A stretch of 64,000 bases of DNA from Gordius sp. MW1 (Eukaryota > Nematomorpha > Gordioida > Gordea > Gordiidae), in contig OZ038533.1 of the NCBI GenBank assembly GCA_964036665.1, forward strand, positions 387,001 through 451,000, written 5' to 3'. Numbering within the stretch: the first letter of the stretch is position 1; every line of letters begins with the position of its first letter. Under the pieces are notes generated by a model. That model saw only the letters and a program-made list of their open reading frames with translations. It searched no databases and was not told the DNA's origin. Position numbers and translations under genes: made by a program. Shown here in pieces: positions 1 to 64,000 of this stretch.

Positions 1-2045
1 GAGCCCATTTTACAACTTCCCGCGGCACACAATCAAACGCTTTCTCTAGGTCTACGAAGGCATAGTATAGTCTTTTACCTTTTGCTTGTTGTTTTTCTTG
101 CATCTGTCGTCCTATAAAGATGGCATCGGTGGTCCCTTTCCCTGGTTTAACTCCGAACTGCATTGCGTCGGTGTTCGTTTGTTCCCGGATTCTTTTCTCG
201 AGCATCCTCTCGATAACCTTCATAGTTTGGTCAAGGGGCTTAATAGCCCCATATGATCCGCAGTCAAGTGGGTCCCTTTTCCTTTGTATATTGGTAAAAG
301 AACACTCTTTTCCTGGATTATGGCATTACATAGCTGTGTATGCCAAACGACTCCCAAATGTCCAGAAGCTTTTACCATTTCCGCCACTATTCCTGTTGGG
401 CCTGTCGCTTAACCTTGTTTCATTTTCATTATGGCATGCTGAATTTTGTCAGTCCTAACCCAGCAGGGTCCCTCCACTTTATCGCAATCGACGTCATTGT
501 CCCAGATATTCTTTTCATTTAAGAGTCGTTTCATGTAGTCTTTCCAAACCTTTTTGATTCCATCGCCATGGGAGATGATGTTACCCGCAGGAGTTTTAGC
601 GCATTTAACCGCACAACATAAAGTCTTTCTTTCGCCATTTGTTTGGCTACACGAAACATGTTTTTCTTCCCTTCCTCTGAGTCGAGGCGTCCAGCAAACT
701 CGCATCTTTTTGTTTCCTTTATTCTGGCGACGGTCCTTCTTGCAATTCTTTTAGCCTCTTGATAGATACCCTTATCGCACCTTTGTTGGGATTCATGCCA
801 GACTTTATAGCAACGCCTTTTATCTTAAATAGTTTTCGCCGCCTCAGAGTTCCACCACCAAGTTTCCTTATGTCTTGGGAGCCCCTTTGTCCAACCACAA
901 ACGCGCGCTGTTGTGTCAAGCCAAGCATTCTTCATAGCCGTCCATTTGTCGTTTACGTTCTTCGCCATCGTAACTGAGTTTCCATCAAGTGCTTCGGCAA
1001 AATCCCTCTTTTGAGTACCATCTTTCAAGCACCACACCTTGAGCCTCGGGATATAGCGTTTCTTTGGATTTATAAGCCCCTTCATTACGAGATCCCCAAC
1101 GAGACAGTGTTGTGTCACGCATTTTTCCCAGGGACAACCTTGGCGTTTTTAACCATACATCTGTCCGATTATTTGACCATCATATAGTCGACAGTACTTT
1201 TGAGGGTACCCGATTCATAGGTTATAAGCTTCCTGTTTTCTTTCTTGAAGAAAGTATTGCATATAACCATCTGAGTAGCGTCCCCAAAATCCAAAATGCG
1301 TTCCCCCTCCGCATTCCTGGTTTCATAGCTGTGACCACCATGAACCCCTTCATAACCATCGATTTTCGCGCCAACATGTCCATTTAGATCCCATCCTAAA
1401 ATAATAGATTCAGATTCTCTAGGGTGAAGGTGGGAAGTAATTTCCATCAGACGATCCCAGAAGATGTATTTCTCCTCATCGCTTCTTCCTACTTGAGGAG
1501 CGTAGCCGATATAACGTTGTATAGCCTTTCTCCCATCGCCATCTTAATAGCTATGATCCTGCCGTTACATCGCTTGACATCGATAACTTTGTCCACCCAT
1601 TTCTCAGCGACAAGTATCCCTATACCAGCTTTTCCATCCTTGTGCCCTTGCCAGTAGAATTTATACCGCGCACCAATGGCTCCCATCATCCTAGCACCCT
1701 CTCCTTTCCATTATATCTCCTGTATGCAGCATATATCTATCCTTCTCCGATTAAGTGCTTCCACTACCTCGCCCGCTCTTCCCGTTATGCTCCCTATGTT
1801 CCAGGTTGCCGTGTCGCCTTTAGGCCGGCCTCCTAGAATATCTTCAAGACGATGACCATTATGAGAAGGGAATTCTTGCGGGGTTCCCAAAACGATTTGG
1901 CCTGGATCCTCTTCTTTCTTTTTAACGTAGGTCGATGAGTTAACCCACGAGATACTTAGGGCTGTACCCCTCCCATTTGCCTTTGTGGGTTTGGAGCAGT
2001 TTTTACAGCCGGATGCCCTTCCTGGCGCCAACCTCTTCGTCGGTT
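1..2045 (-). pseudogene. RTE-like non-LTR retrotransposon, 5' part, decayed
   Basis: Read on the minus strand this stretch carries, in order, an N-terminal region (near 2,031), an endonuclease/exonuclease/phosphatase-type nuclease domain (about 1,830-1,170), a connecting region (about 1,120-400) and the beginning of a reverse transcriptase that runs off the window edge. Nuclease motifs include WNIGS near 1,800 and GWDLNGHVG near 1,390. The RT shows FVDLEKAFDCVPREVVKWA at 1-60. These are the signatures of the LINE proteins often annotated as craniofacial development protein 2-like. The frame is broken by a stop near 1,710 and a one-base shift near 1,515, so it is not functional. The 3' half lies outside the window. 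Confidence 0.85.
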
Positions 2046-4280
2046 TGTACTAATTCATATACAATTTTATTTTGGTAAAATTAATCTACATCTTTTAAAA
2101 AACAATAATCATTAAAATTTAATGTAATTAAACTTGGTTTCTTTAACTAATAGATGCTAAGAAAAATATCTGACATTTAGAAACATTTTTCCAAACATTT
2201 ATCATCAAATAAGAAAGGTTTTATAGCTGTTTGCAATTATTGCAACTTGAAATATACATTTACATATCGCAACTCGACTAAAGTGACAAGTCATATAGCT
2301 AAGTGCCCAGATTTTTTTAAAGAAAACTGTCAATTTTTTGATGTCCCCCTCTCCACAATCATCAATTTGTGAGGTAATGCCTGAAAAATGCCTTATACAA
2401 CAAACATCTGCTTTATGTGACCCAAAACAATCAACATCCAACAGCAACAAAAATTAGATGAAAGGTTAGCTTGGCTATTTTCATGTATAACTGTCCATTT
2501 AATATTACCGAGAATCCATATTGGAAGGAATTTTTCAAATTTATAAAACACTCTTACAAACCCCCTTCCAGATAAGCAATAGGAGGTCCATTGTTGAATA
2601 AACTATTTGACAAGATTACAATGATTTGGTATCATCTTCTGATGAGTCAATGTCTTCACTTAACGAAGATTCTGATATTGAAAATTTATGACTTTGATTT
2701 ATATTTAATTATAAAATGCTTGTATTTGCTTCTTTATATTGTTCGACAAATAAATTTAATTAGTCTTAATCATACTCCTTAACATTTTTTCATACTAATT
2801 TATCTATATTGCTCGTTTTTTCTCCTTAATTTCTTGTTTTTCCCCCTTAATTTCCGTTTTTCCCCATTATTTCCAGTATTTTCCCGGGAATTTCCCTTAA
2901 GCAAATTTCCCGGGAAAATATCCATCCCTAGATTGACCCTTTAATTACTTTAAGGCCACCGGTATCGTGACTTTTTCACCTTATCTTCGTCAAATGCTTG
3001 CACTAGCCTGCCACCCCTTGTATCACTATTTGCTAGTTAAAGTAGTGTAACCCTCAATTTTTGCTATGGTAACGTAACGATTTTGTTCTCAGCTTCTGTG
3101 TGCACTAATATTTTGATTATCCTCCGACTTTTTCGATTTATGCCACGATCTATTTGAAGCTTCCTTCATTTTGGTGCACACCGATTGATCCCACCTTAAT
3201 AGTTTCTTTTTAAGACTTACCTGTGATATGCCCTAAACTGTATCACCGTTTACTTTATATTTGCAGTCGGCGTTTCCTTCGATTATGTTCTGCTCTAACT
3301 CGAAGGCTTTTTTTGATAAAAAATGCTTTATTATTAAAAGGTATTTAATATATATTGACAATAAATAAAAGGATACAAGAACAAAAATAATTATAAATAA
3401 AGCGATTAAAAGGCATTGCCCGTTTCTTCATCTTCATTTAGAATGGGCATTTAATCCATCAGGGAATTAAAAGGTTTAGCGATGGTAATGGCGATCGACT
3501 GTCTTGGTAAAAAAATTATGAGGGTGATGAGCGTTTGTTAAGTTCTATAAAAAATTTAAAGCGTTCTTCCTAAACGTCCCTCAACATGACCAAACGTTAA
3601 GAATAAAAACGGAGGATCTTGATAAAGCTGAATATTTTAAGGATTTACGATGCTCTGCCGTTTCTAGGGGATCGAGAGTATTGCTAAAGGGTGCAAACAG
3701 ATCAATATGTAGTCCCATTTAAAAAAATGGTTTTGTCCCATAGGATTGACGTACTCTTCGAATTTATCCCCTTCGAGAAAGGGATTTGATGGTTCAAGGA
3801 TATAGGGAATTTTTGCCCGTTTATTAATTGAATGGCGACCTAAATTTTAACATTTTACACCTAATTTGAGGTTTATATTTAGATAAAAAACAAGGTTATT
3901 ACATATATTTGTTACTTAATATATGTTTATAATATGCCCACATATCCATCTAAATAAAATGATTAATAAAACGTAGGATAAAAAGTAAAACTGATTATTT
4001 ATATTACGGTGCACGCATAGATTATAAACAGGAATAAAACTAAAAGAACACTTTTTGATGTGTGCTCTCTTGATCTTAAAGCCTTGAATGGGAAGATGCA
4101 TACTCTACGACTCTGTTTCACCACGGCTCCAGTAATAATTATCTCTCAAGACACATATCAAGTGGACTATGTTGCCTCGTGATATATTCCCCCCCCCCTA
4201 TTTTTCGCAAATCTTGCTTCCACCATAAAAATAGATAGTCAATTTGGTTCATATGCTTTCCTTCTCTAAATCACGATAGG
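2046..4280. other. AT-rich intergenic DNA, no gene recognised
   Basis: Only short open frames occur here and none resembles a known family. Around 2,870-2,935 there are several palindromic TTTCCCGGGAAA-type motifs ending in CCATCCCTA, which look like the subterminal part of a DNA transposon, but no partner end was found. Confidence 0.5.
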
Positions 4281-4289
4281 AGGCAGGAT

Positions 4290-4790
4290 TTACTATCGCC
4301 ATGTCGTATTTAAAGTACTTTTAGAGGTTTCTCTCCTTCCTCCCTTTTTAGCATGTTGATACCCTCCATATTTTTGATGGTAGTCGTAAATTTAATTTCA
4401 ACCTGGCCGTTAAAGTTTATTAGCTAAAATTAGCATTTTCTTCTATCGTATTTCTTATATCTTCTTTACGGAAAATCCTAAAAAGGTGTGTTTCAATTTT
4501 CTCATACCTAATGGGCCGACTAAATACACATACATAAATTATTCTCTTTAACCCGCATTCTTCATTCACATTTACCTGTCTGAGCTTCGTTTAACTTCCA
4601 CCAATTATGGCTTGAACGATTCGTTTAGCACAACACCGACCCGGTTTTGACTGATTATAAAAAAGTTTTGATTATTCTTTAAGCTTCCGAGCTTTGGTTT
4701 CATTCCACTCAGTATCTTGTAGGCAGGCGATAAGTATCTTAATTCATTTTAATATTTATGCGATCTAAATGCTCTTTCATTTGTGTAACA
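4290..4790 (-). pseudogene. RTE-like LINE relic
   Basis: This segment aligns by eye, in the same order, with the better preserved LINE relic at 52,310-52,740. Shared blocks include CATGTCGTA and GAACGATTC, followed by CTTTGGTT and GCAGGTGAT-like stretches. Those parts correspond to the nuclease region of an RTE-like element read on the minus strand. No open frame survives. Confidence 0.45.
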
Positions 4791-5337
4791 TTCTAATCAA
4801 GCAATTCGCATCTCATCAACATACCTTAACAGCCTTTGTTGTGAGTCAGTCGGGCGGAAGATGTACAAAGCATCTTTGAAAAGCAAGTCGTAGCTTTTTG
4901 CTGTAGATTTTAATTTGTATTCATTTTTAGAGTAGGTTTAAACTGCCAGTTTCCAAGTGCTCCAAATTTTTTCACACAGACTTTAGGCCGTAGTTAATAA
5001 TGTTATTTACCATAGCTATATGTATCTCTTGGATGTCTAAATAAGAAACACCTATTAATCAGGTTAAATCCACAAAACTGTTTATAACATTCATATTGGC
5101 AAAGGTTTTGATTGTTAAAGTTAGGCTACAGAGCTCTGAATAGTGTTTTTGCAATTATATAATCTCTAAGGGTTAAAAGTCTCATCCCAAAACTTTAAGT
5201 TACTTAATTTTACTGCCGACAAGTCTTAAAAATTTGAGACATTTTCAATAATTAAGTTTATAATAAGGACATAACACATTTTTTTTCTTAAATGTTTTGA
5301 TTGATACTCCTAATCTAAGGCGTTATTTGCTCAGACC

Positions 5338-5995
5338 CGCTCCTGCTCATCTCAATTAAAACGCAGCTCAACTAAGATTAAAACGCAGCTCAACTAATCG
5401 TATTATAATTGGGTTAGGGTTAGGATATATTTAATATCTATATATGTTATATAATATAATATATGTGTATATGTTATATAAAGATATATATGATGAAATA
5501 ATATTAGCAGTTACTGAATCTGTTAAACATTCATTCATACTTTAAATATATAAGATCGCTCCTGCTCATCTCGCATAAAACTCAGCTCAACTAAGCTCAT
5601 GCAAATCATGCTTATAACTAATTCATTTTATATAATCATGTTATAAACGCTTTATAGGGCTGCAAAAACTTATAATAAGCATATAATATATGAAGATTAA
5701 CTTTTTTTATTGCTGCATATATATTTTCTTTCATATTAAGCATATAATAATGAAGTTTAAATTTTTTACTGCTGCCTATATATTTTAGGGTTAGGGTTAG
5801 ATTAAATGCTTTATAATAAGTTAATATGCATTTACAATATTTTATATTGTTATATATAATAGATATACTTATATAATAATGTTTAAATTATAATTTTTGT
5901 GCACTAGATGAATTGTGCTTTAGTTGAGTTGAGTAGGATTCATATAAGATTGGTGTTTTAGGTGGGCTGAGTTTTAATTGAGTTGAGTACAATTC
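5338..5995. mobile_element. Nonautonomous hAT-like element with 8-bp target duplication
   Basis: The sequence is bounded on both sides by the identical octamer CTCAGACC (5,330-5,337 and 5,996-6,003). The left end CGCTCCTGCTCATCTCAATT and the inverted right end share CTCAATTAAAAC and a following CAGC motif, so the ends are imperfect inverted repeats. The interior is AT-rich, has further copies of the end motif near 5,370 and 5,551, and two short TTAGGG tracts (about 5,410 and 5,790). No transposase is encoded. A related left end recurs at 44,922. The 8-bp duplication points to the hAT superfamily. Confidence 0.65.
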
Positions 5996-6092
5996 CTCAG
6001 ACCTGGACTTGAGATTTATAAAGCTTTCATTCATTTGTTTTCCAGCTGACATTTATTTTGAACAATGAGGACACTCAAGGGCCACCTTTGAA

Positions 6093-9000
6093 ATGATATC
6101 AAATGTTCATTTTTTATCCTTAATATCATCATCATTTGTGGGGCTTATAGGTCTTTTGCCATTAATAGTTTTTTATTCAGGATTTAGAAAATTGCAATTA
6201 AGATTAGGTAATTTTTTATACTTCTAAAAATCTCTGTTTAAAAGATTTTTATAAAAAAATTATTTACTATAAAAATGTAGTAAATAAATCTAACTTTAAC
6301 TCATTTGTTTTTCTCTTATTACTCACTTATTTGCCTTATTTGATAGATTATAAGATAATATATAATATGTTATACACATTAATGGACACGTGTAATAACT
6401 TTTATTATTTAACAAATTTAGATATAAATTTTAGGCTTAAAAATGTATTATTCTAAATTCACTTTGAATAATATCATAAAATTGTAAATATGCTCAAATA
6501 TGCAATTCATTATGCCCATAGATTGGCAACCCTTTATTTCTGATAATCTCTAATCTAATTATCTCAAAATCAAATAGACTGATAAGATCTGGTATATTGC
6601 TAAACCTTATCATTTTGTTGTCATGAGGTATAAAGCTGCTAAAATTTTATAATGGACACAGTTTATATAAATTTTATTTATTAATTGATGTTGTGAATTG
6701 CTTAAATGTCAAGTTTTAGACACTTGAATATTATTTATGACTATTCTTTCAAAATAGATTTGTTGTAAAATAAAAAAATATTTTTTAATTCATAATCTAT
6801 ATAATTTTTTAAATTTAGAAGAACCAGTTGTTGTATCTCGATTATTGAGTTTTGCTGTTGGTTGCTTGTTGGGTGACATATTTTTCCACCTTATGCCAGA
6901 ATCCTGGTCCGATTATGACAAATATAGCATGGGAATGGATAAAAGTACATTCATTCATACATGTGCACGTAATGTTAATGTTATGTAAAGTTATAAACCT
7001 CTTCATAACTCATAATTGATTTTAACTGCCACACCACTTTTATCCTCATTTTGCCCCGGGTCCATTTTATATATTAATTTATGCAAAATATTTTTTAAAG
7101 AATGCACGTTAAACGTCTAAAATTTAGTAAAAGACACATTGTGAGGGGAAGGAAGTATTATTTATTACTCTGCTGTTGCCACAAAAATGTCAAGAATTTT
7201 TTGAATGCTGCCACGCGGCGACATTGTTTTAGTTGGCAATGAGAGAAAGATAACATTGTTGGTTGAGTGACTACTCGCTATAGCTACTCTTATTAAATGG
7301 GTCAAAGAGTTGATATTGGTTTAATCCTATTTTAAACCCCCTCTCCATCACTAATATATTCATATGATTGTTATCGAGAGTTGATATATAATGCATGCAT
7401 GCTTGTTTAAAACCAGACGCTTCTACGGTGATGCTAATGTTATTATAACTAATGATTACAATCAAGCAAAAAGGTACTAAATCGTTGGCAGGCAATTCTG
7501 TTTTGTAGTTAAAAATATCGCTTCTTATAAGTTTCGTTCATTTCCCTTACTTTTTCCTCTTCAATCAACTAAAACTCACGTGAAAGGGAAATCCTTTTAT
7601 TTGTACAAAATTAAGCGCTAAAGATGTGCGAATTAAAACATGGGCCTGATTTGGGAGGGGTAGGGATGTTAATATTCTGAGATTTATGCAATAACGAAAA
7701 AGTAGGATTAAAATAAACATGGAAATTATCATTATTTTGTTAATTCGCAACCCTACTCCGCTACACGGCCACGTTGTTTACCCTCTTTATTCATACTGCA
7801 TTGGACACGCTTCAAAAATGTGAAAAGGTTGGGCATCATGACTTTTTGCCCTATTTATTCCATTGTTTCAACTAATCTGGTTGTACCTTCTTTATACTAG
7901 TGAGTTGTAAAAACGGCTAGGTTTTGTTTGCTCGCCCTTTTGTTCAATCTGTTTTTCGAATATCGACTAAGCTTAGAGGTCGACTAAGAGACAAAGAGAC
8001 AGCAAAACCGTAGCTTGTCTCTGTTTAGTGTGCTAAAACCAAAGGTCGACTAAACAAAACCCAGCCCCTTTTGCACCACTACTTTATACCAAAAAAGTTT
8101 AAACGAATCCCAAAAGAGTCTACTTCTAGTATTTCACCCGAAAAGTACTAATTTAGAGCATCTAATAATTAGGTATTCTTTGTATGTCAGGTCATCACGT
8201 GACAAATCTGCTGCTGACCTCCCGAGAGGGTCCGGGAGCGTGGAGACCGGAGTCCTGGGTGTTGGGGGGATTCCTGACATTTTACGTCTTCGAAAAACTT
8301 TTTACTTCCTTTCTTACGGACGGCACGGGGAACACACGTAATCACGACGGAAGTCACGTGATTCCTAACAACTGGGTACGCCTGCGTGCACATGTTCGAA
8401 ATCGATCGATCGATTGATACCACATTAAAATGCTTGTGTGTTGTATGACTTAGTTTAGTTGTAAGCTGGATGCATGGGTTAGTTCTGTGCTGCGGTGCAT
8501 AGCATTTGTTGTACATTAATTACGAATTATTGCTGATTTATAGGTGTAGTGCCTCGTACGATTCCTTAATGAATTTCGGCTAAAACTAGCTAATCTCAGA
8601 TGGTTCCTTTAGGTTAAAGTAGGTAACTCTATCTGAATTGTTCAGTTGAAATCGACAAAGGCGGGGCTTGGGAAAAAATCGAACATTTTAGCGCCTTTGA
8701 GGCGTCGATTCTAAATTGACCGTTATTGAAGCTTTTAGAAGCCAAACTGTTTTATCTACATCTCATTTTCAGGTTAACTTTAATCTTCTGTATTTTTTAA
8801 CCTAATAGAGTGATTGTGCATGATACATGCTAAAATATATTACATTCATAAGCAGGCATAGAGTTATGGATGTAAATTGTATTGGATTTTACGATTGCCA
8901 TGGTGATTTTCTGCTTAATGTTAAAAAAATTCTTTGGGGTGTGTGTAGTTGGTAATACTTATTTGAGGTTTGTTATATTTTCCTTTCTTTAAACTTACTA

Positions 9001-10749
9001 TGCAGGTCGAACCGAGTGGGTGTGGATTGGTTGGAAAGATTCGAACGCTCTGTGCAAATTATTTTCGTACACTTACAGTTAACGATCTCAAATTAGATGA
9101 TAACAAAGAGGTTTACTACTTACCAGCCAGCCCCATCATCCCCTGCATGTACACCTCTGTCGTGAGTTCTTCCAAAGCAAAGGAGCGGGAAGTTAATCGG
9201 CAAAATTGTCCAAATTTTCGAGAACAAATAAAGGACTCAGAGGAATTGATGAAGCCTCAAACCATAATTACTCATAGCAATCAGGTTAATTTTACGATTG
9301 AATCCTCCTCCTCTCCCTTCGTTTCTTATTTTATCATGTTTGTATTTAATGGCGCATCTTGCTTTAGGTTAATCAGCATTAAATAATTTATTTTTATTTT
9401 ACAATAGACGACGGGTTATATGAATTTAGTGGCCAATTTTATGGACAACTTCACGCACGGTTTAGCCATATCGGCCAGCTACTCAAGTCGAACCAAGGTT
9501 GTTAAAACGCTGAATTTATAATAAAATTGCAATATCAATAATTTAATTTTTATACTATTTCTTTTTTAAATATCGTTAATTTTTGCAGACATTTGATGCC
9601 ACTATTGAAACTCGGTCAAACCTCTGCTGAGCTTATAATTTTTTAAAATTTGCCTTCTCAATTAGATCTGAGTATAAGATAAGACATGAACTTTAATCGA
9701 CCACCTTGCATTTTCAAACTGCATTTTGGTAAGAGCGAGTTAGGTAGGATCAGCGCAATATTTATATTTTTTACTTACAAGATAAAAATTTCAATAATAT
9801 AAATGTTATTCAGATGGGTTTTTTAACGACCTGTGCAATCTTCCTTCACGAAATCCCGCATGAATTCGGAGATTTTGCCATTCTTCTCAAATCCGGTTTC
9901 AATACTTGGTCAGCCATCAAAGCGCAAGTAAATGTATATTTTTAAATTAGTGACAAAATTATAAAAATATATTATATTTAAATATGTGAAAATACTTTTA
10001 TCCACATATAAATAAAATAATTACGTTTTACTTTAATAATCAGCTATTTACGTCTGTCGGTTGCGTTTTGGGAGCCGCGTTTGGAATGTTACCCTTTTTA
10101 AGCGCAGGAGTTTTTGGTATAATACAATATTCAATAGAATATTATAAAACAATCTTCACTTCAATTTTCTGACGAGTTGTCTGTGTGAAATTGTAGTCTA
10201 TCTATAATTATCTTAATCAAATTTCCGAAATTTCGTTTAATATCAATTATATCTTTCTGCCTTATTTACTTACATATTACTCCCTGAATTAGCTTAAAAA
10301 TGCTTTGACGACTTTAATCTTTCTTTTTTTCTAAATTAGCAATGATTACAAATGTAAAAAATAAATTTGTTGTGCCTCTAGGCGGTGGCGGTTCAACTTA
10401 TCGTATCCTCTCCTTCACGTCCGGTGGCTTCATTCACATCGTTTTAGTGAAGATTATTCCCGATTTAATCAATCAAAAAGATCTTCCTCTAAGGTCACTT
10501 TACTGATTATGTTTATATATATATATATATATGTGTGTTTTAAATTCTTTGAGCTCGTTAGTCATCATCATGACATAAAAGGTTGACTCTTATTTTGACA
10601 TGGATAAACTTATTTACGAATTTAATTAATAATTTTACAAATTTTGCTATTTTAGTTTCATTTATAATGTATACAGAGAAACCTTTTATCATGTATGTGG
10701 TGTGGGCATTGGTCTTGCCTTTATGTATGCCGTGGCTGGTATAGAGTAA
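6093..10749 (+). CDS. SLC39A13-like: ZIP13-like zinc/iron transporter (SLC39 family), nine exons
   Basis: Exons 6093-6207, 6819-6944, 8191-8375, 9006-9284, 9408-9497, 9814-9927, 10044-10116, 10382-10493 and 10656-10749 all have GT/AG borders and compatible phases and give 395 residues. Membrane segment 1 contains FVGLIGLLPLIVFYSG. The next exon carries LLSFAVGCLLGDIFFHLMPE, and exon 3 carries WVLGGFLTFYVFEKLF. The metal-binding helices are clear: NFMDNFTHGLAISAS (exon 5) and HEIPHEFGD (exon 6), the histidine-rich SLC39 signature. Exon 8 carries SFTSGGFIHIVLVKIIPD. In vertebrates ZIP13 moves zinc, or iron in flies, across Golgi/ER membranes; the substrate here is inferred. Exon 4 is a long hydrophilic loop of about 93 residues unlike the family. 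The start ATG follows an in-frame stop, but there is no obvious signal peptide, so a 5' exon could be missing. Confidence 0.9.
7898..8081. mobile_element. 184-bp hAT-like MITE in a ZIP13 intron
   Basis: The element starts TAGTGAGTTGTAAAAACGGC and ends in AGCCCCTTTTGCACCACTA. It is flanked by a perfect 8-bp direct repeat, CTTTATAC (7,890-7,897 and 8,082-8,089). It lies in intron 2 of the ZIP13-like gene. Related copies lie at 20,888-21,067 and 21,457-21,601. Confidence 0.75.
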
Positions 10750-11939
10750 TCCAAAATCCTCTCCTGGGCAATACTACGAGCACACACTCACACTTCACTC
10801 TTTTCGCAGAAAACGTTAATTTCAATTTGTTATTTTCCTATTTTCCTCAGATAGATATATTGAATTCGGCAATAGTATGTTTAATGCAACAGGTACAATC
10901 TCACCCACAAATTCAGTTGCCACATCCAAGAATCTTTAAATGTGAATCTCTCATTTAATTATACTATTATTAGGCCGATGTTCATCGAGTTATATTTATA
11001 TGCAACCAAACGCTCTGTTGTTAAAACTTTTAAATTATCTATATTTAATAACGAAAAAGCCTAAGGCCACATATATTTATATTTTTTGTATAACAATTTT
11101 ACTCCTAAAAGGAGATATGATAATATATAAATTTTTAATTATATCACAATAATCCATAAAAATCAATAAATGTAGAGGACTTTTAGTATGATTTATCTGC
11201 CCTTTGGAATTATTATAACCCATATATTTATTAATGATTTGTATACAAGATATGTAATGTCACATTTTTGACATAAAGACTTTAAAAACCTTTTTAACCC
11301 TTAAGATGTTATAAATCGTATCGTACATCTTTAAAAATATCTGCATCTTTTATCTCTAAAAGGCGCGAAAGGACGTGAAGGAATTCAATAAATTTGTTAC
11401 CAGAATTTTGGGATATAAGCAAAATAAATATTAATCTTTACATATTGTCATCATTAATATAAAGTTATATTTTAGAGGATAACTAAGTTTGCAATACTTT
11501 TACGGTATAAACATTTAAAACTTTATATGTCACGTATGACTATGAGAGGTGTAGTTTGTGACTTAATCTAATTGCCCAATATTTTATTGCGTCGCATGGG
11601 TTGTTGGTCAGGGTATGTACTATGTATGTATGTATGTGAATTTTCTTCAATTATTCTCAAATATATTTCGTATGTAATTTAAAGTGGTAGGCTAGGAGGA
11701 ATAAATATTATAAAATACGATATAGAAGCGAGCAACGATTGAGTAAGGCCAAATAGTACGAGAGATTTTCAAACAACAAAGTAAAAGGCCTAATAATGAT
11801 ATTATCTTCGAGTAAAACTTTATAGAAGAAAAAAAGCATTATAGAAGCATTTTATGAGGCACCTTTAATGAAAAAGAGTGAATGATAATGACCAGACATA
11901 GTATTAGATATAAATATATGTTCATGTATTAGTGTGAAT
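10750..11939. other. Intergenic AT-rich region between convergent genes
   Basis: This lies between the stop of the ZIP13-like gene and the stop of ClpX, which converge. It should hold both 3' untranslated regions. Nothing else is recognisable. Confidence 0.5.
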
Positions 11940-20256
<8,317 letters not shown>

Positions 20257-20379
20257 CTAAAGAAACAACGAACAAAGATTTATTCAAGCATGCAAATTAG
20301 TATGACATTTTGGTTAGGATAAAGTTCTGAATTTACCAATTTTTGAAAGCTGTCTATTACTAACGCCCTTTACATTAAT

Positions 20380-20880
20380 TTTCATCGACCCAATCCCAAA
20401 ATGTGTTTTACCTCGACCCGAACTCCAGCCCGGCCTGACATTTTTTTTCGTAAATTCAACTTATCCAAATTTTACTTTTAAAATTTAGTTCCACATAAAT
20501 ATATAAAGAAATGGTATTAAGTGGTAGTAACGTATGATGAATAAAGGGTATCAATATGTATGGTAGATATATTTATAATAAAAAATTGAATTTTGTCACA
20601 AATTTAATCCAATAATGATTATAAACAGGAAGGATGGGCAGGAGATCAACAGCTAGGTAAGCTTTAAGAAAGTTTTATAAATATTTGATAGGTTTGGGTT
20701 TGTTTGAAAATAAATTTATTAAAGGGTAAGGTAGTTTTCATTGGTATCGGGTCGAACACGAGTCTCGAATGAGACTGGCCCATCACACCCAACCCGAGCC
20801 TAAAATTTATTGTTTTTGCCCGAGCCCAAGCCGAAATTCTAGCCGAGCGGCGCTCGCCCGTGCAGAACTCTACTCATTAC
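20380..20880. repeat. Possible hAT-like remnant with CCCGA-rich ends
   Basis: GC-rich clusters of CGACCC/CCCGAGC motifs at 20,384-20,440 and 20,740-20,875 flank AT-rich DNA in which no gene is seen. The layout resembles hAT relatives with oligonucleotide-rich subterminal regions. Exact ends and a target duplication were not found. Confidence 0.35.
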
Positions 20881-20887
20881 TCATTCG

Positions 20888-21067
20888 TAGGTATTTGTGT
20901 AAAAAGGGTTGGGTTTTGTATGGTCGCGACCCCTTTGGTTTTAGTCAACTAAACATAAATGGATCTCGGCTTAGTCGAAACTTGAAAAAGAGACCACAGG
21001 CGACCGCTAGTCTTAGTTAAACCAAAGGTGGTCGTCCAAACAAAACCCAGCCCTTTTTACAGCACTA
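20888..21067. mobile_element. MITE, second copy of the TAGTG/GTAAAAA family
   Basis: The left end TAGGTATTTGTGTAAAAAGG and right end AGCCCTTTTTACAGCACTA match the 7,898 element, including the inner inverted motifs GGGTTTTGT and ACAAAACCC and CCTTTGGTTT and AAACCAAAGG. No clear target duplication. Confidence 0.6.
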
Positions 21068-21456
21068 CGGTCATATGGAATTGATGTTCTTAGGTTAAAT
21101 AAGTATTATAATATAACTCCAAAAGTGAACTTAAATTTGTCAATTTCTAACGAACGTTTGTTATATATGTTAAAAATATTCTCATTTCCCGCATCTCCTT
21201 CAAACACCGTCTTGGCAATTGGTGGTAAAGAGAAATCCCCGCATCAAAAAACGAACATTTTTCTCAGGCTTAGCAAAATAAAATAATCAATATGCCTCGA
21301 CACTCGCAATTTTTGTTAAACAAAATGGAGCAATAACATTCTTGCTCTCGCGACATTTTGATCGTGACCGAACTATTTGTTGTCTTAAAAATAGGTATTT
21401 TAAAATAACTCCTTAATAAAATTGGTTTATTTTAACCTAAAATTATTGCAATCGAC

Positions 21457-21601
21457 TAGTGTTGTAAAAACGGCTGTGCATTGTGTTGTCTTTTTGGTCT
21501 CAAAAAATAACTAAACCAAAGGATGAAAAACATTTGGTCTGTTTATGTTTAGTAGATTAAAATCAACGGTCGATAAACAAAAGAGACATTTTACAACACC
21601 A
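21457..21601. mobile_element. 145-bp MITE, third copy of the TAGTG/GTAAAAA family
   Basis: It starts TAGTGTTGTAAAAACGGCTG and ends with TTTTACAACACCA. The flanks CAATCGAC and TAATCGAC match at 7/8, consistent with an 8-bp duplication. Confidence 0.65.
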
Positions 21602-22413
21602 TAATCGACAATAGGGTTTAGTGTGTCCTTTTGACTTTAAAAATATCATTTGTTTTTTAAAGCATATGTGTGACAAAAACTATTACTACCCTAAACGATT
21701 AAGTAAATTACATACATTCCAATAAAAAAACTAAGTTGCAAGTAAGAATATATAATTTTAGATAATATTCAAAATTATATATTATTTGAGGAGGTATACT
21801 AGGGAAGGAATAAATCAAGTTTTGTTTCTAGAAAACATTTTTTTAACCATCAGCAGATTATATTCAGGCATTATGTAATTTATCATTAGTATTTGAGGGC
21901 ATTGATGATAAGAACCATGCAAACATTGAGCAAGGTTTAATTTTTTACAACCCTATTGGGATAAAATAATACAAGCACTTGATTTTGTTAAGTTAAAAAA
22001 AGTTTTAAATTATGAAGTTATTTATAATTTAAAAACTCTACAATAATGTTTATTTATGTTTTTAACATGAGTATTTGTCAAATAAAAATTTAATTTTTTA
22101 ATAACTATTTAATATTTTGCAACTTTAATTGCTTAATCACTATATTAACTTTTATTAAATGATGTTATTCTTTATTGTACATTTTTAAGCCTTAACATTT
22201 AAACAAAATTAGCTTAACTAACATGTTCTGTAATATTTGCTCCTAATAATTGGTTTAATCAATACTAATTACAATATTTTAGATGTCATAAAAAATTTGC
22301 ACAAAAGTCAATATAAAGGAAAATTTTAGTGATTTATGAATAAAATTATTAGTTAATGTTAAATCCAGCTAAAGCTTTAAGCAATATATATATATATATA
22401 ACAATGAACTTAC
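21602..22413. other. AT-rich DNA, no gene seen
   Basis: Very AT-rich, with a (TA)n run near 22,385-22,400. Nothing recognisable. It may be intron if 22,414-22,738 is the upstream ClpX exon. Confidence 0.4.
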
Positions 22414-22738
22414 CTTTTAGATGGCACATCTTTGAATTTTGTAAAGTTATTAGATTCATGGATTTGCTTCGATATATTGGGAAGTATCAAAACATTGCTA
22501 AGATTAAATATTTCATGAGTTGATTTTGATCTTTTTAATCCTTTTTTAAGGCTTATGTCATAAAAGTTTTGTAAATTATTTTTGGGTTCCATAGAAAAGG
22601 TTTCAATGTTAAACCCATTTGAGAACTCTTGCATAGATAACGTTGACATAGGGTAATATTGGTCAAAATCTTTACTCTTTGATGAAATACCAACAGCAGC
22701 CAAACTACTCATAGATTGGTAATGATGCACTCTGACCT
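22414..22738 (-). CDS. Candidate upstream exon, possibly ClpX 5' exon
   Basis: An open stretch on the minus strand ends in a strong donor (AAAAG then GTAAGTT) at 22,414 and is preceded by an AG. It encodes a Ser/Lys/Asn-rich segment including SMSSLAAVGISSKSKDFDQ and GLKRSKSTHEIFNLSNVL. It ends in phase 2, the phase required by the ClpX exon at 20,256, with the same orientation and no other gene between. The ClpX N-terminus is not conserved between phyla, so similarity cannot decide. An internal ATG (MSSLAA) could be the start. It could equally belong to an unknown gene. Confidence 0.4.
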
Positions 22739-23214
22739 CTTTAATCAAAAGAATTTTTAAAGATTTAGCTAATATTGTAATTTAAATTATCAAAGTTATA
22801 ATATTATGTATTCAAAGTCATTAAAATAATTACAAAAATACTTCATTTAATTTTTTACTTTTATGACAACGTTTAAAGCTATGCGGATAAACGTTGACCA
22901 GCATTATTTTCCCTAAAATATTCATATTACCGATCAAAGAATATAAATTTTCGAAAATCAGATGATTCTACGATCTAACACGTAGGCATTTATCTCCAAA
23001 GGTTAAGCTTCTATAATTAGGATAAAATACCTATTATTTTGGCATTAGTCTTTTATTTTTTTATTCGTAATAAAAACAATTATTAGAGATTTTTAAAATT
23101 AGCTAAATTTGCTTGTTGCATCTAATAGTAGTGGAGGCAGTCATTGAATAAAAGACCCCAGCTAAGTATTAAGATTTTCAGCCCCCTAATCATTAAATCC
23201 TAACCTTACTCCTT

Positions 23215-25185
23215 TTCTAAATATTAAGAGAGGCATCATGTGCCATCTCGGATCGCCCTTAGGTAGAAAAGTGGGACAAGCAAAATAATAAAAATTTGAA
23301 ATTACAAACTTAAAATCAGACCTTATAAAGTGTCTGTCTTCACATCCCACTTACTATGAAAAATTATTTCAATATTACAAAAATTTAGCATATTATTTCG
23401 CACTTCATGTGCTTTTTTACATTTGAAAATCTGAAACCTACACAAATATTCAAATCATACAATTTATTCTAAGCATCAAATTTAATATTCATGATTGGCT
23501 ACAAGATTCTTTACCAACCAAATCGGGTAGTTTATTCGCTCATGTGCCTCATTATCACAAGTTTTTTTTATCTTATCCTTTAATAAATAATATCTTTTTT
23601 AAATTGTCTTCTGGTTTGAGAGGATTACACATAACTTTAGTAGTGTTTCGATCTCGTCTCGTCTCGGTCTCGAAAACAACATCTCGTCTCGTCTCGGGAG
23701 CGATTAAGAAAATCTCGATCTCGTCTCGTCTCGGTCTAGAAAAATCTCGGTCTCGTCTCGTCTCGACGAGAATTCTCGTCTCGTCTCGACTTTAAAAAAA
23801 ATATATTCGGAATAAAAATTTCTCCTGTTTTATTAAAAATATAAATAAGTGTTCAAAAATCCAAATGGCAAATTTTATATTTTTCGAAAAACTTTAATAC
23901 ACAAACTTTTTAAAGATTTAGCGGGACACGACATCTCATTGACAATATAAAGATATGAATTAACTCATAAAGATAACATTTTCTATAAAAAGTGCAGACT
24001 AAAAAAACTATAAATAAATTTGAAATATAAAAAATTAAATTTTATTGTTCTAGCAAATTATAATATTTGTATTAAATTCACTGTGTCTGTCAACTATAAA
24101 TGGACTTCGAAAATTATAGGTTTGCTTATAGTTGATTTAGTTGCATAATTGAGCAAAATGAGACCCTTTTTTAACCTTTGCTAATGCTTCAAAGTAGACC
24201 TTAACATATTTAAGGCAAATGTTTAAGTCCATTAATATAACCATCATTAATATAGCCCATAGTGTTAATTGCATGTTTACTATAGCGCTATAAACCACAA
24301 AGTGCGAGTGACATTTAATGATGTTATTATTATTTACAGAATTGATAACTAGTTGCACAAATTAAAACGTTGTAAAAACAACAATAAAAGCAGCATTATT
24401 ATAGAATTAAGAACATAAGGGTTAAACTTTAAATTAATGAGTACGTATTTAAATGTATGACAAAAATCAACCATACTTAGGTAAATGATTGCCAAATTTT
24501 AATTTTTTTGCAAAAATATATAATATTAACTACACTTGGGATTTTTTTTAATATCAAATATATTCCATACATATTGATTTACACTTAATACCTTAAATGT
24601 AAATTAAAATACACAATAATTTACTAAAATCTAACGATCAATAAAAAGTCGAGATCTCGCCGATAAAATCTCGTATCGTCTCGTCTCGACCTCAAAATTC
24701 TCGTCTCGATCTCGACTCCATTTTTCAAATTCTCGTCTCGTCTCGTCTCGGTTTTTCGAGACGAGACGAGACGAGACCGAGATTTTTCTCGGTTTTTCCG
24801 CATCACTAAACTTTAGCTATTTAAAATTCCAACACTAATCCCGGGACACCTTTGCCACAAACCTCACGACAAAGAGATTGGGATGACTTATGTTGCGCTC
24901 CGATAACTATCTTATAACTACTTGCAATGCCATCCAGTTAAGCTCGTTTTTCTTTAATGGCTCAGGTCACGAATGCCAAGAAGCTTACCCAAGCTGTATC
25001 TCCAAAATTCTGGACGACTCGGAACTTTCATACTCTAAAGTTCTCAGACTAGGGGTGAAATTTTTAAAGCAATTTATTATTCGAAATTGTGACACACTAG
25101 TTGACGAAAAAGCCAGAAATCCCTTACACTGCCTGGCAAACAAATTTAAATATATTCGATACAATAAGGCCAATACCTAAGCTAT
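23215..25185 (+). mobile_element. Second, decayed copy of the 16-kb LINE, split by a hAT-like element
   Basis: The pieces 23,232-23,640 and 24,809-25,180 align with 16,115-16,555 and 16,556-16,945 of the poly(A)-tailed copy. Examples are the GTGCCATCTCGGATCGCCC start and the piece resuming at CCTTTGCCACAAACCTCACG. The only open part encodes a relic ending in ARNPLHCLANKFKYIRYNKA. Many indels make it non-functional. The interruption is the element at 23,641-24,808. Confidence 0.8.
23641..24808. mobile_element. 1,168-bp hAT-like element with TCTCG-repeat ends
   Basis: It is flanked by the perfect octamer AACTTTAG (23,633-23,640 and 24,809-24,816). Its termini are TAGTGTTTCGATCTCG and, inverted, TAGTGATGCGGAAAAACCGA. 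Both subterminal regions are dense in TCTCG/CGAGA pentamers (23,650-23,790 and 24,650-24,795), which can fold on themselves. The interior is AT-rich with no recognisable transposase. The host LINE aligns across the insertion if one octamer is removed, which fixes the borders. A detached piece of the right end lies at 25,443-25,465. Confidence 0.85.
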
Positions 25186-25229
25186 TTAAACTTATATGTA
25201 ATGCTGCTTAGATACACTTTTCATTTCAG

Positions 25230-25333
25230 CAAGGACACTCAAGAAGAGCAGTAACACCAGGTCTCAAGGTGTTTATTATAGCGCTCCATCAGCTTTTAGC
25301 CAGTCAAGGGATTCTGGCTTCAGTAGTGCTTAA
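25230..25333 (+). CDS. Possible orphan terminal exon
   Basis: A pyrimidine-rich acceptor (TTTTCATTTCAG) is followed by a 33-residue open frame with less AT bias, ending in TAA. It includes RTLKKSSNTRSQGVYYSAPS. No family is recognised and no upstream partner was found, so this is weak. Confidence 0.22.
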
Positions 25334-25442
25334 TTAAAATAGCTCTGTGTTTCATAACTTAATATGAATTAATTCAATTAATACCAATAATTCCTCGAGG
25401 AACGAAAAGATACTTAAAAGGGTGCTCTAGACAAGGGGCGTT

Positions 25443-25465
25443 GCGGAAAAACCGAGAAAAATCTC
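25443..25465 (-). repeat. Detached end of the TCTCG hAT-like element
   Basis: GCGGAAAAACCGAGAAAAAT followed by CTC matches the inverted right terminus of the 23,641-24,808 element. The outermost bases and the rest of the element are absent. Confidence 0.6.
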
Positions 25466-25551
25466 ATGAGCCAAGTCAAACCATTTAATTTATTTATTAA
25501 TAAAAAAATATTTTAAATTTTGGCCAAGGGGCCCCCCTGGCTAGGCGCCTG

Positions 25552-25740
25552 TGTGAATCAAAAAGTATTGGACATGGAGGTACCTGGGAATAGAAGAAGA
25601 AGACGACCTCGTGTCACGTGGAAAAGGCAAGTCGACAAAGTTATGAGATAAATCAATATGTGTCACATACCCGATCAAGATGGAGGAAGCTCATCAAAAC
25701 AAACCCCACGATTGTAAGACCAAATACTTGATAAAGAAGA
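25552..25740 (+). pseudogene. RTE-like LINE 3' fragment
   Basis: It matches the end of the 31,640-33,460 relic: AAAAGTATTGGACATGGAGG, GACGACCTCGTGTCACGTGG and CTCATCAAAACA. This is the conserved C-terminal basic region and 3' tail of an RTE-like ORF. Confidence 0.7.
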
Positions 25741-26185
25741 AAAAGAGAACGTATTGGGAGGGGAGACTCTTTATTGATGGTATATAATAAAGTGAGGGAA
25801 AAGAAAAGAGTTTGAAGAGTGATGAAGAAGTGTTTTAAACGCCTTTATACAATCGCGAATTAATTGAATAAATTAATTACATTTAGTGGTGAATCCGGGA
25901 GGTATATGTGATTGGTCAATTAACGTCGTGAAGTAGTAAGGTAATGTAAATGAGTCAATTAAGTTTCAAGATATAAGTAATATGCCACGAGCAAAATAGT
26001 AATTGACGCAACAAACGAAAAGAAAGATTTTTAAATAAAAATTAATTAAATTGCATTTTTTAAAATTTAAACCAGCTTTATTTTTTATTTATACAGTAAT
26101 TACGGTGGTTCAAAAATTAAAAATCTTAACTAAATTAAAAGCAGCTGATTTTGGAATCAGACGTTTACTTTTTAAGATTCGTCCT
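25741..26185. other. AT-rich intergenic DNA upstream of the clarin-like gene
   Basis: No gene or repeat is recognised. The reading frame of the following gene is open back to about 26,051, so its promoter and 5' UTR should lie here. Confidence 0.4.
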
Positions 26186-26983
26186 ATGGTTAAGAGGCGA
26201 AGAGCCTTTATTTTTTTAACATTTCTCTCTGCATTTGCATCTGTCGGACTTCTAAGTATATCTCTCGGGACAGATTTTTGGGTTATATCAATGCCCATAA
26301 GAGTTGTTAATACGCCGAATGACAGTTTTATTTATGAGAATAGTTATATACATTTTGGGTTGTGGAAAGGTGAAAAAACACTTGATGCAGGCTTTAGCAC
26401 TGAAGGGCGGACAGTTGGAATAAATGGTACAAATTTTTTGAACCTTTTATATTTTTTAGTTATATCAAGGTATATAGACACACACATTATTACGTATGAA
26501 TTATGGCTTTCATGTGTAGTTTTAATTATCATTGCAATTATATGGGCGATTATTGCAACAGTTTTTGCCATAATTAATACTATAATATATCCTGATGATA
26601 AAATGGCTGGTTCTATGGGGTTGTATATGTGGAATGGATTTGCATGTAAAATTTAGCTTGTTGTATATATCTTTTTAGTGAGCTTTGTGTTTTTATCAAC
26701 TTTGTTTTACACAATACTTTATTTTGGTGACATTCGTAACCATATTCTATCAAGTGAGGAAATTAGATCAGGTTTCAAAGTCAATGGTGAAAAAACATAT
26801 TTTGGATGGTCTTTTTATATCACTTTTGGATCAATGATATGTCATATTTTAAATATAATTTTTACTTTTTTGGCTGATGTAAAATGCCTAAAGAAGAAAT
26901 CAAATAATGCAAATATTGAATACCAATTTAATAGGCATCCTGCTCATAATAATCATATGGAACAAACTGTTATTTTGTATTAA
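26186..26983 (+). CDS. Clarin-like four-transmembrane protein with a 33-bp intron
   Basis: Exons 26186-26645 and 26679-26983 give 254 residues. An in-frame TAG at 26,654 seems to break the frame. However, a 33-bp intron (GTAAAATTTAG ... TATCTTTTTAG, 26,646-26,678) removes it and keeps frame, and the same intron size occurs in UBLCP1. Membrane segment 1 follows a basic N-terminus (MVKRRRAFIFLTFLSAFASV). A large extracellular loop has GTDFWV and YIHFGLWKG. Segments 2 and 3 flank GSMGLYMWNGFA, the clarin hallmark, and segment 4 is followed by a short cytosolic tail. Clarins (CLRN1-3) organise actin and synapses in vertebrate hair cells and photoreceptors; the role here is unknown. The start is the ATG before the basic run, although the frame is open further upstream. 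Confidence 0.75.
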
Positions 26984-28112
26984 TATTTTATTTGATCAAT
27001 TTTATGACATGTTTTATAAGATTTGTCTTTTAACACAATGCATTTAATATTTTTTAGGTAATTTATTAGTGTGATCATTATTTCAATATAATTGTAAAAC
27101 ATTTATTAATAAATTTTGTAATAAAATATAAATCCTTAAATTAGTATTGTCTTTTCTTTGAATCTATATTCTATGTTATACACACTTTAAATGATATTTA
27201 GGTGTTATAAATGATAAGCATTGCTGTTATTAATATTACGTGAATAATTTATGCTTCAACAAACTCCTAAATTTTAAAAATTTTGTCTTGTTAAAAATTT
27301 AAAGTAGTATGAACGTGTTGTGTTTAGATTGTTTCAATATTGCTGATCAGTTATTTTTAAGCTTGTTTGTTGGGAAAACTGAATATAGAATATTGTGGTA
27401 TAATGAAAACTAGCTGTTTTTTGAAACACTTATTTAAAATTTGTTTTGAATAAAGTTGATTTTAGGATGATAAAATGAAATTTCACTTTTTGTATTATTT
27501 ATTTTTTCGTATATTCAATCCAGTATTGTGAATTTCATTCCATTAATCTGTGGGTTTGGATTGATAAAGTAGGTAGAGGGAAATGGAACGCAATATTTTG
27601 GGCTATTTTAACCCATCATCAGGGGGGGGGGAATAAAAAAATGATAAATAGAGGTAATGATGTTATATATAGAGGCTGTAACATTAGTGCATCTATTTCA
27701 AAAATTATTTTTAAACACCAATTTTTAGCCGTGAACCATGTGGGGAAAAAACAGTTGGTGAGCCAAATTTTAATTCTTACTTTTGATGCCCCATAATAAA
27801 TCTTAATTGCCACTTTTTTGGTTCAAGCTGTTTATTAAATATTTTATTAATGAACTTGTGAAAAATTCATGTAATCTGAACTCTCAATCACTATTTAGTT
27901 TAATTAACCAAAACATTACATTTAAAATGTTAAATAACAAATTAATAAATATAAGATATATTTTTGTGTAAAGTGCATCAAACTATAGGAATACAACACA
28001 GTTTTATGTTTTATCACTTAACGTTGACTTTTAATTACTTTTTGTTGTAGAAATCATAATTTTACCTAATAATTCGCCAATATTAGAAAAAACATGAAAT
28101 ATTTATGTAGAG
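26984..28112. other. Intergenic, including a dispersed repeat near 27,545-27,630
   Basis: Probable 3' UTR with AATAAA-type signals near 27,110-27,130. The block CTGTGGGTTTGGATTGATAA to TTTTGGGCTATTTTAACCC (27,548-27,615) recurs at 41,645-41,712. Confidence 0.45.
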
Positions 28113-28114
28113 TA

Positions 28115-28865
28115 GAGGAGACCTGGGGATTAAATGGTCATAAAAAATTAAATCACGTTTTAAGATAAACAAATAAACTTTTTTATAATTTTTTTATTTG
28201 TAATACATTTTTATGGTCTATTTCTCTACTATAAAAAAAATTGAGAAAAAAGTGCTTATAGTTTTCTCATAAATTGAGTTTTAAAAAATCCAAAATCCTC
28301 AAAATTTTAAAAGTGCCCGGGGCTAGTTATAGCCCTGTTCAGGGGAAAGATTAACCCTGACGTATTCATATGCTAACTCAAATCAATAAAAAGATTGTTA
28401 CATTAAAAAAAACATGGAAAATGCAAATTTAATAGGATTGCATTTTATATAATACATATAAAAAAAGGGTCAAGATGACAATCTGGCTTAAGTACACTAG
28501 ACAGATTCCACAATGGAAAAAAACTTTCCTAATTTTATAAACAATTGATAATTTAACATGTTATATTGCGAATAAAAATTTAATCATTAGACGGTTTTTA
28601 TATAAAAAATATCCCTTTATAAGATAAAACTTATATAAAGCCAAAAATTATATTTGCAAAATACAAAATTTTGTCAAGGCTACTAATAGCCCCGAAAAAT
28701 CGTCTTTCTTTCATAAAAAATTTATTTTTTCTAAACAATTTTTTTTTTTACTTATACCTTATGAAAAAGTACACATATGAATTAAATTTTAATTATCTAT
28801 GATAATTATTTTAAAAAAAATTACAAAGGTGATAGTAACCGGCAACGACTAGCCCCGGTCTCCCA
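28115..28865. mobile_element. 751-bp MITE, TA target duplication
   Basis: It starts GAGGAGACCTGGGGATTAAA and ends CGACTAGCCCCGGTCTCCCA, imperfect inverted repeats, with TA on both sides (28,113-28,114 and 28,866-28,867). It is homologous along its length to 61,007-61,894 and encodes nothing. A TA duplication suggests the Tc1/mariner group or a similar TA-targeting superfamily. Confidence 0.75.
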
Positions 28866-28869
28866 TACC

Positions 28870-29242
28870 CTTTTAAATTCGACAGCACTTAATGGTTGTG
28901 ATAGGTCTAGGTTGACATTTTAAAAATATGTGCTATAATTGGTACTAAATTGATACATCTGCTTTAGAAAATGTAAAACCCAGCAAGTACTAATCTTTGT
29001 TTTTTCGAGCACTAATAGTAGCCTGGTAGTCAATGCAATGAAGTCTCAAGTCATTTTGAAGCCAAGCGATAAGTTCAGCATTTTTGGCCAGAGATTTTAT
29101 TTGACTGGAAATTCAGAAGGACTTAAGGGAGAGAATCGGCTGATCTAAGGGTCCAACTAATAAAATATAATCGATTGCATAACGCATATGTTTACCTATT
29201 AAAAATCGACAGGCGATCCCAGCATAAAAAGGTTATGGGATG
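28870..29242. other. No gene recognised
   Basis: Less AT-rich than its surroundings and possibly an old retroelement fragment. No motif could be assigned. Confidence 0.3.
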
Positions 29243-30846
29243 TAGAAGCCTGCAAAGTCCCCTTTTTCAACCCGACGCGATCTAAAAGCGCTTTAAAATT
29301 ATTACCCCGATCTGACTTGAAAGCATTTTAAATTTCAGCCCAAACCCGACATGATCCGAAAATAAAAAAAGCTTGGGCGATAACCTTGCGGACTCCGGTG
29401 GGGTCTAGATAGGCGTAAGGCTCGTTAAAGCCCGTTACAAATCAACTAGATTTAGTATAAACGAAGGTGTTCAGCTTAATTCATTCATCCATATCTCAGC
29501 GCGCATTATAAGTGTTATATAGATATTATTTATACACGTAATCCCAAGGGCCTAGCCAAGATTTTAATTAAAAGGGGGCAGCAGTCCTCCCTTCATTCAT
29601 CATTTATACCGTTTAACGATATTAGATTAGAGCGAATTAATTTAATATATGTAAGAGTTTATCTTTTATATGTACTCTTTGGAAATTAAAAAACAAATTT
29701 TAAAATTTATCTCTTCAAGTTTCCTTTATAAAATATCCCTCCTTTTTCATTTCATATCAATAACCTAGAACAGTGATTCTTAACCTGGGGGTCGCGAGAA
29801 GTTTGCCGGGGGGCCGCCAAATTTTTTTAGAATAAAATAAAAATATTCAGAAAAGCTTTAGAAAAAATACTCACCAGGGGATTCGAACTCGTTGCCTTAA
29901 GAGTCATTATTAGAATTAATAAATGATTGTAATTTAAAATCTTTGTTTAAAACTAAAAGTTTGCCGCAATTTTGGATACAAATTCGTGCAGAATATCCTT
30001 CATTATTTTCAGCAGCAATTCAAAATTTGCTGCCTTTCGCTAGTACATATTTGTGTGAAAAAGGCTTCTCAACTATGGTGGATATAAAAACTAAAAAAAG
30101 CAATCGATTGCGACTAGATTTCTGCATGAGGATAGCATTACAATCAATTGAACCAAGAATTAACAAATTGGCTGAAGATGTTTAGCAGCAGGAATCTCAT
30201 TAAATATATTTCCGAATGCATATATTTTTTATTTTAAACATTGTTTTATGTTTAATTATGAAGTTTTTATGTTATTATTATTTCATTATTTAAATTTTAA
30301 ATAGATAATGAAATAATAAAGTTGTGTTTTATGTTTATTATATAATAAAATGAAAAAAATGGGGGGGGGGGGGGCCGCAATCAAATTATAAAATATTTGG
30401 GGGGCCGCGTGTATAAAAAGGTTAAGAACCACTGACCTAGAATATTTAAAATAGTGGAAAAGCAAAGATGCCAAGTAACTTTATTAAAGATATCATTAAA
30501 GAAGGCTTTTAAACGTTTATATTTATCCCAACTACAAATGCCATTAGGGAAAAAACATTTTCCGTGCAGATCACCTCTCTAAAGATAGAAGAGCTTGTCT
30601 GATCGGAAATTATTGAAAGTTTACTATTTTTACATAATTATTGTGAAAATTTTTAACACATATATATTGTTTACCATTTCGGTAAAAATTTAAATATAAA
30701 ATAAATTTATACGGACCCGGGCTGTGCTTTGTATAAGATTAGCGGGCTGAGCCAGGGCTTATAATTTAATATCTTGACAGGCCCGGGCTTATAACTATTT
30801 ATAACGGGCAAGCCGACTGACCTAAACAGGCCTTTGCAGGTCTCTA
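29243..30846. mobile_element. Possible older element carrying the nested hAT insertion
   Basis: The left end TAGAAGCCTGCAAAGTCC (29,243) and the inverted right end TAGAGACCTGCAAAGGCC (30,846) match at 15 of 18 positions. Both inner flanks are rich in CCCGA/CGGGC motifs. No convincing target duplication was found, so the assignment rests on the ends only. Confidence 0.35.
29771..30434 (+). mobile_element. 664-bp deleted hAT element with transposase C-terminus
   Basis: It is flanked by perfect octamers ACCTAGAA (29,763-29,770 and 30,435-30,442). The ends are CAGTGATTCTTAACC and, inverted, CAGTGGTTCTTAACC, the classic hAT (Charlie/ZBED-like) terminus. The frame 29,943-30,182 encodes the hAT dimerisation region, with NLLPFASTYLCEKGFSTMVD and KKSNRLRLDF. 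The rest of the transposase is missing, so it cannot move itself. It contains a G-run at 30,361-30,374. Confidence 0.92.
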
Positions 30847-30849
30847 GTA

Positions 30850-31640
30850 TGTTTAATTTAAAGACAAATTATAGGAACGGCTTTAACAAACTAATTGATG
30901 CCACAAATTTCGACAATAAAAATTATTTGAACGATTTCTTGAGATTACGAAAAAATATAATTAAATCCAAAACTCTAAGTCTCACTTGCTCTTCTAGCTG
31001 TTTATAAAAAATTGAACTTAAACTAGCTTATGTCAAACATGAATTTGAACACTTCGACATTCTATATATAAACACTTATAGAACGTATAAGCCAATGACG
31101 TACCTTGAGTTTCACACTTGGGGGGAGTGGCCGACCATTATTTTAATCAAGTGACGAGGGGTTAAACGGCGGCTGAAATTTTTTCTATACTTGTTTGTCA
31201 AATTAAATGGTCAATTGCTCTTTTATGAATTTCTCCCTTTATACCTAGACAAACACCGAATTCGCTTGAACTCCTGTCTTTTCATTTTTATCAATATTAT
31301 GTTTTAAATCAGCTTAAAACTTCCCACTTCAGTTACCTTCGACAAACCTAAAAAGTATATCATCATCAAATTTTATTTTGATTTCAAATCAATATAATAT
31401 ATTGAAAACAACAACGATAATATGTAAAATACGGCTTATTTAATGTATAATAAGTTTATAAAAATGTAAATACAAAATTAAACCGGTAAAATTATTAAAA
31501 ATATTTTGATTTTTGTAGAATTATACAGTTAGTAAAATTATAAAATAATATCTTTTAACTAGAGGGTGTTGCCTCTCTTTTCAAGAACATCTAGCCACAA
31601 CCATGATAATTCAACATTAAAATAAGAGTTTTCACACAAA
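30850..31640. other. AT-rich intergenic DNA
   Basis: No coding or repeat signal could be supported. Confidence 0.4.
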
Positions 31641-33460
31641 TTCAAACCATATGGTTCGGAGACGCTAACTTATAAAGGAAACAGCTATTTAGGCTGTAAG
31701 ACAGACTAGAGGCAAAGCTATGAATAGGGAAATATGGTGGTAGCATCAATCGGTTAGGGATTTCATCGAAATAAAGAAAAATCTGTAAGGGCATTGGCAT
31801 ACCTAAAGATAGTCGGAGGATTATAGGGAGGCAAAGAGAGTCGCGAAAAAGGCTGTTGCAAAAGGGAAGAAAAATGCCGCGTATACCGAGATGGCAAACA
31901 AACTGGATCATAAGGGAGGGGGGCAGGCTTATTTACGAATTGGCCAAGATATGGGAGAAGAAAAGTCACGATATCGGAGTCCTTAAAATGGTCAAAAAAG
32001 AGGAGGGTCATACCCTATTCAAGCTGAAGGAAGTCATGGAAAGGTGAAAAGGATATTTCATAGAACTTATGACTGTTGCAAATGACAAAGATTCCCTTCC
32101 CAATATTGGGTCAAGTCATTCACGAGGATGCAGTTTAAACACATATGACAAGATGTAAAAAGGAAAAGCCAATGGCCCAGATGGAATACTTTGGGAACAT
32201 TTCTCGGATGCCGGAAAGAAGGAATCACGACCATTACGAACCTCTTTATAAAAATAATGGCTGAAGAGGAATTCCTAACCAATGGAGAGCAAGACGATTA
32301 TACCCTTAATCAAAGGCAAAGAAGACCCTAAATTTGGCTTGGCAATTACATAGGTATCAAGCTAACATGCCATTCCTTACAGCTTATGGGAAAGATCTTG
32401 GTAACAAGGCTGAAAAACGTCGGATTTGTGTCGCCAAATCTCTCCAATCTTCGCACTAATGATGGACCATTATGGGGAAAATAAAAGAGACCTACATATG
32501 GCCTTTATCGACTTAGAAAAGCTTATAACACGGCCCCTCGCGAGTTAATATTTTGCTTAAAAAAATATCCCTGACGCATACGTACGGCGAATGAGAAACA
32601 TTTTCTCAGACTTTTGCTTTAGAACGACAGTTGGGCACTCTAAACCTTTTTGGGTCAAAATGGTTTACATAAAGGTTCTGCTCTAAGTCCCTTTATTTAT
32701 AACTATGGACACGATTACTAGAGACATCCAAAAGCCATCTCCTTGGTGTATGCTGTATGCCAATGATATAGTACAATGCGAAATGACAAAAGAGAAGGTA
32801 CTCGAAGAAGCCGAAAAGTGGTCAAAGCGCTTACTATATGGTTTAAGGTCAACGATCGAAAAACTGTATACATGGAGATGAACGTTACAAGCACCCCATC
32901 GCTAGATGACATGTCTCGATGTTACATCAAGAGGGAGGTTACGCAACTGAAGTCAATGCCCTCTTAAAAAAGATGGCACAAATGGCGAAGTATATCCGGT
33001 GTAATGTGCGGCAAGAAAATGCCAACATGGTAGAAGAGCAAGGCTAACAAATTCATCGTAAGACCGGTGTTACTCTATAGAAGTGAAAAAAGACATTAAA
33101 CACCACTGAAGAAAAGCTATTACAAGCCACGGGGGCATGTGTTAGACTAGGCTCGACCATATGACGAATGACCTTCTCATGACAAATATGGGTATTCAAC
33201 CTATGGCGGACATGATTAACGAAAATCGGCTTAAGTGGTATGGGCATATACCAAGAAGAGAGCCGAGACGTAAATCGAAAAGTACTGGACATGGAGGTAC
33301 GGAAGAGAGGAAGAGGACGACCTCGTGTCACGTGGAAAGAACAAGTCGATAAAGTGATGGAAACTAAGAGGAATAATAAGACATCACTTAACTGATCAAG
33401 ATGAAAGGAACTCATCAAAACAGACCCCATGACTATGGGACCAAATATTTGATAAGATTT
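31640..33460 (+). pseudogene. RTE-like LINE relic (connection, RT and 3' end)
   Basis: Fragments in several frames follow the order of an RTE-like ORF. The connection region (LIYELAKIWEKKSHDIGVLK at 31,930-31,990) comes first. An RT region around 32,370-32,770 includes MAFIDLEKL-like and LYANDIV-like remnants. The C-terminal segment shows MADMINENRLKWYGHIPRRE and RTTSCHVERT. The end shares its tail with 25,552-25,740. Stops and shifts are frequent. Confidence 0.8.
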
Positions 33461-33469
33461 TTAGAAAAT

Positions 33470-35694
33470 ATAATGCCGCACCTTTTTTATTTCACATTTA
33501 CTTAAAATTAGCTTTGCTTAAATGAATAACTCATAAATATAGCAGTTAAGGTTCACCTCCACTAACTAGAGTTCTTTTTACATTACCAGTAAACATTTTG
33601 AATTTCAGAATTATAAAGTTATAGCTTAGTTAAAGTTAGAGCCTTTAACTCGATCCAACCCGAACCCGATACGAAAGCATTATAAATTTTTCAACCGAGA
33701 TCCGATCCCGAGGTATCGAGTTGACCTGCACAGTAAATTGCAAAATTTATGATTGACAAGAATGAAGGCCAAATTAGAACGAAATTAAGGTTTAACCACT
33801 CGCCCACAGATTAATTGTCATTATTAATTGTTAACAGTTCATAAGGTAATACGACATAGATGGCAAATTTACTCTGTGTATGCAACTAAGATGCGGTGGA
33901 TTACTTTACGTTCTCGTCATGCCAGATAGACTGATAAAGAATGCGAGTCGAATTTTCGAAAATGAAGGATTTCGCTTTTGCAAGAGAGTCTACAAGCGAC
34001 AAGGTCACCAAGACTCAGCGACTATATAGTTGGTATGAATGGTGCGGAAAATTTTATATTCTGAATTGATTCCTATGTTAATTTAATGTTTTTAACCAAT
34101 GTGAAGATGATGTGGATATATCAAAAGGAGTAACAGTAAAGAATAGCGTAAAAGCATTAAAAATAATCCAAAAAGCTAAATTTTTATAAATGGCAGATTG
34201 ACCTGATTAACGAATCGAGGCTAAATTTCACGAATTACGCCGCTAAAAAAAGAACTCGCCTTTTTCATGATTGAGTGAGAGATTAGACGGAATTGAATTA
34301 AAATAGAGGGACGAAGGAGCTCTACTTTATCATCAAGTTGTATAATCGGGGCGCCTTGCTTACTGTATTGATTGCATCTTTATTATAATTTAAATGCCAA
34401 TAATGAATAGAGTATGGCCAAGGTAAACTCGTTAAAAACTAATGGCTTGACTCAATTATGTTTTCGTTGAACTTTAAAATTGAGGGGTTATTGTAGCGCG
34501 CATATATGAAATAAATGTAGGAAATGTTTAAGATCTCCCGATAAAGTTATCTCGTTAAAGGCATTTCAAGAGCGGAGCTTTATTATTGGCATGTGATGCA
34601 GACTAATACCTGGAGGAATGATAAAACTTAATTAATCGCTCCTTTCTACAGTCTATAACGATAAACCTAATGTCCCAGGACTAATTGCTAAAGACTTTTA
34701 GCACAGAATTTAAAAATGATGCGTTTTAGGTATTGAGTAACATAGGGTTAATAATGCAAATAGACGAGGAAATCAAATATAGATATTTGTGTATTTCCAA
34801 TAAATTACCATTATTGAAAATAAATTCTACAAATAGATCTTTGTGTTTTTAAAAATATTGCCTAAATGAATAGTATTTTAAATGGATTTGGAGGCGAAAA
34901 CAACATTTTTTTGACCATTTTCAAGTATATATAGTAAAGCATGGATGATTTAAAAGCAAAACATTTTTAAATATGAATACAAAAAAAGTAAGCACAAAAA
35001 CGGGAGTCAAATACATTCGGCTTAAATGTTTACAGAAGGTTATTCCGTAGGTAAAGGCAAAAATTTGAAATGGGAAATCGTTTAAAATAAAGATAATAGC
35101 AAATAATTTAATATTGTTCTAAGATAAGTTAAACGTAGCATAGCATGCCTACCTTGCAAAATGTAAGACTATTTTTAATTTATTGGGTTAATAAGAAATA
35201 TAGCATCATAATTATAAAGAGTGACCAAAAAGGCTTAAAGTCGATTTATGATTACAACATATACGAGCGTAATGTGATATAATTGTTGTGTTATGGAAAC
35301 ACTTTGAAATGCGATAGTTTTGGATATATATATAACGAGAAGAAAATTTAACAAAAATTAACGTGAAAACGCAGTTGTACCCCATACAAAATATTGGGAT
35401 TTTGGGTGTTGTTAGAATGTAATTGTAAACTCTCCAATGGCCCGATGTGCACACTTTGGCGTCATATCAAGCAAGGCTAATAACCACGCTGCTTTAGTTC
35501 GCAAGGATGGAATATATAAAAGTCCATAGACGGTGGTGATGATGTATTTAAGAATTGTGCGTTTTCTGCAAACAATCATATCCACTCTCTCACCCTTATG
35601 CCACACCATAACAAGAATTATTTAAAACGTAACACAACGCTATAATAACGAGGCAAATTATAGATATAAAAATATTTTCGCGACATTATTTAAT
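33470..35694. other. Intergenic, no gene recognised
   Basis: Short open frames only. A small CCCGA/GATCC-rich patch at 33,650-33,725 resembles the hAT subterminal motifs elsewhere in the window. Confidence 0.4.
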
Positions 35695-38600
35695 TTATTT
35701 GCCATCGCCGCTTTGCTTTATGAGGGCGAATTTAAAAAATTCGTAAACGGACCAGGACAGAGCTGTAGCTGGCATTTGGTATACGACGCGAGCTTGTAGG
35801 CCTTGTAAGAAACCGGGCGGACCGCGAACTCGATGCACAGTTCTGGCTGCTTGTATCAAGCCCCGCACCACAGAATAGGAATGCTTGTTGCTGCTGCTGT
35901 TGTTGCTTTGTGGAGGAGATCTGGCTGTAGAACGTGTGGATAGTACGGTAACACCCATTTTCATGAAGGGAAATAGGGAAGGTTTAATGCGGGAAGGGGA
36001 AGAGTTATTGTTGGTGTTGGGTAAAGAGCGAAGAGAAGGGAAGTTGTGAGCCGATGTGGCTAATTCCTTGTTTCCTTTGAAGAATGTGTTTCCTTTGAGC
36101 GAGTCCAAGGGCGATGCGATACCGCGAGTGCTAACCTTGCTGGTGGATAAGCCGCCTGGGATAAAATAAATATATTTAATCAATAAAAGCACGTTTATTG
36201 CAAGCCTCAACGTGCAAATTAGAAGGAATAATATATATGCTGCAAAATGTATCATTTTAGTTTTCTTTCACATTTTTCAATGTGTAAAAGGTTAAAATGA
36301 ATAATAATAATTTATTATGCCGCAAAACCGAAGAAAATTAATAACAATCTTTAGAATTAGAAACTACTAAAGGGACATTCCATGTCAAATCGCCACGTTT
36401 TCGGCCGACCCCCTCAGAATTTTATAAAATTTAGTGGAAATGTTTAAACTAGTAAAATTATTAATTTCTAAAAATTTTAGCTCATTTGGGTCACTACTTT
36501 TCGAGTTGTGGGCGCTCAAAGGTCAAAAATCGGGCTTTTAAAAAATCGGTTCGTGACGCTATAATTAATAAAATTTATAGGTTATTGGTCCCCAAATCAT
36601 AGAATCTTGTTGTAGAGATAGGTAAGACCTATCTCTATAGAAAAAAATCAAAAAATTTTTTTTTATTGATTGGTCATCTCATTATGGCCGAAATGACAAA
36701 AATAGCATAATTAATGATGACCTCTCTCAAACCGTTTCAAATTTAAGACAAATATTTTATACTATCTATTAATCAAATTAAATAAAAGAAAAAGTTGGCC
36801 GGCCATCTTGAAAAGGTCATAAATTGTTAAAAGAGTTATTTTATTATTTGGCGCCAAAATGAATCTTTAAAAATGTTTTTTTTGCTCATTTAGTATTCAT
36901 ATTATTTTAAATATATCTATGATGCAAATATTTTTGCTATAAATTATCACCCCAATTCCCCCCCCCCCTTATATTCTCCTATCAATAATCTTCCCCGAAA
37001 GCTATAAATTTTATTTTTTTTTTAAATAGAAACAGCTGTAAAATGGCCTAAAATAATTTACTTCATTATAGTTGTAGGTACAAGTATATATTTATACTTA
37101 CTAAGCAATATTCCACCTCTATAATAAATAAATGGGAACTAATTCAAATTCAAGGTGATGAGGTGATGTTAAAAGTTTTAATGGATATGTTACTTGTTCA
37201 TTCGATTCCAAATGGTGGTTAGCCCTGGTTATAGATGAAAATTATAAGGATGAAAAAATAATAATTAGTTTGCTTCATCCATGCGGGCCGTCAAACTCTT
37301 TTGCTTTCCCAAATAAATGTCACAAATATCTCTCAAGAAATTGGATATATTAACAAATGTATCACCTTTAACCACAACCGGGAGAACTTATACCTTATCT
37401 AAAAGGAAAATGCTTGAAGCGACAACACAACTTAATGCCTTAAGTAAAATATACTTCAAATAATGATAAATTCATTTTTTATAGATTCTTGAAGACATGC
37501 CCTCCGTCATACTTTTCACATAAATATTTATTATTACATATGTCGAATAAAAATAAGTAAACATATACTTGTACCTACAACTATATTGAAGAAAATTATT
37601 TTAGGCCATTTTACAGCTGTTTCTATTTAAAAAAAAAATAAATTTATAGCTTTCGGGGAAGATTATTGATAGGGAGAGTATAAGGGGGGGGGGGGGGTTG
37701 GGGTGATAATTTATAGCAAAAATATTTGCATCATAGATATATTAAAATAATATGAATACTAAATGAGCAAAAAAACATTTTTAGAGATTCATTTTGGCGC
37801 CAAATAATCAAATAACTCTTTTAACAATTTATGACCCTTTCAAGATGGCCGGCCAACTTTTTCTTTTATTTAATTTGATTAATAGATAGTATAAAATATT
37901 TGTCTTAAATTTGAAACGGTTTGAGAGGGGTCATCATTAATTATGCTATTTTGGCCATTTCGGCCATTATGAGATGACTCAATAAAAAAAATTTTTTTTA
38001 ATTTTTTTCTATAGAGATAGGTCTTACCTATTACAACAAGATTCTATGATTTGGGGACCAATAACCTATAAATTTTATTAATTATAGCGTTACGAACCGA
38101 TTTTTTAAAAGCCCGATTTTCGACCTTTGAGTGCCCACAACTCGAAAAGTAGTGGCCCAAATGAGCTAAAATTTTCAGAAATTAATAATTTTACTAGTTT
38201 TAACATTTCCACGAAATTTTATAAAATTCTGAGGGGGTCGGCCGAAAAACGCCTTTTTATGATCGATTTGACATGGAATGTCCCTAAAATGAATGCCAAG
38301 CATCATTTCATGCCTGTATTTAACAAGACAAGAATCAGACTTATATCATATGACCCAATTAAATCCTACTTAAATTATACCTCAAATACCATATATTTAT
38401 ACTTAAGAGTGTAATTTATTTAAACATAAAATAACCGGCCAAGTCGCATGTGATTTCTTGGGTGTTGAGAAGAGTTTTACAAACGTCTAAAGGGGTAGTT
38501 ATGGCAGCGGCTAATCCACCCGCGATGGCTCCGGATAATAGGTGAGCGGGCAAATTGTAGGAACGATTTGGGTTCAACACATCCTGTCCCAATTCGTACG

Positions 38601-40664
38601 TTATGAAGTGCGTGCATTGAAATGGCACGTTAAGAGCCACTTGCGTCGGGTAGCTACGATAAAAGGCTCGAACTCCTTCCCGCCTCAAAACACCCAAAAA
38701 GCATTGACCCGACGAAGAGTAAGGGCTATTCAACGTTTGCATTCTTTGTTTCACCACTAACAACCAAATTACACGTATGGACATTTTTTTATATATTGCT
38801 TATTCATAAAACATGTTTGCCCATTATCCCCCCCCCCTGGAACAAAAGAGGAGACAGTCGATTAGTATGTGTTTTGAATATTTGTGTAATAAAATAAATA
38901 CAAGGTAAGATTACTTTTTAAATTTCAAGCCAATCAATCTCACAAACTCAACAAAAATTTTACAACGCACATAATTCGTTTTTTAATTTTCAAAGCCGTC
39001 TTGCTTAGTTTGGATTAACGCAATGAAATGACAATTATGTAAAGATTAACAAAAGATTCTTACCCTCGACTGGATTCATGATTGCGTCATGGAGCAGGGT
39101 GGCTGCCATACCAGCAACTCCTATTAAAAACAAGAAATACCTTATACAATTTGACCTTCAAGTCCAAAAATATATTGGAACATACTCACATGTTTAATAA
39201 TTTACAAGTAATGGCTAAATATCAATTGAACCATAGAAATGATACAAAACATGCTGTATACATTTATAAGGTAAATTTAGGTATATACAAACTTTATAAC
39301 TTAAAACTCATTGAAACTTTACCATGAGCCAAGACGTTTTTGAAGTAAGGCCCATTAGTATTATGATTGGAAGGGAGTGGAGTGTTAGGGATGGTCAGCG
39401 TTTTTTTAAGGGCTTCGTACGTGGAAAAGTATAGGGCATGAGCAGGACCAGCCCCCACAACAACGACGTTGAGGCCACGGATGGGTCTCCAAAAGCCTTC
39501 TGTTTTAGCTATATGCTTCAGACACTGAAACAAGTTCTTCCCTTCATAAAGCTTGTACGACACGAGGCTTTGCATGCGAGTCTGAGCAAGCGTTAAAAAA
39601 ACACAATAAAAATCCATGCAATGACATAAATTGACATGTGTCTTTATAAATTGTTAAGGATATGGAGGATTATTATTAATTTCAAATTTCATTCATTTTA
39701 ATGGGGGAGGGGGGTATATATGAGAAAAAAAACGTTGCCAATTAATATCAAATAAGTGCCTATTAATTTGATTTTTTATATACATAATACCTCAAATTAC
39801 ACAAATTACTCTAAAACAATTACTATCACACTATAAATTACAACCTAATATAAGGCTTATTAAAATTTAAATGGAAATGTATCTATTTAAAAAGTAACAT
39901 TATTAACTAGTAGTGCTTATTGGTAGAACTTAATAATACCCTCAGGACAAAATTAGATGTCAATATGACTTAGAGGCAAGCTATGTCAAGTAAGGTGTAA
40001 AAGGATATAAAAGTAAGAGGCATAAAAATTTGATGCAGTCATAAATTACCTGATTGAGAGGTTTATATTAAGAGTTGAAATTAAAAAATAAAAAATTTTA
40101 AAACAGTTTTTGGTGCTTTATATATTAAAAAGACATTTAACAAAATTTGGAATACAATGAAAAAATGGAGAAGATACTTAATTGATACCATTACCTTAAT
40201 CGTAAACTTCATTTAATTAAATTACTATTTTTATGTAATTATAATCATTTTATTATAAAAGAGATATAAAACTCTGGTATGTTAAATATGGTAAAATCAG
40301 TTCCCCTTTATTTTTTATACAAAAACATATAATAAACTCATATAAGAAATCAAACATAAACTATTAATAGAAATTTGTGTAATAAAATGAGGTTGTATTT
40401 AAATTTTTTAAGGATGAAAATGAGCATTATAAATTCTAAAAGATGACAATTTATTTATATTAAATGTAAAAAAGAAAAATTTATATTGGCATAAAACCAC
40501 TAAATATAATTAAACAATTTTTAGCACAAAACTAATAATAATACCTTAACAGAATCGATGGGATACATACAACTGTGCTCCATAATACCAGCTGCAGCGC
40601 CCGCAAGCATATGAGTTAATACCGCTGAATTCTGCGGGAGGGCTTCATATTCGTCATATTCCAT
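35695..40664 (-). CDS. SLC25A37/28-like: Mitoferrin, mitochondrial iron importer (SLC25A28/37 type)
   Basis: Minus-strand exons 40664-40545, 39581-39323, 39120-39064, 38756-38436 and 36155-35695 join in phase and give 405 residues. The three carrier repeats are present with their signatures PIDSVK, PVEVVK and PLDVCK. Mitoferrin-specific stretches include [40 protein letters not shown] and [17 protein letters not shown]. Mitoferrins carry ferrous iron across the inner mitochondrial membrane for haem and Fe-S synthesis. The protein is longer than the usual 340-360 residues because exon 5 opens with roughly 75-90 Ser/Asn/Pro-rich residues between PLDVCK and the last helix, on the matrix side. 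The start ATG begins [10 protein letters not shown], so little of the usual N-terminal extension is present. The last intron holds the fold-back element. Confidence 0.93.
36372..38284. mobile_element. 1.9-kb fold-back element with about 0.7-kb inverted arms
   Basis: The left arm (36,372 to about 37,100) and right arm (about 37,545-38,284) are near-identical inverted copies. They start GGGACATTCCATGTCAAATC and end with its complement. TAAA borders both sides (36,368-36,371 and 38,285-38,288), a possible 4-bp duplication. The 440-bp centre, read on the plus strand, encodes a fragment with [16 protein letters not shown] and [14 protein letters not shown] (37,210-37,320). This resembles a small domain that recurs at the C-terminus of transposon-encoded proteins. 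It lies in the mitoferrin intron. Confidence 0.8.
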
Positions 40665-42480
40665 TTTTCAACGCAACCCGCAAAAATATGGGCGAAACCT
40701 TTCTCATTTACGAGTTTGCGAAATTATAACAAAATTTTTAACATAAGTCAACTTGGTACTTAAGCGCAATTTTTAAAGATAAAGTTAGTTTATTTATATA
40801 AATCTGAAATCTGAATATAATATTAAATACTACAATTAAATAATAATATTAAAACACATTATATGAGAAATATCTTTTTATCTTCCTTTTTTAGAAGAGA
40901 CCAGGAATCCAAAAAAATTGGAAATTTAAATTTTGCAATTAAAATTCCTATTGGTTGCTTCAGTAAAAATGCGGGGGAATATAGGGGAAGGGGATCGCCT
41001 TCCTATTTTTTTAAATAAAGCCAAGGCCATTTTTTTATAAGATTCTGAACAGGGAAAAACTATTAAGTTAAAAATAGTAGCCTCCAAGATGGCCCTGTAT
41101 TTTTGGACTTGCTTTCTTCAGCGAGGGCCATGGGGTCATAATTTAGATTCGAGAGGGCAATTAAACGAATGGACGTAAAATCCAATTTTAAAAGGAGACC
41201 GTTTTGCCATGGGACAAGTGAGAAACTATCAGGACGCTTCGACCTTCAAGGGAAGGATTGGATGGAATTCGGGCCTTTCTAAGGGCTGACTGGATAATGA
41301 AATAAATTTAAGAGTGTCGCAGGTGTCTAAATTTATTTAGTCTGCAGTATAATGGGTGGCGTGTTTCTTCATCAACCGGCAGGTTGCAATTTTTCAGGCA
41401 TATGCTTTGGTGTATTTTGTTCCAAGGCGTAATGCCATATTGTTGGATAGCTCGCTAATCCTCTGACATCATTGGAGAACTTGCTAGGAAAAGCCAAGCC
41501 ATTTATTACGAAATTTATCAAACACCAAAGATCTAAGGTTGTAATGTAGTTTGGTATCGCAGCTCGAGGGAGATAAACATCGGACCTCTAAACCAAATAA
41601 GCATCCCAAATCTTTTGATTTGGTGAATGTCTTTGTATAAAATCGGTGGGTTTCGACTGGTAAAGTAGGTAGAGGGAAATGGACGATATTTCGGGCTATT
41701 ACGGCCCATAATCCGGGAGAAAAATATAATAAAGTCAAGATAAAGTCACAAAAAATAAAAATGAAGTAATGTGAGTTAATGGGTAACATAAACACGTTGA
41801 TGGATAAACAATAGAAATTACAAATTTGGTTATAGCGTTACAATAGCGATTGTAGGTATGGATGTTTTTATAAGCATAAAATAAGTACAAATGGTGCTAG
41901 GAAATAGGTGCGAAAAGAAAAAGTTGCTAAAAATAATAAAAGAAAAAAAGAAAAAGGGGAACACAGATTTTTTATATATAAATACAATAACTGTGTTTAA
42001 CAAATATTAGTATAATGTAATGAAAAAATAGGTAGACATAGTGTATTATATAGATATGTGTGGATGTGTGTGCCTGTAGTTATAAAATTGGCTGGGTTAG
42101 TCGTTAATTATTTGGGCTTGAGACTGTCGATCAGAACGCCTTTTACGAACTTATGTTGTATCGCACTCTGTAAAGGACGGTTGGGTTGTCCAAATGGTGT
42201 TTGTGGTGGCGAGGTTTCTGGTAGACATTTAAATTCCAAAGGGACCGGTAAGAATTTTTCATTGAGGGATCATGGGATAAATTTAGCGACGATAGATTAT
42301 GAGGATAAGTGGGAGGCCAGGATAAGGATCTGGGTGAACGAATTCGGCCTTTAGATTTTTTGGTGGCTTATAGCCAGGTGTAAGTATCGTATGATAAGTT
42401 GAGGGTGGATTCGAACAGATTTTGGGTTTCAATGTTATGTAAGATTTGTGTATGCAAAAATGCGCTTGTGGATCAGAAGC
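40665..42480. other. Intergenic DNA with possible retroelement remnants
   Basis: 41,645-41,712 repeats the block at 27,548. A frame at 42,058-42,351 ends in LATIDYEDKWEARIRIWVNE, vaguely like the endonuclease tail of Penelope-like elements, but this is weak. Nothing else is assigned. Confidence 0.3.
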
Positions 42481-42524
42481 AAATAATATTTCGCAATATT
42501 AATGTAGTTTTTTATATATCTAAC

Positions 42525-42580
42525 TAGATGAACCCGGCAAACGTTGTTTTGCCATTTACCCGGGTGTATTAAATTATGTT
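42525..42580 (+). repeat. Start of a GACCCGGCAAACGTTGTTTTGC dispersed repeat, truncated
   Basis: TAGATGAACCCGGCAAACGT followed by TGTTTTGCCATTTACCCGGG is shared with 48,347. The 3' end seen in the fuller copies is not present here. Confidence 0.5.
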
Positions 42581-43046
42581 GGAATTTTAGGGCATGTATG
42601 ATGATAAAGCGGTTATTGAAGTAAAAATAAAGTTTGATGCCAATATGTTCTACTTATATTGTTCTATTTCCGTATACAGTGCAACGCGTACGAATACAAC
42701 ATAACGCAATAATATATCAAATTTGTTAAAATATAAAAATAAAATAATTTAAAATGTAAAACTTTTATAAATTTTTTTTTATCCTTCTAAAGAATGACAT
42801 TTGCATAAGACAATTATAATTGCATGCCAAAGTATAAGTGATAAAATTTGCAACTAATCTGTACTAAAAAAATTAATAATAGATAAATAATGACATTTAT
42901 ATATATTGGAATACTAAATAGCATTTACTAAGAATAATCAACGTTGGATGACTGTCTCATATCATTATAAAATGATTTTCAATTAAGAAACACCCAAATC
43001 TAAATATATCCTGTAATAATAGTGTATTTGGAAAAATTTATTATAC

Positions 43047-44699
43047 CTTTGTAAAATAAGATACAGGTTTTTTGGGGTACTCACTAATGTCCTCACATAT
43101 TCCAAAGTCATTATTACAAAATATTAAATCATTTAATGCAGATAATGAGGTATGTCCAAGAACATTAAAACTCTGATCAACATTAGCTGTCAAATATAGA
43201 TAAAGATAAAAAATCGAAAAGTACCACTTGTGAACCAATTTATTATACCTTTGTAAAATAAGATACAGGTTTTTTGGGGTTCTCACTAATGTCCTCACAT
43301 ATTCCAAAGTCATTATTACAAAATATTTTATTTTTTAATGCAGATAATGAGGTATGTCCAAGAACATCAAAACTCTGATCAACATTAGCTGTCAAATATA
43401 GATAAAGATAAAAAATCGAAAAGTACCACTTGTGAACCAATTTATTATACCTTTGTAAAATAAGATACAGGTTTTTTGGGGTTCTCACTAATGTCCTCAC
43501 ATATTCCAAAGTCATTATTACAAAATATTTTATTTTTTAATGCAGATAATGAGGTATGTCCAAGAACATCAAAACTCTGATCAACATTAGCTGTCAAATA
43601 TAGATAAAGATAAAAAATCAAAAAGTACCACTTGTGAAGCAAATAAAAATGTGTTTTTTGAGAAAAATTTATTATACCTTTGTAAAATAAGATACAGGTT
43701 TTTTGGGGTTCTCACTAATGTCCTCACATATTCCAAAGTCATTATTACAAAATATTTTATTTGCAGATAATGAGGTATGTCCAAGAACATCAAAACTCTG
43801 ATCAACATTAGTTGTCAAATATAGATAAAGATAAAAAATCAAAAAGTACCACTTGTGAAGCAAATAAAAATGTGTTTTTTGAGAAAAATTTATTATACCT
43901 TTGTAAAATAAGATACGGGTTTTTTGGGGTTCTCACTAATGTCCTCACATATTCCAAAGTCATTATTACAAAATATTTTATCTTTTAATGCAGATAATGA
44001 GGTATGTCCAAGAACATCAAAACTCTGATCAACATTAGCTGTCAAATATAGATAAAGATAAAAAATCCAAAAAGTACCACTTGTGAAGCAAATAAAAATG
44101 TGTTTTTGAGTATATTTGATGGGGAGGATAAAAATTAATAGTAAGCAGAATTTCTGGATGTTGAATTAAATATTTTGAGGCATTTTTCAAATAAATAAAA
44201 ATGTGTTTTTTGAGAAAAATTCATTATACCCTTTGTAAAATAAGACACAGGTTTTTTGGGGTTCTTAATGTCCTCACATATTCCAAAGTCATTATTACAA
44301 AATATTTTATCTTTTAATGCAGATAATGAGGTATGTCCAAGAACATCAAAACTCTGATCAACATTAGCTGTCAAATATAGATAAAGATAAAAAATAAAAA
44401 AGAACCTCTTGTGAAGCAAATAAAAATATGTTTTTTGAGTATATTTGATGGGGAGGGTAATAATTAATAGTAAGTAGAATTTCTGGATGTTGAATTAAAT
44501 ATTCTGAGGCATTTTTCAAATAAATAAAATTGTGTTTTTTGAGAAAAATTTTTTATACCTTTGTAAAATAAGGTACAGGTTTTTTGGGGTTCTCACTAAT
44601 GTCCTCACATATTCCAAAGTCATTATTAAAAAATATTTAAATCTTTTAATGCAGATAATGAGGTATGTCCAAGAACATCAAAACTCTGATCGACACTGG
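43047..44699 (-). repeat. Seven tandem copies of one SNAPC3-like exon
   Basis: Exon copies: 43047-43186, 43249-43388, 43451-43590, 43678-43811, 43899-44038, 44230-44367 and 44559-44699. Each is preceded by a pyrimidine-rich tract and followed by GTATAA, with spacers of 62, 62, 87, 87, 191 and 191 bp. The copies and their spacers are nearly identical, so the array expanded recently. Copies 1, 2, 3 and 5 are 140 bp with intact splice sites. Copy 4 lost six bases and its acceptor AG. Copy 6 has a three-base loss and an extra base at the donor. Copy 7 has a one-base insertion. Confidence 0.85.
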
Positions 44700-44921
44700 C
44701 TGTCAAATATATATAAAGATAAAAAATAAAATAGTACCTCTTGTGAAGCAAATAAAAATGTGTTGTTTGAGTATATTTGATGGGGAGGATAATAATAAAT
44801 AGTAAGTAGAATTTCTGGATGTTGAATTAAATATTCTGAGGCATTTTTTAAGTTATTTATGTAGTATGTATGTATTTTTTGCCCCGAAGACACCCAAGAG
44901 CTTAGTAAGTGCAATCCTATA

Positions 44922-45110
44922 CGCTCCTGCTCATCTCGATTAAAACGCAGCCAACTAATATGGTTAAAATTGGCAATTTAAAACATATATAAATACATTT
45001 AGTACATATATAGATATATTTAATATCTATATATTTTATATAATATAATATATGTATATATGTTATATAAAGATATATATAATGAAATAATATTAGTACA
45101 ATTAGTTATT
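44922..45110. repeat. Dispersed repeat related to the 5,338 element
   Basis: CGCTCCTGCTCATCTCGATT then AAAACGCAGC, followed by a GATATATTTAATATCTATAT block, repeats the left part of 5,338-5,510. The matching right end was not found. Confidence 0.6.
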
Positions 45111-45382
45111 AAAAAAATGCCTATTATTATATGATTTAAATAATTTCACCTATAACACTTTAATATAATTAAGAAATATTTCATAATATCTATTTCTTAT
45201 AACCTTATTATATAATGCATTACTTTCAATTATATTTTTACTTCTTGTTCAAAATAACGACAGTTCATAATACTGACAGCCTAACAAATTAGACATTAAA
45301 TCTAAAATTAAAATTAGCAAAAAAAATGAACATATGTTTAAACAAATAATTGTACATAATACTATATATAGAATTATATATA

Positions 45383-45740
45383 AGCAATTACTACATATTT
45401 AATATAATATATTATACACTAAATTATATAATTAATAAATACAAATTATTTGGTATAGGGTGGTATATAATTAAGTGTATATAATAAAATCTATGTAATT
45501 ATTTAAAAGCAATTCATACATACTTAATATATTCAATACTAGATTATATAATTAATAATACAAGTTAGTCTGGTAAAGGGTGGTATATAATTAAGTGTAT
45601 ATAATAAAATATATGTAATAATTTAAAAGCAATTTATACGTACTTAATATATTAAATACTAAATTATATAATTAACTAATACACGTAGTTTGGTATAGGG
45701 TGGTGTATAATTAAGCAATATATAATAAATTTAGGTATTA
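45383..45740. repeat. Three tandem AT-rich units of about 118 bp
   Basis: Each unit starts AAGCAATT and contains GGTATAGGGTGGTATATAAT or a close variant. Units begin near 45,383, 45,507 and 45,626. Confidence 0.75.
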
Positions 45741-46898
45741 TATAAAGGATATCATCCGAGTGCTATCTCATGCCTTTAGATTCTTGTTTACAAGGTGATT
45801 AATGGAATATTTAGGATGATAATTGATATAGTTTGAGAGTATAATCTCAGCTTAAACATATAAGAGATTTGCTAAAGTTTTTTTGTACTTTAATAGAAAA
45901 CATATTAAATTTTAAAAGGGCAATCTCTCTAGCCATTAGATTAAATAGAAATTATTCATACAATTTATGATGCTATATAACTTAATTAGATCCTTAAAGA
46001 TTGTAAAGTGATCATTATTATTAGTATCAATGTGCATGTTATTCGATACGCTTTTATATTAAGTGTTTGCTATTATTTTAAAGCAAATTTATTTATACCT
46101 GAACCACTAACTATATCTATTTTTATCCACCTCAACAAATGTTTACTTATTGGTGTACTGTTATATTGATATATAGGATAATTGATGAAACTCTTACCCC
46201 AATTTTTACATTTAATGCTTACAAAAGAGCCTAGAAAAAAATGCTTTAAAATCTTGTTCTTGTTTTAAAAAGTTCTAATTAGAAAATGTTATAGCAAGTT
46301 GTGAAAATCTGTTAACTATCAATAACTTTTTTAAGAATGTGAAAAATTTTATTTTTTACCAAACTTAATTTGAAGAAATATCAATATGTTTAGACTTTAT
46401 AGCATTTCAAACTTTAAACTCTTATCTCAGCTCAGTATTTTGTGCAATCTTTTGCCAGAGATTTTAAATTAAAAGTTTCACATTTAAAAATTAGTACTTT
46501 TGCAAATCCCAATTTATTTTAAAACTTTACTATATTGATACTTAACAACATACATTGAAGACTTTTATTTGGTATAACTATTGTAAGTATAATGACTTGA
46601 CTTGTGTCTCGTTCATGTAAAATATTAGAAACACTACAAATTTTTTTATAATAAGGTAATGATATGCCATTCACACTCTGAAGCTGTTGAAGGGCAAGAG
46701 GCAGTAGGCCTCTTTTGACTTGTCATATATAGGTATGAGGAGTAATACAAGAGTAATCCTCCTTTTTGGGGCCTAAGATATTCTGGGCAAGACACTAGGT
46801 TAATAAATATAAAGTTGAATCTTAGATAAAAATACATATATTGTGAAGATGAATGAAATAAATAAAAATAACTAAGTAGTATAAATATCAAAAAATAC
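45741..46898. other. AT-rich, probably intron of the SNAPC3-like locus
   Basis: No repeat or gene recognised. It would be the large intron between the two exon arrays. Confidence 0.35.
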
Positions 46899-47538
46899 CT
46901 CTGTCCATTTGATTGGTAACATCCATAATTTGTGGATTATCAGTAGGTATGAAATGGCTTATTTGTGTATTAGGAGTGGCCACACTTTGCTGGTCTAAAA
47001 AAATATTACAAAAATTAAACAACACAATACTTTGTGGCTGTTCTTGCCTAACTAAAACTCTAGGCAGTATTCTCATATAGTTGGTAGAAACACCTATTGA
47101 CTGGCTTCTTTGTGTAAGGAGTGGCCACACTTTGCTGGTCTAAAAGATTAAAAAAATTAAGCAATACAATACTTGGCTGTTCTTGCCTAACTAAAACTCT
47201 AGGCAGTATTCTCGGATAGTTGGTAGAAACACCATTGACTGGCTTCTTTGTGTATTAGGAGTGGCCACACTTTGCTGGTCTAAAAGATTAAAAAAAAATT
47301 AAGCAATACAATACTTTGTGGCTGTTCTTGCCTAACTAAAACTGTAGGCAGTATTCTCATATGGTTGGTAGAAACACCTATTGACTGGCTTCTTTGTGTA
47401 TTAGGAGTGGCCACACTTTTCTGGTCTAAAAGATTACAAAAAAATTAAGCAATACAATACTTTGTGGCTGTCCCTGCACAATTAAGGCTCGAAGCAGCAG
47501 TTGATTAGATGCAGAGATAGATGGGAGATTATTCTGGC
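46899..47538 (-). repeat. Five tandem exon-like units upstream of the SNAPC3 core exons
   Basis: Units 46899-46994, 47031-47139, 47173-47279, 47315-47425 and 47461-47538 are separated by 33-36 bp that read GTATTG ... TTTTAG, i.e. tiny introns. The repeated peptide includes QQSVATPNTQRSQSIGVSTN and RVLVRQEQPQS. Units of 96, 111 and 78 bp (first, fourth and fifth listed) are open and phase 1-1. The 109- and 107-bp units are frameshifted by small deletions. No known domain is recognised. Confidence 0.65.
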
Positions 47539-47549
47539 CTAGATAATAT

Positions 47550-48185
47550 AAATTTGAAAATAAATGAAATTGCACTTGTAGGCATGAATAATAATTGAAA
47601 ATATTGCACTTTGTGATATGGTAAAATTTTAAAATAAACGGTAAAATGAACTTTATAATGATTGGTTGTTTACTTAAGATATATGACATATCCTATAAAT
47701 TTTAGTTGCGAAATTGTCTATGAATTTGATAGGTTGTCAGTATTCTGAACTGTCGTTATTTTGGACATAAGCGATATTTTTTACTTGAATCTGTTGCTGC
47801 TCCAGTCCTTTTATGATTAGGGAGCGTGAATATTAGAATAATAAAGGTTAATAAATTCAACCAATGATCAAGTTGGTATATTCTAAATAAGTTTAAATTA
47901 TAATGAGTGTTGTGAAAGGTTAATTTCTTCGGACGATTAAGTTGCTTTATTCAAATTACCTAGAAGGTTAATTTCTTTCCTATGTAAAGATATAATTCCA
48001 AGTAAGTATATGCAAATAAGAAAGGTTAGTGTAACCTTTAGATCCCTAGCTACGCTTATGGAAAGGATTGAAATATTTATGTAGCCCTTTCATTGTTCGC
48101 CTGTGCCGTCTAAACTTAAAACAATTAAGTGCTAAATTTAATTATTCTTCATTTAATTCTTTTAACAAATAAAATTTGATTTAAC
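47550..48185. other. AT-rich DNA, no gene seen
   Basis: Nothing recognisable. Earlier 5' exons of the SNAPC3-like locus could lie here. Confidence 0.3.
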
Positions 48186-48189
48186 AAAG

Positions 48190-48335
48190 CTTCCCCATTT
48201 TGCAATTCGCCTTTTTATTCCCTAATCTACGCTATTACTTATTTCTAATTTCTACAATAAATTTCCATATCATTCTTTTTTGCCCCATTTCGCAATTCGC
48301 CCTTTTTATTCCCTTATCTACGCTATTACTTATTT
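48190..48335. repeat. Two tandem units of about 95 bp
   Basis: CCCCATTTTGCAATTCGCC followed by TTTTTATTCC and TCTACGCTATTACTTATTT occurs twice, starting near 48,192 and 48,283. Confidence 0.65.
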
Positions 48336-48346
48336 TTACAATACAA

Positions 48347-49146
48347 TAGATGAACCCGGCAAACGTTGTTTTGCCATTTACCCGGGTATATTAGCAGAAT
48401 ATATATCATATTATAGAATTTCAATAGATTAAGAATATATAAAATATAATTGGTAAGTGTTTATTATGCAAGTTTTTTTAACAAATAGTTAAAGAGGGTC
48501 CAAGGCCCAGGCCTACCCAAGAGAGAAAACCTGGCCCCATGCCCCCCCCCAAGGGAAAAATCTTTGGCCCCCTGGCCCTTCAAGCAGTTTTTTTTAATTT
48601 TTTGTAATTGAAACAATATCATAATTATAATTATTTGTTTCTGAATAATGTCCGAAGAACTGAGATATATCAACATTTATTGGCTCTTTGTTAACAGTAT
48701 TTTCATTTTTCTCCTTATTTAACGCGCAAAAAAATGACAAAATTAGATTTTTTTAATTTATTTAGCCACGCAGGAGGGGACACGACCGTCCAATAATGAT
48801 AATAATTGATGTGAAAAATAAGCAAAAAAATGACTTTGATTTAATGTTTCGAGTGGTAAAAAGTTTCCATTTTCCGCAGCACATGCCTACATTTATCATC
48901 ACACTACAAACGATAGATGCGCAGTACGTCATGAGGTTGCGTTTGATCGACATTTTATTAAACGTCAAAACGTATAAAACAAACTCAAAAACTACTGGAC
49001 CGATTTGGCTCAAACAAATCTTAAAACACGCTCCGGAGTGTGGGGAATGTGAAATTTTGAGTCAAATCGGTCCGGTAGTTTTCCAAATATGGTGGCGGCA
49101 TATATATATATACATATATACATAGTTTCATTTTTATATATAAGAT
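48347..49146 (+). repeat. Dispersed repeat, GACCCGGCAAACG start to TATATATAAGAT end
   Basis: It starts TAGATGAACCCGGCAAACGT and ends ATAGTTTCATTTTTATATAT then AAGAT, as does the 50,152 copy. It holds a GGACCGATTTGGCTCAAA block and its near-inverse GTCAAATCGGTCCGGTAG (48,998-49,077). No protein is encoded, so it looks like a non-coding retroposon or 3' end of one. Confidence 0.6.
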
Positions 49147-49324
49147 AATTAATTCCTATACCATTTTTGTGCTTCAAATAAAAAATTTTCCCGTTATATT
49201 CTATAGCAAGAAGGTGATTTAATGATTAAATATAGTTTTTTTTATCAAAAAAACTAAGTATTACTAATTGAAATTGCTTTTTATTAACCTAAATGCATTA
49301 GTTAATCTATTAAAATTATGTGAC

Positions 49325-49690
49325 CTATTAATCGGGCTAGGCAGTTCGGGCAGCTCTAATGGTTCGGGCATCACCGAGCGGAAACTTAGAGGGGTTCAGG
49401 CGGGCAATTAGTTAAAAATTTGAACCGGGCCGTGTTCGGGCAGAAATATTTAAACAAATCTAACCTCTGTTTAGGATCGCATAAATTCGGGCTTAACGGG
49501 CAAATTTTATATTTCGGGCCGGGCAATTCGGGCAGCTTTAACGATTCGGGCGGGCCAGGCGGATACTTAGAAGGGTTTGGGCGGGACCGGGTGAGCAAGT
49601 AGGTCAAAAAATTAAATTGGGCCGGGTTCGGGCAGAAAATTCCAAACAAATCTGACCTCTGATCCGAACAGCCGGGCCCAAAATGACAAT
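49325..49690. repeat. Two tandem GGGC-rich units of about 185 bp
   Basis: Both halves contain TTCGGGCAGC, an AGGGGTTCAGGCGGG or AGGGTTTGGGCGGG block, GGGCCG(T/G)GTTCGGGCAGAAA and AAACAAATCT(A/G)ACCTCTG. The composition resembles hAT subterminal repeats. Confidence 0.6.
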
Positions 49691-50151
49691 TTTATATTTC
49701 AAGAAATAATTTTGTCTTATTTTCAAAAAATTTTGATCTAGTTCTAGGATTTTTATAAATAGAAAGGTGACAAAAAAATAGTAAACTATATAAAAGATCT
49801 TATTATGGTGCCCGCCCGCTTACTTGAAAATCTCAATTTAGAACGGTAGCCTGCACGACCCCTTAGCCGAGTGGGGCTAGCAGCGAGCCCGACTTTTGGT
49901 TGTTTAATTTTGATTTTTAATTGCAAATAAAATGTAAAAAAAATTTGCCAGCTTTCCCCCCCCCCTCCCCCTTGAGAAAATCCTGGCTACGCGCCTGTAC
50001 CAGATTTTATAATTTTGATGTTGAAATAAAAATGTTATAAAAAATTTCTGGAAATTTTTCCCCCGCGGGAGAAAATCCTGGCTACGCGCCTGAACTAAAC
50101 TATTCTTTTTTCACGTATTCACATATATACGACAATTATATATAATAATAC

Positions 50152-50830
50152 TAGCTGACCCGGCAAACGTTGTTTTGCTAAAAATACAATTTTCTTTAAT
50201 ATAATAAAATTCGAGAAAACTTCAGCCTTGTATGTATGACGTAATTGTTGTATATGATGCTACAAATGAAACTGGCCGGGAAATGTCCGATATTTTTAAA
50301 GCTAAAAGGAATTTTAGGATTCTGAAAAAGTTATTTTACCCCTGGCCGCCCTGGGCATCTATGGCTAAATTTTCGCGCGAACTGGGGCGGTAGTTTCAGA
50401 GTTTAGCCCTTTTTTAAAACGTAATGTCCGATATTTTTAAAACTAAAAGGAATTTTAGGATTCTGAAAAAGCTATTTTACCCCTGGCCGCCCTGGGCATC
50501 TACGGCTAAATTTTCGCGCGAGGCCGGTAGTTTCAGAATTTAACCCTTACATACAACATTTTTATTATACTTTTAAATATCTAATTCAGCCTTGTATGTA
50601 TGACGTCATTATTGTATAGGATGCTATAAATGAAACTGGCCGGAAAATGTCCGATATTTTTGAAACTAAAAGGAATTTTAGGATTCTGAAAAAGCTATTT
50701 TACCCCTCGCCGCCCTGGGCACCTATGGCTAAATTTTCGCGCGAATCGGGCCGGTAGTTTCAGAATTTAGCCCTTATCCACACACATACACACAAACAAA
50801 CATACATAGTTTCATTTTTATATATAAGAT
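50152..50830 (+). repeat. Dispersed repeat with internal triplication
   Basis: It runs from TAGCTGACCCGGCAAACGTT to TTTCATTTTTATATATAAGA. Inside, a block of about 125 bp beginning GTCCGATATTTTTAAA and including CCGCCCTGGGCA occurs three times (near 50,285, 50,425 and 50,648). A CAGCCTTGTATGTATGACGT block occurs twice (50,223 and 50,587). Confidence 0.65.
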
Positions 50831-51214
50831 TAGAAAGTGTAAATGCATATTAACTTATTATAAAACATTTAATCTAAACTATGGAAGGCAGCAATAAAAT
50901 TTAAGCTTCATATTAATTATATACTTAATATAAATTTTTGCAACCTTGTAAAGCTTTCATAACATGAATAAATATAAAACTAGTTAGTTATAAGTATGCT
51001 TTGTGTAGTGACAGTTATTTAGTTATTTGAAAATACGCTTTGTTATTTGTAAATTGTATTGAAAATACACCTTATGCAAGTTACCTATTTTGAATATATG
51101 AATTTATCGTCTGTATACATTTCTCGCAGTTATTGGTATAAAGTCGTTTTTATTGAACAAACGAGTCTCTTAGTTTGATTCTACCCTTGCCACTTCATTA
51201 CACTTTGCAAATTT

Positions 51215-52790
51215 GAACTACATTTGATTGGTTATAGATCCTTTGAGCGATAGACCACTTGAACAAATGCGTTGCCACAGTCCTGACGGTCTTTTTTGCC
51301 TTTAAATAAGAGTATAATCGTGCGTGCTCTCCATTGATTAGGAATTCGCTCTTTTACCAATATCTTGTTAAAGAGATTCGTCATGGTCGTGACTCCTTCT
51401 TCACGGCAGAGCAATGCTTCCATAGGTATTCCATCTCCATTAGATTTCCTTTTTGTATTTTGTTCATTTGTGTCCTAACTTCATCCTCCTAAAAGAACTC
51501 GATCACACTTGTGTTTGGCTCGATTTCGGGAAGGGAGTCTTTATCATTTGCAATATTCATAAGTTTCTTAAAATACCCTTTCCATCTTTCCATTATTTCC
51601 TTCGGCTTAAAAAAAGTTTTACCTTTCTTGTTTTGGACCAATTTAAGAACTCCGACATCGCGACTTTTCTTCTCCCTCATCTCGGTTAATTTGTACATAA
51701 GTCTATCGCCCCCTTTGTGTTCAAGTTTGTTTGTCATCTCGGTGCAAGCGGCATTCTTCGCTCTTGCAATAACCTCTTTCGCGGCTCTTTTTGCCTTCCT
51801 ATACTCTTGATAATCGCCAAACGTTTTTGATTTATTTCACCGTATATATAGATTTTTCTTCCTTTCAATGAAATTCGTAAGCGATCTATCCCACCACCAT
51901 AGTTCCTTATTCATAGCTTTGCCTCTTTTGGTCTGTCCTAGAACCCGTATTGCTGTTTCCTTTATGTCCTTAGTTCGCGTCTTTCAATCGCCGTCTACGT
52001 CCCTTTGCAACTTCCTTGTGCCTAAAAAGTGAGGAGATTTTTGATGATGTTTATCGTTCATCGACGTATCTTCGAGCGTTTTGTATCGAATTCGAGGTTC
52101 ATAAATCCTTCTTCTTCCGGGAATAACTTTTCTTTCGTGATCCATCAAAAGTGGACGATGCTGCCTGGCAATTTCTTCTCCTGTCGTTACTTTGCAATCT
52201 TTAATACTCCTTAAGTATTTTGGCCGTATTAGCAGATTGTCAATTTTAAACAAATGCTTCCTACTTCTATTAATCACGATAGGATCTTCGCGTTTTTAAA
52301 AAAAGGTGTTGAGGATCACCATGTCGTAAGCTTGGGATACTTGGAGAAGTTTTACCCTTTGTTTGTTCTTCAGACCACGCTCATAGCCCCATGATTTCAT
52401 TTATACCTGAGATGATCTTACCTAATGTGAGCGTTAAATTACCCAATAATTAACCTATCTTCTTGTTCTATTCCTTGTATTCCTTTTCCAATAAATCGAA
52501 GAATATATCCTTCTATGATTCAATACACCCAATAACCTGTCTGGAACAACGCTTGACTTCCACTAAATTGTCCTTGAACGATTCTCTGAGGATGATACCA
52601 ACCCCGTTTCTGATTTTATAGCCCACTATAAAATAGTTGTATCCTTCTCCTAACTTCCAAACTTTGGTTGCGTTCAACCTCGTCTCTTATAAGCAGGTGA
52701 TGTGTACCTTTCTCCTTTTTGACATTTGTGCGACTTCGATGCTCTTTACCGTAAACATCCCCCACATTCCAGCAAGTCATTCACATTATT
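51215..52790 (-). pseudogene. RTE-like LINE relic
   Basis: On the minus strand a decayed nuclease region (about 52,790-52,290) comes first. Next comes a frame with GEEIARQHRPLLMDHERK (about 52,150), then the connection region GGDRLMYKLTEMREKKSRDV and MERWKGYFKKLMN (51,570-51,720). The start of the RT (MTNLFNKILVKERIPNQWRA near 51,370) closes it. Frames are interrupted and the RT core is absent. This is the best preserved relative of the relics at 4,290 and 31,640. Confidence 0.8.
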
Positions 52791-54185
52791 TCCACAACTA
52801 GTTTCCTTAAACACCTTTGTTTTTAGTCAGGCAGTACCCGTATTTTTCACATTGCACGGGGGGGGGAATGCAGTACGCGTCGTTGTGGACTTATTTCTGT
52901 TATAAAATTTTGTTTGAAACTATCGTGATTTTGGAGTTGGTTTTTATAGCCGGTTTTGGACCTGACGGCAACCCTCTAATACACACAGACTTGGGAACGT
53001 CATAATAGCTAATTAACACTTATAAATCCGCCAACCCTCCACTTTTTACATGCGGACTTGGGGCCTCATATGTGGTGTTAATGACAAAAGTACATATGGA
53101 AAGTGGATCCTTTAATGTTCTCACTATTTTTGTTTTCATAAATTTTGTAATCTATCACTGCACAAATGCGTATATTAAAAACCAGATAAAATGGCGGCTG
53201 CTTCATAGACTAATAATACCATAGACTGCCGAACAGCTGATAATTCAGAAGTAACTATATAAACCGCCATGCTTGTGGAAATTTTAACTCCGTAAGAAAC
53301 TAAACGTAATGGTATTTCGTTCTATTTTACTACATTTTTTTTAAATTTATAAATTAAGTTACTAAATCATAAAAAAACATTTGGTAAAGAAAAAATATAA
53401 TTAAGGAAAGAGAAAACACCATTGTTTTTGAATTTGAATAATCTTTTAAGAAAAAATGAATATTTTACGATGTAAAATGATAAAGAGAAATATAAATATA
53501 GCGCCATCTATAATATATTTTATTTAAAGTATTAATTGAATATCAAAGAGACAATTTTACATAAAACGATACCGGGCATCATGCAAGATTTAAAAAATAA
53601 AAATATTTTAATAAATTAACTAATTGTCAATAAATATCCTTTAAAAATAATGGTTTTTTTGCCTAATGTTAGTTTTAAATTCTTGGTTTAAAATATTGCA
53701 AAAATTATGAAGTAAAATTTTGCTATACATATTAATTATTAATTTAACCAATAATTGTAAATAATTCCATGAGCCTTATTCCTGATCAACAATGTGATTA
53801 ATTAAAGATAAAAAAATGTTAGATCTAAGTGTGTTTTTAGTATGGAAGTGAGAGGAGTATCACCAAAATAATTTGTAATTTTAATTATTTTATTTCTTAG
53901 AGTTTTCACAGTTTTTTTAATGCTTTATAATCATGTCCCTTCTCTTTTCTTTCTTAAACTCATTGCATATGAATGATCTTTCATCACTAAAAATTTTTAA
54001 AAATTATAAGTACTAGTATTTAATGTATTGCACATTATCTTGGGGAAGATACTGAACATCTAAATATATAAATTTATTATATGTTTATATATTATAACGA
54101 TATTATACAGTATATAAATAACAGGAAAAAAATATAATAATGTAAATTTTTTTAAATATGATAATGTAAATTTTTTTCCTATAGC

Positions 54186-54356
54186 TGTTTGTCACATTTA
54201 GTTGTCAGCTCCTTCAAGTAGGTTCTCCATGTATTCCTGCACTTACACCAGCTTAGCATTAGCTCGTACCTTCTAAAGTCCATATCTATTTTATGCTTCC
54301 ATGTCAGTTTGGGCCTCCCTCTCTTCTTGATATGATTTGCCAGGTGACTTTCCTCC
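54186..54356 (-). pseudogene. Short LINE 3' fragment inside the P-like element
   Basis: Read on the minus strand it contains GGPKLTWKHKIDMDFRRYEL and a following WRTYLK motif, like the basic C-terminal end of RTE-type proteins. It is frameshifted. Confidence 0.4.
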
Positions 54357-54472
54357 CAACAGAAAAAAATATGATAATGTATCTAATTATTTACTTGCTG
54401 TGAGGGAAATTTGTTAAATCTGTTAATCCTTATGACTGATCTTGTTGAATTTAATTTAAATTTAAAAATTAC

Positions 54473-54784
54473 TTACAATAAATTTTGGGATGGCTCAGTA
54501 TTTCCTTGATCAAGAGACTGATCTAGTTTAATCAAGCACAGTATTTTCTTTAAGGTACAATTTAAACTTCTATTTTTATTAAAATCCTGGGGTCGAAAGT
54601 GGTTACTGCAGATACTTGAATGTTTTTTAAATTTAAATTTAGGGCCCATCAATTTAATCCATTTAGACAATAACTCTGGATCTTTTGGAAATCTAAATAT
54701 ACATAAATTCATTTATAATTACTTGTGTTTGCTATTTTCTTTGTTAAGGTAAGATATGGAGTTCTTTACTGAGCAAGACCTCAT
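54473..54784 (-). pseudogene. THAP-domain remnant of P-like transposase
   Basis: The main frame (54,712-54,473) contains RFPKDPELLSKWIKLMG, then SSICSNHFRPQDF and a CTLKK motif, i.e. the FP, W, C..H and LK landmarks of a C2CH THAP finger. The N-terminal CSVKN half may lie at 54,784-54,723, joined by a 30-bp GT...AG gap. The second cysteine of the first pair would then be serine. No catalytic RNase H-like region follows. Confidence 0.65.
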
Positions 54785-55067
54785 ATTCCTACAAATTTTT
54801 TTTTAAAATTTTTTTATGTTATTAATTTATTTAAAAAAAAGATTAAAAATTTCATTTTTGATGAAATTTAGCATATATTTTAGGATATATCAATTTTACC
54901 TTAATTTCAAGAATTTCCACTTGGGCGACTTCTTAGGTTACTTTCTGATGTTAATGTAAAAAAACAGCTGTTCGGCAGTCTATGGTATTATTAGTCTATG
55001 GGCTGCTTACACTTAAATTATTGTAACATTATGCTATAAAAAAGCTGTTTGAGTCATATGGTTGCGA

Positions 55068-58000
55068 ATGGAAATTTTTGTTAAATGGAATAAAGCGACA
55101 TACAAAATTGACGGTCTCACGGATGATTCTACGATACTTGATCTTAAGTTAAAACTTTTTAGTAAAACAATGGTATTACCGGCTAGACAAAAAATTATGG
55201 GATTTAAAGGTTAATTTATTAAAATTAATTTTGATTTTCTAGGTATTACAAATATAACTGATGACACCACTTTTAGTCATTTTAAAGTCAAACCTGGTCT
55301 AAAAATTATGATGATGGGAACAAATGACGAAGTAAGATAAATTAATTCTTTTCAAATTCATTATTCTTAAGCTTGAAGAGTTAGTTCACAATGATGATAT
55401 AATTGATGACATGGATGAAGTTAATGCTGAAGAAATAGCTTTATTTAAAAGGTTTATAACTTTTCTTTAAGTACATGGTTATTAGCTAAGTTGAATTCGA
55501 TTATAATACTATTCTAGACATATCTTAAAACACAAGACTAAATTGTAAAAAATCATTTGGTTTTATGAAATTTTTCTGGGCCTTATGTCAGGTTAAATTA
55601 ATAATGGAAGGAATCTATATATAAGCACTCCATTGTTCAGGTTGTCGAGGGCCATATTATAGATAGCTACAACTTATATTATTGTGAATTTTTTACACAA
55701 AGCTTTATATTTTAATAGTAATAAACTTGCCACAATTATAGGGATTATTATTTTAAGACCCTAAATGTTTTTCACCCTTTGAAAATGCCTGCTTACTAAT
55801 GCAGTCTTAAGCAACTGCATCATATTAAATCTTGGTGAGAAGTAATGATCTGAGCAGGTCAACATAATCATAGTGTGTATATAAATTAGAGGTGTGCACG
55901 TCCGATCCGAGGGGTTTTTAAAAATTTTATATCCATCCGATCCGAGCTATTTAAAATCTAAATCCGATCCAATCCGATCCGAGTTTTTAAAAATTTAATC
56001 CGATCCCATCCGAAATTTTTAAATTAAAATTTTACGAACAGAACTTTTTATTGATGATTAAATTCAAAATACATAAAAATAAGGTATAGCAATTTTAATA
56101 GACCCGAAATAAATATAAAATTATATTTGACTGATCCATATTATTATATAAAATAATAAAGAATCTAAATTTCCTGGTTTTCGCGTTCTTCTTTCTTCTA
56201 ATGTTCTTCCAGCCACCGAAAAATTTCTTTCCGAAGTGGTAGAGGTAGCAGGTATAGCTAAAACTTTTTTGCCAGCTTATATATAAAGCCTTGGCAGGAC
56301 TGTTTGATATGAAACCCACCATTTCAGCAAATCTTTTTTTGAATTATATTTGCAATCTTCATTGCAAAGATAATTATGAAAAGGTATACTAAAAATTACT
56401 AATTTAATTAATTAGAACTTATTATTGTTTATTTTAAATTTAAAAATCCGATCCGACTAAAATAAAATGTTGATCCGATCCTATCCGACTTCCAAAATTA
56501 AAATTCGGATCGGATGTCGGATCGTATTGATCCGTGCACACCTCTAATTTAAATTGCTCACATAAGGCTCCTAATATTAATTGATTTTCTTAAAACTAAT
56601 ATTCAACTTACTTTAATATTAATTCCTATAATATTTTATGCTACTAAATTATGACTTAATTTTTAATGTTTCAAAATAATTTCATAATTTAAGAATAAAC
56701 TTTGTTGGATTGTCTAAACTTTAATTTTTTTAGTAGTGAAATAAAATAATATTTTATGCTACTAAATTATGACTTAATTTTTAATGTTTCAAAATAATTT
56801 CATAAACTTTGTTGGATTGTCTAAACTTTAAATTTTTTTAGTAGTGAAATAAAAATTTATTAATAAACAACTTGTTAGGTAATCAATAATATTAAATTGG
56901 AAAAATTTAAGCCTTAAAGCAAATGGAAAAAAGTTACATCAAAATAAAAAAGGGACAGGATGTTATGTGTTAAATGTAAATATCGAATTAGGTTGAAACA
57001 TTTTGCTTATTCTAATAAAATATTAGGTCAAAAACTGCATAACATACATTGATTATTAAATGATAAATTTATTATATTTTTGTAGCCTTAAAATAAACAT
57101 TATTTTTTATTAATATAGCAGAACTTGTCAAAATAAATGATAAAAGATTTAATAAAACAAATCACTAAATTATTTTAGGCAAAAAATACTTTTATGTAGC
57201 CCCTTTCCTGATTACACTTTATTGTAGCAGCATATTATTTAGGTGACTAACTGATTACCTTATAAAATATTTGTTTTTATTATTAAAATAAAAATAACAT
57301 CTTAGAACATTAGGATCTTAAAAATATTTTATAAATAAATATAGACGTTTTTTAAGAATGTGTTTCTCTTATATGAATATACAGAGAAGAATATTTATCC
57401 AAAATCAAAAACAGAGTGGACAATTATAAAATTGAAGTTTGGGAAGCTCCTAGACCGGGAAAAAATCTTTTAGTTTTAGATATAGATGGCACCATTTTTG
57501 GTAATTCTATTGAAACTTCTTATAAAAAACTTAGAATCCCAATTTAATTTAGATACTTTTGTTTAATTAAAAACGCAGTTCCACCTTAAAAATAATATAA
57601 AAATCCTCAAATTTCTTTTTAAGTCAATTTGTCAAACAAAATATTATGATATCGAAATTTGATCAGGAACATTGATAAAAATTATTGAATTTAGAATTAT
57701 TTATTTTTGAATTACTTGTACGTTTGGGTGAAGACAATAAATCGTACGCTGAAAGGGGTATCGAATTGATGAGACCATACCTACACCAATTTTTGGCCCA
57801 AGCCTACAAAACTTTCGACATCGTCATATGGTGTAAGCCTTGATTGACAGCTCAATTTGGCACTTTTTTGCAATTTAATTGTCAAAGCCCTCTTTAACTC
57901 ACCGAATAATTGTTTATAATTTTTTTTCTAAAAATAGGAGGGATTTGCTGTTTATAGCTTTAAAAATTACAAAAAAAAATTTTGTTCATTGATATCAGTT

Positions 58001-59116
58001 TAAAAGGATTTTAGATATTAAAATCTCGCAAAGCTAAAATGTTTGTTGAAATTATTAAAATGAATGCAATGTGTTTTAAGCGGCCACAAGTTTGAAATAC
58101 ATACAAGCTAAAGTACATCACCTCAAGCTACTGAATAATGCCGAATATAAAATATCCTTTTTCCTAGACCATGCAGCCATGATTTCTGTTTACACTCAGG
58201 AAAAAGGACTTACCGACGTATGAACTCACTTTTAATCATTGTCAATTTAATCAAATAAACATATTTGAATATCTTAAATTCTCGTTAAGAAATTGCACAA
58301 GCGCGATGATTTTAGCTGAGTTTGTGAAAAGAAAAGCTAAAACAATGATAAGTAGTGAAAATGTTTTATAAAATTTTATTTTTTTTGTCAATATTAAAAA
58401 TTTTAACTATTAACATGTAAATTTTTGCATCTAATCTTTCTTAGGCAATGTTTTCTTTTAGTCAGATGTTACAGTTTATAACAAATATATTTTGTCCATC
58501 AACATAATTGAGGGACTGACATTAATTTGCGTTGATTGTTAATTTAGGTAAAACCGTTGGGTCTGCTTTGGGGAAAATTTTCCGAATTTTACAATCCCAA
58601 AAACTCTATCATCGTGGACGATTGTGGTCGCAATTTTTTGATGAACCCTCAAAATGGTTTGAAAGTAAATTTCATTAAAAGAAACGCATATTTTTCTATG
58701 TTTTATATTTTTTGTTCTTAAAATCATTTATAAATTAATGTCATCTAAATAGAAAATTGATGTTTTTACTTTAGCCAAATACTTTAAACGTTATATAGTC
58801 TATATAATGGGATAGTTAATATTTCATTTATTAAAAGGATATTATGATTGCTAGATATACGCATACCAAAATTCTCACAATACCCGTAGCACCGACGAGG
58901 ATCTACTCTGGCTAGCCCATTATTTGGATTCAATATCTCAAAGTCATGGTTCAGATTTTACTACCTTAAATCACAAGCGATGGAAAAGGTTTTTACGCAA
59001 AAATTAATTTTATTCTAATCATAATGCTTCTATAAAGATACATAAAAAGGCTGAAAAGAGATTTCGATAAAAAAGACAAAGATACCTCTGACACACTAGA
59101 TGTGCCGCAACCTTAG
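55068..59116 (+). CDS. UBLCP1: Ubiquitin-like domain CTD phosphatase 1 (UBLCP1), nine exons
   Basis: Exons 55068-55209, 55243-55331, 55372-55451, 57385-57500, 57734-57832, 58081-58217, 58548-58664, 58855-58988 and 59038-59116 fit GT/AG and phase and give 330 residues (human form 318). Exons 1-2 form the ubiquitin-like domain ([25 protein letters not shown]). The FCP/SCP-type HAD phosphatase follows: catalytic [30 protein letters not shown], then [20 protein letters not shown] and [17 protein letters not shown]. The tail has [17 protein letters not shown]1 is a nuclear phosphatase that binds and down-regulates the 26S proteasome through Rpn1. Here the motif reads DIDGT, keeping both aspartates. 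Introns 1 and 2 are only 33 and 40 bp. Intron 3 (1.9 kb) holds a hAT relic. A nine-codon upstream frame (55,058-55,084) overlaps the start. Confidence 0.95.
55887..56546 (-). mobile_element. 660-bp deleted hAT element in UBLCP1 intron 3
   Basis: The termini TAGAGGTGTGCACGTCCGAT and, inverted, TAGAGGTGTGCACGGATC lie between ATATAAAT and ATTTAAAT (7/8 match). Subterminal regions are rich in GATCCGATCC. On the minus strand (about 56,300-56,150, a frame shifted from the longest open one) there is [20 protein letters not shown] followed by [10 protein letters not shown]. This is the hAT dimerisation motif, so it is a decayed autonomous element. Confidence 0.85.
56627..56850. repeat. Two tandem units of about 105-120 bp in UBLCP1 intron 3
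   Basis: AATATTTTATGCTACTAAAT to TTTTTTAGTAGTGAAATAAA occurs twice. The first unit has an extra dozen bases. Confidence 0.7.
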
Positions 59117-59830
59117 AATATGCTGATTTGGGCTTAATTTATTTATAAATATGTATTTTTTACAATGGTTTAAATTATATTCATTATTTGTATTTTAAAA
59201 TTAATCAGATCCTTCGTCTTTTTATGATTTAATAAATTTTCTATATGTTATATAAATTATAATTTAAGATCGAAAGAATCTTGTTTAAAAAGGGTATCTA
59301 GCCATAGACTAGAGAGACTGCTCATAAGAGATAAAAATTGTTAATTTAAATAAACCTCAATGGACTTAATTTAAATATTAGTTCGACAATTTCTCCTTTG
59401 CCAAATTTAGGGTTCGTGTACGCCAACACTGCTTCTCATAAATTTTATCTGAGTTGCAATGTATTTGCTAGTCGAATCACCTTCTTTGTTTTGCAATTGT
59501 TTGCACAGGGAGGATATACTGTTGAAAAATTTATTAAGATATGAAAGGTAAATCAAGTATTTAGATTGCCGATTTGACCCCTATAATTTTTAAAATTGCT
59601 ACTTAGGTTTGGGAGAGCCAGTTAATCTTATGGAGAAAATGCTTAAACCTATTTTTTGCAAGTAAAATTGGATAAGGAAATGAATAAGCTTTTATGTCGA
59701 AAATTTAATCATAAAGAAAAAGTATCTAAAAACTCTAGAGAATTTATAAGTGTCTTACTCTTTTATTCAACTATAAATACTCTCAATTCATTTGATAATA
59801 ATATATTTATTAATTTAATTTCTATTATTT
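59117..59830. other. Intergenic between UBLCP1 and the Ty3-type relic
   Basis: UBLCP1 3' UTR and AT-rich DNA. A frame at 59,656-59,901 has no recognised similarity. Confidence 0.4.
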
Positions 59831-62720
59831 TTGTTAAAGGGGAATTACCCGCTCCCCCCCCTCGGCTACCCCATGTTTTATATGGATCGGATAAAATCCT
59901 TTAACGTAAAACTATCTACACCTGTAGGTGTCAATTTGTTTAATTCTACCCTAGATCCAAATGCAAACATTCTAAATTCTTCAATTACCAAATATTCAAA
60001 AGCTTTTAAAGAGGGTACAGGAAAGATTAACAGTCAAAAGGTTAAACTTCACTTGAAAGACGAATGCAAACCTATAACGTTACCATTTAGAAGGGTACCA
60101 TTTCCCCTAAGGAAAGTTGTTGAAGAGGAGTTGAAAAGACTGGTAAAGGTGGATCTTCAAAAAATGTGTGGGCAACTCCGACCGTTAATTTAAAGAAAGG
60201 GAACGGAAAAGTTAGAATTTGTGGAGACTTTAGGTTGACCATCAATCCTTGGTTAATGCAAGACAATTATATTATACCCACTTTTGTTGAACTAGTGTCG
60301 AAAGTAATGGGAGGAAAAAATTTACAGTACATGAAAGATGCTTATTTGCAAACGGAAATCGAAGCAATCTTTGAATATTTTAACACACATGGGGTATTAC
60401 CGTTATAAAAGAATGCCTTTTGCAATATTTAATGCACCAACAGTATTCCAAAGATTTATGGAGGGGATATTGAAAGGTCAGAACAATACTGGAGTTTTTC
60501 TATGTAATATTACTGGGTGAGGAACATTTGAAGAATCTCATTAAAGTCCTACATAGCTATCAAAGCCAAATTAAAAAGATGAAAGTCTTCCAAAAATCAG
60601 TTTTATTTAGGACATAGAATTAATAAATTTAGAATTCTCCAACATTTGATTAGGTGTAGGCAATACGAAAATAAAAAACGTCCCATTAAACAAAATTAAT
60701 ATTATTTCTAGGATTTATAAATTACCACAGCTAATTTCTAAACTTACAAGATAAATGCGTCCCACTATCAGAACTCGTTTAAAAACACTTGGAGGGGAGA
60801 TGCACGGATAAAGACGATAAAATCTTCAAGGAACTTAAGGTTATATTCATCAACAAACGGTACATATATAACGATAGATTACCTTTAATGCTGACAGTAA
60901 TCGCATCACAAAATGGCGTAGGAGCTGCTCTATGTCATTTACATAATAGTATAGAAATACCGATTGCATATGCACCGAGGAAATTGAATAAAGCGGAACA
61001 ACAGTAGGGGAGACCGGGGCCTAAATAGCCATAAAAAATTAAACCACTTTAAAAAAAACAAATTATTTTTTTTTCAATTTTTTTGTTGGAACGTAATTTT
61101 TAGGTCTATTTTTACTATAGAAAAAAAATTCGGATTGAAAAAATTAATAGTTTACTCACATATTAAATTAAAAAAAAACAAAAATTCTAAAAATCGTGGG
61201 ATAGATTATCCCTTACTATTTCACTTTCTATTGGTGTATGCTAACTCAAATCAATATAAGGATTGTTTTATTACAAAAAAAACATAGAGAATGCAAATGA
61301 ATATGGTTATATTTTACATAATACAAATAAAAAAGGGTCATGAAGACAATCTGATTTAGAGGCCCATAAAAGACAAATTTTGAAATGGAAAAAATCTTTA
61401 AATAGTCTATTAATATTCCCAATTACACTAACATAAATTATTATTAAACAAAACTATTGTTTTTTAAATCTTGACATTTGTCTACGCAATGAAAAATGGC
61501 TACTACTAGCCCCTCACCGACTAGCTCCGCCCCCTAATTTTTTATACAAATAATAATTTATCATATTATATTGCTAATAAAAAATTTAAAATTAAGCAAT
61601 ATTTATAGAGTAAATATACCTTTATAAGATAAAACTTAAATTAGTCCAAAATATGCAGGCAAAAATATTTTATGCGCAAAATACAAAATTTTGTCAAAAC
61701 TACTAACAGCCTCAAAAAATCGTTTTTCCTCTATAAAAATTTTAAATTTTATTTTTTCTAAACAAAAATTTTTTACTTATACTTTATGGAAAAATACACA
61801 TATCGTTTAAATTTTAAATTTATATCATTATTATTTAAAAAAATAATTACAAAGATAATAGTAGCCCCGGGCTACGACTAGCCCCGGTCTCCCCTACTCG
61901 TCAATCGATCATGAAGCATTAGCGATTGTGTAAGGAGTAAAATATCTATGGCTGATCTTTTACCCTTATTACGGATCATAAACCATTTGAACGAACCTTT
62001 GGGAACCGGGGGGACTTATAAAATGACAAACAATCGACTTATCCGGTGGGCCTTATTTTTAACAGGGTCCCCAAACAATTTTCGATACCGCAGAAATAAG
62101 GACAATATGGAGGATGATTTATCCAGGTTTAACAATGTCAAATAATATGATAGTGCGAATATGATTAAGTTCACTAATAAATGAATTGCTTTTGTCCACG
62201 GACATCCTAAATTGAAAATATCTGATCAGACAATGAAAGACCTAATATCATTTATAAAATGTTTTTGGAGAGTGGACCCTGATAAAATCCGAAAAGATTT
62301 CAAATGGTATTGAGTACGGAGAAACGAGATCTCTTATAAAGATGCGCTCTCAAAATGGGTCAAAGTTGCAGGGAGTTTAATAAAGTATGGCCATACGTCA
62401 GTTAAAATGTTGGTTTGCTAGATATGGGTTAGAAAGTTAATAACGTATAATGGGAGGCAATTTGTATCTGGCGAATTAGAATTTTGTAAAGCAAAGCGAT
62501 TGTTTAAGTTAGAACGTCTCCATACCTTTCGAAATCAATTGGAATGGTTGAACGAGTTATTCGTACGCTAGCAGATATTATGCAGAACGAAAGACTGAAC
62601 GCATTAATGAATTATATTTGTTAGATGATTCCACTTTTGACGACGAGTAAGGTCCGGCAGATTTGATGTTCATGGGACAAATTGAAGCAATGTTGAATCT
62701 TTTAAGACCAGATCCCAGAG
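59831..62720 (+). pseudogene. Ty3/gypsy-type retrotransposon pol relic
   Basis: Broken frames follow the order of a Ty3-type pol. The start of the reverse transcriptase lies at 60,050-60,190, with the RT core (a GKVRICGDFR motif) at 60,180-60,520. RNase H remnants lie at 60,880-61,004 and continue at 61,895-62,140. An integrase-like region follows at about 62,430-62,570. Several frameshifts and stops separate them, the aspartate pair of the RT active site is not seen intact, and no long terminal repeats were found. It is interrupted in the RNase H region by the MITE at 61,007-61,894. It is not functional. Confidence 0.8.
61007..61894. mobile_element. 888-bp MITE inside the Ty3-type relic, TA duplication
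   Basis: The ends GGGGAGACCGGGGCCTAAAT and, inverted, GGGGAGACCGGGGCTAGTCG are flanked by TA (61,005-61,006 and 61,895-61,896). Removing the element and one TA restores continuous reading through the RNase H motif of the host, which fixes the borders. It is homologous to 28,115-28,865. Confidence 0.85.
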
Positions 62721-62949
62721 AGAAAATGGAGGATGTAGTGTGGAAACAGAAATACATCATGATCGAAATAGTAAAGAGAGGGAATTTAATACAAATGACT
62801 AAGTTAAAAGAATGAGATACGTGCTGGATAGCACAAAGGTGTGGTGTAAGCTCAGCAAGAATCATATTTTTATAGTATTCTAGTTGGCAGACAGCGAAAG
62901 AGAAAAAGTTTCTGTCTATCAGAGAATCGAATATCAAACCCCGAGTACA

Positions 62950-64000
62950 AACCGAAGATCAAAGTTATAACGAACAATTAATGAGACCGAAACGAATCAG
63001 ACTGTCACAACATCTTTGCGAGGAATTCAACTATTAATGGGTGAGAAGATTTAATGATTAATTATTTTATTATCATCTCTAACTCTAAGGTATCTGCGGG
63101 TGGGCTTTGAAATAAAATATTTTAACAGGCCGGGCTCGGGCAGACCAAACAAGTTTAATAATGGGCTCTGGCGGGCCAAAAAGGTGTCATAACGGGCGCA
63201 AACGTGCCTACAATTCTGAAATGGTCCTGATATGTATTCGATTTAAACCGGACACCAGGAGGCTCAAAAAGTCAAAATATGGATTCTTAATATTAAAAAA
63301 AAACTGTTGACAAAATATAAAGCCAGAGGCTTTGCCCCTGATGGGGGGTCGAGGGTACTATCTGGAGCCCGAATTTTGCCTTGGAACATGCGCCTAGTTC
63401 TGGGGTATTGATCTACAAAACTCATCCATACTTCTTATACTCTTAGCACATTTGCTATGCAATTTATGGGCGAGAAAAAGGGGGGGGGGGTTAAGAATGC
63501 CTATGAAAGGGGAGGGGGCAATGGTCAAACTAAGCAAGGTGTCAGACAAATATAACATTTTTGGCCTGCAAGTTAGCCGCCCACACCAACCAAAATTTAT
63601 ACAAAAAAGTCACAAAAATAAAGAATCGAGTGAGGAAAAGGACAAAATGGTTGATCTTCGGCCGAGGAACGATCATCCTTTATTTTCAACCAAACAATAT
63701 ATTTTTGCAAGTAACATGTATCTGCTGAGATACCATAAATGCCAAAACCCGCAGGCACAAAAATTGAAATGGATTTTGGCCTCGGGCCCGGATCAGACAA
63801 ATTAGAGGCAATCAACAGTCATCATAAATTAGTAAGGAATTCTTTAGTCAATTTTGCAATTATCTGTTATAAAGCAACAAGCTAGACAACTTGCCTAAAG
63901 AAATTTATATATAAAGGTAAAAGTTAACAGCCTACACCAATAAAGAATCCCAAAAAAAATCCCAAAAAATAAAAGACAGTCATCATTTATTTTCAGGCAA
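62950..64000. repeat. GC-rich repeat remnants, no gene
   Basis: GGGC-rich motifs at 63,100-63,200 (GGCCGGGCTCGGGCAG) resemble the hAT subterminal repeats elsewhere. The 63,580-63,680 stretch and the last 80 bases share ACACCAA, AAAGAATC and CATCATTTATTTTCA-type pieces, suggesting two diverged copies of one repeat. An open frame at 63,452-63,802 matches nothing I know. Confidence 0.35.

Follow-up and report, generated by a model that had tools for sequence, protein, structure and literature searches.

The exon array and its surroundings

The window, the whole stretch of 64,000 nucleotides analysed here (C7:387001-451000), carries on its minus strand at 43047-44699 seven head-to-tail copies of the core exon of SNAPC3, which belongs to the complex driving the small nuclear RNA genes. 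A repeat search of the window placed all seven copies in register and recovered the coordinates and the copy number that an earlier note had given for a seven-fold tandem SNAPC3 core exon of 134-141 bp. The spacings between the exon copies are 202, 202, 227, 221, 329 and 332 bp, and Tandem Repeats Finder reports periods of 202, 221 and 329 bp over 43035-44848 with scores of 1185, 1229 and 1754, which is far above chance level. The copies and the features around them are listed in Table 1.

Table 1. Features of the SNAPC3 exon array and its surroundings, in window positions
Feature	Position	Strand	Remarks
Helitron copy with SNAPC3 fragment	42524..44916	-	3' end at 42524; flanks common to other copies
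Helitron-type 3' terminus, palindrome and CTAG	42524..42575	-	pattern frequent genome-wide
Captured SNAPC3 block, partly repeated	42735..44859	-	87-93% identical to donor-local 2653-3262, in seven pieces
Next SNAPC3 exon (exon B)	42929..43010	-	low-coordinate end approximate; 1-base deletion, frameshift
Exon copy 1	43047-43186	-	140 bp; frame open, AG/GT
Exon copy 2	43249-43388	-	140 bp; frame open, AG/GT
Exon copy 3	43451-43590	-	140 bp; frame open, AG/GT; identical to copy 2 over 166 tree columns
Exon copy 4	43678-43811	-	134 bp; 6-base deletion; acceptor AG changed to AA, lost
Exon copy 5	43899-44038	-	140 bp; frame open, AG/GT
Exon copy 6	44231-44367	-	137 bp; exon bases missing (alignment); extra G precedes donor
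Exon copy 7	44559-44699	-	141 bp; frameshift and stops
Element sequence upstream of captured block	44860..44916	-	also in C8:20.293M and C8:18.42M; not in donor
Unrelated element with terminal inverted repeats, 146-bp and 120-bp tandem arrays	45246..47767	.	contains the 46,899 'exon'

Every unit had been credited with its own acceptor and a GTATAA donor. This is right for most of the array, since CAG stands directly before the exon in six of the seven copies and GTATAA directly after it in six of the seven, but copy 4 has CAA in place of the acceptor and copy 6 has an extra G ahead of the donor. Copies 1, 2, 3 and 5 had been called intact and the other three damaged, each by a distinct lesion, and the alignment agrees: four of the seven are open with AG/GT, and copies 4, 6 and 7 are damaged differently. 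When translated, the exon matches the SNAPC3 profile PF12251 with E = 1.9e-4 and 21.6 bits, under the curated cut-off of 23.8 bits. The assignment to SNAPC3 is more firmly based on the DNA, the exon and intron of the window unit being 91% identical to the donor gene described below.

There are no in-frame constitutive SNAPC3 exons on the two sides of the array. The downstream partner that had been proposed at 43,010 is indeed a SNAPC3 exon, exon B, but the single-base deletion shifts its frame and leads to a stop after 17 residues. The SNAPC3 exons beyond exon B are missing from the window, which holds only a piece of about 610 bp of the gene together with repeats. The junction proposed on the upstream side, at 46,899, is not SNAPC3 at all; the sequence there is a dispersed repeat, enclosed by the inverted arms of a different element (45-nt arms, 91% complementary, 2432 nt apart), and 46850-47560 has 61 matching stretches genome-wide at 79-100% identity, window included. 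This 'exon' was therefore rejected as a part of SNAPC3.

The SNAPC3 gene on C4

A search of the genome (211.8 Mb, 12 contigs) for SNAPC3 outside the array, which the earlier note had named as a check, found a gene on a different contig from the window, at C4:11.235 Mb, whose core stands in open exons. Three stretches of C4:11234801-11236388 match positions 1-70, 48-121 and 139-198 of the 199-position PF12251 model, and among the 17 rows of the profile search this locus is the only place with model positions above 76. There are stops inside the matches (3 TAA, 1 TGA, 1 TAA), which we take to fall outside the presumed exons, namely in the intron that follows the core exon, immediately past exon B, and where the other two matches begin. 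A protein joined from the C4 translations, with the first exons left out and following a presumed splice model, matches human SNAPC3 (7xur_B) with E = 4.7e-44 over query residues 6-261, the Cys/His region included. In the joined protein about 17 residues ahead of '...MHKWSQ' form an insertion in the alignment and are probably intron sequence. Two presumed introns of this gene, at C4:11236250-11236440, measure no more than about 34 and 36 nt.

Dispersal and the shared block

With the window unit as DNA query we found at least 57 matches in the genome, one in the donor gene, seven in the window and 49 elsewhere; the counts are lower bounds, and some places have a part of the exon only. The exon, whole or partial, is present at no fewer than 19 non-donor places including the window, on C1, C3, C5, C6, C7 and C8. 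Full exon units outside the donor number 40, at 14 places: seven each in the window and at C8:33.27M, six at C1:15.00M, three each at C1:10.30M, C8:18.42M and two places on C6, two at C3:8.01M, and one at each of six others. Two stretches of C6, 12826062-12829786 and 12854320-12858044, each with a SNAPC3-bearing copy, are identical over 3725 bases (100%) and lie 28.3 kb apart, and this pair either arose very recently by segmental duplication or is an artefact of the assembly.

The part of the gene that is found in the copies is C4:11235953-11236562 (donor-local 2653-3262, about 610 bp), introns included. Its borders, the flanks and the element ends were compared for 13 of the 19 places, that is for all except C1:1.46M, C1:15.11M, C5:7.61M, C8:20.288M, C8:29.12M and C8:34.60M. 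A piece starting at donor-local 2653 is present at nine of the 13 places. The block reaches 3259-3262 at three of the 13 (the window, C8:20.29M and C8:18.42M), and in the rest it ends earlier, often at 3121. Outside the borders, the 13 places have flanks in common with each other and none with the donor, as seen in the rows with the donor and with the window as query; the only further match of the donor to the compared places is an unrelated piece of 86 bp. At the borders shown, donor and copies diverge inside a short AT-rich stretch. A processed pseudogene was rejected as the source because the copies contain intron sequence, and a plain segmental duplication of the SNAPC3 gene because the copies have internal borders and non-donor flanks in common.

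The deletion in exon B is present in seven of 26 aligned rows, the donor being one of the 26: in the window, in three rows of C8:20.288M, in C8:20.293M and C8:18.42M, and in one of the two rows of C8:33.27M. As 18 of the 25 non-donor rows are without it, exon B is not broken family-wide, and since the window has the deletion in common with four other places, a single branch of the transposon family has probably passed it on. At C8:20287300-20289000 there are three tandem copies, about 280 bp apart, of exon B and a short piece of the core exon only; another part of the captured fragment has thus also turned into a repeat unit.

Element ends and helicase

Helitrons are recognized by a 5' TC, a 3' CTRR or CTAG, a hairpin, and insertion between A and T (PMC6544945, PMC4778049). 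The window copy has the 3' end ...GGCAAAACAACGTTTGCCGGGTTCATCTAG, followed by T, and its flanks at 42573-42735 and 44860-44916 occur in other copies and are absent from the donor gene. On the other side a foreign repeat starts at 44922 and cuts the copy off; the copy's own 5' end was not found. Eight SNAPC3 places have a common type of 5' end, TCTA(T)ATATA followed by common sequence, with CACGTG in six of the eight, and the base before the TC is A in seven of them and T at C8:33.27M. The 3' ends shown read CTAG followed by T in six of seven cases, five of which are from SNAPC3-bearing elements, the window among them, and the other one, at 48346, reads CTAT. A Helitron-type end was thereby shown at 11 of the 19 non-donor places, and two more, both on C6, have the common flanks.

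The pattern of the 3' end, with 0-4 bases allowed before CTAGT, has 471 + 542 = 1013 exact occurrences in the genome, against 0 and 0 for the reversed control, and these will include ends of other Helitron subfamilies. When 42527-42575 was folded as DNA the ACCCGG...CCGGGT stem formed, with a z of -1.09 and 25 of 200 shuffles folding as well. An empty site without target-site duplication, as expected for a Helitron, was sought with the joined flanks of C8:33.27M, and no row crossed the joint except the element's own 5' flank, which went slightly past it; this 5' flank is itself a repeat, and the other copies end at query 100-112, the joint being at 118.

From the array to its 3' end the copy at C1:15.00M has, in the same orientation as the exon, frames for PIF1 (E = 1.3e-9 and 5.8e-17) and Pif1_2B (1.5e-18); a fourth one, closer to that end, has weak helicase matches only, under the cut-off. 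The helicase is split over several frames. No Rep domain, which the RepHel protein of autonomous Helitrons would include, was seen in this copy, the one whose helicase region was read through. In the genome as a whole there are 150 scored matches to Helitron_like_N among 714 candidates, which need not belong to the SNAPC3-bearing subfamily. Frames that by eye resemble a Ty3/gypsy retrotransposon (C1:14997884-15001723) are nested between the helicase parts of the same SNAPC3-bearing Helitron.

Order of array growth

The tree of the units is mostly unresolved, with two of 33 inner branches starred, and the order of array growth and dispersal therefore rests on the repeat junctions, which were matched in 20 stretches with at most three errors (at most four for 3121/2685). 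Junction 3171/2927 is present four times in the window and also at C8:18.42M and C5:7.61M, and 3121/2685 at eight places, two of which are the identical C6 pair. Junctions 3146/2945 and 3261/2927, the 202-bp and 329-bp junctions, were found in the window only among the 20 stretches searched. The probe for 2885/2943 was uninformative because the donor and most places matched it too. As some junctions are common to several places and others belong to the window only, the amplification seems to have taken place partly before and partly after dispersal. The recent expansion suggested in the earlier note is supported in part.

Coding constraint and splice phase

In an array of mutually exclusive exons the variants would be expected to be under purifying selection. 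(Counts are for 37 exon copies, with the three full units of C6:12854320-12858044 left out, this stretch being identical to C6:12826062-12829786.) Against the copy consensus we counted 60 distinct changes, of which 13 are synonymous, 43 are non-synonymous and 4 give a stop, and the neutral expectation for the exon less its last base is 19-26% synonymous, 71-76% non-synonymous and 3-5% stop. Among the changes that are present in at least one intact copy there are 9 synonymous, 27 non-synonymous and 1 stop. No purifying selection was seen on the exon variants in the 37 copies, with numbers small enough to leave room for weak constraint. Over 35 rows, where two further units (C1:20.95M and C7:481k, upstream not homologous) were left out, the exon differs pairwise by 3.7%, the last 20 columns of the intron by 4.2% and 11 downstream columns by 6.1%; the exon is thus a little more alike than its flanks, yet without a codon signature. 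The frame is open with AG/GT kept in 26 of the 37 copies, and a divergence of 3.7% may simply be too little to break them, so that low divergence alone would suffice to explain the open copies.

The geometry of the exon, entered in phase 1 and left in phase 0, had been given as a reason why two copies could never be spliced together in frame. This holds if the CAG acceptor is used, but the donor gene seems to fit another one. Its presumed upstream exon is open to ...CAA ATG/GTACTT, in phase 0, and the acceptor that would fit is TTAG, four bases before CAG, giving an exon of 144 nt in phase 0-0. The TTAG site reads TTTG in 35 of the 37 copies, the other two being not homologous there. The CAG acceptor may not be the gene's own, and the phase argument, which depends on it, is accordingly unsure.

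Discussion

We consider it very probable that the exon array is a fragment of SNAPC3 that was captured by a Helitron, then became its satellite-like central repeats and was dispersed with it. In this course of events a Helitron, a rolling-circle DNA transposon, would have taken about 610 bp of the host gene at the DNA level, possibly by break repair or aberrant transposition. The piece starts inside one exon and ends inside a further intron, with the core exon, the short introns on either side of it and the next exon lying in between. By duplication inside the element the core exon and its spacer would have become the monomer of a short central array, which may have grown through unequal exchange or slippage. 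The elements would then have arrived at at least 19 places, some of them already carrying repeat junctions, and the copy number would have kept changing at single places. The copy in the window, which lacks its own 5' end, would be non-autonomous and dead, and presumably produces no SNAPC3 protein. Several observations weigh against this reading: 26 of the 37 exon copies are open with AG/GT, 18 non-donor rows do not have the exon-B deletion, the base before the 5' TC at C8:33.27M is T, the hairpin at the 3' end in the window does not outdo shuffled sequence, and the search for an empty site found none. As fallbacks, the earlier note had named a decaying gene fragment, or satellite growth that happens to include an exon, and both come close to this reading.

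The function that the earlier note had put first was that of mutually exclusive exons, which in Dscam-type genes are tandem copies of one exon, each with its own splice sites. The window has tandem exon copies with their own splice sites too, four of the seven are open with AG/GT, and with the CAG acceptor the exon is 140 nt, not a multiple of three, so that two copies could not be joined in frame. A choice array would need a working SNAPC3 gene or paralogue around it, and what is found is a supposed exon upstream that belongs to another element, an exon downstream that is frameshifted, and no more than about 610 bp of the gene, while C4 has the SNAPC3 core in open exons. With partner exons missing or broken, a choice array is already very unlikely. 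In addition the unit, whole or in part, is present at 18 other non-donor places, and the substitutions match the expectation without coding constraint. Unlike a Dscam-type array, this one has no working host gene and its repeats are dispersed by transposons, and we give a functional array at the window locus practically no probability.

Plain satellite growth of a decayed gene duplicate, with no mobile element involved, would explain the tandem structure, the lesions and the variable unit length. However, a gene duplicate should keep the flanks of the donor past the block of about 610 bp, and none of the 13 compared places does; instead they were dispersed with common non-donor flanks, there are Helitron-type ends at 11 of the 19 places, and array junctions are common to different places, all of which makes this explanation highly improbable. 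It is also conceivable that the captured fragment was useful to the element or to the host, for instance through small RNAs homologous to SNAPC3 or decoy transcripts, and that this favoured the growth of the array. In the copy at C1:15.00M the exon and the helicase frames point the same way, there are several different repeat junctions and up to seven full exon copies per element, and captured sequences in maize are mentioned as siRNA reservoirs in work cited in PMC13317346. Against this, no coding constraint was seen, and Helentron-type elements of the oyster are described with satellite-like central repeats (PMC7492417), so that arrays alone need no benefit; a useful fragment is accordingly very doubtful to us. 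One form it could take, with an equally slight chance of being true, is that small RNAs or decoys from the dispersed Helitrons lower the host's SNAPC3 and so weaken transposon control, by which the array would be kept and enlarged. In C. elegans, a variant subunit of the snRNA-gene complex is reported to drive male piRNAs (PMC7884074).

The capture of a gene fragment by a Helitron, which we favour, is in itself not new (PMC4778049, PMC6544945), and neither are satellite-like central repeats in non-autonomous rolling-circle elements (PMC4067079, PMC7492417). The Helitrons with captured gene fragments in maize, bats and silkworm are described with the same features as ours, a 5' TC, a 3' palindrome with CTRR or CTAG, insertion between A and T, and capture at the DNA level (PMC6544945, PMC4778049), but here the captured exon forms a tandem array, some junctions of which are common to several copies. 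The Helentron/HINE elements, Cg_HINE of the oyster and the DINE-1-like elements of Drosophila, are likewise given as non-autonomous, dispersed rolling-circle elements with short central arrays (PMC7492417, PMC4067079). The monomers of the oyster HINEs average 140-180 bp and are satellite-related or of unresolved origin according to PMC7492417, whereas the window unit is 202-332 bp and includes a host exon that can be assigned to its donor gene. HINEs are also found at oligo-T sites, in contrast to the Helitron-like ends of the SNAPC3-bearing elements (CTAG, insertion between A and T).

Such central repeats are discussed as deriving either from captured sequence or from the element's own (PMC7492417). 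What looks unusual in the present case is that a traceable host exon serves as the repeat monomer. In the titles and abstract starts of the open-licence PMC papers listed by our searches we found neither a captured host exon that became a tandem array of a Helitron nor a transposon that had captured SNAPC3, although such a negative is weak evidence. Because the host exon in the monomer has an identified donor and the junctions can be traced between places, the SNAPC3-bearing Helitron family is a readable record, with capture first and amplification and dispersal afterwards. It is also a warning for annotators, as tandem open exons with good splice sites need not mean a gene.

Other elements in the window

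Two short elements at 48346-49145 and 50151-50829 have Helitron-like ends, with a 3' palindrome and CTAT or CTAG. Their 5' end is TCTTATATATAAAAATGAAACTATG (the one at 50829 was read by eye), which differs from the 5' type of the eight SNAPC3 places. The 5' end of the copy at C7:481k is similar to that of these two short elements.
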